Positions 1 to 64,000 of a stretch of 64,000 bases of DNA are shown one piece after another. The stretch's first letter is position 1. Every line of letters begins with the position of its first letter. Source of the stretch: Massospora cicadina (Eukaryota; Entomophthoromycota; Entomophthoromycetes; Entomophthorales; Entomophthoraceae); contig JAKSZP010000194.1 in the NCBI GenBank assembly GCA_022478985.1, positions 85,381 to 149,380 of the forward strand. Reading direction: 5' to 3'. The position numbers and the translations under genes are program-made. The notes beneath the pieces are model-generated. The model was not told the DNA's origin, made no database searches, and saw only the letters and a program-made list of their open reading frames with translations.

Positions 1-2340
1 GTGATAGACTATCAGAAGCTAAACAGTATCACCAAGAAGGAATCATATCCCTTGCCATGGATTGATGAAGCTTTGGATCAGTTGAGAGGAACTCATTGCT
101 TCTCAGTGTTGGATTTGATACCAGGGTACTGGAAAATTGAGTTGCCTGTGGTGGAACAGGAGAAATGCGCCTTAATCACATCCAAAGGGCTTTTTCAACC
201 AGCATGTATATCTCAAGTTCTTTGTAAGGCCCCAGCTATATTTCAACGGGCTATGAACATCATCCTTGGCGACCTGAAGTTGTCATGTATTTCCTGTACC
301 TCAACAATATCAATTTCATCTCCCATACATCTTTATGAGCAACTTACCCATTTGGTGGAAGTATTCTGCCATCTTGCTGAGGCCAACGCCAAGATCAATA
401 CCCGTAAGTGCCTCATCTTCAATGACTAAATGATGTACCTTGGGTTTGTGGTAGATTCAATGGGGCTGAAACATCATCTGGACAAGGTGGAGGTTCTCCA
501 AAAAATGTCTACGCCAAACAGTAAGCGCAACATACACGAATTTTTGGGATGGTCGGATACTACTGATGCTTTGTCCCCAACTTCAGTTGTATTAGGGTAC
601 CGCTAATTGAGTTGTTAAAAAAGGATGCAGTGTGTAAATGGACATAACGCCGACAATGCTCATTCAATACCCTTTGGACGATGTTAATCAGTGCGCCAGT
701 GCTGCACTACCAAGAATTTTGATTGAGAGTTTATCGTTTAGATGGATGTGTCTCTATCCGCTGTAGGGGTGGTCCTACCCCAAAAAGACGATGAGGGAAA
801 GAGCATCCAATTGATTACTGCAGTTGGAGCCTGAACTGCCATAACGCAATTATACCATGACCACGCGGGAAGGCTTTATGGTGATCTGCATGTATAAGCA
901 AATTAGGGTGTATTTGCATGGTATAAAGTTCAAAGTCATAACGGATAATGCTTTGTTATGCTTGTTGTAAATCTCAAGGAGCCTGAAGGGCGTCTATCCC
1001 GATGGGACCTCAAACTACAGGCTTATGACTTGGATATCCTACACTAACTTGGAGCAAAACACCAGAAAGCTGATGCTTGTTTTGGCTATCAACAATTGCC
1101 ATAACAGCAGATCTGAGCAATGTGAGGTATGATAATATTCCCAGCGCAAAATATGATGACAAACTTCATAAAGTCATAAAGGAATTAAACAAGATGTGAT
1201 CTAATATCTTTTAGCAAAACGGCGAGCTGTATAAGCGGATTGGACCTTAATGGTGAACTTTCTGAGACCCTTTGCATGGACAAACATTATTATGAGTGCA
1301 AATAAGGCAGTTGGAAATGGTGGATTTTGCAAGATGTTGGAATTTTTGTGCCCAAATTATTAATGTTAAACATGAAATTTGATGTTCTTGAAGGACAATT
1401 TCCTGATGCCACCAGAGCCAAATGAAAAAACCATTCCACCAGAAGACCTTCTATTCGCTAGTAAAACCGCATATTGCTTGGCATACAGTTTCCAAAGATG
1501 TTGTTGGCATTCTGTCGACGGGAGCTAACAGTTCCAAGTTCATTCTGGTGGTGATTGACCACTTGACCAGGTGGGTTGAAGCATGGGCAATATGGGATCT
1601 GGAGACGGTCACAGTGGCCAAATTCATAATGGAATGCATAGTTAAGCGACATGACTGCACTCAGTTTGTCCTTACTAATACCTGAAAAGACTTCATCTCT
1701 CACAACCCTGCCAAAGCTAAATGAGTCTACGGCCAACTGTGGGGTTTTAATGACCTTATATCACCCCGAGTCCAATGGGACAGGTGAGCAAATCAAAGGG
1801 ACCTTGGTGAACATAATCTGGAAATTAATAACGGACTGAACTTCTGATTGGAGCTCTCTCCTTTTCTTTGCCATCTTTGCCTATAACATTTATTTACATT
1901 CTGCCATGGGAAAGAGTCTTTACAGTTAATATATGGATGGCACCCCGCCCTAACTGCAATAATCTATGCTTGTGTAGAAGATACTGGCCAAATGGATGCT
2001 CAACATTACTTGACTAACCTAGCTAACGCTTTAATCAAGTTGCAAACCAAAGCGTAATCCTTCACCTTGGCCAAAAAGATAAAAAACATCAGGCTGCCAA
2101 TCAGTTATGGTGTAGTGGACAAGCTCAGTTCAAAGAAGGAGAGTTGGTTCTGTTCCCTGACCAAAATGGGTTTGGTCAGAAGCATAAGTTAGCCAACATC
2201 TTGATTGGTTATTTTCAATAATTGAGAAAATGGGTATCAACGCCTACACTATCAAGGGCCACCAAGCGGTTGGATCACTAACCAAGCGCATGAAAAGTTC
2301 CTTTAGGCGTATAAACAATTAGAGACTTACTTTCCAGTCA
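1..2340 (+). pseudogene. Ty3/gypsy pol remnant, copy A1 (RT, RNase H, integrase)
   Basis: This is the 3' half of a family A gypsy polyprotein and it runs off the left edge. Residues 1-142 of the first frame are reverse transcriptase: DYQKLNSITKK, a YPLP motif, and GLFQPACISQVLCKAPAIFQ, the equivalent of the usual MPxGLxNAPATFQ. The catalytic YLDD region near 290 is frame-shifted and reads LNNIN, so both aspartates are lost. RT thumb sequence (MYLGFVVDS) starts near 433. An RNase H-like stretch with an MDVSLSAVG motif follows near 740. Integrase runs from about 1422: a VVIDHLTRWVEAW core, then a YHPESNGT motif near 1765, across several stops. Family assignment is firm; function is lost. Confidence 0.9.
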
Positions 2341-2349
2341 AGGGGGTAA
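2341..2349 (+). promoter_or_regulatory. Polypurine tract of A1
   Basis: A short G-rich tract (AGGGGGTAA) lies directly before the LTR that starts TGTCAAGG. Minus-strand family A copies show the same arrangement (AAGGAGGGGTAA before TGTCA in copy L). In this family class it is the primer for plus-strand DNA synthesis. Confidence 0.75.
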
Positions 2350-2983
2350 TGTCAAGGTTCTAATATAACTGAATGATAAGCCCAAATACTTTGGCGGATT
2401 GGCTAAATTCCGCCAACAACAGTTTACTAGTGTGCAAATATTCAAGCGACTTGGGATAAGGCGATATTGAGTCAGGAAAGATAATTATTGTATACCCTCC
2501 AAATAAGGTGATAAGATGATGTCAATTCATGACAAATAGCTAAGAGATCGCCTCAAACTAAGGCATTAGTGAAGTTAAGAGTAATATACCCTGCCGGGAC
2601 CTCACAGTTATGGGGATGAACCAGTGAGGATATGTGGTAAAGAATAGTCTAGCTAAGGTTTTGTTTTGACCTAAGTCGCTGATATATAAGCGAGATGAAA
2701 AGATTGAAGTGGGGAGGATTGTTAGTAGCAAGAAGAGAGCGGTGCATGAAGAAATTGTTAAATTAGGTTAAGTGAGGTGGTGTGATCAGGGATAATTGCT
2801 CCATTTTTTATTGAAATCTTTAAATATCTCTGAGTACTAATAATCCCATATCCTCCATCTGTTGCTCAGTGAGAACTGAAACTGTGCAAACTCTTATAGC
2901 ATATATCAACTATATCACTAAAATTATTTAAACCTCTGTGCATTAAGCCGCCGAATCTTACCTAATCTGACGTAAATTTGACA
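2350..2983 (+). repeat. Family A LTR shared by copies A1 and A2
   Basis: This 634-bp LTR begins TGTCAAGG and ends TTTGACA. A polypurine tract and A1 pol lie on its left, and a primer binding site plus A2 gag lie on its right. It is therefore the 3' LTR of A1 and the 5' LTR of A2 at once. Its first 50 bases (TGTCA, then a motif close to ACTGGATGATAAGCC) match the LTR starts of copies A3, C, I, K and L. It is longer than those (470-574 bp), so it belongs to a diverged subfamily or carries indels. Confidence 0.8.
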
Positions 2984-3006
2984 TTAGTGCTCAAAACAGG
3001 GGACCC
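2984..3006 (+). promoter_or_regulatory. Primer binding site of A2
   Basis: The sequence just after the LTR reads TTAGTGCTCAAAACAGGGG. It matches the family A primer site seen on the minus strand in copies A3 and C, consensus TGGTGCTCACTACAGGGG. The complement ends in CCA as a tRNA 3' end should, so a tRNA primer is likely. I could not name the tRNA. Confidence 0.65.
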
Positions 3007-3747
3007 ACTGATTCAACTCTCTAGCTCAAATACCTGTACCTATATCAAATTCTGGTTACTTTTGTCAAGACCTTGTGTGTTTCCATGTCAAACATAATGT
3101 TGACCCTATGGATCTTTTGACAAGGAACTAGCCCTGTTCACATTTTAAGCTATTTGGCCTCAGTGGCTCCCTGATGAAGTTGTCATTATCTGCTTTCCCA
3201 GCTCTTGAGTTGGCCCAGCATGGATGCTCCGCAGGTGTCAACGCCACTAAGCTTTGCAGTATTATGAAGTGCTCCTTTGAATGTATCATCTTTACGATGG
3301 GGACCTAGTAAAACTTTCATGACTATGTTCTTCAATCAGCACAATCAGGATCAGCACTACAAATTGTATATTTCCTAATTGGATGCAATGACCACTGGCC
3401 TGACATGCCATCTTGACTCTCACAGCCCAGTAAAGTACCTTGTTGCATATGTAAAATTATCTATATGACAGTTTCGCGCATCCTAGCTTGCCACAACATT
3501 AAAAATTGGGTACATAATGAAGTTTGTTCAAGCTCAGCAAAACAATAATCAGCTGCTGTTGGAGCATCTCAAACAGGCATTTACGGAGTTGAAGAAACTC
3601 TTGTTCAAGTACCTACCCATGTTGATGACAATCATGGTTAGATAAATCAACTTTTACCCCATTTTAAATCAGGAGCTACCCCTAAGTTATGGGTGAGCTG
3701 CTGAATTGGAGAGGACTTATGCTCAACTGGATCAGGGATGTGACTAC
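3007..3747 (+). pseudogene. A2 gag, first part
   Basis: This stretch follows the primer site and precedes the insertion of B. No open frame longer than 60 codons survives. Its position between primer site and the gag-like sequence that resumes at 13869 is the main reason to call it gag leader and N-terminal gag. The target site of B, ACTAC, is at 3743-3747. I cannot show domain motifs here. Confidence 0.5.
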
Positions 3748-4209
3748 TGTCAGGATTCTCCCTGGATTGCGTGAAAGCCTTGTTTAGGGGGAAAATTGAT
3801 ATAATTATCCAAAGGGCATATTTTGCAGATGGCCAAATAATTTGAGAACAGAGTTCAATTCAACCAGAATACTGAATTTGGGGCTTTGCATAAATTATGC
3901 TGAATTAAGAAAATGTACATTTCCTATTCATTATCTAATCTCTATCCACTCTTTATCTATTCCCACATATCCTAGCATTGGGACTTTCCTACAGGTCCCA
4001 TGACACTACCCTTAAATATCCCTATTCCTATCCTTATATTTTGAAGCACTATAAATAGTGCTTTATTGTTCTAAATAGAATACTTCTCCCATAAACTCTT
4101 ATTTTATTTTACTTAATTTTATGAAAACCATCTCATCCAAGGCTGTTAAATTAGAAGCCTGGCCTTCAGATGATCATGCTGCCAATGATTCCTCCCTGGC
4201 AGCCCAACA
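3748..4209 (+). repeat. Element B 5' LTR
   Basis: This 462-bp LTR has TG...CA ends and matches 13406-13863 along its whole length, with scattered substitutions and small indels. It includes a TATA-containing palindrome at 4045-4062 and an AATAAACTC-like A-rich stretch near 4090 that could act in 3' processing. An open frame begins inside it at 4121 and crosses into the internal region. Confidence 0.88.
4045..4062 (+). promoter_or_regulatory. Palindromic TATA-box candidate in B 5' LTR
   Basis: AGCACTATAAATAGTGCT is a palindrome of two 8-base arms around AA, with TATAAATA at its centre. The identical 18 bases occur at 13701-13718 in the other LTR, while neighbouring positions have drifted. A TATA box in an LTR is expected for transcription start; the palindrome could also be a protein-binding site. 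The role is inferred. Confidence 0.5.
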
Positions 4210-4212
4210 AAA

Positions 4213-4228
4213 TGGTGCTCCCTGCAGG
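4213..4228 (+). promoter_or_regulatory. Primer binding site of element B
   Basis: TGGTGCTCCCTGCAGG lies three bases after the 5' LTR. It matches the family A primer site TGGTGCTCACTACAGG at 14 of 16 positions, which suggests that B used the same tRNA primer and possibly family A's replication machinery. Confidence 0.6.
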
Positions 4229-4316
4229 TTGCTTCTGAGTTGCACCATGAGGATATGGCCTCATCTTGGACGAAAAGAGTTTCTAATCATCAGTAGGTAC
4301 TCCAGACCCTGACCTT

Positions 4317-4574
4317 TTGACATACTTACACTGGAATGGTCGAGATGCAATCACTGTGGGAAGTGATTTCATCAAGAAGAGCTTTACGTTTCCTAGAAGA
4401 GAAGATCCTGTATGCTTCAAAACACTAGGCCAACTCAAGCCCTTACTCAATTTAATGTATATGCCTAAAATAATTGAAACAGATGAAAGAGAGCAATATA
4501 GCTAACATCATAAAGTGAAGAGATTGAAAAAGGCAATACTTTTATTATTTACAGGAAGCAAAATATACTAAAAA
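4317..4574 (+). pseudogene. B internal coding remnant, part 1
   Basis: An open frame of 62 codons starts MTYLHWNGRDAITVG. Coding-like sequence then continues in a shifted frame (for example EEIEKGNTFIIYRKQN near 4520-4565) up to the LINE1 target site. The same frame resumes after LINE1 at 6497. The protein is not one I recognise. By position it could be a gag-like product. An alternative is captured host sequence. Confidence 0.35.
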
Positions 4575-4588
4575 AATGGGGCATTGAC
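4575..4588 (+). repeat. LINE1 target-site duplication, left
   Basis: AATGGGGCATTGAC here matches AATAGGACATTGAC at 6483-6496 at 12 of 14 positions; both differences are G/A transitions. It sets the left boundary of LINE1. Confidence 0.75.
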
Positions 4589-6482
4589 ATTATTTCTTTG
4601 ACCACTCGAAGTCACTTTTGAGCGATTTTAAATTTAAGTTTATTTATCCACAGCCATCTGCAGCAAACCTATTCTTTGATGTCCTTGGCTCTGCCGCCGG
4701 CCACCCCAGTGTGGGGCAGCAGTGCACCCCCACCTAGCGTTTTCCGCCCCATGGGCAAGCGCGTTTGGAATTGCTCAAACAGCCCACCCACTGCTTCCAA
4801 CCGTTTTGTCCCCCCATGGGACTTAGGGCTCCACCTGGCGCGCGTCCACCCTTCTCGCCCCCATCCTCTCGCCCTCCCTCGCTCTGCCATTCGTTATTTC
4901 CTCAGAGTGGACTATGGGCGTTTGTTCCCATATGCCAATAAGGCAATTATTGACCTAGCCACTGCGGCCTTTACAACGGCTGGCTTTATAGACTTCCGCC
5001 CTTTTAAGGGCTACTTTGACGTTGGGTTCCAATCTGAGGAGGATGCTGAAGCGGCAGCACAAACTCCTCTAATTTATAAAAAAAACCCATTCCCACAACC
5101 CATACTCGCCTCCCTTCAGACACCATGCTAGTGGTATACTTTGCAAATCTCCCATCCAACCTTCCACCCCAGGTTTTGTATGACCAGTTGGTCGCGGGGC
5201 TCATGGCTTATGGCACTCAGCCCAACCTCATCTTTGCCATTCCATCTGGTGCGGAACGCCTTGCTGCTCCTCATGCAACAGCCACCATCATACCACATCA
5301 CCCTACCATAGCCAACAAATCCCACCCCACGCTAGTGTGGCTGCAGCGCCTGATCATTTCTTTTGGGCTCAGGTCAATAGTGGTAGGCAGATTTGTTCCC
5401 TCTGCTTTGGCCTCGACCATGCAAAAAGAGCGTGCCCTCAGGCCAAATCCGCTGCTGCGGCTTCTGAGCCCCCCTCTGGAGGTTTAGTATGGGGCGCTTT
5501 GCTGCCCCCTCCCACCCTCCAATCTCGTTTGGTGGGCCCACATGGAAAATCAGCCCCCCCAAAACATCCATCCTCACTCTCCCACCTAAATCTACGCCAG
5601 CCCATCAGAGCAATGCTTGGACCACCATTTACACCCAAGCAGCTGCCCATTCGCCCAATCCTATCCACCTAAATTTAAACGTCACTATTCCAGTGAACCA
5701 AAATCCATGGGATCTATTGGCTGAAACTGACGAATCAGGTAATGTCCTCATTAGTAAGCATACAGGTCAACCTTTCTGCCAAGGCGATTATGGGCAGGCA
5801 GAATTTTTCTTCCCAACTTCAATAAAACCCCTACCCCTCGCCATTTTTCTCCTCTATCCAATACAGCCCCCTTCCAAAGTGACCACCAGCTCGCCTTAGC
5901 TGCGGTGGCCTCTCCTCATTGCCCAAAACTACGCTTCGCGGTGGCCCAGTCAGTGGCTCAGCTCCAGCATGGCCTGCCCACCATCTTCTTCCCCCCTGAC
6001 TTCCCTGAATCTCCCTGCAGTGACATCTCGAAACTATTCAATGATGCTGAAATTGCTGTTATTATGTTGCAACGATTGCTTCATTCAAATCCTCAGCCAA
6101 AGTCACCCGCCACAGTATCTCCCTTTTCACCCAACTTCCTGAAGCCCGCAAAGAAGCTGAAGTTCTCCTCGCAGCTTTTTGTTGAAACACTTTCCCATCA
6201 TTATCTTGATGCGGAAGTGGAAAACTCCTACTACGCTGACCTCAGCCCCCACTATGCGGATGCCCCAACGCCCTGGTTCTCTGCTCTGATCTGGTACTGT
6301 AACCAACATCCCTTGGTCGAGGTGGGTCTTTCTGAAAACCAACCCCCGACACCTCCTCACCCTCTGCCATGGTGGGTTAGCAGTTTCTGCTTCCCACCTG
6401 GTTAGTAGTTTGTTTTGTCACTTTGAGTGTTGTGTTTGGTACTGTCCATCCCCTGGTCGGCGTACCTCAAATAAATTGAAAG
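4589..6482 (+). mobile_element. LINE1: ORF1-only (HAL1-like) non-LTR element
   Basis: This 1.9-kb GC-rich element is bounded by a 14-bp TSD. It carries only an ORF1-type protein with a zinc knuckle, and no endonuclease or RT. Its 3' tail (6441-6482, CCCTGGTCGG then CCTCAAATAAATT) is shared with LINE2, LINE3 and the SINE. LINE3 has the same structure and length, so this looks like a family of deletion derivatives and not a one-off truncation. It inserted into element B. Confidence 0.8.
4676..6405 (+). pseudogene. LINE1 ORF1p remnant: two N-terminal domains plus zinc knuckle
   Basis: Open frames in different phases cover an ORF1-type nucleic-acid-binding protein. Domain 1 contains GYFDVGFQSEEDAEAAA (about 5010-5055) and domain 2 LVVYFANLPSNLPPQVLYDQ (about 5128-5190). 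They align by eye with LDLGFESKIAADKAAA and the following domain of LINE2. A CCHC-type knuckle ICSLCFGLDHAKRACP lies near 5396-5445. Downstream, QNPWDLLAETDESG matches MNPWSSLAETDEMG of LINE3, and a C-terminal HGGLAVSASHLV motif matches its HGGLSASALSHLV. Several frameshifts break it. ORF1 proteins of this kind bind the element RNA. Confidence 0.7.
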
Positions 6483-6496
6483 AATAGGACATTGAC
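6483..6496 (+). repeat. LINE1 target-site duplication, right
   Basis: AATAGGACATTGAC pairs with 4575-4588. Element B sequence continues from here. Confidence 0.75.
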
Positions 6497-6719
6497 TGAA
6501 AAGAAGCTTGGGAAAATATCACACAGAGAAATGACTACGGGCCTATAGGATGGGTTTCCCATTATGAGGAGAACCTCTTTAAATTTCTCACTAAAGTGAA
6601 GCATTATAGAAAAGAAATTGACCAAATTGATGATTATACTCCAGTCAAAGAGCGAAGATCAAACAAATTTTTATTCTCATAATTTAAAAACCACAAATGA
6701 TTTTAAAACTAATAATAAC
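6497..6719 (+). pseudogene. B internal coding remnant, part 2
   Basis: This is B sequence between the two LINE insertions. One frame reads coding-like from EAWENITQRNDYGPIGWVSH through KHYRKEIDQIDDY to about 6670. It joins in phase with the frame that ends at the LINE1 insertion site, which supports one B protein before the insertions. The family is not recognised. Confidence 0.4.
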
Positions 6720-6730
6720 AATCATTTAGG
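6720..6730 (+). repeat. LINE2 target-site duplication, left
   Basis: AATCATTTAGG here matches AATTATTTAGG at 12008-12018 with one C/T difference. Confidence 0.7.
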
Positions 6731-7025
6731 ATAAACTTTTCTTTCTCGTTGCAAACATATTTGCAACCTATTCAATTCAAGACTAAATCTAGTTTGATAA
6801 TCTCAGAGAGGAGATTAGTCTGCGCCCATGTCAGGGAGCAGTTGGGCAAGCAAGGTAAGAGGAGCAGGCGGAAGGCCCGCGGCCTCCAACGTTTGAAAAC
6901 ACCCCGGAGAATCTGGTGGAATAGACAAAAATCTCAAAAAACCGGCGGTCACAATTTCCCTGGAGATACTCACATGGCAAGCACGATGCAACCAGTACAT
7001 CAACACGCCACACTCCCAGCCACTT

Positions 7026-7840
7026 TTGTTGGTGGAATTCGGAGACCGTGTGTATCTGGACATCCAAAAAATGGCCTTATGGGAAAAATTTTGTGAAGAT
7101 GTACACAAAATTTTCCTGACCGCGGTGTACATTACACCTCACTCCATGTCATGTGGTTGGCTGGACCTAGGTTTTGAAAGCAAAATAGCAGCAGACAAGG
7201 CTGCAGCAGTGCGCATAGTGGTTGACCTCCCCGAAGGGCAACTAGTCATCAAAACCAAATGCACCAGATGAACATATTAAAACAAATTTTCCTCACGTTT
7301 GACTTTTTACCTACTACGGTAAAATGTGACATTTTAGAGCAACACCTGAAATATGGTCTCGCCGTATATGGCGAAATACAATCTTTCAAAATGCAACGCT
7401 TCACACTGATGCCACACCTGTGCACTGGCAAAGCCATTGCAGTTCTGACCTCAACTGAGGAGATTGCGAAAGACCTAACCCAGATCCCGCACTCCACTTT
7501 TATTGATATTGCAGGGCATACCACCCACACATTCTAGGTAACCGTGGACAGCGAACCCCCCATTTGCACCCACTGTGACGTGTTCAGCCATAAGGTGCAC
7601 GCATGCCCCATCAAGGAGGGCGTCACATTCCAAGAGCACCCCTTGGCAGCCATGGCCAGCGGAGAGGCGCACTACGAACCAACCGCAAGCACCAAGGAGG
7701 CTTTCCCATAGGGAGCACAAGGCTGCTACCTATTGGTAAAGCCCATCTCCCCACAGGAGTGGAAGAAGGCCAAGCAGGCCCATAGGGCCACGGCCAAGAA
7801 AGCGGCCAAGGCCACCACCACCATCCCACACTCACAACGC
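7026..7840 (+). pseudogene. LINE2 ORF1p remnant
   Basis: The first domain has VYITPHSMSCGWLDLGFESK and runs to about 7270. A frameshift leads to the second domain, with DFLPTTVKCDILEQHLKYGL (about 7300-7360). After an in-frame stop near 7537, a CCHC-like knuckle PPICTHCDVFSHKVHACP follows (about 7557-7610). The same two-domain-plus-knuckle plan occurs in LINE1 and LINE3. It is followed by a low-complexity Lys/Ala-rich linker to about 7840. Such proteins coat the RNA before target-primed reverse transcription. Confidence 0.65.
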
Positions 7841-8177
7841 TAGGAGGACATGGAGACCTTCGCAGCAGAAGCGACTCAGGAATCCATCATCCAATCAGAT
7901 TGGGAAGCCCATGCTGAGCGGGCCACTCAATCTGAGGATCTGATGGGAGATTTGATCTCACCCAATTGCTGCACCCAAGCTCCAGTCAAAACCGACTTAG
8001 GACCTATCCCAACTGAAAATTTTTTTTTGACCTGCTCGATGGTGTACCGAACTCATATGCACCACAAAAAATTCGTCCGACGTCGGGAAAACAAAAGCGA
8101 AGGCCAAAGCCAATGCAACTCTTTCCGCAAAAATTAACAAAAACCCCAATAGCATTGCTGCTAACACCCACGCTGCT

Positions 8178-8980
8178 GTGAAAGCCCGTGGGGACCTTGA
8201 ATTGGCTGGTGGGCCTGGGGGCCCACCCTCACACCTAAGGTGCGATGGGGAAACCTTCACTCTAGGGATGTTGAATATCGCTGGACTCAAGGCCTCCCCA
8301 TCCCAGGCTAGGAAACTGAGTTTATTACAACACAATTTACCCGTGGATATCCTGGCCATCCAGGAGTCCCACTGTCCACGAGGTTCCAAGGAAGCTTGGA
8401 AAACAATGCTCCTCCCATCCCTATCCTTTTGGTCGAAGTACTGTGTGGTGCTAATTTAGAAAAATAATTTTTTTAAATTCACATCCTCAGAAACATTCCT
8501 AAATGGCTGAGTGCTCGTTGTCACCTTCTCGTGGGCTGACGTTGCACATGCAATTGTCAACATTTATGCCCCAAATGGTGCACATGAGTGTCAGGAATTT
8601 TTCTTGTCGGTTAAATCCCTCCCACTACCCCCTGATTCTTTCCTAATTGGCGACATGAACTGTTGGCTAACCTCACCATTAGACTGGTGGCCTCCCTCAC
8701 CCCACGCCCCACAGGGTCACGTAGAACTACGCGTTCTAAAAGCCACCCTTGGGTTAACGGATGTGCTGCCGCGACATGCCCCACTGCTCAAAAACATGAC
8801 GCGTCCCCACATCCACAACAGCCAATTAAGGTCCATGACCTGCATCGACCTTATTCTAACACTGGCGAAATTCCAACCCCACATCTCCCACTTCAAAACA
8901 ACGAAAATGGAATTCTCCAACCACCGACTGGTCTCAATAACCTACCACTTACCCATCACAGTTGCAAAGGCCCCACATTG
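8178..8980 (+). pseudogene. LINE2 endonuclease domain (APE/EEP-like)
   Basis: Two frames carry the endonuclease-exonuclease-phosphatase fold motifs in order: LGMLNIAGLKA (N-terminal Asn), DILAIQESHC (catalytic Glu), VNIYAPNGAHE, FLIGDMNCW (Asp/Asn pair), SMTCIDLILT, and FSNHRLVSITY (the catalytic His region, usually SDH). The frames join across a stop or shift near 8459-8511. In LINEs this domain nicks the target DNA to expose the primer for reverse transcription. Confidence 0.8.
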
Positions 8981-9409
8981 GTGCAAAATCCACCCCCCCC
9001 GAGCTCGCGTCACCAGGATTCTCCACGTGGGTGGAAGAGGCAACTTTGGCAAAATTGTTTGTTGCACTTTTTTGTGCGGACCCCATTTCCACATGGGCAA
9101 CTTTCAAAGAGGACACCATCCACCACTATCGGCATCTCTCCTCCAGACGCTCATGAGCCACATTGGCATTTATCTCGCGCACTCTGGTGGAATTGGCCCA
9201 CATGGAGTCCAACATCCCAGCCACAGGATACAGCCCTGCATGGGGCTGGGAGTGGGCGAGGGCAGCCTCCCACCTCAATGCACTAAAAAGGCAACACAAG
9301 CATTGGGTTTATGTCCAATACAGGGCCACACGCATCACTAAAGGTGACAAGTGCACCGCATACTTCTTTAAAAAAATTTTCGCACCACACCAGAGCGTGG
9401 CCTGCACAC

Positions 9410-10560
9410 AGGTGTGAAGATCAGATAGTTCCATTGCGGACACACTGGCCAAAGTGGCAATCAAAACACAAAAATATTACTCCAAGTTATACTGAGCTGA
9501 ACCAATTCAGCCAGCCAAAATAGCAGAATTTCTCAACCGCGCTCATATTCGCACCATTTTCTGATACCCTTAAATAATAGATTAAATTACTCCAAACGAA
9601 TTATGGACAGCCATTCGCGGTGCGCCTAACCAAAAATGCCCATACCCACATGGCATTCCATATGAGTTCTACAAAAAATATTTCAAATATATCTTCCTAT
9701 TGCTGCTAGCCTCACTTAACCAAAGCCTGTTGGAAACACGCCTCCTACCAGGAGGACATGAGGCCTTTACTGTCACACTCTTCAAGAAAGGGGATAAGTT
9801 TGACTTAGCCAACTGGCGCCCCATTTCTCTAACAAACATAGACACCAAAATTTTAACAAAAATCATGGCTAACCGTATAGGGACTGAAGCATCTGCCACA
9901 TCTCCCCAGAACAATTTGGTTTCATCCCCAGAAGGTCAATTTGGGATAACGTGCACTCCGTGGCTAATGCATGTCAATCCACAGCCTCTGGGGCACTAAT
10001 ATTCTTGGACCAACAAAAGGCCTATGATAGAGTAAACTGGGAATACCTAAGGGCCTGCCTCCATCAATTCCGCCTACCCCCCCCCACTTCATCAACTGGT
10101 TGATGCTGCTCACGGAATCTGCAACAATGGCAGTGCGTGGCCCAGGCTTCCTAACGGAATTAGTCCGCCCTCAAAGGGGCTTGCAACAAGGGGACCCCCT
10201 TAGCCCACTCTTATATAACTTCAGCCTTGACCCACTACTTTGGAAAGTGAATGCCCGCCTCACTGGGGTCCATGCACCAAGCCAAGCCCCAGTCAAGATG
10301 ATGGCATTTGCAGATGACTGCGTGGTGGGGGTGTCTAATAACAAAGATGCACGCGCGCTTGAAGCCCTCATCCAGGAATATTCCCAGGTAAGTAACGCGG
10401 CACTGAACGCCTCCAAAACCGAAATCATCCTCCTTGGTCGGTTTCAGAACTGCTGGGCCCTAGCAATTAGTTCCCAACCTGGTAATCTGCTCGCCCACGT
10501 CCACGCCTTACTAACTCAACACACACCGCTCCACTGGTGCTCCCCTTCGTGCCACATCCT
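9410..10560 (+). pseudogene. LINE2 reverse transcriptase domain
   Basis: RT motifs are read in more than one frame. AFTVTLFKKGDKFDLANWRPISL and TKILTKIMANRI lie near 9755-9885. IFLDQQKAYDRVNWEYL (motif A, catalytic Asp) is near 10000. RPQRGLQQGDPLSPLLYN is near 10165-10220. MAFADDC (motif C, FADD) is at about 10303-10323. At least one frameshift falls between 9999 and 10100. This is a LINE-type (non-LTR) RT, distinct from the gypsy RTs elsewhere in the window. Confidence 0.88.
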
Positions 10561-11880
10561 ACCATAGGACCGGTGCGCCATCTGGGAGTGTGGATGGAGG
10601 CAGGCGGATATGCATCAGCAGTAATGGAGTGCCATATACTGGACAACGTGACAAAGCGAATCGCCACTCTCAGAGCCCACCCTACTACACTCACTGGCAG
10701 GGTTGTTCTTGCCAAATCTATGCTCCTATCCAAAGTTTGGTTCGGAGCCCACGCCATCCCCTTCTCCCCAAGCTTCTTCAAATCCCTGTATGCTTTGCTG
10801 CAAGGATGGCTTTGGTCAGGCCGCCCTCCACCAGTACGGCTAGAGGTCATGTTTGGCCCTCATCATCAAGGTGGCATGGGCCTGCTTGACTTCAAAGCCC
10901 ATGCTGCCAAGATCCTGCGCACCTGGATCGCGGCCTTCACCGCTCCTACACTCCCATCCCAAGACTGGTCCCGCGCGGCCCACTCCAACTTCTCCCGAGC
11001 CTTGGGCCTCAACAACCCATCAAACCCCCACTCCCTGATGAAATACCTCGCATCACACACATCAGCCACAGGTCCTCACGGGACTAAAACCCACTACAAA
11101 CGAATCCTACTCTCCATGCGAAGCGCAGAATGGAGAATTCATATTAGTGGACATACAACCTGTAGAGGCTGCCCCTCTCCTCAGTTCACACAAGAGGTAC
11201 AGGGGCTACCCATCCATGATGGCGTGATCCCCATTCGACCCCATGTCCTATCCAGGGTGGACTACCTGGACTTGATGGACATCCCTTATTCCACTGAGAC
11301 CCAAAAGACCATCTGGAAATATGCACACCATCCTCTATTGCAGCCTCAAGTCCGCTCCCATGTGTGGCGCTGCCTGAGGCGGGTGTATCTCCAGCTGAGC
11401 GCTCTAACGCTTTACATTCATCCTGTGTCATGTGTGGCCAGTATGGAACGCTGTTTCACCGCCTGGAGAAGTGCCCCACCTCTAAAGTGATATGGCGCGA
11501 AGTTTAACGTCTGCTGGGCCAGGATCAAACGCATCCCTTCATTCTGTCAAGAGATATGTTTGCTTCATAAATGTCTCCCCCCTTCCACACTCCCTCCGTG
11601 CTCTGGTGGTTGCAATCACCATGTGGACTATCCACACAATTGTTTTGGATGCCATCTCTGGCTCCATCCCCACCCTCCCAGAAGCTGTCCACAGATACCG
11701 TCTCATTTGGTGGACCACTTTCAAGCGTGGATGTTTGGATACCTCCCACCACGTCACCGACAACTGGTCTCCTCCTGGTTCCCAGTCTGGTTCATCAAAT
11801 CAGACCCCTTCCTCCACACGTGCTCAATAGTGGCTACGGCCCCTTCACACGTTCCCTCCCCCTCCCCATAAGTGGCGTTC
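10537..11880 (+). pseudogene. LINE2 C-terminal region with cysteine/histidine zinc motif
   Basis: A 317-codon open frame continues the post-RT thumb region. VRHLGVWMEAGG is the usual 'lGv' motif after FADD, then HPTTLTGRVVLAKSMLLSK and MGLLDFKAHAAKI. A shifted frame near 11425-11485 gives CVMCGQYGTLFHRLEKCP, a C-x2-C...H-x4-C motif of the kind found at LINE C-termini, followed by VVAITMWTIHTIVLD. No RNase H domain was recognised. Family knowledge places this motif in template or target contact. Confidence 0.7.
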
Positions 11881-12007
11881 CCGCTGGCAACAAGAGATAG
11901 CATCGCTTCTCTGGGGTGCCTCCCCTGGTACTAAGTTTATCTTTCCTGAGTCATATTTGGAAGTGTCCGTCCCATGGTCAGCCTTCCCCGCAATAAATTT
12001 AAATAAA

Positions 12008-12018
12008 AATTATTTAGG
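12008..12018 (+). repeat. LINE2 target-site duplication, right
   Basis: AATTATTTAGG pairs with 6720-6730. Confidence 0.7.
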
Positions 12019-12361
12019 CAACCAAAAATTGATTCCCCGCAATGACATCAAATCCCAGTCTGATTTAGTGAAAGAAATCAGAACAAATTTTATTGAGTGT
12101 TCAGAATTAAAAGTGCCAAACATCAAACTGGACAAGCATCGTCTGAGCAATTGGACCAATCAAGTTGGGCCAACAAGTTGTGAATTAGCTTCTGAATTTG
12201 ATGCAGGCAGCAAGCTGCAGGAATTTTTGGGAAGCACCAAAAGCAACTGGTGTAACAATGTGCTTCGAATGCCAGGCCAAATACTTGGGACTTACCTTCA
12301 AACCATTAAAAATAAGCTTGATGACTCATTTCCTGTAACACTACCACTTTTCCAACTTTGA
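12019..12361 (+). pseudogene. B internal coding remnant, part 3
   Basis: An open frame runs to 12361 with coding-like composition (LVKEIRTNFIECSELK, RLSNWTNQVGPTSCELASEF, LGTYLQTIKNKLDDSF). It begins at the LINE2 insertion junction, so its N-terminus lies upstream in the B fragment before 6731. I do not recognise the family. Confidence 0.4.
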
Positions 12362-12860
12362 TGGCGCCCCTCCAAAAATCGGACCAGATATTACTAAATT
12401 AAAGTATCAAAATTACCTGGTTCAGCTCTCAGATTTGGATAGCACTGATCCCACCAAAAACGAGAGTCCTGAAAAAATGTTGCTCACTAACTTCTTTCCA
12501 ACTATCCTTCCACTTTCTGACTTCAATGGCGCCCCTCCAAAAATTGAACCTGATATTATTAAGATTAACGCCAATCCCTATGAAAACACAGTTCCTGAAA
12601 GCCAAAGCTCAATACCCCTTTCCAAAAATCTTTCCATTTTCTGACTTCGATGGTACCCTTCCCAAAATCAGGCCACAAATTCCTAAAGCAAAAAATCTGG
12701 ATTACCTGGTTGGCCTCAGATTTGGATATCGATGACCCCAACAAAATTGAGAGCCAAGAAAAAGAAAAGATCAACAACTCCTTTTTTGGCAACGCTACTG
12801 CTCTCCAACTTTGATGGCTCCCCTCCAGCGATCAGGCCCAACCTTTCAAAAATGATTGCC
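12354..12860 (+). repeat. Imperfect tandem repeats in element B coding region
   Basis: A motif encoding F-(D/N)-G-(A/T/S)-x-P-K-I-x-P recurs at about 12354, 12519, 12643 and 12807, giving spacings of about 165, 124 and 164 bases. The two longer units also share a block (TACCTGGTT...CTCAGATTTGGATA...GAGAGTC...GAAAAA). The pattern looks like a 165/124/165 higher-order duplication. Stops and shifts break the reading frame between units. It lies between two unrecognised B frames. Confidence 0.6.
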
Positions 12861-13064
12861 AATCCCCAAAAAACCTGCTGACTGCTGCCTGAGTTGGAAA
12901 TGCAGCTTGTCTATTTTGGGAATGATAGCTTGCCATGAGGTGCTCCGCAGCACGTTTGCACCACATCTGAAGTGGGTTAGCAAGGAGATCATGCATGAGA
13001 GCAAGAATGTTCACTTTGAAATCCACCTCAACCTTGAAGCCAGCCTTTTGAAAGACTAGATACC

Positions 13065-13457
13065 ATGGCTAGCAGCAGATCACGGATTGAGGAATATGGA
13101 CCCAATTTTGAAGAGCGATTTGAAGGCTTTACCAATAAGGCCTACCTCCAAGAACATGCTGCAATCAACTGTTGGGGAAAAGAATCTTACCAGAAATATC
13201 CTAGCATTGCCCTAATCCATAGCACCCCCATTGTCTATATCTTTACCCTGGATGATATTGTGGTGGCCTCATTATACACTGCCAGCATTGCCAAACTGAT
13301 CTGCATTATGCCTGGGGCTCAGTCCACTCCTGAGTTTGAGCCCTTCATTTACTTTAACCCCCTGGTTATAATTTACTCCCCTAGGACAAGGCTTGGGGAG
13401 GGCATAGTCAGGATTCTCCCTGGATTAGGTGAAAGCCTTGTCCAGGAGGAAAATTGA
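13065..13457 (+). pseudogene. B internal open frame, 130 codons, unrecognised
   Basis: This is the longest uninterrupted frame in element B. It starts MASSRSRIEEYGPNFEERF and contains AAINCWGKESYQKYPSIAL and STPIVYIFTLDDIVVASLYT. It ends inside the 3' LTR, so its last 17 codons are LTR-encoded. It is not similar by eye to gag, protease, RT or integrase of any other element here. It could be the C-terminus of the B protein or captured sequence. Confidence 0.4.
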
Positions 13458-13863
13458 TATAATTATCCAAAGGGCATATTTTTCAGATGGCCCAATAATT
13501 TGAGAACAGTTATATTCAACCAGAATACCTAATTTTGGGCTTTGCCCAAATTATGCTAAATTGGGAAAATGTACATTTCCTATTCATTATCTAATCTCTA
13601 TCCACTCTTTATCTATTCCCACATATCCTAGCATCGGGACTATCCTACAGATCCCATGACACTACCCTTAAATATCCCTATTCCTATCCTTATATTTTGA
13701 AGCACTATAAATAGTGCTAGATTGTTCTAATTAAAATATTTCTCCAATAAACTCTTATTTTATTTTACTTAATTTTTAAAAACTATCTCATCCAAGGCTA
13801 ATAACTTTGAAGCCCGGCCTTCAGATGATCATGCCACAAATGCTTCCTCCTGGCGGCCCAACA
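13406..13863 (+). repeat. Element B 3' LTR
   Basis: This 458-bp copy matches 3748-4209. The first base pair is AG instead of TG. A purine-rich tract (GGGGAGGGC) precedes it. The palindromic TATA candidate is conserved at 13701-13718. The adjacent TSD is ACCAC at 13864-13868. Confidence 0.88.
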
Positions 13864-13868
13864 ACCAC

Positions 13869-15980
13869 CTTGGGAGGGTACGCTAAATTTCTCATAAAGT
13901 AAATTACCAAATGGATGTCAGGTATCAACTCCAATGTGGTTTGCAGTAGGGACTGCATCACTTTGTTGGAGTGTCGTGTAACTAAGCAAGCCATCTACAT
14001 CCAATTAAACTTTTTAATTTAAAAGTGAGTGGATCAACCACCATACTGCCAGAACTTCAAATACTTTGTTTATCTGTTCCGCCATATTTTGGCCAGTCGT
14101 TGGATTAGGTAGCTCACTTTTAGAATTCACCAGTGCCATTCAAAGAAGACCTTTGACCCTTCCATTCGTGAAGTCAGTGGGATATGCTGACCTCTGAGTT
14201 AGCTTTAAAAGTCTTTGCCAATCAAATGAGGAGCTTCTTTGAGAGTGAGCTTTACAAGTAAGTCAATTAGAAGATACCGCCCAACATGCTCTGGACGACA
14301 GTTATCAGAGCTCCAGATTGCAAGGGACTCTTGAAGATATGTCAGAGCAGTTTCAAACTCTTGTTTCAAACCTGGCTGCAGAGAAGGACATACACTGAGA
14401 TTTAAAAAGAAAGTTTGACGAGCTTAGACTGGGCGCCAAGGAAGGATGATGTCATTGTAGATCAGTTAAAGTGGAGCGCATCATAGAGGAGTTGTTTGTG
14501 GACCAGGTGGGGGAAGGGTGTCAGGTATCAGATAGTCTTGATTCAGGAGAAAAATAATGGGTTGGCGAGTAAACTACCCTTGGTTGTCATTGTTATCCTA
14601 GCCAAAGAGGTCACTATTATTTAAAAAACCCCCAACGGCCACAGTTTCTATCCCCCGCCCTATCTAAGGACCTCATGTGAGGAGTTCATTCACTAGGCTG
14701 GAGGTGGCCCAGTTTGCTCCCTGGGGCCGCAGCCCAGATCATGAAGAAAATATGTGAGTTAAGAAGTTCCCTCTATTAACCATGGTGGGATTATGCACGG
14801 GTTCTTCAAGCAGTTTGAGTTTGCCATTGAAGGAGTTTTGGATTTCTGTAAGGCGAAGTTACTAATCTCAGCACTGGATGTCAAAAGCGCCGACCAAGTC
14901 ACCTGTAACCTGGCTAATAGCTCAATGACCTACAAGGATGTCAGGTATTAGGTGATCTGCTTGTTTGGTGGGGTGGGAAAAGATGGTTCAACGGAAAGCA
15001 GACTTCCTGACTTTTTGGGTATCAATATAATAAAGCCCTATTTACATTTGCTGAATGCTTCACCGTGGAGGCGCATGTACTAGTCAAGGCTGAAATATTG
15101 TCAGGTGAGGATTTTAGTATTGCTATGAACGCCACCATAAAGCATCATCAGGAACTCTAAAATGCGATGGCTCCAGTTCTTCAGGTGAATATCTTTCTAC
15201 TGCATATTGACAATTACCTGCAGAATTTGTCCCCCAATTTTAGCACACCCAACGTGACCAGAAAACATCCTTGGCTGCTGTTGGAGGTCCATCAACAAGT
15301 GGCCAGCATCGGCCAACTTATACAGACCAGCAAACCCTCAATCAAGTTGCAATTTGCCCCCTAACTTGTGACCGACCTATAATTATTTGGCCCCTCCCAA
15401 ACCGTTTTTGAATGTTTCACCTCGCCTCTGCCAAACTTAAAACCCTTGAATTGTGTTTAAAGACGTTAAATATGGATCCTTCTGGAATAAATTTTCTTTT
15501 AGTGTGTTCATCAAGGACATTTTGCATTGTATTACCTGTACAGCAAAATGTCCAGGCAGTTTTGCTGGGGTTGGACTAGCAGAGAAATAAAAAAAGCAGA
15601 GTAAAGAAAGGACGCTCTACTTCTGCTGCGCCAAATTTATTTGTCCTATCTGAGCATGATGAGCTGTCCTATGTCAGCGAGCATGACTCCAATGACATAT
15701 TACTTTACTGACAAACCAATGGCAACGTAAATTTGGTAATCCATTTCCAAGCCAAGGAGTGCATCGTGTAAAGGATCCGCCAAAAGTTTCAAAACCATAA
15801 GCCTGTCAGGTCCTGGAGCGCAACTCAGCTGACAAGCCTTAACCCTCCTTAATGTGGCTTTGTTGGAGGGCGTTAATATCTCCATTCCAATGGAGCAAAT
15901 CGTAAAAGAGTACACACAGGTAAGGTCCAGTACTATGCACTTTCTCAATAAGTAGACCTCTTTTGAAATTCATGTATTAA
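13869..15980 (+). pseudogene. A2 gag, second part
   Basis: A2 resumes after B. Long frames are rare; 15167-15364 (LQVNIFLLHIDNYLQNLSPN...) is the best. Gln/Glu-rich helical sequence (for example DDSYQSSRLQGTLEDMSEQF near 14295-14350) fits a gag coiled region. Near 15520-15575 a cysteine cluster HCITCTAKCPGSFAG may be the ruined zinc knuckle that ends gag. The 13869-15167 part is too decayed to read as protein throughout. Confidence 0.5.
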
Positions 15981-16029
15981 ATAGTCATGGTCCTTCTTAT
16001 TCTAATTTTACTTATTATGACGTTTTTTA

Positions 16030-16380
16030 GAGAAAACAAAAAATCTTGCTATTATAGAGACTTGTGCCCCAGTTAACATAATATCACTAAGGCTGGTAAC
16101 GAAGCTGCCACTAAAATCTGATGTGGAGCACCAGGTGGTATACAGTATCATAGAGACAGAAAGTAACGTATCAGAGGGAGCATACAGTGCATTGCCTCTT
16201 CAGTTCAGGTCAATTGCTGTCTTGCCCCAGCAATTGTATTTCTGAACCACAATTAATACATTTTAATTGGCGCTGTTTTCATGCGCCTCTTTTGTAGATT
16301 TGGCCAATATTTTGGAAGGAGACTTTGTTATCCTAGAACAGCGGACCTTTGTTTATTGTACGTCAAAGGGGGTATTATGA
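16030..16380 (+). pseudogene. A2 protease region
   Basis: One frame reads AIIETCAPVNIISL, where the retroviral-type aspartic protease signature D-T-G-A should be; Asp is Glu and Gly is Cys here. It is followed by SNVSEGAYSALPLQF, which matches TVSEGAYSMLPLRC in copy C. The enzyme would cut the gag-pol polyprotein, but this copy has lost its catalytic residue. Confidence 0.65.
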
Positions 16381-16699
16381 GAGTCCGCCTGAGAAGGTCA
16401 AATCATCCTAGCCTACTGTGACGGTATAGTCCCCATCTGCTATCGGAGGTTAGAGGGCGACTAGGGTTCTGCCCAATCAGATATATGAGTACCTAGGGAT
16501 ACCACTGCATTCAGCAAAAGGCTTAATGTTACCATCAGTTACCAAGGCACTATGGGAACGGATATCTATTTGGAAATAATGGATGAATTGTTTGGGAAAA
16601 TTCTTGGGCCCTACCAACAATCACAACTCGAAACTCATGTGGCTCCAGCAATATTAGTATCTGGCCATGGGGAAATTTAAGGTCTTTAGGCCAACTTGC

Positions 16700-17640
16700 A
16701 GAAGGAGCCCCTTGCGGTACTAGGCATCATGTGGTGGTTTAACTACACCTTAATCCTGTTGACGAGGTACATAAGGTTCATGAATTTAGCTCATTGGACG
16801 AGCTTGGCCTCCTTTCTCAAAATTCATCTGGCGTAATGACAGTGATTCTGTGCAAAGATTTGGTGGTTCTATCTGAGGAGCAACAAGTTTGGGCGATGTC
16901 ATTATTTCAAAATATCGAGCGATTATTGAATCACAAGTTCATAATCTGGGATGCACTTAGGCGTGGTTCATTGAGTAGACACTGGGGACCAACCCCTAAT
17001 TAGTCTCAGCCAATCTGGAGCTTGAGGGCTGCGGAAGAGGTAGCTTCTGACAAAATATGCAAGTTTCTGGAGCAGGGTATGCTTGAGCCATCTAAAATTC
17101 CTTGGGCCATGCAGGTGCTAATTGTTAAAAAGAAGGATGGCACAAGCTGGGTAGTGATCAAATATTAGAAACTCAATGGTATCACAAAAAGAATTTGTAT
17201 CTATTATCCAAATCATCAATGCCTTAGATCATCTTGGCAGTGTTCGCTATTTCTCTGCAATGGACCTTATCTTGGGGTACTGGAAATTGAACTACCCACA
17301 GCGGAATAAGAAAAGTGTGTGTTGATCACCACCAAAAAAGATTTTCCAACCTACTTGGATGCTAAGAAGGGCTTTGTAACGCCCCAGCTACATTAAAGGG
17401 AAATTTACACCATTCTATGTGATCTCAAGCTGCCGTATGACCTTATCTACCTTGAAAAATAAACATATTTTCCCAAACGTTTTTACAGCAGCTAGATCAT
17501 CTGGATGAAGTGTTCTTCCAGTAGCAGAGGCTAACTATAAAACCAAGCCTCGAAAATGTCATTTTTTAAGTGAGCAACTTGAATATCTTGGGTTAATGAT
17601 AGAAGCCAGTGGCCTCTGACAGCAACTGGATAGGTTAGAA
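16700..17640 (+). pseudogene. A2 reverse transcriptase
   Basis: The N-terminal RT motif FLEQGMLEPSKIPWAMQVLIV and KKKDGTSWVVI is at about 17065-17160, then KLNGITK and IELPTAE. The active-site region near 17440-17465 reads LIYLEK in place of YLDD. FHHGxxQPT-type and thumb motifs are frame-shifted or broken by stops. The upstream frame 16794-17003 (MDELGLLSQNSSGVM...) lies in the protease-RT linker. Confidence 0.75.
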
Positions 17641-17699
17641 GCCATCCATAAGATGACCGGATTCCTGGTCAAATGAGATATCCAAGTTTCTTGGGCATG

Positions 17700-18260
17700 G
17701 TCAGGTACTATTATATGTTAATTCTCAATTTTAGTTGCATTGGGCCCCAAACTTTGAGCTTTTGAAAAATAATACCACCTTTGAGTGGACGATGCGTTGT
17801 CAGAGCACTTTTGTCACTCTTTAAGTAATGCTAATTAGCGCTCCAGTGCTCTGATATCCAAACTTTGAGGAAGAGTTTATTGTGTAAATGGACGCTTCTC
17901 TTTCCGCTGTAGGAAGGGTCTTGTCACAGCAGGACAACAATGAGGTGGAGCATCCTGCCACTTATTGCATCCAAAGTTTGAACTACCATGAGCAACATAA
18001 AACTGTGATGAAACGGGAGTTCCTAGAAGTAATCTATGTATACAAAAATTTTCAGTTATATTCAGGGAGTAAAGCTAAAGTTGTAAACGTCCACGCTTCA
18101 TTACGCTGGTTACATACTCTTTGAGAGCCTGAGGGCCACCTTGTGCAATGGGTGCTCAAGCTTTAAGCATGTGTTTCTAGATAATTTACTACATGTGCTC
18201 TAAACAACAGAATGTCGACTGTCTAATGAGCTTGACCATCATTGCTATTACAGCATATCT
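17700..18260 (+). pseudogene. A2 RNase H
   Basis: The frame at 17888-18124 carries MDASLSAVGRVLSQQDNNEVEHPATYCIQ, the RNase H core with its first catalytic Asp, then a KREFLEVIYVYKNFQLY stretch and HASLRWLHTL. This domain removes the RNA strand during reverse transcription. It is followed by a short linker with a degraded 'NVDCLMSL' motif near 18210. Confidence 0.8.
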
Positions 18261-18449
18261 TGCTGACATAATGTATGAGAAAATTAATAGGAGTCAATAT
18301 GCTGATGATACTCCTCAAATCATTTAGGCGTTGGAGGTAATGAGGGAGGTCACTTTCTTGAGGGACGGTGAGTTGTTCAAAAATGTCAGTGGGGTCATGG
18401 TGAGTTTTCTGAAGCCCTCTGCGCGGCTGGGTATTATCTTAACGCCCAC

Positions 18450-19460
18450 AAAAAGGTGGGCCATGGAGGATTGTGAAAAAAAGTTAAAAGTGCTGAAGCT
18501 TTGATACTACTGAAAAAGTATGCACTTTAATTTGATGGAATATATCACCTGCTGTCATCAATGTCAAGTCAAGAAGCCTTACCTTAAGAGAACCACTTTT
18601 TGTCTAGTTAAACCTTAGTTCACTTGGCATATGTTATCCATTGATGTGGTAGGTCCTCTGGTAACGGGTGAAAATTGAACCAAATACATCATTGTAGCAG
18701 TTGACCACCTAGATTAGTGGTTGGAAGCGCAAGCCATATGCAACCTGGGGGCTATAACCACCGCTAAGCTCATAATAGAATGTGGCATTCAATGGTAAGG
18801 AAGCTCGAAGTTCATACTTATGGACAACAGAACTAACTTCACCTTTCATGTATTACCCAAGATGAATAAATTGATGGCGATCTGTGGGGTGCTAGCTACT
18901 CCCAACCATATAGAATCAAACGGAACTGTTGAATGGGGTAATGGCACTTTAGTAAATTACCTTCAAAAGCTTGTGAGGGATTGCCCTCTGACTGGAGTAC
19001 CTTTCTCACCACGGCAGTTTTCATGTATAACATCAGCTATTACTCAGTAACGGGGAAGGCCGTTTCAATCACTCTAAGCAGACAGACCACTCTGCCTCCG
19101 CTCTTTTACTCTTATGTAGAGGAAACTAGTGGAATGAGCCTCCAATGCAATCTAACAAACTGATGTCTAGCTCATTAATGTCAGACTTAGGTGTATTCAC
19201 CCAGATTAGCAAAAATATTAGGGAGCATGATTCTGATCAATGAAGATGCAGCGGACTGCCACAGTTGCCCATAGGAGAGCATGCCTTGTTACATGGTCAT
19301 CATGGATTCAGCTGGCGGAATAAGTTAGCTAGCATATGGATTGGCTCCTTCAAAATAATAGAAAGGATGCGCACTTTGGCCTAACAATCAAGGACCCCAC
19401 GATCAGTTAGCTTATCAACTGAGTGCACGCTAAGTTTCTTTGACCCTACAAGCAGTAAGT
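18450..19460 (+). pseudogene. A2 integrase
   Basis: The zinc-finger end reads ITCCHQCQVKKP near 18545, then a core with VVGPLVTGEN, a TAKLIIECGIQW segment, LMDNRTNFTFHVLPKMNKLM (second catalytic Asp at 18820) and a HIESNGTVEWGNGTLVNYL segment, where the catalytic Glu is present. C-terminal LPHRRA-like sequence is decayed. Sequence recognisable as family A stops near 19460, so the polypurine tract and 3' LTR are missing. Confidence 0.8.
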
Positions 19461-19580
19461 GTACCACTGGGATGGCCCATACATCATCATAGGAATACCA
19501 TCTGGTTTTGAGGTGGGAAATGTTGGGGAATAACCAGATGGTTTCCTCCCACTATGACGAATACTAGGGTTCAATTAGTG

Positions 19581-20095
19581 TCAGTAGTTGTATTTGAGAA
19601 AAACCCTGGGAATATGCCAGATCTGGTTGTCTGGGAGTAGGTCGGATGCAATTATAATAACTTGATTACTGGCAACTAGAAGATGAGGATAGTCAGCATT
19701 AGTTATAATATTAATTCCCTGATGGTTTTCAGCAAATTGAATGCCAAAGGCTAATAACGAGAAATGTGGCATTATAATAGCAATTCCGCCAAGATTGCAC
19801 CATGCAAATAGGTTGGTAGTGTAGCTGCTTGGTAGAGTTGCAGGAGTTACTGAAGCAAGAGAGGAATAACAGTAACGGCAAATAATGAAGTGGTGATCAT
19901 TTTCAAGGAGAATAATATGCAGTAGACTCTGTAGCGGAAAGTCAATAATAGGTGTTGGTCCTTTTAGTTTTTCAGCACAAAGCTGCTCTTAATAAACCTT
20001 GGTCTCCCAGAAACGCTCAGCTTCTATTTCTTATATGTTACTATCTTTTCTCAGGGACCAACGATCTCCATGTTTTCCTCCCATTGTACCAGTGG
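19581..20095 (-). pseudogene. Unrecognised coding remnant, about 170 codons with two stops
   Basis: Reading leftwards from a Met near 20095, one frame stays open to 19581 except for two TAA codons (near 20037 and at 19989-19991). It begins MGGKHGDRWSLRKD and continues AERFWETKVY, EQLCAEKLKGPTPIIDFPLQ, LENDHHFIICRYCYSSL, NLFAWCNLGGIAIIMPHF, ENHQGINIITNADYPHLLVA and LLPDNQIWHIPRVFLKY. The composition is protein-like and beta-rich and does not resemble gag or pol of the other elements. It could be a broken host gene, a captured fragment, or part of a transposon family I do not recognise. No promoter was identified. Confidence 0.4.
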
Positions 20096-20099
20096 TTTA

Positions 20100-20903
20100 A
20101 ATTATGTGAAACAACCCACTAAAGCATACTAATATGACAAAAATCTGACAAATAAATAAACATCCCCTTTTTTATTTCCCCTCCCTTTCTTTTTATTGTG
20201 TGGCATACCTTTTCAAGGTTAGCTCACATATACTTGAGTTCTAATATCAATATTAGAGTTTCATATAAGATAGATTTGTTATACAAAAATGTTCATATAT
20301 ACTATAATTTTTGTAAAATCTATAATGATAAATTAATATTTACTATTACCTTTTATATAATCCTCATTGCTGATAGTATAAGTAAGATAATTACTAGAAT
20401 ATCTGAAAGTAGTTTTAAATAGTGCATATTATTTAATTTAATTTATTCTTATAATGAAAAATTCAAGATTAATATCTAGTAAAAGCCATTAAAACTAAGA
20501 TTTAAATAGCTAGTTATCAGATATCAATTATAGACTTTTTAGTTAAAGAATATTATAAAGTAATTTACTATACAAAATTTTAGCTTGCAAGAGATATATA
20601 TTTTTACAAAAAGGAAATGTTATATTAAGCACTCATAAATTTAATATAGATTATAGCAATTATATGAGCTTTTATAGGTGCCATACTAAGCAAGAGGACC
20701 ATAAATTTCTAATGTTGGATTATTTTACTTGTCATCTTATGAATAAAGTTAGTATCTAAAAGCTAACCAAAGAAGTAACGGGTTAGGTATTATCCATTGA
20801 TTTTTAACATAAGGTTGATTATTAACCTTATGAAAATGAACCTTTAACTTTTTAGCATATATCTAATGACAAGCAGTGAAATTAGTGATTTTAGGAAAAG
20901 GTT
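20100..20903. other. AT-rich interval, nothing recognised
   Basis: The interval is strongly AT-rich. The only frame above 60 codons (20198-20422) is rich in Ile/Tyr/Lys/Asn as expected by chance in such DNA. I see no element ends, tRNA or repeat here apart from short A/T runs. Confidence 0.5.
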
Positions 20904-21904
20904 TTTTAAGATTAGGGATATCAAGAGAAAACTGGGTGTAGGCGCAGGTGTCTGAACCCTCCTAACAGTAGCTTCAGAATGCAAGGCAACTCTCTGCCTT
21001 TAGATATCAGCTCATGAGAGGTGGTTGATGTGTTTTGTCTTCCTGCTGAGGTAAGACTGAATGAGAGGTTTTCTCAGCTTTGATTAAAAAATTATGCTTA
21101 GAAAGTTGACTAAAAGTTCTGCCATATTCTCTCCTACAATCTTTGGTAGCACAAACCTAGCAATTTAAAATAAAGATAATAAATTTTAAAATTTTATGAT
21201 AAATTTGAAAAGCATATTGTAATATAAAAAATACACAAGGCCCTACATTAGCAGAATGTTGTGTATAATGTTATTCTAGGGGGAAGAGTTACTATGCCGC
21301 AGTTATTGGGTTTAAACACTGATTAACAATATGATACTGATGTGGATATTGCTTCAAATATTCTCCACCATTACAACATTTGTAAAGATCCCTAAAATAT
21401 TCTCAGGATGCTCTAAAGAATTTTAAATTATGAACTTTGGTTATACAATTTCAGAATATGAAGATGTGTTTGAGCCTCATATCTAACCTATTTTTTTCAG
21501 GTTCTTGCCCAGTTTTTGACTAATTAAATAAAATATATTCACCTGAGGGTTGCACCAGGTGTTAAACTTTCCATTTATGGAGGCTCCTGACTGATCCACC
21601 TGCTGTGATTGTGGAATTGGGGCTGAGGTACTGAGCTTCCAAAAATCCTAAATTTACACATAATTGTCTGAATTTTTAATAAAAACCTTCAATTTGAAAC
21701 TAGGATGGGTTCAGTTTTTGGAGTATGTTATGAGAAAGAACCAGGAATTAGGGAGGATAAGCCGCTGCTCACACCTTTTCAGGGTACACCCTTAGTCAGA
21801 AATCCAGGCTAGAGGCAGATCCTTAGGTTTGGGCCCTATTTAGTCCTGAAAGGATGCATGACCTGGTCCATCTTAATAGCAGACGCCGCACACATAACAA
21901 TACA
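20904..21904 (-). repeat. Element H 3' LTR
   Basis: This repeat matches 46468-49410 minus LINE3, for example CAAGAGAAAACTGGG then TGTAGGCGC near 20920, and TGGTTATACAATTTCA near 21435. A pyrimidine tract CTTTCTTT abuts its right edge; on the minus strand this is a polypurine tract just before a TGTATTG start. The left end is degenerate (TT where TG is expected). Confidence 0.65.
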
Positions 21905-22239
21905 CTTTCTTTAAGGATTAGGTCTACTCCCCTTCTGGACGTTGGCCAAATCATAATTTTAAGTGAGGTGGGGAAAGATATGTCTGTAACTATGTCATTC
22001 TTGGGTATTGAAGGTAATAATGCCTTAGATTTGGTCTTAATGAAACTTTGCAATAGACTCCTGGCAATTTGTACAATCCTTGGAAAAAAACTCAACTATC
22101 TTCATAGGACTGTAACCCTTTCTATGATACTAAATAAATTAAGATTTTATTTGACTCTTTGTGATATAAAGATTCGTTTTTTTTAAATTTAATGCACTAT
22201 CTAAAATGATGAACATGAACTTCATGGTAAACTATCCTT

Positions 22240-23441
22240 TAAAGGGTATAAAGAGGAGACGTAGAAGTAGGTATGGATCTTTCAGTGTGTTGGAAATTCC
22301 ACGTGAATTGATCCTTTATCTAAACTTAGCTGATAGAAAATAGTTCAGCATATTTATAAACCACTTTTCAAAATGGGAACTGGAGGTGAAGACTCTTGGT
22401 ATCTACCATTACCAAGTAACCTACCCAATATAAGGAGACACACGACATTTCTTATCAGTAATCTGTTTTGTGCAAATAGTTGATTAAGCAACTGGTTATG
22501 AACTTATTGGTGCACTTTTCTGATATGTGCCACAAATTATTAATCAATGTGATGTTACTATGCATTTGAATCCCAATGGTAAAGGAGGAGTTGTACCCCA
22601 AGTTATCATACATTGGCTATACCCCTTTCAAGTAATGAATAGAGTTTTTTTTAGAAAACTGAGCCAAAGGAAGATCATCTCCCAGATCTTGAGAAGACAT
22701 ATACTAATAGCTTAGGAAATTCTACTGGTATATTATTCTTTTGATTTGGCCATTAGGTTGAGAGTGATATGATGGCCTTCATGGTTTTATCACCAGTATG
22801 CTTCACAAAGCCTCTCATAATCTTGAGGTAGACTGATGCCATCTGTCACAGATCACCTCTTGCGGACCTCCAAACAGGGACAAGGCATTTTATACAATTA
22901 AATGTGCCATGTCTGAAATGTTGCTATTACAAACAAGGGACATAACATATTTTCTGAAATGATTGACCAAACCCATGATTACATCCTAGTTCTATAGTCA
23001 ATGGTTAACCCACATAGAGGTCCCTTGAGAGTGAGGTCCAAAGGGCTTCCGCTTGTTTCAGGGGGCAAAGGAGACCATTAAGGCATGTCTTATCAGATTT
23101 GGAATGTGCAATAACTAGTTAGCCCTCTACCTAGTATGGAATGTCCTTTGTGCAACTATTCCATTTATACCTCATATAAATAAAATGATGACCTTTTTAC
23201 GCCTTGAAGCCTTATAGCAAGAGGATCATGATGTTCCCTTATGACTTAGAAGCGCAGGTCAGAGGGAACGCAGACTCTATTGTGGAAGTATAAAACCCTT
23301 TGATTTTTAGATAGCCACTAGATTTGGCTTTCCCACTGTAAAGCTTAATCAGGAGGTTGTGGCCAACAGGTTCAGTTACTTGGTAAGCCAGAACAGCATT
23401 AAGGAGTGAACTTTCTTCATCAGGCGGAGTTGGAACGGATA
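22240..23441 (-). pseudogene. Element H integrase remnant
   Basis: No frame exceeds 60 codons, but one minus-strand reading keeps integrase motifs: FGGPQEVICDRWHQSTSRL (second catalytic Asp retained) near 22825-22880, preceded by NISDMAHLIV, and followed by SYHSQPNGQIKRI, where the catalytic Glu of the usual NGQTER motif is Lys. It ends at the A3 target site. From 21905 to about 22700 I see only unreadable 3' pol or untranslated sequence. Confidence 0.6.
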
Positions 23442-23446
23442 CGCAT

Positions 23447-24019
23447 TGTTATGATTTGGTGGTTTTGTTATATACGCTGGGAGATTTTGTGCAGGGTTCA
23501 ATCCACTAAGAAACGGATGGTCAATTTGAAGATTGTCAGTCCTTGAAACAGATGGAACTATAATAATAAAAATATGAAAGCACTTTGTTAAATGATACCC
23601 TTTATTTATTAATATAAATTAGCAGATTATTTCTGCTCCTCTCGCTAAATTATACCTTTAACAATTACCCTCATTTCAATCTTCATATCCATCTTATATT
23701 TCAGCAACTTCTGTTGATACCAATTATTTTGCTTATACTGTTCAATCTGCCATATGTTCATTGGTTTCTGCCAAGTCTACTATTATTTAATATACAATCA
23801 CCTTAGTTCAAGGCTATCTACCAATAATTCGTTGTACGTTGACATTGCCTTATCACCTGATTTGGAGGCAATCCACTCGATATTTGTCCATAGCTCGGTA
23901 TCACCCTATCTCCTTATGTCAATGCGCTCTCATTAATAATATCATAATCCGTGGTTTGGCCAATCTCACCCATTCTGACGTATCTACTTAGGGCTTATCA
24001 TACATTCATAATTTTGAAA
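23447..24019 (-). repeat. A3 3' LTR
   Basis: It aligns along its length with 37346-37919 (for example CTTATATTTCAGCAACTTC near 23692 and TTGCCTTATCACCTGATT near 23845). The outer end is TGTTA on the plus strand. The inner end TTGAAA is a decayed TTGACA. The flanking ACCTTCCTTAATTGGACAAT is the degraded polypurine tract and 3' pol end. Confidence 0.85.
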
Positions 24020-24024
24020 TTACC

Positions 24025-25060
24025 TTCCTTAATTGGACAATAAGTCTCCTATTGTTTATATGCCCAAAGGAACTTTGAGGTACTCCTTTAATGATCTGAC
24101 TGGTTGCGGGGTCCTTGATAGTGTAGGCATCATCGTTCATCTTCTTGTTTATCTCAAATGGACCAATCTAGATGTTGTCCAACTTGTGTTTACACCAAAA
24201 GATGTGCTGGGCATGGAATAAAACCATCTCTCCTTCTTGGAACTGAGCTAGCCTGCTATTCCATACCTGATTGGTGGCCTGGTTCTATATCTTTTTGGCC
24301 AAGTTAAAAGTACGCTTCAGATTGCAGCTTGATTAAAGTGTTCGCCAGGTTCAAGTAGCGTTGTGGATCTACTCCACCGTTATCTTCCACACAGGCATAA
24401 AGCAGTGCTGGAAGCTCTGGGTGCCATCCATGTAGTAGCTGAAAGGGACTCTTCCCCATGACCAAGTGATAGCTAATGTTATAGACAAAGATGGCACTGG
24501 AAAGGAGAGTGCTCCAATCGGAAGATTGATATGTTAACAACTTCTGAAATATGTTCACCAGGGTCCCATTGACCCGTTCAACAATTCCGTTGGACTCAGG
24601 GTGATATGGGGTTGTTAGAACTCTGCAGATGGCCATCATATCGTTTAGCTTTATGAGGATGTGAGAGGTGAAGTTTGCCCCATTATCAATAAGTGTGAAC
24701 TGAGGGCATCCATGCCGCTGGATTATGCATTCCATGATGAACTTAGCTATTGTGACCGCCCCCTAAATTTGGATCGCCTGTGCTTCTACCCAGCTGGTCA
24801 AGTGGTTGATCACCATTAGAATGTATTTGGAACTGTTTGCCCCAGTCAGCAGGGGCCCCACGACATCAATAGAAGCCACATGCCAAGAAAAATGCAGTTT
24901 CACCATCTAATACAAAGTCTTCTGGCGGAATGACTTTTCCACCTGAAACTGGTGGCAGCAAAATTGTCTCAAGCACATGAAGTTCATGATTAATCAATAT
25001 AATTGAGGTATCAACAATTCCAACGTCTTGCGCACACCCCATGTCTGACTGCACTTTGTG
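24025..25060 (-). pseudogene. A3 integrase
   Basis: The frame 24735-24304 is the best preserved integrase core stretch in the window: MECIIQRHGCPQFTLIDNGANF (catalytic Asp), YHPESNGIVERVNGTLVNIF (catalytic Glu retained), then NISYHLVMGKSPFQLLHG. The C-terminal part lies at 24025-24300. The zinc-finger end extends to about 25060, where a CHQ motif region is broken. Integrase joins the element cDNA to host DNA. Confidence 0.82.
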
Positions 25061-25129
25061 CGTTAAGAATAATGTTTGACTGTGCCAAGGGTTTCAGAAA
25101 GTTTACTATAGAATCTTTAATCTATCTGT

Positions 25130-25700
25130 ACAGCTCATTGTTCCGCTGGAAGGTATTATCTCACATCCCATTTATCGCCTTTAAAACTTGCGGCGTTTTA
25201 TCATCATATCTGCCACTGAGCGCTTTGATATATATTACATTAATGGGATCTGCAAGTAACGGCATTGTTGGTAATCTCAATAAAAAATCTGCAATTTGGT
25301 TGTTTAGTTCCAGATCAGTGAAGAATCTCAAAATTGTAAGCCTACAGTCTGATAGCCCAATGGGATAAATGGCCTTCAGACTCTCTGAGATTTGCAACCA
25401 GCGTAACAAGACATGATCCTTTACATCTTTGATTTTTACCCAAATCAAATATACCATGAATTGCTTAAAAGTGTTTTTCGCCTCTAAGCACTCCCACTAA
25501 GTTATAGTTTTATTATGTTCATGACAGTTTAAGCTATGACAGCAGTATGCAACTGAGTGCTCCTCTTCTTTGTCGACTTGTTGGTATAGAACCTCTACAA
25601 CGGTGGAAAGAGATGCATCCATCTGTACAATAAATCTCCTTGTCAAAATTTAGAAGCATAGCACTGGCGCACTGATTAATGTCATATGAAGTGTATCAAA
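25130..25700 (-). pseudogene. A3 RNase H and linker
   Basis: The frame 25457-25161 includes LLRWLQISESLKAIYPIG and DFLLRLPTMPLLADPINV, matching the 'HASLRWLQNL...DCLSRLP' part of family A. The RNase H start motif (MDASLSTVVEVL) lies at about 25585-25625 in a frame with stops. The linker leads to integrase. Confidence 0.7.
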
Positions 25701-26148
25701 GGAGTATTGACGGTGTTCTGTTTATCTAAACACAGCGTCCTTTTTTAGAAACTCAAATTGCAGTCCCCCAATACACCTGAAGTTAAAGATAAAGCGTTGG
25801 TAATAGCTGACCACCAATAAGAATACTTGTATGTCCTGATAACTGGTCAACTGAGTAATTTTTCGAATAGCTTCCACCTTGGCTAGTTTGGTTTCAGCCC
25901 ATTTTCATCTACCTAAAACCCAAGATAATCAAGTTGGTCCTTGAAGAAGTGACATTTTCTGGGCTTAATCTTGATGTTGGCCTCAGCAAGCCAGTGAAAT
26001 ACCTTCTCCAGATGTGTAAGGTGCTCAGAAAATATACACAAAAAATACTGATATAGTTGAGGTACATAAGAATGCATAACAGCTTTAAGTCGCCAATGAT
26101 GGTATCCAAAGCCCGTTGGAATGTGGCAAGGGTGTTAAACAGCTCTTG
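25700..26148 (-). pseudogene. A3 reverse transcriptase, C-terminal part
   Basis: The frame 26208-25909 enters from the inserted G LTR and continues as LFNTLATFQRALDTIIGDLK and YLNYISIF, where the YLDD motif has become YLNY. The RT thumb follows to about 25700. The N-terminal part of RT is on the far side of element G at 34061-34550. Confidence 0.75.
26144..26148 (+). repeat. Element G target-site duplication, left
   Basis: TCTTG here and TCTTG at 34056-34060 are identical 5-bp flanks of element G. Confidence 0.85.
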
Positions 26149-27796
26149 TGTAAGTCCTGGGGACCAGCCCCTACAACTGGATAGGGAGCAGCATCCCTTT
26201 CGGACCAAAAGGGGGCCAAAGGCCCAAGCGGACCCCCTGTCACAGTTGAGCGGCCTGGACGCATGTGGTTGATGAGCGCTTGGTGACTGCCCTTCCTCCT
26301 AGAGATATTCAGATCTCTCCCCGCCCCCTCCCCAACCCTGGTAAAATTAATAGAGGCGACCTGCCAGTAGATTGTGCAGGACAGGGGCCATGGGCGGGCC
26401 CCTGGGACCCCTCAATCACAGGGGAAACTTACCAAAATTTTGAAGAAACAGCCAGTGCTAGTATCGGAGCCTGGTCTGCAAATTCCAGGCTAATGGAGCT
26501 GGTCCATACTGGTCAGGTCCAAAAATCAGATCAGAACTGATTCAGGTTTCAAACCAGGTTACGAGTGACTTGGACCAGTTGCCCCTACCCCTGGAATGGA
26601 TCTGGGAAGTTTGGATCATGTGGATAATTAAATCGAGAGTTTGGACCAGGTTGTGGATGACTGGGCACCAAGGCCACAGCCCCCCAGGACAAATCTGGAA
26701 AATCTGAACTGAGTGAGCAGCCTGACTTATATGGTTAAGGCCAAGATTGGTACCATCACCTGGTCTGGCCCCAAAAATTTGGAGAAATCTGCAAAAGTTT
26801 TTGATTTTTACCAAGATTTTGGGCATCCCTCCACTCCCCCACCCACCTGCCAACCAAACCCCATCTCTGATCCCTAATCACCCAATCCCTCAGCCTCCCC
26901 AATATGCAATTCTCCCAATACTTAAGGCAACTAACCTGCCAATGGGCAGTTGTTAGTTCATCTCTATTCTCCCCATGTTTTGCACTAAAATAAAGCCTGA
27001 ATACCTTGAACGCCTTGCAGTGGACTCCGCCTGTTTGTTTTCTTGTTCAAAATTCTGCCGAATTGATATAGCAAAGTGTGCCACTGCCCAAATAATTATC
27101 CCAATGATTGCCAAATGGGTCATCTGGTCACTTGACCCTGCCACATGGTGGTGGATCATATCTGTGGTAAACCGCCTCATTCTCAATGATGGAGTTGAAC
27201 TCTCCATCCATTTTTGCATACCTGTCAAATGTGAACCCATCCATTTGCTTTGCCTGTCAGGTTTTCTGAGAGTGCTCCCCTATCAGAGCAGCCTCAGGGC
27301 GCCCCCACCCTGATGCCCGCAGACTCGCCCCCCACACCTGGCTCATCTGCCACTAATCCCACCCACCTGAGGGTTCTGGAGTACCCCAACCAAGGGGGAC
27401 TAGGCCCTAACGCTTGTTGCAGGTCTGTTTACCCCTCTGACAGCACCCCTGCCTGTGCGGTGGGCCCTGTGCCACTCCTCTCTGGTGCACAGACTCACCT
27501 ACCCATAACCAAAGGCCAGCAACCATGAACCCTGGAGGAGTCATCATCCTCCCCACCTCTCCCACCCTTGGGGGTTGCCCCCACAAGACTCGCGGTTGCC
27601 CCCATTGCAACCATCTGGTTTGCCTTGGGGGCCTTCAGTACATTTATAAACATTTACTTTCCTCACGTCCCCACTAGATCTCCCCTTCTTCTAGTCACAT
27701 GGACCGCTGTGCCCTTGGCATTCTGGGCTCTCCACTGGGTGCTCACACACACCAACTGGGAGCCCAGTCTAATTCTTATCAGCTGCTTCCATGACA
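26149..27796 (+). repeat. Element G 5' LTR
   Basis: It starts TGTAAGTCCTGG and ends TTCCATGACA, and aligns with 32416-34055. An AATAAAGCCTGAATACC segment near 26990 is a plausible polyadenylation signal. The LTR is unusually long for a fungal gypsy element. Open frames inside it (for example 26265-26540) are probably fortuitous, as they are not all conserved in the other LTR. Confidence 0.92.
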
Positions 27797-28700
27797 TAAT
27801 GAACTGACCCATAACCTTGGCCTTCTCCGCCCTCCTCGCTGGCACTGGCAAAGCGTTGGCCTACGCCCTAACCCTAAATGTACTCTCTCTTTGCGACCTG
27901 GCCTTCTCCTGCTGGTTGGCTGCCTCATTCATCTGAGTGTGCCGCCAGTTTGTGTTGACCTGGTCCCCACCCTGCCGAGCCCTGGCAACAAGTGTCACCC
28001 CATCAGTCAACATGATAGGGTTGGGAGTCCCCCTATCCCTTCTGATGAGGTGGCCGACCAAATCCTGGGTGTCCTGGTGGAACTTCAGGTGCGCTTCACC
28101 ACTGATGGGGGAAATCTCCCCTTCCTTCTGATGCCCAGCAGAGCGTAGCTCTCCTTGACGCCCTAGATGGGGATGCCTGCCGCTGGGTCAGGGGAGTGCT
28201 CCGCTCTGCTGCTAAGTCTGGGAACCCCACCCCCTACTGGCGCTGGTCACTTTGGTGGTTCAGGCCCCTGAGTCTAGACCGGCGCGCCTCCTCCATCTCT
28301 TCACACTAGGACAGACAGCCATGGACCTACCCTCCCTGATCAAAGCCTTTGTGGTCCTGGCCCCCATGGTGCCCATCCCCCTGAAATTGCCATCTCCGCC
28401 TTCTGAGCTGCCTTGGACCCCACTGCGGCTGCCCATGCATCTTGGGACCCCCTCCCAGGTCCTTAGAAATTGCATTCTCTGTAGCTCGCGCAATTGGGGC
28501 CAGGCCTTTCCATACTCCCACATGCGCTGTTGCAGCTCTTGAGGGGCCGCGTGCCACCCCCTCTCCCCTGCCAGTGGTCGCAGCCAAGGGAAGCGCCCCC
28601 AGGTCTCGCCGCCCTCTGCGCTCCCTCTGTACCCACCTTGGGTACCCTCCCCTCAGAAGAGCCCCTGCCTGCTGCACCCCCTGCTCTCACCCCAGATCAG
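27797..28700 (+). pseudogene. Element G gag remnant
   Basis: This region lies between the LTR and protease and encodes Pro/Ala/Leu-rich sequence across several frames. The stretch LLDALDGDACRWVRGVLRSAAK near 28160-28225 resembles the gag core of fungal gypsy elements. No zinc knuckle was seen. There is also no convincing tRNA primer site in the first 30 bases after the LTR. Confidence 0.5.
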
Positions 28701-28704
28701 GAGA

Positions 28705-29500
28705 GTGGGTCCTCGATCCCCCAGAGCTCAGAGCCTGCCCATCCTGGCGCTATCACCCCCCCCAGTTAACCCAGAGACCCCCCTCAAAGAGAGTGGAGTG
28801 GGCATACGCATCAACCCTCGCTGCCCCATTTGGGACAAGGATGAAGCAGAAACCCCTCCCCAATTACAGACCTCCTCAGCGCCTCTTGGTCAATCTCTTC
28901 TAATGATGGGTCATGCTCCCTCCTCAGCTGCCCTCTCTCTCGCCCACCCCAATAAAGAAGATCAAGCCTACTTCTTGTTCCCTATCTCCTTCCCCTCAGA
29001 GTCAGGTGAATTTACCGTGCAAGCCCTCCTTGACACCGGAGCGGCAGGCAACTTTATTGACCTCAGTGTGGCGCATTCCTTGGACCTGGCAATGGAAGAA
29101 GCCTCATTGGTCCTGGGCGCTTCATCGGAACCCATGAAGTCCTACTGCGTCTGACGCCCATTGCACTTCTCTGTCCATGACTTTGGGTTCAGTGACCACT
29201 TCTCAGCCATACAGGACTTGCTCTACCCCGTGATCTTGGGGGTGGGCTGGTGGCAGCGACAGCAGGTCCGCATTAATCTTGCTAATAACTCCTTGTTGTT
29301 CTCAAACCTCAAGTTGAGTGGAGAGTTTCCCTTGTTGAAAACCCTCCCCCTTGACACATCCCTCAGCTCTATTTCCCCTCTGGATCCTGCTCCTATTGAC
29401 CTCCCTTTGGACTTCCCACCCTTCCTAACCCCTATAAGTCCATCTTTGACATGTTGCTGGCTTCCAAGCTCCCCCTACACTCCAAATATGACCTAACATT
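28705..29500 (+). pseudogene. Element G protease
   Basis: The frame 28705-29154 carries VQALLDTGAAGNFIDLSVA, an intact D-T-G-A aspartic protease active site at about 29032-29043. One stop after SYCV leads to 29161-29496, which contains YPVILGVGWWQRQQVRINL, the ILGxxWL-like C-terminal protease motif. The enzyme would process gag-pol. The single in-phase stop at 29152-29154 is the main visible lesion. Confidence 0.8.
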
Positions 29501-30113
29501 TCAGCTGACAGTCAACCTAGTCAAGATCAACTGCCCCCTCTACCCCTACACTGAGGAAGAGGACAAGGCTTTGGGGACTTGGCTAGACGAGATGTTAGAG
29601 AAGGGGTGGCTTGTCAAGAAGTCTTCACCGGTCGCCTCCCCCATAGTTTTCGCTTGGAAAGCAGATGGCACCCTGCGCCCTTGCATCAACTATGGCCACC
29701 TCAACAACATCACCATCCCTGACCCCTACCCGTTGCCCTTAGAGCAAACCATCGCCCAAGCCATTGCCAAATCCCAGGTCTTCTCAAAGTTGGATCTGGT
29801 GAACGCCTTTAACCAGGTGAGGGTGGCGAGAGGACAAGAGTGGCTCACAGCTATCTGCACCTGCCAGGGTCTTTTTCAATTCAGAGTGATGCCCTTCAGA
29901 CTGAAGAATGCTCCAGCCACCTTCCAATGCCTCATCAATGATGTGCTTGGGGACTTGCACTTCTCATGCGCTGTAGCCTACATTGATGATATTCTGATCC
30001 ACTCCCCTACCCCAGAGCAACACGCCAAGGATCTAGAAGCAGTGGTGGCAGCCCTCCACAAAGCAGGGCTCTTTGTAAAACCCTCAAAGTGCGAATTTTT
30101 TGGGATGAAGTGA
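29451..30113 (+). pseudogene. Element G reverse transcriptase
   Basis: A 220-codon open frame covers most of RT. GWLVKKSSPVASPIVFAWK and TLRPCINYGHLNNITI come first, then PYPLPLEQ, SKLDLVNAFNQVRV (motif A with its Asp), MPFRLKNAPATFQCLIN, and VAYIDDILIHS (motif C, intact YIDD at about 29979-29990). A frameshift at the end moves into 30089-30553, which opens with the thumb motif IFWDEVTFLGNLVLKDG. All three catalytic Asp residues appear present. Confidence 0.9.
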
Positions 30114-30720
30114 CCTTCTTAGGTAACCTCGTCCTGAAGGATGGATATGCTGTTCCCCCTCTAAGCTTGAGGCGATCCAGTCTTGGCCTACCCCTACTAC
30201 ACAGAAACAACTTTGAAGTTTCCTCGGCACCATCACCTTCTTTAAAAAAATTCTCCCCAGCCCTCGCCCAACTGGCGGCACCCCTTCACCCCCTCACTGG
30301 GAAGAACGCCCCCTTCAAGTGGTCCCCAGAATGCCAGCAGGCCTTCGAGTCTATCAAGGAGGTTTTCCTCACCGCCCCAGTCCTGAGGCATTCCAACACC
30401 TCCCACCCCTTCATTGTAGCCTGCGACGCCTCATTGGTGGTGGTGGGCGCCATGCTGCTACAGGAGCATGAGGGGTCGAGCACCCAGTGGCCTACTACTC
30501 CCACAAATTCACCTCCACAGAACAAGTATGGCCAATATATGACAAGGAGCTAGCGGCAGTGGCGTGGTCACTCACCCACTGGAGATACCTCCTGCAAGGC
30601 GCCCAGCACAAAATCACCGTTCAGACTGACCACAAGGCATTACTATACTACTGCAAACCCCAGAAGTTGGGCACCGCAAACTCGCACATACCAGGACCTA
30701 TGTGGGTTTCATTTTAAATA
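30114..30720 (+). pseudogene. Element G RNase H
   Basis: The frame 30089-30553 continues with LHPLTGKNAPFKWSPECQQA, HPFIVACDASLVVVGAMLLQ (first catalytic Asp), then shifts. MAYYSHKFTSTEQVWPIYDKEL and VQTDHKALLYYCKPQK follow in 30487-30717. The frameshift near 30480 and the abrupt end after 30717 break it. Confidence 0.85.
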
Positions 30721-30809
30721 TGAATTCATAAAAGGCCCTTGAATGTGTTGCTGACATGCTCAGCTAGAACCCATCTCTATCACTAATGGTGGATAGGACC
30801 TTCTAGAGC

Positions 30810-31600
30810 TTAATACTGTAGTGCCCCCCTCCCAAATCCTCTCCTTGGCCCCTCCGACAGTAGCTTTTGCTGACCTTGCCCCCAACGCCCCACTCCTCCT
30901 CTGCGTCCTTGCTGCCCAGACCTGTTGCCCTGAAGGGTTAGAGCTTTATAGTGACCTAGAGTCTTCAAGTCAGAAGAGAGCCCCATACACCCTGCGGGAG
31001 GGAACCATCTGGTTCCATGATTCGGTTTGGGTCCCCCCATCTCTACGCAATTGTGTTATTGAGGAACACCATGTCCCCCAGACTGTTGGGCACCCCAGCA
31101 TCAATAAGTGCGCTGATCTCGTAAAGAGAACTTATAACTGGCCATGGTCCTCAAAGGACATCCCCTCCTTGATCTCCCGCTGTGTCACCTGCGCCCAGGC
31201 AAAATAGGACTGTTATGGGAAGAAGGGGTTGCTACACCCCCTGCAGCAGGCGGAAGGCCCATGGACCTCAGTCTCGGTAGACTTCATCGTGGAGCTCCCC
31301 CCTCTATTGGCTCAGATGCTATCATGGTAGTCATTGATCGACTTACCAAGTTCGCGCTCTTCATCCCCTGCCTCTCCTCTATTACCTCGGTGGAGACCGC
31401 AAATTTATTTGTCAACCATTTCTTGCCATGTTTGGTCTCCCAAAAAGGATAGTGAGCGACAGGGGACCCCAGTTCACCGCCTAGTTCCAGGAAGAGTTGC
31501 TAACCATCCTCAGCATCAAGCCCTGCAGATCTACGGCCTACCACCCCCAGTCCAATGGGCAGACTGACGGGTGAACCAGGTACTGGAGAAGTGCCTGCGC
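30810..31600 (+). pseudogene. Element G integrase
   Basis: The HHCC zinc finger is readable at 31065-31200: VIEEHHVPQTVGHPS, then CVTCAQAK before a stop. The core continues in other frames: TSVSVDFIVELPP (first Asp) near 31270, VVIDRLTKFALFIPC near 31328, DRGPQFTA (second Asp) near 31455, and YHPQSNGQTDG near 31540, where the catalytic Glu is Asp. At least three frame changes are needed, so it is inactive. Confidence 0.85.
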
Positions 31601-31604
31601 TGTT

Positions 31605-32381
31605 ATGCGACAGCCTTGCAGAACACTTGGGCTAAGGACCTGCTCCTTGCTTAGTTTGCATATAAAAATTCACTTCAGTCCTCGTTTAAACTCTCCCCCT
31701 TTGAGGCCACCCTGGGTTACAACCCCTCCTTCCAAATTGCCCCAGCTCTCCTCAGAAGACCCTGCAGCTGAAGACTGGGTGTGTGCACTCCGCGAGACAC
31801 ACAACCTAGTTTGTGAACATTTGATAAAGTCCATCAAGGATTACAAAAGGTTTTCTAACTGGAAGCGCCTCCCTGGACATGATATCAAAGTCAGCTCCCT
31901 AGTTATGCTGGACACCCGCAATCTTTCCTTAAAAGCCCCCACCCAGAAACTCGCATCCAAATGCTCTGGCCCCTTCGAGGTGGAGAAGGACTTAGGTAAT
32001 GGAGCCTATTGTTTGAAGATGCCTGTTCACTGGAAGCAGCATAACGTCTTCCACACCTCCCATCTGACCCCCTTCAAAGGGGAAAGGCCATCATCACCAG
32101 AGCCAATCCTCGTTGGGGAATCCCAGGAAGTGGAGGTGGAGGCTATCCTGGCTTCCCAGAGGTCCCACAGATCCGTTCAATACCTGGTTACCTGGAAAGG
32201 CTACCCCTCATATGAGAACAGCTGGGTGAGTGCATGCGACTGCACAAATTTCAAGGACCTGATAGAGGAATCCACAACTCCCACCTGGCAGCTCCCCATC
32301 CCCCAAGAAGATCACAGCCATTCTGGCCATAAAGCTCTCAGAGAGGCACAAGAACTATGCCCTGGTCCATGCCCCAGGTGA
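31605..32381 (+). pseudogene. Element G integrase C-terminus with chromodomain
   Basis: A 258-codon frame holds the GPY/F-like module (KLASKCSGPFEVEKDLGNGA, then HNVFHTSHLTPFKG). A chromodomain follows: VEAILASQRSHRSVQYLVTW, KGYPSYENSWVS, and LIEEST. Chromodomains of gypsy integrases steer insertion to particular chromatin, typically heterochromatin. The aromatic residues Y, W and W of the fold are present. Confidence 0.88.
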
Positions 32382-32399
32382 GGGGCCTCCTTCCTGTTG

Positions 32400-32415
32400 A
32401 AAAAGGAAAGGGTAG
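32400..32415 (+). promoter_or_regulatory. Element G polypurine tract
   Basis: A purine run AAAAAGGAAAGGGTAG abuts the 3' LTR start TGTAAGTCC. It is the expected plus-strand primer. Confidence 0.75.
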
Positions 32416-34055
32416 TGTAAGTCCTGGGGAACAGCTCCTAAAACTGGATAGGGAGCAGCATCCCTTTCAGATCAAAAGGGGACCAAAGGCCCAAGTGGAC
32501 CCCCTGTCGCAGTTGAGTGACCTGGCGCATGTGGTTTATGAGCGCTGGGTGACTGCCCTTCCTCCTAGAGATATTCAGATCTCTCCCTCCCCCCTCCCCA
32601 ACCCTGGTAAAATTAATAGAGGGGACCTGCCAGGAGATTATGCAGGCCAGGGGCCATGGGCGGGCCCCTGGGACCCCTCACTCACCAGGGGAAACTTACC
32701 AAAATTTTGAAGAAACAGCCAGTGCTATTATAGGAGCCTGGTCTGCAAATTCCAGGCTAATGGAGCTGGTCTGGACTGGTAGAGTCCAAAAATTAGATCA
32801 GAACCTGATTTGGGTTTTGAACCAGGTTACGAGTGACTCAGACCAGTTGCCCCTACCTCCTGGAATGGATCTGGGAAGTTTGGATCGTGTGGACAATCAA
32901 ATTGAGAGTTTGGACCAGCTTATGGATGACTGGGCACCAAGGCCACAGCCCCATCAGGTGAATATGGGAAATCTGAACTGCATTAGCAGCCTGACTCAAA
33001 TGGTCAAGGCCTGGATTGGTACCATTTACCTTGTCTGTCACCAAAATTTTGGAAAAATCTGCAAAAGTTTTTCAATTTTTGCCAAGATTTTGGGCATCAT
33101 TCACTCCCCCACCCACCAGCCAACCAAACCCCATCTCTGATCCCTAATTACCCAGTCCCTCAGCCTCCCCAATATGCTATTCTCCCAATACTTAAGGCAA
33201 CTGCCCTGCCAATGGGCAGTTGTTAGTTCATCTCTATTCTCCCCATGCTTTATGCTAAAATAAAGCCTGAATACCCTGAGCGCCTCGCAGTGGACTCCGC
33301 CTGTTTGTTTTCTTATTCAAAATTCTGCCGATCAATCCAGCAAAGTGTGCCACTGCCCAATTAATTATCCCGATGATTGTTGAATAGGTCATCAGGTCAC
33401 TCTACTCTGCCACGTGGCGGTGGATCATATCTGTAGTAAACCACCTCATTCTTGTGATGGTGTTGACTCTCCATCTTTTTCATGTACCCGTTAAATGTGA
33501 ACCCATCCATTTGCTTCGCGTTAGGTTTTCTGAGAGCGCTCCCCTATTGGAGCAGCCTCAAGGTGCCCCCACCCCAATGCCCATGTACTCGCCCCCCACA
33601 CCTGGCTCATCCACCAATAGTGCCACCCAACTGAGGGTTCTAGAGTATCCTGATCAAGGGGGACTAGGCCCTAATGCTCGTCGCAGGTCCGTTTACCCCT
33701 CTGACAGCACCCCTGCCCGTGCGGTGGGCCCTGTGCCACTCCACTCTGGCGCACAGACTCACCTACCCATATCTGAAGGCCAGCAACTGCGAACCCTGGA
33801 GGAGCTGTCATCCTCCCCGCCTCTCCCACCCTTGGGGGTTGTCCTCGCAAGACTCGCAGTTTCCCCCATTGCAACCATCTGGTTTGCCTTGTGTCCTTCA
33901 GTACATTTATAAACATTTACTTTCCTCACATCCCCAATAGATCTCCCCTTCTTCTAGTCGCACAGACCGCTGTGCCCTTGGCATTCTGGGCTCTCCGCAA
34001 AGTGCTCACACACCCTGACTTGGACCAGTCTAATTTATCAGCCATTTCCATGACA
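32416..34055 (+). repeat. Element G 3' LTR
   Basis: This 1640-bp copy of 26149-27796 has the same TGTAAGTCC start and CATGACA end. It is followed at 34056-34060 by the TSD TCTTG. Confidence 0.92.
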
Positions 34056-34060
34056 TCTTG

Positions 34061-34560
34061 AGGCATAAAAGTTGGTTGAAAAAGCCTTTGGACATGATAA
34101 TGACGCATTTCTCCTGTTACGCTGTGGGCAACTTGATTTGCTGTATCCCAATATCAAATTTATCGCTTAGAAGTAATGGGCTCCCCCTAACTGATTCAAA
34201 GTATCACCATTCCGTGGCAAGGGATATGGGCCCTTTTTAGTGATACTGTGAACTTCTGGTGGTCTATTACCACCCAATTTGTACCATCTTTCTTTTTTAC
34301 AACTAGAATGGTCGAAGCCCACATACTTTTTGAAGGTTTGTGCATCCCTTGCTCCAGTAACTTTTTGATCTCCTCTGTCACTACTTCCTCTGCTGCCCTC
34401 AACCAGCGGATTGGCTGTGACCTGATGGGAGGATGATCTACAGTGATCAACTATTGGCCCATCTCCTGAGTGCACCATAAATCTTGGTTGCCAACAGCGA
34501 AGATCAACTGATAGTTTTGAAATAAATCTATCACTCAATCCTTCTGTGCTTTCAATAACC
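34061..34560 (-). pseudogene. A3 reverse transcriptase, N-terminal part
   Basis: A3 resumes right of G. Minus-strand frames give IRSQPIRWLRAAEEVVTEEI, KKLLEQGMHKPSKSMWASTI, VVKKKDGTNWVVIDHQKF and SLKRAHIPCH, the start of the gypsy RT fingers. The remaining RT lies at 25700-26148 on the other side of G. Confidence 0.8.
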
Positions 34561-35420
34561 TCATTAATTCATTGCGTGGTACCACAGTCATTACTCTGGG
34601 CTATGGCTTGACGGGTACACTGAATTCATCCAGTGACCCAAACTCATGAACCTGAAGAACCTCCTCAACAGGCGTCAGGTGTAATTATCCTACTATTTGA
34701 TGTCAGCGGATATATAGTTGTTCTTTTTGTAGGTTTTCTAGTATAACCTGGATCTCTCAGTGTCCTAGAAGAATAATACCTGAAACCACATTGGGCTCAA
34801 GCTGCGATTGCAGATAAGACCCAATGACCTCCCCATATAGCACAATTGCTATTTCCACCTCTAACTCGATGTTCACTATGGCTTAGTATCAAAGGGGATG
34901 GATAAAGACCAGCAACTCTGAGAGACAGCCCTTGATATTCATATATCTGCTAGGGGAGGGCTTGGATCCTTTTTTTAATTGATGAAAGTGCACTGGAATC
35001 ACCCATCACTATATTTAAGGTAGATATGTCCCGTTTTCACCATATCCTTTGGCACTCCACTGGAGGTAAAATAAATTGGGATCCGCTGCCCCAAAATTTT
35101 GAAGGTCTCATATGTCATATCAACGGTAGCATCAAAGTGTCGCATAGAAACAGGATATAATTAGCAGGTCATAGTTACTGTTTGGTAGCATTATCACTGG
35201 AGCCACCATGAAAATTGACCCAAAATTCAAAGGTATCGCACTGTACGCTCCGGCAGAGACCATGCTTTCCACTCCAGCAGTCCCATACATATTTGATGGT
35301 CTTCACCAGAGTTTAGCATCAATTTGCCACTAACTTAGTGGAAAATTTGTTCACCATGGCGCCCACATTTATTATAGAGTGGACACGTTTGTTTGCTACA
35401 TAGGTTGTCAAAGTATATTT
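34560..35420 (-). pseudogene. A3 protease and protease-RT linker
   Basis: Near 35300-35350 a minus-strand frame reads SIINVGAMVNKFSTKLV, aligned with the D-T-G-A region of family A proteases; Asp-Thr has become Asn-Val. The linker to RT (34560-35200) is decayed and shows no frame above 60 codons. Confidence 0.6.
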
Positions 35421-37322
35421 ATTTAGAATAAGAAAAGCTTGTCTGTTTAATACATGGACATTTAAAGGATCTCTTTTACCAATGGAAGCTCATAAACCCA
35501 TCACCGACTTTGGTATTCCTTAGCAATAGCACCTATTGGGGGGAGCCGTTTACTCCTCTCAGGGAAGGCGCATATGCAGACGGTTCCAGCTCATCTGGAG
35601 AATTTTGGTCAAACATTTGACCGGCATAAGGATTCAGTTGCTCTAGAAAACCCTTCTTCTGCCATGTCCTTGGCATGTGCTTGTGTCAGTACACTCACTC
35701 CTCCAGCCAGCTGCAGATATAGAAACGCATCATTGTACTGGTGGACTTCCGTTAAATGTACTTTAATAGGTTCAGGTGGGACGTTTGGTTTTGGGAAATC
35801 AGAGGTAGAGAGTCCCATCTCTACTCCGCTCTGACTTTTCCCTGGTAGTACTGGTCTTGCTGTACGTAATGGACTGACATTTCTAGCAACGATGTGTAAG
35901 ATGCCCAGGGCGAATTCATTTTTAACAATTTTATCCTATAGGGTCCGCACCCTTGGTTTCATAACATGGCCAGGCTGATAATTTGATTAGGGGCAATTGG
36001 CGCAACTAGGCCAGGTCAATAGGTTGACTGCTGATGGTCAGCGTACTTAGGCTCATGTCATTAGTTGGGATGTTGATGATTATCATAAGCAGGTCTAGGG
36101 TGAATTTGAACTGCTGGGGTAACTTGGCTAAGGGAGAGGCGCGTAATAATAAGGCTGGGGGTTACTAGGTAGAATTTGAACAGGATGGGAGAATTCCCCC
36201 AAATAAGAAGGTCTGGTGACTACATTGGTATGTTTTCGCTCTGTAATGGGTGGAGAAAAGGTAGCAGATAGTTGGTGCAGAGACTGAACAACCTTGAGCA
36301 GGGGTAAGTTGTCCTCCAAAATTGGAGTCATGATTTTGGAAAGCTCACAGTATGGCTTCACTGCAGTGGTCATCACAATGCACACATTGGATTCAGATAA
36401 AGTCCCCAGTCAATTGAAACGTGGGATTCCGCCATAAATCAATAAGCAAACGTGATGAGGGTCTCGTTATGCTGGAACCTAATGGTTAGGAACTCAGCCT
36501 TCCACTGTGATACCTTCACGGTACCTCCAAACAACCACCGCATGGTACCCTTAATTTTATTGGTATGTATTGGAACTGTTTGTAAGATAAGAGGTTACTT
36601 GGTCAGCACTCCCAACAACAAAGGCGGATATCAGCAATTTAGCCTTACAAAAATCGGAAGATCCTTCCACCAGAAATTTAAAATGTTTGAAGAACATGTG
36701 ATTTTTCCATTGCTCTCAAATGGCGGTAACTTGTCTATGAAGACCTCCTCCTTCCGCTCATAACTTCAAGCCTTAGGAATGTCCTAAGGATTTAGGGGTT
36801 ATATAGGGTTCTTCAGTGGGCAGGACTGACATCACATGTGAGTTAAAATGGGTAGAACATAATTATCCCAGAGCTGCCAGCAAAAGCCAAGAATTTCATA
36901 CTGTATGCGTGTTCAAAGAAAAGCTCCTCATCTGGGTATCAAGTCTCATATCTCTTTACAAAGCAATCCTTCCTGATCGTCCCCTTGTTCTTCCTCTTCC
37001 AAATGGGGATGAGTCAGGTAAAAGGTAGGTGTCAACTTCTGAACCTGTGCAATGTAGTCACTCAGTAGCGTCATCCAGGCAATTTCAAGTTGCCTGTTCT
37101 GTTGTTCAAGTAAATACAGCTGGCTAAGCAGTCTTTCAAGTTATTTATTATATTGTCACACTCCTGAAGGAGATAATCTTGTTTCTTGAGCACTGCGTCC
37201 ACAACAAATTTGATAAGAACAGCTCCTGAAGCGCAGCAGTTCTGGATGATTCCCCTTTTATGCAGGTCTTATATGCCAGGCTGGTAATTGGAGAGTTTTT
37301 TATTTATATGTAGTTGATCAAT
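35420..37322 (-). pseudogene. A3 gag
   Basis: The region lies between protease and primer site. The frame 35818-35609 (MGLSTSDFPKPNVPPEP...LQLAGGVSVLTQAHAKDM) corresponds to the gag-protease boundary of copies C and I, which share GVEMG/GVEMGCSTS-type sequence there. Another frame, 36385-36128, is Pro/Ser/Thr-rich. A gag capsid motif cannot be proven by eye. Confidence 0.5.
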
Positions 37323-37345
37323 GGGACCCCTGTAGTGAGCATCAA
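37323..37345 (-). promoter_or_regulatory. A3 primer binding site
   Basis: On the minus strand the sequence after the 5' LTR is TTGATGCTCACTACAGGGG. It matches the C and A2 sites. Confidence 0.7.
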
Positions 37346-37919
37346 TGTTATAATCTGGCAGTATTGTTGAGATACGCTGGAAGATTTTATGTGGGCTCAA
37401 CCCACTGAGCAATGGACAGACGATTTAAAGATTTTCAGTACTTGAAACAAACAGTAATAATATACATTATGAAGTTCTTGCTTCAACGGTACCAATTATT
37501 TATTAATATAATTTTTCAGATTCTTTCTTCTTCGCTCACTACCTGATACCTTTAAACAGTCCCCCTCATTTAAATCTTCATATCCATCTTATATATCAGC
37601 AACTTCTGTTGATACCAATTATTTTGCTTAGACTGTTCATTTCTGCCATATGCTTATTGGTTTCAACCAAGTCTATTATTCTTTAAATATAAAATCTCCC
37701 TAGTTCAAAGGGATCTATCAATAATTTGTTGTACATTGACATTGCCTTATCACCTGATTAGGAGGCAATCCTCTCAATGTTCGTCCATAGCTCAGTATCA
37801 CCCCATCGCCTTATGTCAAGGCGCTCTCATCAATATTATCATACTCCTCAGTTTGGCCAATCTCACCTATCCCACTACTGACATAGGGCTTAACATCCAG
37901 TAATACTAAAATCTTGATA
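37346..37919 (-). repeat. A3 5' LTR
   Basis: This 574-bp copy of 23447-24019 has plus-strand ends TGTTA and TGATA (a decayed TGACA). The outer flank CACAT is the right TSD. Confidence 0.87.
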
Positions 37920-37924
37920 CACAT

Positions 37925-39350
37925 GAACCTGCAAAACTAACAGGCGCTGAAAAAGTGGAAGAACAACTCGGGTTTACAATCAGGGTTTTAGTTTTGGGAT
38001 GTGTTGGAGAGGGGAGACTTTGCTAATGGCAGGTAGAGATAATGTCATACCTATATATAGAAATCAATGTTATTAACTCAGATTTGGCATTTAGTAAGAT
38101 CCTTATTTGGATTACAACTAAAAATATCTAGCAGATATGGGTGGACCTCTTGAACTGCTTATACTTGAAGTTAAAACTGGGTAGATCACGGTGAGTTCTG
38201 TTTTGCCTGTTCTCATCTTATGTGGTGCAATAGTAGGTAAGTGACTTATGATCAGTGTGCACAACCACAGGATGCTTAGTACACTGCAAAAATTACCTCC
38301 ATTACATCAATGGCCAATAGATGGCAACCAAATCTATATCATATATGACTCATGCGCGCTCTGTAATTTAAAAACTTCCTAGAAAGTTTTCCACATTGTG
38401 CTCACGCCCCTCATGTTTTTGCATAAGAACAGCAACAGCCGCAGTGCCAGAGGCGTCACAAGCCGCACTAAAGGGCTTATCTTCATCAGCATGACGTAGC
38501 ACAGGAGTTGTGGTAAAAAAATTTTATAGCATTAAATGCTTGTTGCATTAAGGGGTCCAAACAAAAAAGGGCATTTTACCTGTAATAGACTGTAAAAGAG
38601 CAGCTAACTCAGAGCTATCATGTGAGAACTTCTACATAAAGGTAACAGACCCCAGAAATCTACGCATTTACTACTGCCTCAGAAAGTAGGTCAAGAGCAT
38701 ATGGCCTCTATTTTAAGGTGCAATAGCATGACCATTCATCACTACTAGAATTCAAGAAACTCACTTCATCTTTAATAGACTCATACTTAGACAGCTTTGC
38801 AACCAAGCCAGCACTGTGAAGGGCTGCAAACACAGCCACCAAATTCCTGCATGCTATAAAGCATTGTGAGAGTGGATTAAAAAGTCATACACACATGCGA
38901 TTGTTCAGGAGATCCTGAGGTCTCCCAAAAGCATTATAAATTTTGGTACTAAAATTTCTATTGTGTTTTGAAAGCCAAAGGGAATGAACTTTAACTGGTA
39001 AATCTATACTAAGTCCAGATAGCAGTTAGCCATTCCTGATCATCCAATGCCCACATTTGGTGAAAAGCGTTACCAGGTCAAGTTAGAAAAGACTTTAGAC
39101 CTGGAAATTGCTTGGACAATATTGGCTTCCAAGTGGAGGGTATATGGATCCAGAACCATGACATTATCCAGATTCCCATAGTCTAAACGGGGTCTCAGAG
39201 TTATCATTTTTTTAACTAATGAAATAACCCGCGAAACTTTGGTCATCCACCCCTTCTTTGTCATTTCATCAGCCCAGATTTTTAAGCCTGATCTTCTCAG
39301 AAGTATAGGAATATATTGAACATTGATTTTGATGATTTCAATGTTCAGCT
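37925..39350 (-). pseudogene. Element H RT and RNase H remnant
   Basis: Element H resumes right of A3. The frame 39264-39070 reads KMITLRPRLDYGNLDNVMVL and DPYTLHLEANIVQAISRSKVFSNL, the gypsy RT fingers and motif A start, with the motif A Asp replaced. An RNase H stretch near 38370-38470 reads CDASGTAAVAVLMQKHEGRE. The sequence is distinct from family A (LDNVMVLDPY versus LNSITKKDSY), so H is a different gypsy lineage. Confidence 0.75.
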
Positions 39351-39870
39351 GAAAGCTCGTATAAAGCTTTTTAGTGAATTGGAAGCTAATTAGCGCCTTT
39401 TATATCAAATACTGACCTAAAGGGTGCGATAATATGGGGCAACATAGGTATACAGACACAACATAAGTTGAATTGTATTCCATTTTTCCGTCATAGCAAT
39501 ACCCTGTTACTAATGTGGGAATAAAGGAAAATTTACCTGAAAGAGAACTAGGGTGAAGGATAGCATGTTCCGCTCTAATTCAATACTTACTTCTTGGTGG
39601 CGCCACCATCACACCCCCAAGATCACTGGGTAACATATTTCTGGTATGTCTGCAAACTTTATCACAATAGATAATCATGGACAATAAAGCGCAGTGGTTT
39701 GCATAAAGAAAGTGTGAGCATAGGAATACTAGATGTCACATGACGGGTGAACCTAGGGTGACTTCAAAATTGAACGCCTGCATTACTTTCAATTAAATGC
39801 AATTCAAAGTGGCACCAGTGATCACAAGGGCAGTACTGTTACCTTATGCTGTCCTAATGAAATATAAATG
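39351..39870 (-). pseudogene. Element H protease/RT linker region
   Basis: This stretch lies upstream (minus strand) of H RT and ends at the insertion site of copy C. No frame exceeds 60 codons and I cannot point to a protease signature. The assignment is by position only. Confidence 0.35.
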
Positions 39871-39875
39871 GATAA

Positions 39876-40377
39876 TGCTAAATTTTCAGCGGATTTGCCT
39901 GATTCCACCAAACAGTTTATACAGTATAAACCCACTGAGCAACATACAAAAGATATGAGGATCGCTGGCCCTAATAAATAATAAAAATGATAATAAAGAC
40001 TTCAATAAGGAGCTATTACTCTGATGGTATCACTTTATTTAATATTAAAACTAACAGCTACTTCTGTACTTCCCTACTTCTTCTTCTTACATGTAAAAAA
40101 ACCTCCCTCTTCTGACTCTCACGCTCAACTCTTCATCTTAGGTATTCCTTGGCAGATTCAACATGCTCCGCTTAGTAAATTCTATTTGATATGATCTAGG
40201 TTCTTTATTCACACAAAGGCTTCGGAGAAATTCCCTAAATAAACCAAACCATTATTTCTTAGATCAAACTTACTTTGCATTAACATAATTAATTATTTAA
40301 TCTTGAGGCTCGCCTCAAATCTAATATATAATCCACTGGAACTATAGATTATTGTCCACCATATTGGAATCTTGACA
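39876..40377 (-). repeat. Element C 3' LTR
   Basis: It matches 45464-45965, for example CCCACTGAGCAACATACAAA near 39930 and GATATGAGGATCGCTGGCCC near 39953. The outer end is TGCTA for TGTTA; the inner end is TGACA, followed by the polypurine tract complement TTACTTCCCCTTT. Confidence 0.9.
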
Positions 40378-40389
40378 TTACTTCCCCTT

Positions 40390-41345
40390 TATTGGACAAT
40401 AAGCTCCTATTGCTTGTATGCCCAAAGGAACTTCTTGTGAACTCAGTTAATAATCCGACCACCCGCAGGTTCCTTAATTGTGTAGGCGTCAACACCAGAC
40501 TTTTCATTTAATTCAAATGGTCCAACCCACATACTGCCAAGCTTGTTCCTTCGTCCAAACCCATGTTGGTCATGGAACAGAACAAAATCCCCTACCCCAA
40601 ACTGTGGGAGACTGCTGCATCTACCTTGGTTAGCCACATGATCCCAAATCTTCTTGGCTAGACTAGTGGACTATTCTTCAGTTTGGAGTTTAATCAGCAT
40701 ATCAGTTAAGGTAGTCAAATAGCGCTGAGGCTCCACTCTGCTAGTATATCCCACACTGGAATAAAGCAATCTTGGCCAGGCTGGATGTCTTACATAATTT
40801 AATTGGAAGGGACTTTTTCCTGTCTCCAAATGATAGCTTATATTGTATGCAAAGACAGCGGTGGATTTTAGGGTACTCCATTCCAAATGCCATCCTTTAC
40901 AAGCTTGTGTAAAAAACTTAATAAGTTTCATTGACCCATTCTACCATTCCATTAGATTCAGGGTGTTAGGGTGTAGTCAAGACCCTGAGGATTTCCATTA
41001 GTTTGTTCAACTTGGGCGGGATATGTGACATGAAATTGGTTCCATTATCCATGAGGATAAATTTGAGACAACCATGTCGCTGTATAACACATTATAGAAT
41101 GAACTTTGCAGTCGTGACAGCCCCTAAATTAATGATCGCCCTTTCTTCCACCCATCTTGACTAATGGTCATTGGCTCTATTATATACTTGGAGAAGTTTG
41201 CGCCAGTTGATAGAGCCCCACCACACACCTAGAAAAACAGTATGCCATGTAAAAAAGCTTTACTAGCTGGTAGGTGGTCTTCCTGTGGAATTGTTTCTCC
41301 ACTTAACACTGGTGACAACAAGTAACCATTTTTAGCACATCATAG
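40390..41345 (-). pseudogene. Element C integrase
   Basis: The frame 40931-40671 holds WSTLKSTAVFAYNISYHLET, GKSPFQLNYVRHPAWPRLLY, the post-core region. The frame 40637-40443 holds FGVGDFVLFHDQHGFGRRNK and WVGPFELNEKSGVDAYTIKE, the GPF module typical of this family. The core DDE segment lies at about 40940-41240 in broken frames. No chromodomain follows, unlike element G. Confidence 0.8.
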
Positions 41346-41373
41346 TTAATACTCTCCCAATAGAAATGGGGCT

Positions 41374-42150
41374 TTAAGAAGCCAGCGTTTTTTGCAACCC
41401 TCCATGACCTACCGCTCTATAAGCATCCATAATAATTGCAGGTCTAGCAGAAGGTTTCAGGAAACTCAGTGTCAATCTATCAATCTGCTTATACATTTCG
41501 TCATGCATGAAGATATCATGTCTAAGCCCATCCATCAATTTAATCACTTGCAGCAGCTCATCATGATACTTGCCCACCACCATCTTCTCATACATGATAT
41601 CTGCCAAATCTGCTTTTATGCGACAGTTGGTAAGCGTGAGAGGTAGTCCGCATTCTGGTGTTTTTCACCTGGCTGGTGTACAATTTTGAAGTCTTATGCT
41701 TGGAGCTTCAGGGCCCATCGTGCGAGTTGCCCTTCAGGCTCCTGCAGATTCTGCAGACACCGCTAGGATGCATGATCTGTGACCACTTTGAATTTAACCC
41801 TTTGGAGAAATACCAGAATTTATATATGCATATATAACTGAAAAGCACTCCTGCTCAGTCACAGTGTAATTACGTTCAGCGCCTTTTAAACTTCACCTAC
41901 AATATGTGATGGGATTCTCTACACTGTCATCATCTTTTTGGGATAGTATGGCTTCTATGATGGAAAGGGATGCATCCATTTGTACAATAAATTCCTTCTC
42001 AAAATTTGGGTATTGTAAAACAGGCGTGCTAGCCAACGCAGTGCATAAGACAATAAAATCAACATGACATTGTTCCGTCCAATTGAAGGTAGCATTTTTC
42101 CTTAGTAACTTGAAGAGTGAACCCTGATAAACCTGAAGTTGGGAATGAAC
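41374..42150 (-). pseudogene. Element C RNase H and linker
   Basis: The frame 42153-41893 carries RKNATFNWTEQCHVDFIVLC, STPVLQYPNFEKEFIVQMDA (catalytic Asp) and SLSIIEAILSQKDDDSVENP. The frame 41607-41374 is the tether to integrase (MADIMYEKMVVGKYHDELLQ). Confidence 0.82.
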
Positions 42151-42935
42151 CACCAGTAGTAACCGACCATCCCCAAAAACACCTGAATATCGCGCTTATT
42201 AACTGGCTGAGTCAACTGGCATGTAGATTCCATTTTTGCAAGATGAGGACTGAGACCTTTTGAGTCAACCACAAATGCAAGTTATTCCAACTGCTCCTTA
42301 TAAAAGTGGCACTTGTGGGGCTTAAATTTAATTTTAGCTTCAGCGATTCAGCAGAACTTGTTACAAGTGAGTGAGATAATCTGTAAACATCCTTATGAAC
42401 ACATTAAAATCATCAAGATAGACTAGAACGCAAGATAGCTTCAGATCACTAAAAATAGTGTCCATAGACCGCTAAACGTAGCTTGGGCACTGCGCAAACC
42501 CTGTGGCATATGTGTAGGCTGGAACAACCCTTTTGAGGTGATTTGAGGTAATTATAGCTCACTTCTCTTGTTCCGCCGCTGACAACTCAATTTGACAGTA
42601 CCCCAATATCAAGTTCATAGCGAAGAGATATCTGGCACCGCCTAACCAATCTAAAGCGTTGTCAATTTGTGGAAGTGGGTACAAGTCTTTTTTGTAATGC
42701 TGTTAAGCTTCTGGTAATCAATTACTACTCAATTGATGTCATCTTTCTTTTTGACATTTAGCACCAGGGACGCCCAGGGAATCTTTGACGTCTTTAACAT
42801 TCCCTGTTCCACCAATTTATCTATCTTAGCGAATACAACTTCTTCCACCATCTTTGAGCGATGGCAGGCCATGATCAGATAGGAGGGTGATCTCCAATTT
42901 TTCAACTGATGCTTAATCCAATGTGCACATCCCAA
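42150..42935 (-). pseudogene. Element C reverse transcriptase
   Basis: The N-terminal frame 42935-42729 reads FAKIDKLVEQGMLKTSKIPW and ASLVLNVKKKDDIN. The active-site motif C is preserved as CVLVYLDDFNVF at about 42395-42430, one of the few family A copies here to keep both aspartates. The GLRSAQATF-like motif B region near 42480-42500 is shifted. Confidence 0.8.
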
Positions 42936-43591
42936 GTTGTAATTGTTGTATGCAAAAATGGTTTAGTATCTCAAACAGATCCATCACCCTGTCCTTTTGG
43001 TCCTCCAATAGAACAGTTAGAGCTTCCTGTGGAACCACAGTCATTATGCTGTATGTGTTTTAAAGGTAACTCAATATCTTTTCAAAAACCAAAGTCATGT
43101 ATCTGGTGTTACTCATCAATAGAAACTCTATGCAGATAATCCACCACTTGATTCTCAAAACCTATATAGATTCCTTCTGAAGATTTTTTATCAACACCTT
43201 TAATTCCCTTTGCCCTAGTAATAGGAGCCCCCAGAGCCACATGGGGTTGTAGCCGCAATTGCTGTTAGGGCCCCATAATCTCACCATATATGCCTTCCAG
43301 GATATATATTTTGAGCTCCATCCCTATTATGACCTGATGCCCATAAGGTATCCTTAAAGCACTCGCCTCTTGCAACTGGATACCATTGTAACCATAATCT
43401 GGGTAGGGAGCACTTGGGTCCTCTGCTTCATCCACCAATAATATACAGAAATCACTCCATCAAAATATGTAAGATTAATTTTGACTTGAGTGGATTGGAT
43501 CTTCTGGGATACCGCTGGAATTAAAAAAGATAGAGATCTGTTGTCCTAGGATACTGATGGTTTCATCAGCCATAATGACCATGGCCCCAAA

Positions 43592-43860
43592 TCACTGCAT
43601 AAATGCAGTGCAAATCAACATGTCATAGTTATTATTAGGCAACAACACTTCTGGAGCGGATGTAATGACTGACCCACACCTCAAAGGCAACATGCTGTAT
43701 GCGCCCTCTGACACAGTGCTATGTGCCCCTGCGGTCCCATACACTACTCTCTGATTCACATCTGGTTTCAGTGAAAGTTTATCTATGAGCTTGGTGGATA
43801 ATATATTGATGGGATCACCAGTATTAATAGCCATGATTTTGGTATTTTGCACAAATATGT
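43592..43860 (-). pseudogene. Element C protease
   Basis: Part of the 167-codon frame 44095-43592. The active-site region reads MAINTGDPINILSTKLIDKL, so D-T-G-A has become N-T-G-D. It continues VYGTAGAHSTVSEGAYSMLP and LLPNNNYDMLICTAFMQ, the C-terminal strand of the family's protease. The loss of the first Asp would inactivate it. Confidence 0.75.
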
Positions 43861-45441
43861 CACAGTATGTACATTCCAGATAAGAAGTACCATGGATGTT
43901 TAATACATAAACATCCAAAGGCTTTTGGTTATTCAGAAATTTGAGAATACCAGCAACGACATGTGAATACTCATAAGCAATTTTCTCTACTGGAATCTCC
44001 ACATCTACCCCCTCTAGAGCAGCTACATGGGTTGAAGGTTTACCATCAGCTGTACCATTCTTCTCAAGGTTTTGCCAAGCGTATGGCTTTTGCACATCCT
44101 GGCGTAACTCTGTGTCTGTGTTATTGGGGTCTCTCCCTCAGCTTGAGGCCAAGATATCGTAGGGAATTTGTAGATAATACAATCATTGGAGTGAGTATCA
44201 AGTATGGCACAACTCGACTTGTGAGAATCATTAGGTAAAGATAGATTTGAATCAGCGGAAGTAGAGCATCCCATCTCTACTCCACTCGATATTTTCCCTG
44301 TTTGTTCATGGCAACTTGAATTGCATTGGCAAAAATTTGCCTAGACATCTAGCTGCATAATATCCTTGTTGACTTCAAGAGAAACAAGTATTTGTAAAAG
44401 GCAATTATCTCTGCATCACACCCATAGTGCCAGGTCTGAAATTAATTGATGAATGGTAACTCATCCAAGGATGAGCTGCTTGATAATAATGGGAGCGGAA
44501 ATGACTTGCCAAAGCGTTAAGGGGGCGAGTATTCCGCAGCAAATTATACCCAAGCCGTTGTTGTTCCAATACTGATGGGGATTTCCAATACTGATGTGGA
44601 TTTATTAGTAGTTGCATGGGCTTTCTGTTCCACATTGGGAGCTATAAAGTGACAGATAGACGGCATAAATGATTAACAATTATAATAATTCCATATCTTC
44701 TTGAATAATGTAAGATATAGCATTATAAATAATGATATGGCTTAATAGCCGCCATCATCTCTATGCTCACTTCCTCATTAGATAAGATATTAGCTCCCAT
44801 CAACACATGAGCCTCTGCCGTGAACAGCTCCATGAACTCCACCAAAGACTCATTTTTTTGAAACTGAATTGTCAAACACTATGCCTTATGCTGAGCCATT
44901 TTCGCTTTGACCCAAACAGATGGACCACGGTCTCCTTCACCTTTGAATAGGTTACAGTACTATTCACAAGGTAACATGTGACCTGGTCAGCGCTTGCAAT
45001 GTCCAAAGCGGATAACAACAAATTGGATTTCCACTGATTGGAAGCCCCCTCTATGCCAGATTAAACTTCTTGAACTACTCATGTATGTTTTTGTCACGGT
45101 TAAATGGGGGCAGCTTGTCGCTGCAGATCTCCTCCTCCTAATAAATTTATTTAATTATACTCTTCACAGTATAGCGAATTGGTATTGCTGCCTAAGAGGT
45201 TGGCAAGTTAATTTACTTGGTCACCCACCAGGTGCAGTTGGTAAAAGGCCTTGGTGAGCTGCTCGTTTAAACTTTTATTTCTAAAAAAATTGCTTTTTTT
45301 TGAGCCTGAAGTAATGTATCCAAGGCAAGCTTCAGTTCTGCATATTGAGATGATTTGACAAACTGGGTAGTCTCTCATCAATGCGAGCTGGTTGCACAAT
45401 TGTTTTTAACAAAGTATGAAACCTTTAAATTGTTGATTAAT
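43861..45441 (-). pseudogene. Element C gag
   Basis: The rest of the 167-codon frame plus 44274-44023 and 44635-44405 covers the C-terminal part of gag. YLECTYCDIFVQ sits just before protease. The Ser/Asn-rich stretch MGCSTSADSNLSLPNDSHKS precedes it. Frame 44635-44405 (MWNRKPMQLLINPHQYWKS...) lies in gag proper. The N-terminal half, 44640-45441, has no open frame. Confidence 0.55.
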
Positions 45442-45463
45442 GGGCCCCTGTAGTGAGCACCAC
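45442..45463 (-). promoter_or_regulatory. Element C primer binding site
   Basis: On the minus strand, TGGTGCTCACTACAGGGG lies one base after the LTR end TAACA. It is the clearest family A primer site, and its complement ends CCA as a tRNA would. Confidence 0.75.
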
Positions 45464-45965
45464 TGTTACTTTTCAGCTGATTTTCCTGATTCTGCTAAAT
45501 GGGTTGCACGGGGTAAACCCACTGAGCAACATACAAAAGATATGAGGATCGCTGGCCCTAATAAATACTAAATAATGATAATAAAGACTTTAATAAGGAG
45601 ATATTGCCCTGATGATATCACTTTATTTAATATTTAAACTAACAGATACTTCCATTACTTGCCTACTACTTCTTCTTTGCGTAAAAACTTCCTCTTCTCA
45701 GTCTCATGATCAACTCTTGATCTTTGTTATTCCTCAGAAGATTCAACATGCTCCAGTTAGTCAATTCTCTATTTGCTATGAACTAGGTGTTTCATTTGCA
45801 TATTAGGCTTCAACAGAATTCTCCAAATAGTCCAAACCATTATTCTTTGATCAAACTCACTTCACATTGACATAATCAATTTCTCAATCTCAAGGCTCAC
45901 CTCCAATCTATATTATGATCCACCAGAACTATAGCTTATCATCCGGTCATATTGAAATCTTGACA
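45464..45965 (-). repeat. Element C 5' LTR
   Basis: This is the 502-bp partner of 39876-40377. It starts TGTCAAGATTTC on the minus strand and ends AGTAACA. Confidence 0.9.
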
Positions 45966-45970
45966 GAGAA

Positions 45971-46467
45971 TAAGAAATAAGCAATGTAAAAATTATTCAA
46001 TGATATTGAGGGAACAAAGTGTGATCTGACTTTTTAGCCTTGTAACGCATTTTCTCCTTGGTGTACCTGTTTATAAACTGGGTTGACTAGAAGCTTCCCA
46101 CTACTATGACAGATAAATAGCTTTAAGGTCTTTAGGGTCTGATAAGGGCCATACTCCTGATAGATCCTAGTACACTGGATCTACCCAGTGCTGTTCTTCA
46201 ACATTGTTGACCAGTGAGATGTGATAAGGAGTGATTGCAAGATCCGCGGGCTTTATAGGATTTGCAACCATTTCTAAAGTTCATTTGAGATGTCTTTACT
46301 AAGATGAAATATTTAGAACGTAAAGGCTCCATATGAACTAAAATAGATTCTTCAGTGCTATGGAAGAGGGTATAGTGAGTATCTTAGTGATGACTATAAT
46401 TTTTCTGGAGTAACGCTGCCATAATTCTATAGTTTGCCTCAATTTCTATTTAGAAGTTATATCTTTT
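45971..46467 (-). pseudogene. Element H 5' internal region (gag side), unrecognised
   Basis: This lies between element C and the H 5' LTR. A minus-strand reading gives coding-like pieces (ITPYHISLVNNVEEQHWVDP and LSGVWPLSDPKDLKAI near 46110-46230) broken by stops. By position it should be H gag, but I recognise no gag motif and no primer site next to the LTR. Confidence 0.35.
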
Positions 46468-46651
46468 TGTTAGGACTAGGATGAGCCAAGAGAAAACTGG
46501 GCTGTAGGCGCGGGTGTCTGAAGCCTCCTAACAGTAGCTACAGACTTCAAGGCGACTCTCAGCCTTTAGAAATCAACTTATGTAAAGTGGGAGAGAGTTT
46601 TTGGGTTTCATGCTTAGGTGGTATTGCAGGGGAGGTGTTCGCAGCGTTGGT

Positions 46652-46660
46652 TAAACTATT
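46652..46660. repeat. LINE3 target-site duplication, left
   Basis: TAAACTATT here is identical to TAAACTATT at 48597-48605. Confidence 0.75.
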
Positions 46661-48596
46661 TTGAATTTATTTTGATGCACGCCGACCAAGGGACAGACAA
46701 TACCAAAGCTTGAAGATCTAAAAAAACTAACAAACTAACCACTTGAATAGAATAAAACGACCGCCCAAAACGAGTGGGAAAAACACTACAAATGAGAATA
46801 CAACCAACCAGGTGGGACAGCGCTGAGGCGCTCAACCCACCATGGTAGAAGGGAGGGGGATCGGGGGGATTATCCTTAGTATCAGATTCCAACTCAATGA
46901 GAGTGCAGGACAAGGAGGAGAGCAAAGGGGTGGGGTGATCAGCGACATGGGAAGCAAGGATGCTGATGACTGGCTGTTTGATGAAATTATCTGAGGCCAG
47001 TAAGTCACTAATGTATTTGGAAAAGCAGGCCTCCACCTTAAAGCGGAGGGAAGGAAGCTGGGACAATAAAGCCATGGAGGCGTGGGTGATTCTTGGGTTA
47101 TTCTTTGAGGTGGTAACCACTTTCTGGATGGTGGCATTAGCTCTATTGTAAGCAAATAGAATTGGCTGTTTGTTAGGCGGGGATGTAGACAGCTTGATGA
47201 TGGAAAGAGAAAGTTGTGTGGTTAGTGCTACTACTGATGACTCAGCCATCTCACGAATGGTGGATATGACATGGTGAGCAGCTGCCACAATAGTGAGCAG
47301 GTGATCCGAGTGGAACTACAAGGCATCCAGCTGGGGGGCGTAAGATTGTTGAGTGACCAAATTGGGGTTTTGTACTTGGATAAATTCGTCATATGTGGGC
47401 TTCGAGGCTTCAATTTAATAACCCATCTCATCAGTTTCAGCCAATGAGGACCATGGGTTCATTTCAAATTCGAAATCAGGTTCAGTGGATTGAAGTGGAG
47501 TGGTGGGCAGCTGCAGAATAACATGGAAACCCACATTTGTCAAAGCTGTTTCCTGATTGGATGAGGCACAAGTGGCACTGGCCTGAGGAAGGGGTTGGCT
47601 GCAATAGGCGCTGAAGCGGCAGCAGGCTTTGAAGGAGGGGGTAGGATTGTACCACATGCCAGAAAAGCAGTGGGATGCAGAGAAAATTGTGGGCCAGATG
47701 ATGATATTGCTGGGCAAGAGGAGGCCGCGAGGGAGGGGCATTTACACTTTGAGTGATCTAACTCAAAGTAGGAAGGGCAGATGGTCCTCCCGCCCTTGAC
47801 GTGGGCCCAGAATGGGTGGTTGGGGCAGAGGGAATGATGGCATGGGGGAAGTGCAACACAATTTTAGAAAATTCTGGGCTGATCATGGCAAATTTTCAAG
47901 GCCCAGCTAGGTGAGCGGCCCCATTGGGGACCATAAACTGAAGGATGGGGTTGGAGCTGTATGCAGTCAAACCTTCCATCAGCTCCTGATGGAGCACTGC
48001 GTGGGGAGATGGTGGGTAACCCCAAGAACTGAACCACCATGGTGGTATCAGTGGGGAGCTGGGTACACGTTCTTGGGATAGGGGTGCCCTTGAAAACCAG
48101 GGGCTCTGTAGCCGCAGTGGCAGTGTCAGATTCACAAGTGAAGCCCAAGTCAAAATACCCCTTAAAGGGATGGAAGTCTATAAAGCCATCCATCAGCATC
48201 ACCACCTGGGCCAAGTTGATAATTGCTTGTTACTCATATGGTAACAATCTCCTGTACTTGACCTGAAGGCCAAAATGAAGCCTGGAGTGGGGGAGAACGA
48301 TTGGGCTGCAAGGCACAGCCTGGGCACATGCCAGGTGGATGGTGAGATCCTTGGGCAGATTAAACAATCTGAGGACTTAGTGGGACTGGATGAACCAGTC
48401 TGAGTGCATTTTTCACCAGACAGAAAACGCTGGGTGGGGTTTTGCTGCTGCCCCATAATAGAGCAGCCAGCGGCAAATCTGACATCATTGGGGATTAAAT
48501 GGGAGTGGCAGGCATAGGATCAATAGTTGTTTTACTTACATTTTTGAATAAATTCGCTCAAAAGTAACTCCAAGCGCAAAGAAAAGTTCCGTTAAA
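46661..48596 (-). mobile_element. LINE3: ORF1-only (HAL1-like) non-LTR element, minus strand
   Basis: This 1.94-kb element is bounded by a perfect 9-bp TSD. Its structure copies LINE1: ORF1 domains, zinc knuckle, Ser/Pro-rich linker, C-terminal HGGLSASALSHLV, then the tail (46661-46708, minus strand CTTGGTCGGCG...AATAAATT). It has no endonuclease or RT. Its 5' end shares AACTTTTCTTT with LINE2 and a TTACTTTTGAGCGA-like segment with LINE1. Confidence 0.8.
46662..48460 (-). pseudogene. LINE3 ORF1p remnant
   Basis: From the right: MDGFIDFHPFKGYFDLGFTC (domain 1, about 48170-48110) and a second domain. A knuckle TICPSYFELDHSKCKCP (about 47735-47785) follows, in which the second Cys of CCHC is Tyr. 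FEMNPWSSLAETDEMGY is near 47410-47470. A 210-codon frame (47288-46656) then contains MAAAHHVISTIREMAESSVV, RFKVEACFSKYISDLLASDN and the C-terminal VLSVPWSACIKINSK, whose last codons are the conserved 3' tail itself. Confidence 0.7.
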
Positions 48597-48605
48597 TAAA
48601 CTATT
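48597..48605. repeat. LINE3 target-site duplication, right
   Basis: TAAACTATT pairs with 46652-46660. Confidence 0.75.
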
Positions 48606-49409
48606 ATTCTTAGACAACTTTATTGAAAAGATTTTCCATAGTCTCTCCTTCAATTTTTGTTAGCAAAAACCTGGTATTTTCAAACTAAATATAATTGAAC
48701 AAGAAAATTTAAGATAGATATGAAAAAGAATATCCATAATAGAAATAACCAAAACTACCATTAGCAGGGTACTTGTTTAATTTTTTAGTGAGGGAGGATA
48801 TATAAATCAAAGATTTGGGGTTGAATACCCATTTTTTATATGATAGTGACAGGGATCATTGCTTTAATTGACTCTTCATAGTAACAATATTTGAGAATAT
48901 CCCTACAATATTCTTAGGCTGCTAAAAAAGGTTCCAAATGTCCAAATTTGGTTATACAATTTCAAGTTTGGTGACGTTTTTGATTCCTGTTTCTAACTTA
49001 TCATTTTAATCTTGCCCGTTATGACTTATCTAATAAATGTATTTCACATGATTTTGTCACAAGTGTTGAATTTTTTCCTTTCATGGTGAATCCTGATTGA
49101 GTTAACTGTTGATGATGGGGATTAGGACCGTGGTGCTGATATAACAAAATTGCCTAAATCTAAACAGAGTTGTCTAATGTTTTTAGTTAAGCTCTGAAGC
49201 TTTCAAATCAAAGATGGGTTTGAGCATATGATTATGTTAAAAAGGAACCTGAAAGGCAGTGAGTAGCAGCTGCTACCCATTTCTCATCCAGGGTATGCCC
49301 TAGGTCAGAAATCTGGTTGAAAGCAAGGACTTGAGGTTTTCCTTTTAAAGCTGAAGGGTTCATGACTTAGTATTCTTTTAGTCCGATGAAGCGGGCCTGC
49401 TAAAGCTAC

Positions 49410-49425
49410 ATTATATATAGATAAT
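49410..49425. repeat. SINE target-site duplication, left
   Basis: ATTATATATAGATAAT is identical to 49706-49721. The sequence is low in complexity, but 16 identical bases exactly at both ends of the SINE are convincing. Confidence 0.8.
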
Positions 49426-49705
49426 TTATTTACTTGAGGTGGGCTGACTAGGGGATGATACAGCAACGTTTAAGGGAAATTGATGAATGGTAAAGGAGGA
49501 TAAAATCTGGAAAACCTCCATGCACAGCATATTATAAGCCAAGATCTCCATGGACTGCCTTTGCTATTCGCTATCTCAGTTTGGGGCATTGGTGCACAAT
49601 GCCAACACAGTCATAATTGTCCCCTACCCAAAGTTCCAGTATTAGAATCAAACTTGGGGAGGCAGCAGTAGAGGTCCCTACTCTACCACTTGGGTATCAT
49701 CCCCT
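49426..49705 (-). mobile_element. tRNA-derived SINE with LINE-type 3' tail
   Basis: This 280-bp element on the minus strand is flanked by a perfect 16-bp TSD. Its 5' end (right) is a tRNA-like head with box A and box B. A unique body of about 150 bp follows. Its 3' end reads ATCCCCTAGTCAGCCCACCT then CAAGTAAATAA, which aligns with the LINE1 tail ATCCCCTGGTCGGCGTACCT then CAAATAAATT. It encodes no protein. Such elements are transcribed by RNA polymerase III and copied by the partner LINE's RT. Confidence 0.82.
49630..49705 (-). promoter_or_regulatory. tRNA-like head of the SINE (RNA polymerase III promoter)
   Basis: Read leftwards it starts GGGGATGATACCCAAGTGG, then TAGAGTAGGG. TACCCAAGTGG fits box A (TRGYNNARNNG) with one mismatch. 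AGTTTGATTCT fits box B (GGTTCGANNCC) at eight of eleven positions, C-to-T changes included, about 31 bases downstream. The GGGGATG...AAGTGGTAGAG start is close to alanine tRNAs as I know them. The anticodon and acceptor arms no longer fold, so it is not a functional tRNA. Confidence 0.7.
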
Positions 49706-49721
49706 ATTATATATAGATAAT
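49706..49721. repeat. SINE target-site duplication, right
   Basis: ATTATATATAGATAAT pairs with 49410-49425. Confidence 0.8.
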
Positions 49722-51812
49722 AATAACTACAATACTGATTCATAAATAGATTTTGTTGATATTTTATATTTTGATCTGTTAAAATAAGTTTTGTATAGAA
49801 TGCTTGATACTATCAATAGCATTATGTGATATAAGTCAAATCTTGACTTGAAGTGGTTTACTTGATCATGAATGAGATTCCTAAAATTACAACTTTATTA
49901 ATATGTTACATTGATAGTTACAAATTTTAATTTTTGGGAGGGTTAGTTATCAGATCAAACTCTCCAAAATTATTACAGATTATTTGAAAATTATTTGTGC
50001 CTTAGGTTTCCAGCCACAGGCTACAAGTCTAAGAGACGCCAGAATTTTTTATCATCATCATACTAGAATGTGACAGTTTGTGTAGCTCTTGATGGGCTAT
50101 TATATTAGAATCTGGTTGAACACCATGGCTCTTTATCTTAAAAAAATTCCTTTTTTATTCTCACCAAATAAATCACTTCTGTATGTACCTATTTGTGTTT
50201 TATATAAAGTTTATTTCTTTGGGTACAGTTTGGGTGAAAGTAAATAAACATTCTGTGAAACTTCTCCTGAGAAGTTGCTTGTCTTTATTGAGAGTTCCAT
50301 TAAGGTATATAGACTTAAGACCACCAGGCTGGAGAATGGGACCTAATATGCTACTTAAAAAGATGCATAAAGAGGCAGTTCACTATAGATGCACCATGCA
50401 GGTGACCAGAGGTTACTAGGCATAAATTAACTACATCCCAACCTACATATTAATATCAGGATTAAGCCATAACATTTGAGTTCACTTTGAAAGCTCTCAT
50501 AGGTGGCTGAGGCTAGCTTGGAACGGTGTAACGTTGCACCTTGATTTTTTGGGGATTTAATGCATCATTTTCCTGGATGAGATTCTGGGACTTTCATCAT
50601 ATTTGACTTCTTGCACTATTGTGCTTGGGTGAGCAGGTACCATCCTTTATAAAATATAAAGTGTGTTGAAACTCTTATATGTTGGTTGTGGAGCTGCATT
50701 ATAAGCAGATTCTAAGATCTCCGTCCATCACATTATTTCAGGATTGGGATCATTTATGTGAGACTGGATCCTAATGAATAGCATCCCATACAGAGCTACA
50801 CATTCAAACTTTAGGCATAGCAAGCCTAACAAGCTCCAGTTTCCCAGAGACCAACTGGCTTTTGATTGAAAACTTAAACTTATACCAAATTTACCAAAAT
50901 TCTATTAATATATAATTATTGTGTTAAATTTTATACTAAATCTCACCAGAAAATTTGGACTTTGTGACTCTTCATGTAGCAAATTTCCTAAGCCCTAATC
51001 TATGGAGGTTTATGCACAATCAAAACTGACTGTTACAAAAATAAACAACAATTCACTAAGACTGTTTATGATACTATTAATTCAAGATAATTATTTAAAA
51101 ATGTTGAACTTGTTATCAACTAATCAACTTAGCTGATTTTACAATCAATTCAAACTATATAAATATTAACAAAACAAGGACTATATGTTTGTATGTAAGT
51201 TGGTAGTTTTTTGTATAATTATTTACTTAGTTTTATATATATTTCTTAATAATTTTTCTCATGAAAATAGCATTTTCATTAAAACAAAATGTATACTTTG
51301 ATATATCTTTTTATGTAAAGTACCAATAAAATCCACTTTTAGGATTTTACTATAAAAATAAAATATAGAGGTAGGACTTATTGGACAGATTACCATATGA
51401 CAGAATCTAGATTTTCTATACTAAGTTCCATATATGTATTTTTAGGTAATATCTATAATAAAAGCGATAACTCCAGTTATAGGAGTAATAAAATTACTAA
51501 AAAAAAGAAAGTATATCTGACACCATGGTTAGCACACTAGAGTAAACTTAGTCGCCAGTTCAGTTCTATAGACTAACTTATAGATTATTAATTTTATTTA
51601 ATATTTAGGTTTTATATCTAATGTTACAATAGATTGTAATTTGATAATTAGGTTTTTATCTCTTGTTTTAGTGCTATCTTAATATAAACTTTTTTAATAT
51701 CTTTAACATAAATAATGAACTCTGATTATGATAGTATAATTTGACTAAATTTATTACTAACTCCAGAATTATATGTATAAATATCATTTCTTTATTGGGT
51801 TTATATTATCCT
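49722..51812. other. AT-rich interval, nothing recognised
   Basis: The first kilobase (to about 50880) has mixed composition and one 78-codon plus frame (50183-50419, MYLFVFYIKFISLGTVWVKV...) without recognisable motifs. From 50880 the sequence is very AT-rich. I find no LTR ends, RT motifs or RNA genes. It could be an old eroded element or ordinary spacer. Confidence 0.45.
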
Positions 51813-52306
51813 TGTTAACTTTTGGCAGTATTGATTGAATCCACTAAGCTGTTTCACAGGTTTAACACCACTGAGCATCAAAATGGATGATATGAAGATT
51901 GTTAATCCTTGGTAAATGACAATTAATAAATAAATAAAGATTATGGCTCCAATGGATATCAATTTATCTAATATAAAATAACGGACTATCTCTGCTAAAC
52001 CTTTTTTTTCTCTTTTCATCCAAAAGACCTCTCCTATCCATTCTCTCATTCAGCTCTTGATCATTTATATTCTTAGTCTATTTTGGCCGTCAGCAAAAGT
52101 AACTCTCTATTCACTACAATTTTAGGGGTTTCATCCCATTATCGAGACTTTGGTAGAATTCCCTCTACTTGCCAAACTATTACACAACTATTGATTCGCT
52201 TCAAGTTGAAATAAATTACTAAACAAATCTCAAAAATCACTTTTACACTTGATATAAAATCCACTGAACATATGGCTTTATCATCCATTCATACCAATTT
52301 TTGACA
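51813..52306 (-). repeat. Element I 3' LTR
   Basis: Plus-strand ends are TGTTA and TGACA. The internal ACCACTGAGCATC...GGATGATATGAAGATTGTTA block matches the other family A LTRs. Polypurine tract complement TTACCCCTCTTGACTGG follows at 52307-52323. Confidence 0.87.
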
Positions 52307-52329
52307 TTACCCCTCTTGACTGGACAATA

Positions 52330-53002
52330 ATTCCTTTAATGTTTATAAGACCGTAGGAACTTAGCATGTAATTAGTTGATAATCTGACCACCTGCAGGTT
52401 CTTTAATGGTGTAGGCATTGATCCCAAACTTCTTAAATATCTCAAATGGCTCTGTCCATATGTTAGAAAGCTTTTTATTTCCTTTCAAATCCATGTTGAT
52501 CCTATAACAATATATAATCTTCTTATGACGAACTGTGGGACTCAACTATGTCTACCTTGGTCAACTGCCTGATCACAAATCTTATTACTAATCTAATAGA
52601 ATAAGCTTCAAATTGAGTCTTATCAGTGTGTACGTTAAGTTGGTCAGATAATACTGTAATTTTACTTTGCCGGTATCCATCTCACTGGAGTAAAGCAATG
52701 CTGGCAAAGCTAGAGGTCTACCATAAAGTAATTGGAAATGAATCTTCCCCATTGACAAGTGGTAGCTGAAATTATACCTAAAGATGGCGTTGGATAAGAG
52801 GGTACTCCACTCATATGGAAGATCCTTTATGAGATTATAGAAGGTGTTCACCAATGTTCTATTAACCCATTCACCCATACCATTAGATTCAGGGTGGTAC
52901 GGTGTAGTTAAGACCCCGTGGATTGCAATTATCTAATTATCTTGAGAAGGACATGAGACGTATAATTTGATCCATTGTCTGTAAGAAAATACTGAGGACA
53001 GC
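52330..53002 (-). pseudogene. Element I integrase, C-terminal part
   Basis: The frame 52878-52588 reads MGEWVNRTLVNTFYNLIKDL, YEWSTLLSNAIFRYNFSYHL, SMGKIHFQLLYG and LPALLYSSEMDTGKV, the end of the core and the linker. The Glu of NGxxERxN is visible as GEWVN. Upstream core sequence is separated from it by insertion J. Confidence 0.78.
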
Positions 53003-54011
53003 TGTCAGAAATTTGACTTTGGGCTCTGCAAGTTGGCAGGCTAATCAGTACGAAGACTGGTCAGCCCTTGCCATTTTTGCCTTAGGCGTCGGGGCTAGCA
53101 GTGCCAGCTAACCCCTTGGCATGTCACCCATGCTATTTTGGGGATCCCCTTTAACCTAAACTACAACCAACGAAATAAATATAAGCTTATAAAAAAGGTA
53201 GAATAGGCAAAGGGAGATATATTGAAAGGGAAGCGTTAGGTATTTATACTATTTACAAAAGGGATACTGCGCCCATCACCAACCTATCAGCTCTACCGCT
53301 GGTTCTTCCAGCCAACCACTTCTATTCTTCTTTTCTTCTATATTTACTTTATTTTCTTCCCTGGTGTTGACCCTCACATTCCATCCTTCTCGATGTCCAA
53401 ATTAGTTTTGATTCATCCTCAGCCTTAAGTTGCTGGTGAACCATATAAATAAATAATCTAAATAAACGTCAAATTTGGATTTGACCTTCAAATTAATAAA
53501 GATGTGCCAGAAAATACTTTGTTCACTTGTTTTTGATTGGAATATCTTGGCATCTCACCAACATCTATTCTCACCTTATCTTGATAATAAATGAGGCACC
53601 AGAAACAACCTTGGCCACCTCAACTCATAATTGTCAGATCCACTGACATTGGATAATCAGGCAGCGAACATCTGAAGCGATGCATCAGCTTTCCACCAGA
53701 AATCCCACAACAGACCACGAATGGCCATTGGCGTTGACCACTGATTTCGCTGACTGATTAAATTATCCTCAGCTGATAGTTGCCAGTGAACCTTTTACTA
53801 ATTTGGGGCCACCAATTGGCCCCACTCAAACCTAAAATACCAACCAGGGCGGAATACTAATTTTGGCTCAACCCAAATTGGGGAGCAACTAACCAGCAAT
53901 CACATTTAAAGCACACAAAATTCAGTCAATAAACCTCTCCACCAGGATTGGCTATATCATTTCAAATAACGCTTTATCATTGGAAGATTCCATCTGGTTA
54001 AAATTCTGACA
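53003..54011. repeat. Solo-LTR-like insertion J in element I integrase
   Basis: This 1009-bp segment starts TGTCAGAA and ends TTCTGACA, an 8-bp perfect terminal inverted repeat with TG...CA ends. ACAGC (52998-53002) and ATAGC (54012-54016) flank it, a 5-bp TSD with one C/T difference. Removing it restores integrase sequence. It has no long frame. A solo LTR left by recombination between two LTRs is the best explanation. Orientation is uncertain: the minus-strand start resembles family A LTR starts, while an AATAAA-type signal near 53937 suggests plus. Confidence 0.65.
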
Positions 54012-54016
54012 ATAGC

Positions 54017-54560
54017 CATGTCACTGTATGACACACTCCATAATGTACTTGGTGGCAGTTACATCCCCTAGATCTCTGATTGCTCTTGCTTCCACCCATC
54101 TTGTCAGATGATCTACTGTTACTAGTAAATATTTATAGTGGTTTGCTTCAGTTGGCAGAGGCCCCTACATCAAGGGATATAGTGTGCCACACAAAATAGG
54201 GCTTAATCAGCTGGTAGGTTGTTTTCTTGTGGAAAGGTTTCTACACTTGACACTGGTGACAACAAGCATTTATCTCAAGCACGTTGTGATGCATGCTCTC
54301 CCAATAGTAGCATGGTTGCAAAAAGCTCCTATGTTTTATGCAACCCTCCATGACCTACCCCCTGTGTGCATGCAAAATAATTGCTGACTTATTGGAAGAT
54401 TTAAGGAAACTCAGCATCTATTCTCCATTTTTCTTATATAGTTACCTTTTGCACAGGATGTTATCCCGTTTAAGCCCATCTGGCCCTTTGACCACGTGTG
54501 GAAGCTCATTGTGATATTATCTCATAATCATCTTCTCATAAGTTATATCTGCGAAATCTT
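54017..54560 (-). pseudogene. Element I integrase, N-terminal part
   Basis: The family A sequence resumes. The complement of 54017-54120 matches the MECVIQ-H...DHLTRW core segment, and 54180-54280 the KPYFVWHTIS...CHQCQV zinc-finger side, as in copies K and L. Frames are short and broken. The tether up to 54560 follows. Confidence 0.6.
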
Positions 54561-55030
54561 CCATCATAGCAACTGTTGGAAATTGCAAGAGCCAGTCCGC
54601 ATTATTGTGTTTAGTCCTGGCTGGTGACTATCTCAAAGTTGTAAGCTTTAGCTTCAGCGACCATTGACAAGCCGCCCTTCGGGTCACAAATATTTTGCAA
54701 CTAACGAAAGGATCCATGACCATTACCACTTTGAATTTTAAACCGTGGAAATATACCCAAAGCTGTTTATATGCATACATCACCGCTAAAATCTCCTGCT
54801 TGGTTTTTATGTAATTCTGTTAATGGCAATCTAAGCCATGACTACAAACCACGATGAAGTTCACAACCCTATTATCATCCTTCTGAGATAATACTGCCTC
54901 TATAGAGAAAAGCAAAGTGTCCATTTGCACGAGGAATTACTTCTCAAAAAAGGTTATTTCAAAACGGTGCTAGTCATTGTGGTCCATAAGACATCAAAGG
55001 CCTTTTGACAACGGTCAGTCCAGTCAAAGC
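54560..55030 (-). pseudogene. Element I RNase H
   Basis: The complement aligns with family A RNase H by characteristic pieces: a DTLLFSIEAVLSQKDDN-like segment at about 54870-54930 (catalytic Asp retained) and the HASLRWLQ region near 54700. No frame above 60 codons survives. Confidence 0.6.
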
Positions 55031-55910
55031 TGGCGGGTTTCTTTAATAGCTCGTATATATGCACCCCAATACAGCTGAGGTTAAAAATGAATCGCCAGTA
55101 GTAACTGACTACCTAAAAAACACCTGGAGAACCCGCTTATTACCTGGCTAAGTCATCTTGAATATAGCTACATCTTCGAAGCTGAGGTATAAGCCCTTTC
55201 AAGTCTACCACAAACCTGAGGCATTGCAATTGCTCCTAAAAAAGTCTATTTCTGAGGCTTGATTTTTATGTTAGCTGCTGCAAGTTGGCGGAACAATTTG
55301 TTCCAGGTGGGTGAGATTCTCCCTAAACATATGCAAGAACACATTGATATTGTCAAGATAGACTAGAACGCAGGACAGCTTCAGTTCACCTAGGATGGTG
55401 TCCATAGCCCACTGGAATGTAGTCAGGGCGTTGCACAATACTTGGGGTATACGTGCATGCTGGAACAAACCCTTCAAGGTGATTATGGTGCATTTTCCTG
55501 TATCGCCACTGGTAAATTGATATGCTAGTATCCCTCATAAGTCCATGGCAAAAAAATAGTTGAATTCACCCAAATGACCTAAAGCATCATCAATTTGTGG
55601 GAGTGGATAAGAATCTTTATTTGTGACACCTTTAAGCTTCTATTAGTCATTAACTACTCAATTGGTGCCATTTTTTTAACAATTAACATCAGCGGCGCCC
55701 AGGGACTCTTGGACGGTTAAGCATCCTTTGTTCAATCAATTTATCTATCACATTAAATAACATTCCTCCACAGCTTTCAAGCGATGGATAATCATTAGCA
55801 AATGGGAGGGTGATCTCCCGTGTCCACCAAATGCACAAATCCATGCATACATACCAAATAATGTAATCAGATGTTAAAATTTCTTGGTATCTCTCAAACA
55901 GAGCCATCAC
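55030..55910 (-). pseudogene. Element I reverse transcriptase
   Basis: The frame 55477-55271 reads MKGLFQHARIPQVLCNALTT, FQWAMDTILGELKLSC and VLVYLDNINVF; the second Asp of YLDD is Asn. The N-terminal part, 55910-55689, covers the 'IDKLIEQRMLNRPRVPG' finger motif. Confidence 0.78.
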
Positions 55911-56416
55911 ACTATCTTTTTCTCTCCCTTTTCCCAGTTAAAGCCTCATGTTGAACCTTTGCAATTACGCTGAATGAGGATTCTACAGGTAGTATAAGGT
56001 CCTCCCAAGAACCAAAGTCATGAATACTGTGAACTTCATCAATAGGAGTCAGATGCAAATAAGCCACCACTTGTACCTTTGGACTGTCATAGACTTCTTC
56101 TGAAGGTTGGCTATCAGTACCTTCACTTCCTCATGGCCTGGTACAGCGGTCTCAGAGCCACATGAGGTTCAAGCCGCAATTGCTTGTAGAGCCCCATATC
56201 TCCCCGTGTAGCCCTTCATGAATGTCTATTTTGAGCTCCATTTTATTATGACCTGATGACCAAAAGGTATGCTATAACATAGCGGCCTATAGCGGAATAC
56301 CATTATATTCATAAGTCTGGTTAGGGAGAGCTCTGGTCCTCGGCTTTATACGCCAATATTGAACGGGAATCACACCATCTCTATATGCGAGATTAATTTG
56401 ACTGGAGCGGATGGGG

Positions 56417-56800
56417 TCATTTAGGACTCCGCTGGAGGTAAAAAGATGAATTCATTAGTTCCAGAACATTAGATGTTTCTTCCGCTATATTGATTACCGC
56501 TTCAAATTGCAGCATAAATGCAGCCCAAATCAACATGTCATAGTTTAAGGGCAGAACACCACTGGGGAGGAGGCATTGGCCAAACCAAACATCAGAGGCA
56601 ATGAGCTGTAAGCGCCCTCTGAAACAGTGCTCTGTGCCCCCGCGGTCCCATACACTACTCAATGTTCCACATCTGGCTTCAGCAGAAGCTTAGCCACGAT
56701 CTTGGTTGATAAAATATTGACTGGAGCAACAGTTTTATATTTGTACAAATTTTTGCATTTTCTACAAAAATATCACAGTAATTACACTCCAAATAAGCCA
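56417..56800 (-). pseudogene. Element I protease
   Basis: The frame 56662-56417 includes a GTEHCFRGRLQLIASD segment (a shifted SEGAYSSLPLMFG region) and LPLNYDMLIWAAFMLQFEAV, matching NNNYDMLICTAFMQ of copy C. The DTGA region lies near 56715-56735 in a broken frame. Confidence 0.6.
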
Positions 56801-58215
56801 AACTGTTGGTGTTTATTACATGAACACCCAATGACTTTTTGCAATAAAGAATAGTGATATTACTAGTGCAAAGTGAGGATACCCCTGAGCTTTTTTCTCT
56901 ACTGGATTTACAACGTTCACCTCCTCTAGGGCTGCAACATCCACTGAGAGTCTGACTTTGCCTGATCAGTTTCGCTCAAGGATTTTACAGGCTTACAGCT
57001 TTTTTACATCTCCGTAGAACTCCAAGTCTGCATTATTCTGGTCTCTCTCTCAGTTTGAGGCTAACATATCATTGAGGTTTTGTTGATATAATAAGTCATT
57101 GGGGTGATTACTAGGACCAACTCAAAGCAAGTCGTGGGAATAAATAAAGACAAATAAGTTTGGATTAGTGGAGGTAGAGCGTCCTGTCTCTACTCTGCTT
57201 GAATTTACTCCTGTAAAATTAGGGCTTGCGGTACTGAATAAACATGCAATTTCCCAATGCTAGCTGCATAATGGCCTTTTGGCCGCACAAGAAACAAGCA
57301 TTTGTAAAATGGCTCTCATCTCTGTATCACACCTGAAGGTAAAGGTTAGGAGTTAAACAATGGATTGTAATTTGGCAGAGGACGAACTGGTTAAGCATAA
57401 GAGAGACGGAAAGGACCAGCCAAAGTGTTAAGTGGCGGAGTATAACCCAACGGATTATATGCCAAGAAGCTGTTGTACATTAATTGAAGTGTATCTAGTA
57501 GCAGTCAATGGGGCTTCCTGTTCCATGTTGAAAGCACTAAAAGTGATAGATAGACGGCTTAAATAATAGATATTATTTAATAGCTCCACGTCCTCTTGAA
57601 GACGTGGGCCAAAGCATTATACAGCTCTCAATATGACTTGACAGCCGCCATCATCGCTATGCACACATTCTTGTTGTTCAAGATTCTTGTTTCCATTAAC
57701 ACGTGAGCATCAGCCATGATCTGCTCTGAAAACTCCATCAAGGACTCTTTCTTTTGAAAGTTCATTTTCAGAAATTCTGCCTTTTACTGCGCCATCTTAG
57801 TCACAACCCCAAGTAGACGGAATATGCTCTCTTCACCTCTTTATAGAATAAGGTACTACTCTTAAGTTAACATGTGACCTGGTCAGCGTTCTTGACATCC
57901 AGAGAGAATAACAACAATTTATCCTTGAGCTGATCCAATGTTACTTAATGGCGAATTCAAACCAGTTAAAGTATCCGTGCATGTTCCCATCTCAACTGAA
58001 AGGCAGCACTTCCTAAGCCGTACAAAATCCCCCAGTTCCATGCTTCTGGTTTGGTGAGCAGACAATTTAGGTTAAAATTTAGTAAGAGGAACTTACCCTT
58101 GTGGGAAATAATAGAGTCATAAGGCCAGTTTCAAGTCTGCCATAGTAAATTGTGAAGAGGTTGGTTTACTGGGTGGGACTTATGAGACAACTAGGGGAAC
58201 TCGCTGGCCAAACCA
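56801..58215 (-). pseudogene. Element I gag
   Basis: Position between protease and LTR is the main evidence. Short homologies to copy C gag are visible in the DNA, for example the CTCTACTCTGCTTGAATTTA and CATGTGACCTGGTCAGCG segments (compare 44995 and 44278). No frame exceeds 60 codons. A degenerate primer site (minus strand AGTGATGAATACTATGG) seems to lie at about 58215-58231. Confidence 0.5.
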
Positions 58216-58235
58216 TAGTATTCATCACTGGAGTC

Positions 58236-58732
58236 TATTATAAAATTGGCGTTTTTGTTGAGATACGCCATAATCAATATTGCTCAGGGTTCAACCCACT
58301 GAGCAATATGACCGATGATATGAGGATCATTGCCCTTGAAACAATATAAATAATTATTTAAAAATTATGGAGCACTTGCTCCCACTATACTTCTCTATTA
58401 ATATAATAAACACAGCGGATCCTTGCTGTTTTCCTCACTCTCTCTAGCAACAACCAACCAATTCCTTAATAATCTCATCTTGCGTATATCATAGTGACTT
58501 CTGATACCACTTTTATGGCTTAGTAATTCACTTCGCCGTATCTTATTAATTCTGCCAATTCTACATCTGTTAATTTCCTGATCACCTAATTCAAGGCAAT
58601 TTCCCTAACAACCCAATATCGCCCTATTTCGAGGCACTTAAATTACCATAACTCATATCAAACTTTGAAGATTCCATCAGTTACGCCATACCAATTTAGG
58701 GTTTATCATCCAGTCATATCAGAATCGCAACA
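58236..58732 (-). repeat. Family A LTR shared by copies I and K
   Basis: This 497-bp LTR has plus-strand ends TATTA (for TGTTA) and CAACA (for TGACA). On its left is a degenerate primer site and gag of I. On its right is the polypurine tract complement TTACCCCTTCTTGACTGG and integrase of K. One LTR therefore serves two internal regions, as at 2350-2983. Confidence 0.78.
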
Positions 58733-58759
58733 TTACCCCTTCTTGACTGGACAATGAGG

Positions 58760-59701
58760 CTCCAATTTCTTATATACCCAGAGTAACTTTATATGCACTC
58801 AGTTGATGATCTGAGTGCCAGCGGGGTCCTTGACAGTATATGCATCTATACCTGTCTTATCAATGACTTTGAATGTCCCAATTCAAATACTGGTCAGCTT
58901 GTGTTTCTGGCCAAACCCATGATCGTGGAATAGAACCAAGTCTCCTCTTTGAATTGTGCAAGGCCACTTCGCTGTACCTGATCAACAGCCTGGTTTTTGA
59001 TTTTCTGGCTAAGCTGAACGAGTACACTTCAGTTTGTAGTTTAATAAGTGTATTCATTAGGGTGGTCAAATAGTGTTGCAGATTCATTCCACCAGTGTCC
59101 TCTACATAGGCATACAAAAGTTTGGGCAGAGCAGGGTGCCGTCCATAAAGCAATTAGATGGGCTTTTCCCCATGGAATAATGGTAACTAATGTTTTAGGT
59201 GAAAACTGCAGTAGAAAAGAGGCTACTCCAATCAGAGGGCCTATAACTAACAAAATTCCGGAGAATGCTCACCAGGGTCCCATTAACGCTTTCAACCATT
59301 CCGTTGGACTCAGGGTGATATGGAGTTGTTAGAACCCCGCAGATGGCCATCATTTTATTGAGCTTGGGAAGTATGTGAGAGGTAAAATTAGTACCGTTGT
59401 CAGTAAGGATAATCTGTAGACAGCCGTAACACTGAATGATGCACTCCATTACAAACTTAGCCACAGTAACTGCCCCCAGGTCCCTAATTGCTCGCGCCTC
59501 AACCCACCTGGTCAAGTGGTCAATTGCCACCAGGATATACTTGGACCGGTTAGCTCCTGATGGCAGATGACCAATGATTAAGGGAAACCGTATTCTAAGC
59601 AATGTGTGGCTCACTAACTGGTATGAGTCTTTCCAGTGTAACAGCTTTTCCACTTGGCATTGGTGACAGGAGGAGATAGTATCAAGCACATCGAAGTTCA
59701 T
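58760..59701 (-). pseudogene. Element K integrase
   Basis: The 168-codon frame 59701-59195 is well preserved: [59 protein letters not shown] (second Asp) and YHPESNGMVESVNGTLVSIL (Glu). The first catalytic Asp region reads IIGHLPSG, where other copies have DVVGPLP. The frame 59153-58860 continues with LLYAYVEDTGGMNLQHYLTT. Confidence 0.85.
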
Positions 59702-59741
59702 GCTTTCCTAGTAATACCAAGGCTGCAATAGTTCCAACGCC

Positions 59742-60420
59742 TTGCGCATGTCACCATGCCAAGCTGCCTTATGTGCGCTTATGATAATGTTATACTGCTT
59801 TGAGGGACATAGAAAGTTTACTGTGGAGAGGCCGATTCACTTGTACAACACACCATTCCGCTGGAAAGTATTGGCTCATATTTCATTCAACTCCTTGATG
59901 ACTTGTGGCAGCTCATCATTGTACTTTCCGCTGAGAATTTTATCATACATATTATTGCTTGGATCCGCCATAAATGAAATGTTTGGTAGCCTTGACAAGC
60001 AATCTACATTCTGGTGTTTTGCTCCTGGTTGGTGAAGGATCTCAAAGTTGTAAGCCTGTAGTTTAAGGGCCCATCGGGCTAGATGACCCTCCAGCTCCTT
60101 AAGGTTCTGCAACCAGCGTAACAAGGCATGATCTGTTTTTGAATTTAAACTTTACACCATGCAGATAGGTGTGAATTGCTTGTAAGTATAAATTACTGCT
60201 AAGCACTCTCTCTCAGTCACAGTATAATTACATTCATGGCTTTTTGGGCTCCGTCTTCAGTACTCCATGGGGTGCTCCTCTCCTTCATCATCTTTTGGGA
60301 CAGAACTGCCCCCACAGTAAAAAGAGATGCATCCATCTGTACAATAAATTCCTTTTCAAAATTTGGGTAGTGTAGCTCTGGCGCATTGATCAATGCTGTT
60401 TGAAGAGTATCAAAAGAGCG
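59742..60420 (-). pseudogene. Element K RNase H and tether
   Basis: The frame 60124-59876 reads MLRWLQNLKELEGHLARWAL, KLQAYNFEILHQPGAKHQNV and DCLSRLPNISFM. The frame 60591-60217 supplies FVWTEHCQRSFDTLQTALIN, PNFEKEFIVQMDASLFTVGA (catalytic Asp) and VLSQK. These are among the cleanest family A RNase H fragments here. Confidence 0.87.
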
Positions 60421-61300
60421 TTGACAGTGTTCCGTCCATACAAACGTGGCGTCCTTTTTTAATAACTCAAGCAGCGGACCTCCAATACAACTAAAGTTAG
60501 GTATGAATTGACGATAGTAGCCAACCATCTTTAAAGATACTTGTATATCTCGCTTACTGCTTGGTATAGCCATCTTACAAATGGCCTCCACCTTAGCTGG
60601 TTGGGGCCTCAGCCATGTTTCATCAACTACAAAACCGAGAGTACTCTAATTGGTCCTTAAAAAGTGGCATTTCTAAGGTTTATTTTGATGTTGGCTTTAG
60701 ACAGCCAACGGAATACCTCTTCCAAATGGTTAAGGTGCTCAGAAAACGTGTAGGAGGAAGCGTTAATATCGTCAAGCTATACAAGAATGCATGACAACTT
60801 CAAGCTGCCAAGGATAATGTCCATTGCCCATTGTAAATATAGCCAGGGCATTACACAGCCCTTGTGGCATACATGTCAGTTGAAAAAACCCTTTTGATGT
60901 GATAATGGCGCATTTTACTTGTTCCGTTGTAGGTAACTCAATCTTCCAATAGCCAGATAATAAATCCATTGTGGAGAAGTAACGAGCTTCCCCCAACTTG
61001 TCCAACGCATCATCAATTCGTGGCAAAGGGTATGAGTCCTTTTTTGTAATGCTGTTGAGCTCGTGGTAGTCTATTAAAACCTAGTTAGTACCATCCTTAT
61101 TTTTGACAATTAGGAGAGGGGAAGCCTATGGGCTTTTCAAAGGTTCAAGCATTCCTTGATCCAACAGTTTATTAATTTCTGAGGTGAGAACTTCTTCAAC
61201 TGCTCTAGATTGGTGGATTGATTGAGATCTGATGGGGGGATGATCCCCAGTGTTCACTCAATGGGTCACTCCTTGGGCGCACCCTAAATCGTGATCATCG
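60420..61300 (-). pseudogene. Element K reverse transcriptase
   Basis: The frame 61026-60772 reads MPRIDDALDKLGEARYFSTM, DLLSGYWKIELPTTEQVKCA (motif A Asp intact), IITSKGFFQLTCMPQGLCNA. A frameshift then separates it from LDDINASSYTF near 60740-60785, where both aspartates survive but the preceding Tyr is a stop. The finger region (LLDQGMLEPLKSP and KNKDGTN) is at about 61080-61180. Confidence 0.82.
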
Positions 61301-61644
61301 ACAGCAAAAATCTCTTTGTATTTTTTAAATAAGGCTTCCTCCAAATCTTTCTGATCTTCAGTTAACCCCATTAAATTTTCACGCGGTACAACTGCCATTA
61401 CACCAGGCTGTGTTTTGATGGGCAGAACAAAGTCATCCCATGAACCAAACTAATAAATCCTGAGGACCTCCTCATGTGGAATAAAATGTAGGAATGCAAC
61501 TACTTGGTGTCGATGGAATTGCCTTGTTTATCCTGAAGATTCGCTACCCAGACCTTGATCTCCCCATGCCCCAAGAGTATAATGCCAGTGGCCACGTGAG
61601 GCTCAAGCCATGATTGTTGATAGGTTCCAATGACCTATCCCATA
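61300..61644 (-). pseudogene. Element K protease-RT linker, truncated
   Basis: It matches the same region in C (for example GTGAGGCTCAAGCCATGATTG near 61596, compared with the 43240 region). It ends abruptly at the LTR of L. No frame above 60 codons. Confidence 0.55.
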
Positions 61645-62114
61645 TGTTAATTCTCGGTTTTTGTGGCTCAATTCCGCTGAGTTGGTTTTGCACAGGGTAT
61701 GAGCCACTGAGCAACCAAATCGGATGATATGAGGATTGCTGACTTGTAATAAAACTTTCAATAAGTTAAATATGGAGCTATTGCTCCTTATTACGACCTT
61801 TATTTTCCTATAAATCGCAGACTTAACTGCGCACTTCTCCTCTTTGTAAAAAACATCCTCCCTTTTATCTTTCATCAGACTCTTTATACTTTGGTTCCCC
61901 AGCTGGATGCGTCCTTGGCTTGGTACTCTTCTATTTTGCTTCCCTTTTTGACTTACTCTCATTTGTATTGAATCTCATCTTAAATTTTCTTGATTCGCCA
62001 AATGTCTCATTTTGAAGTGCTTAAGTTCCCAGTACCAGTTCGATTCCAGCAGATTTCATCCATTCCACCATATAGACTTAAGGCTTATCATCCAGTCATA
62101 TTGGAATCATGACA
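61645..62114 (-). repeat. Element L 3' LTR
   Basis: Plus-strand ends are TGTTA and TGACA. The GAGCCACTGAGCAACC and CGGATGATATGAGGATTGCT blocks match other family A LTRs. The polypurine tract complement TTACCCCTCCTTGACTGG follows at 62115-62132. Confidence 0.87.
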
Positions 62115-62129
62115 TTACCCCTCCTTGAC

Positions 62130-63090
62130 TGGATGATAGGTTCTTACTGTTTATAAGCCTGAAGGAACTTCGCATGGATTCAGGTGATAACCTGACCCCC
62201 AGCGGGTTCCTTAATTGTGTAGACATCCATGCCAGTCTTCTCAATAATCTCAATTGGCTGACCCAAATGTCAGAGAGCTTATTTTTGTCCGAATCTGTGC
62301 TGGTCATGGAATAAAACATAATCCCCTACAATGAACAATGGAAGTCCACTCCAGCGCTTTTGGTTTGCCACCTGGGCACGAATTCTTTAGCCAAAGCGGT
62401 GGAGTAGGCTTCCATTTGCAACTTGATCAATGTATCTTTGAGTTGCTTCAGATATTTCCGAGGATCCACACCACCAGTGTCCTCATCACACAAATATAGC
62501 AAGGCCAGCAGAGCCGGATGTCAACCATACAGCAGTTGAAATGGGCTTTTACCAGTGGACGTATGATAGCTAATATTATATGAAAATACAATTATGGGTA
62601 GAAGGGCGCTCCATTCCAAGGGCCGATCATTTACCAATTTATGGAGGATGTTCACTAAGGTTCCATTAACCCGCTCCACCATTCTATTAGACTTTAATGA
62701 TATGGGGTGGTCAAAACCCCACGGATTGCCATCAACTCATTCAACTTTGGCAGAATGTGCGAAGTGAAATTGGTTCCATTATCCATTAAAATGAATTGTG
62801 GGCAGCCGTGTCACTGTACAACCCACTCCATAATGAATTTGGCAGTAGTGACCGCGCCCAAATCTTTGATGGCCCTGGCCTCCACCCATCAAGTCAGATG
62901 ATCTATTACAACAATAATATACATATATCGTTTGGTACTAGTTGGCAGAGGTCCTACTACATCACTAGAAATGGTGTGCCAGGTGAACTGAGGTTTGACC
63001 AGCTGGTATGTGGTTCTCTTGTGAAATGGTTTTTCCACTTGACACTGATGGCAACAACTAATCATTTCTAATATGTCATATTGCATGCTC
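62130..63090 (-). pseudogene. Element L integrase
   Basis: The frame 63086-62889 reads ISCCHQCQVEKPFHKRTTYQ, LVKPQFTWHTISSDVVGPLP (first catalytic Asp present) and TSTKRYMYIIVVIDHLT. The DNGTNF and NGxVERVNGTL segments fall at about 62660-62810 in broken frames. The GPF-like C-terminal part is at 62319-62107 (MFYSMTSTDSDKNKLSDIWV...). Confidence 0.82.
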
Positions 63091-63159
63091 TCCCAGTAGT
63101 ATCATGGTCACAACATCTCCAGTGTTTTCCGCAATCCTCCATGTCCAACAACCCAATCA

Positions 63160-63800
63160 GCATCCATAATTATTAAGGGTCTGTCTGAAAGCTTAGGGAA
63201 ACTCAGTGTCTGGTCGCCAATCAGCTTATATAGTCCTCCCTCACATAGAAAGGTATCCACCCAAAGTCCATCTAGTCTTTGATCACGTGCGGCGGCTCAT
63301 CCTGGTATTTATTTACCACCATCTTCTCATACATTATGTTGGCTAGATATGCTGTGATTGCAACTGTTGGCAGCCAAGAGACAATCCGCATTTTGATGTT
63401 TTGCTCCCGGTCAATGCAAAATCTCAAAGTTATATGCTTGCAGCTTCAACACCCAATGTGCAAGCCGTCCTTCCTGTTCACGAATATTCTGTAGCAGCGC
63501 AAGGAAGCGTGATCCATCACTACTTGAAATCTCACCCCATGCAGATATACTCAAAACTGTTTATAAGCATAAATTACCACTAAACATTCTTGCTTGTAAC
63601 AGTGTAATTCCGTTCATGACAGTTTAAGCTTTGACTACAGAAGGCAACATGATGCTCCACGCCATCATTGTCCTTATGAGATAATACTGCCCCTATATTG
63701 GAGAGCGAGGCATCCGTTTGCACTATGAACAGTTTATCAAAGTTGGGGTATTGCAAAATGGGTGCGCTTGCTAACGTGGTACGCAATACATTGAAAGCGT
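63160..63800 (-). pseudogene. Element L RNase H and tether
   Basis: The frame 63786-63580 reads MRTTLASAPILQYPNFDKLF, IVQTDASLSNIGAVLSHKDN (catalytic Asp) and DGVEHHVAFCSQSLNCHERN. The tether to integrase is decayed at 63160-63500. Confidence 0.83.
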
Positions 63801-64000
63801 TCTGGCATCGTTCTGTCCAATTGAAAGAAGCGTTTTTCTTTAATAGCTCGAAAAGTGGGGCCCCAATGCAGCTGAAATTGGTAATGAACCGTCAGTAATA
63901 CCCAACCATTCCCAGAAACACTTAAATGTCCCACTTATTCACTGGGCGAGTCATCTTGCTTATTGCTTCCACTTTAGCTGGCTGCAATTTAAGCCTATGT
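63800..64000 (-). pseudogene. Element L reverse transcriptase C-terminus, cut by window edge
   Basis: The frame 63934-63737 covers the RT thumb to RNase H connection (the complement includes a MVGYY-type segment shifted to WVLLTVHYQFQLHWGP). The rest of RT lies beyond 64000. Confidence 0.65.

What the first reader, a model, noticed from the sequence alone, without database searches (positions are those of the whole stretch)
49410..49721. tRNA-headed SINE whose 3' tail matches the local LINE
A 280-bp minus-strand element has tRNA-like boxes A and B, a perfect 16-bp TSD, and a 3' end (ATCCCCTAGTCAGCCCACCT) that aligns base for base with the tails of LINE1 and LINE3. It is known that some SINEs take the 3' end of a partner LINE so that its RT recognises their RNA. 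Here both partners occur in one window. I know of no named SINE with this structure.
Basis: partly seen in the sequence, partly recalled or inferred. Interest (0 to 1): 0.85.

Follow-up and report, generated by a model that had tools for sequence, protein, structure and literature searches.

The report
Fungal SINE with a LINE tail
A short parasitic DNA element in the giant genome of a cicada-killing fungus is present in thousands of copies and carries the end sequence of larger jumping elements, so it can probably borrow such an element's copying enzyme.

Summary
The 280-bp minus-strand element at 49426-49705, with a perfect 16-bp TSD, is one copy of a large SINE family in a 1.47-Gb genome that fits Massospora cicadina. 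Head and tail patterns match 7,052 and 1,538 times, with none in either control. TSDs of score 10 or more occur in 37 of 42 full-length copies, against 4 of 412 swapped-flank controls. The consensus has box A and box B and partly resembles the host's tRNA-Cys; no cloverleaf survives. For the consensus tail the best non-self places in the window are the 3' ends of LINE1 (25/30) and LINE2 (20/30); LINE3 (19/30) ties with an unrelated place. The RT-bearing LINE-like element is LINE2 (6731-12001); a family member is nearest to human L1 among solved structures. Some SINE copies share that family's terminal TTTAAAATTTA repeat. Best reading: a tRNA-headed SINE mobilised in trans through a tail shared across an L1-like LINE group. 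The kind is known; I found no description of this family.

The parts
49426..49705 (-). SINE copy, 280 bp, 8.6% from the 281-bp family consensus
49706..49721 (-). target-site duplication on the element's 5' side
49410..49425 (-). target-site duplication on the element's 3' side, identical 16 bp
49681..49704 (-). tRNA-like head (element positions 2-25); the consensus matches the 5' end of a host tRNA-Cys(GCA) gene at 19 of 24
49686..49696 (-). box A-like sequence TACCCAAGTGG (1 mismatch)
49644..49654 (-). box B-like sequence AGTTTGATTCT (3 mismatches; consensus AGTTCGATTCT has 2)
49428..49457 (-). LINE-like 3' tail CATCCCCTAGTCAGCCCACCTCAAGTAAAT
49694..49705 (-). first 12 nt AGGGGATGATAC, exact inverted repeat of 49450-49461 (10 of 11 pairs in the consensus)
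49450..49461 (-). GTATCATCCCCT in the tail, complementary to the 5' end
6731..12001 (+). LINE2, about 5.3 kb, decayed RT-bearing element (endonuclease motifs seen by eye only) with a related tail; probable 17-bp TSD with 2 mismatches at 6714-6730 and 12002-12018

Best explanation
It is a copy of a high-copy SINE family of (inferred) Massospora cicadina. The tRNA-like head carries an internal pol III promoter (boxes shown, transcription inferred). The RNA ends in a tail of about 30-40 nt related to the 3' ends of a group of L1-like LINEs (shown). The endonuclease-RT of such a LINE nicks DNA at about YT|AAAA, takes the SINE RNA by its tail, and reverse-transcribes it at the nick, leaving a TSD of mostly 12-22 bp and a short A/T-rich end (TSDs, sites and ends shown; trans-mobilisation inferred). 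The RT-less elements called LINE1 and LINE3 would be further non-autonomous users of the same tail.
For: Copies: 5,149 first-look candidates, of which 40 were scored; the 41 matches are the window copy, 39 others at 89-91% over nearly the whole length, and one partial at 81%. A head pattern (25 nt, up to 3 mismatches) matches 7,052 times and a tail pattern (26 nt, up to 1) 1,538 times, controls 0. Seven pieces in a 200-kb sample. TSDs: 37 of 42 full-length copies against 4 of 412 swapped flanks. Nick site, n=34: T at -1 0.56, A at +1 0.65, +2 0.79, +4 0.68. Tail: LINE1 and LINE2 3' ends are the two best non-self places for the consensus tail; LINE1 extends to 33 of 41 with one gap. Tail cores also lie downstream of RT or C-terminal reading in L054 and L003 (joined to those LINEs by position only) and in 6 of 6 LINE2-family 3' ends. 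TTTAAAATTTA follows the tail in 5 of 13 T-variant SINEs (two of the five are near-identical neighbours) and 4 of 6 LINE2-family ends, in 0 of 8 LINE1-family ends; background about 0.0002 per 30 nt. A LINE2-family ORF2 has RT over its Pfam cut-off, with endonuclease and zf-RVT just under theirs, and aligns with human L1 ORF2p over residues 7-888.
Against: No RT-bearing LINE with the exact SINE tail was found: the 13 exact matches to the LINE-like variant with GCCCACC are all SINEs. The best tail match is an element without RT. For the LINE2 family the SINE tail's best local alignment fell on the LINE's 3' end in only 3 of 6 fetched loci, on another tail-like place in L099 and elsewhere in L100 and L101. 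LINE3's gapped tail score is no better than chance (763 of 4,000). TTTAAAATTTA is in 0 of 35 tails of the main variant, so a different LINE may serve it. A tail hairpin shows no covariation. Rfam gives no tRNA for the window copy or in any of 20 copies, ARAGORN none in 40 copies and the consensus. Nothing here tests expression or mobility.
Confidence: 0.85

Rival explanations
1. The SINE is mobilised by A-rich tail recognition alone, as mammalian SINEs are by L1; the shared tail is only a relic of the family's origin.
For: Copies end in A/T-rich runs such as AAAATAAA, and the nearest solved relative of the LINE is human L1, for which a review describes relaxed poly(A) recognition (PMC3747384, passages).
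Against: The tail core is kept in the copies shown, 4-9% from the consensus, and a related core recurs across several LINE-like elements. The A-runs are short and irregular, not poly(A).
Confidence: 0.15
2. The element is a truncated or internally deleted LINE or LINE1-type copy, not a SINE.
For: It shares its last 30-41 nt with them, and short 5'-truncated LINE1-family copies with TSDs exist (2 of 7).
Against: Outside the tail it has no convincing match to LINE1, LINE2 or LINE3. Copies start at one constant 5' end with pol III boxes.
Confidence: 0.02
3. The 5'/tail inverted repeat marks a DNA-transposon-like (MITE) element.
For: A 12-bp exact inverted repeat in the window copy.
Against: The inner arm ends about 24 nt before the 3' end; TSDs vary from 12 to 22 bp and 3' ends are ragged; one of the 11 pairs is unpaired in 39 of 40 copies.
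Confidence: 0.01

Closest known systems
Mg-SINE with MgL/MGR583 (Magnaporthe) and SINE2-1_BG with Tad1-24_BG (Blumeria)
   Same: Fungal tRNA-headed SINEs listed with a partner LINE that gives the tail (PMC3747384 table passage).
   Different: One partner is named Tad1; here the LINE is nearest to L1 among solved structures. Mg-SINE is 472 bp with about 100 copies (PMC5063351, passages), against 281 bp and thousands. Sequences were not compared.
AfuSINE2-1a with I-1_AF (Aspergillus fumigatus)
   Same: Fungal tRNA-related SINE whose 3' end resembles the LINE's 3' UTR (PMC5063351, passages).
   Different: At least four copies by Southern blot and a Tad-clade partner, per the same passages.
L1-clade SINE/LINE pairs of green plants (ZmSINE2.3; Chlamydomonas SINEX-3_CR)
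   Same: SINEs that share the 3' end of an L1-clade LINE; [quoted passage not shown] names from passages).
   Different: Plant and algal; a hairpin with compensatory changes is reported there, and I found none here.
   Same: Non-autonomous units with an ORF1-like reading and TSDs. HAL1's nature is recalled; I saw only search listings.
   Different: Fungal; the protein has no Pfam match and its tie to a LINE ORF1 rests on a weak match over the zinc-knuckle region (E 0.004).

Membership tests
SINE | short, dispersed, high-copy, with constant ends | tested here: met
   281 bp; 7,052 head and 1,538 tail pattern matches, 0 in controls; 38 of 39 fetched copies full length
SINE | variable target-site duplications | tested here: met
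   37 of 42 against 4 of 412 swapped controls; lengths 12-22 bp in the 34 best
SINE | internal pol III promoter (boxes A and B) | tested here: met
   by sequence only; box A at position 10, box B at 52; box motifs recalled; transcription not testable
SINE | head derived from a tRNA | tested here: inconclusive
   19 of 24 to tRNA-Cys; best score reached by 6 of 500 shuffles over 17 distinct sequences from 20 fetched tRNAs (5 isotypes) of 37 listed; no Rfam or ARAGORN tRNA
SINE/LINE pair sharing a 3' tail | SINE 3' end homologous to a LINE 3' end | tested here: met
   clear for the RT-less LINE1 family, weaker for RT-bearing LINEs
SINE/LINE pair sharing a 3' tail | same terminal repeat as the partner | tested here: inconclusive
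   5 of 13 T-variant tails but 0 of 35 main-variant tails share the LINE2-family repeat
SINE/LINE pair sharing a 3' tail | conserved tail stem-loop | tested here: not met
   66% of cells paired, no change on both sides; a slid control reaches 75%
SINE/LINE pair sharing a 3' tail | partner's RT needs the tail | not testable with these tools
   needs a mobility assay
L1-clade LINE (LINE2 family) | APE-type endonuclease and RT, no RNase H | tested here: met
   one copy (L102, L096): PF00078 over cut-off; PF03372 24.0 bits against 24.5 and PF13966 25.7 against 27.5, both just under; no RNase H model listed
L1-clade LINE (LINE2 family) | groups with L1 in an RT tree | not tested
   only that human L1 ORF2p is the best solved relative (E 4e-47; R2 4e-22); a paper gives L1 LINEs as 6.3% of M. 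cicadina (PMC11105155, passage)

The most novel reading that the evidence does not exclude
A fungal L1-clade LINE group uses stringent 3'-tail recognition and supports two tiers of parasites, ORF1-only elements and a tRNA-headed SINE, all with the same tail. Stringent recognition would then not be confined to green-plant L1s but could be old in the L1 clade, and this SINE would be the largest known expansion of such a pair in a fungus.
Probability: 0.42. Interest if true: 0.65.

Novelty: new member of a known kind. Interest (0 to 1): 0.5.

Why it matters
[quoted passage not shown] Earlier fungal SINEs are given with roughly 10 to 160 copies (PMC5063351, passages). A family with thousands of copies in an early-diverging fungus, beside RT-bearing LINEs with long open frames and RT-less elements with a related tail, lets one ask whether stringent RNA recognition is ancestral in L1. 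It also gives a repeat model for annotating a genome reported as 92% transposable elements (PMC9584336).

Tried and rejected
Tail hairpin GGT/ACC: 66% of cells pair, no covariation, a slid control reaches 75%. Dropped.

Rfam and ARAGORN for the head: no tRNA. Only boxes and a partial tRNA-Cys match remain.

LINE carrying the exact SINE tail: the 13 exact T-variant matches are all SINEs, so no donor was found. Only the first 100 or so of the 1,538 matches were listed.

Viral-contig scan with the tail pattern: nothing.

5'/tail complementarity: 10 of 5,000 shuffles reach it, the named pairs form in about 88% of cells against 37-62% when slid, and the consensus fold closes on it. But the columns hardly vary and it was noticed after the fact; the window copy's perfect repeat rests on a T found in 1 of 40 copies. 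Kept only as a lead.

Dropped before counts: 8 of 50 hits failed the full-length filter, four of them sample pieces. The 39 fetched copies are those most like the window copy. The main-variant count rests on 35 tails caught by a regular expression in those 39 loci. In one search only 25 nt were available after the T-variant tails.

Full report
What is there. The element at 49426-49705 on the minus strand is 280 bp long and lies between two identical 16-bp copies of its target. Its own genome is held: 1,469,884,898 bases in 16,968 contigs. That fits the published Massospora cicadina assembly of 1.488 Gb in 19,694 scaffolds (PMC9584336, section 3 read). A C-terminal LINE reading frame in the window is 84% and 60% identical to two M. 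cicadina proteins. The species is thus inferred, not given.

Copies. A search with the element gave 5,149 first-look candidates, of which 40 were scored; the tool warns that such counts are lower bounds. The 41 matches are the window copy, 39 others at 89-91% over nearly the whole length, and one partial. The head pattern (25 nt, up to 3 mismatches) occurs 7,052 times, and a LINE-like form of the tail pattern (26 nt, up to 1 mismatch, which admits the main SINE variant) 1,538 times; the reversed controls occur 0 times. In 20 stretches of 10 kb there are seven pieces. I read them as six elements, because two pieces in L066 meet at the same consensus position around about 3.3 kb of other sequence. 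Six in 200 kb would mean about 44,000 copies genome-wide, with a Poisson range of roughly 16,000 to 96,000. The stretches lie on contigs chosen because they hold a good copy elsewhere, so this is rough.

Anatomy. The consensus of the window copy and 39 fetched copies is 281 bp; the window copy differs from it by 8.6%, the others by 3.9-7.5%. These 39 are the best matches, so they are the like end of the family; the sample pieces are 72-87% identical to the consensus. Of 42 full-length copies (38 fetched, the window's, three from the sample), 37 have a TSD of score 10 or more, against 4 of 412 pairings of flanks from different copies; five are weak or have none. Sites look like YT|AAAA (n=34), as an L1-type endonuclease would leave (established knowledge). 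Box A and box B fit the consensus with 1 and 2 mismatches. The head's positions 2-25 match a host tRNA-Cys(GCA) gene at 19 of 24, starting at the tRNA's first base or one before it. The best score over 17 distinct tRNA sequences is reached by 6 of 500 shuffled heads. Only five isotypes were in the set, so another tRNA may be the true source.

The tail. In an ungapped scan of all 30-mers on both strands, the consensus tail's best places after the element itself are the LINE1 end (25/30), the LINE2 end (20/30), and the LINE3 end tied with one unrelated place (19/30). With the window copy's own tail only LINE1 (25/30) stands out. With gaps the LINE1 match extends to 33 of 41. In the gapped control the LINE1, LINE2 and LINE3 scores are reached by 2, 15 and 763 of 4,000 random window 50-mers, with the element itself not excluded (all). 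Other elements in the sample and fetched loci end in a related core, close to GTCCRTCCCCTGGTCGGCnTRCCTC...AATAAA.

Which LINE. Their family's readings have no significant Pfam match in the ORFs tested, so 'ORF1-like' rests on a zinc knuckle seen by eye and a weak match to LINE2. LINE1 belongs to a family with similar candidate numbers for its 5' end (2,360) and 3' end (2,480). Of 8 copies fetched, 7 had long flanks: 4 are full length at about 1.89 kb, 1 has an internal deletion, 2 are 5'-truncated, and all 7 have a TSD. They are thus real units, themselves non-autonomous. LINE2 (6731-12001) has RT. A protein search for its type scored 135 of 91,402 candidates; listed open frames reach 1,089 aa. 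One copy has RT over its Pfam cut-off, endonuclease and zf-RVT just under theirs, and no RNase H model. Human L1 ORF2p is its nearest solved protein. Six of six fetched 3' ends of that family carry GTCCRTCCCATGGTC and then AATAAA (L096: AAAAAA), but the SINE tail aligned best to that end in only 3 of the 6 loci. Four of these six ends, and 5 of 13 SINEs with the LINE-like T-variant tail, continue into TTTAAAATTTA. None of 35 main-variant tails nor 8 LINE1-family ends do; the background is about 0.0002 per 30 nt. Two of the five are near-identical neighbours on one contig. This ties some SINE copies to LINE2-type RT; the main variant's helper remains open.

Against the reading. No RT-bearing LINE with the exact SINE tail was found. 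The tail hairpin is not supported. LINE3's tail match is weak alone. No transcript or mobility data exist here. The L1 assignment was not tested by a tree.

Literature. No paper in the library held both 'Massospora cicadina' and 'SINE' as whole words. 'Entomophthorales' with 'SINEs' gave one rust-fungus paper, listing only. The main texts of the two Massospora genome papers hold 'SINE' 0 times. Wider searches gave no description of this family in their listings. Preprint servers and most subscription journals are not covered, and repeat libraries such as Repbase or SINEBase could not be searched.

Verdict. A real, large, apparently undescribed SINE family of a known kind. Its interest lies in the L1-like helper, the copy number and the sharing of one tail by three kinds of element.

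Noticed in passing
window 4589-6482 and 46661-48596; L069, L070, L071, L075: RT-less elements of about 1.9 kb with TSDs, an ORF1-like reading and a related LINE tail; the LINE1 family has over 2,300 first-look candidates for each end. HAL1-like.
   Followed up: partly
L065:4400-4570: A different short sequence with a box B-like stretch (by eye) and the same tail core (ATCCCAAGATCAACCCACCTCAAATA): possibly a second SINE family. The genome search for it did not complete.
   Followed up: no
49694-49705 and 49450-49461: The SINE's first 11-12 nt are complementary to its tail core (10 of 11 in the consensus), and the predicted fold closes the RNA there, leaving the last 25 nt outside the closing stem.
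   Followed up: partly
M. cicadina annotation (PMC9584336): The newer assembly lists 2,079 tRNAs against 379 in the older one; tRNA-derived repeats may inflate such counts, though this SINE is not called a tRNA by ARAGORN or Rfam here.
   Followed up: no
window 28543-32378: Ty3-like LTR element with RT (29400-30110) and SH3 plus chromodomain matches (31575-32378); related repeats elsewhere in the window.
   Followed up: no
L066:5991-9573: Two SINE pieces on one strand that meet at consensus position 179-181, about 3.3 kb apart: probably one SINE split by a later insertion.
   Followed up: no
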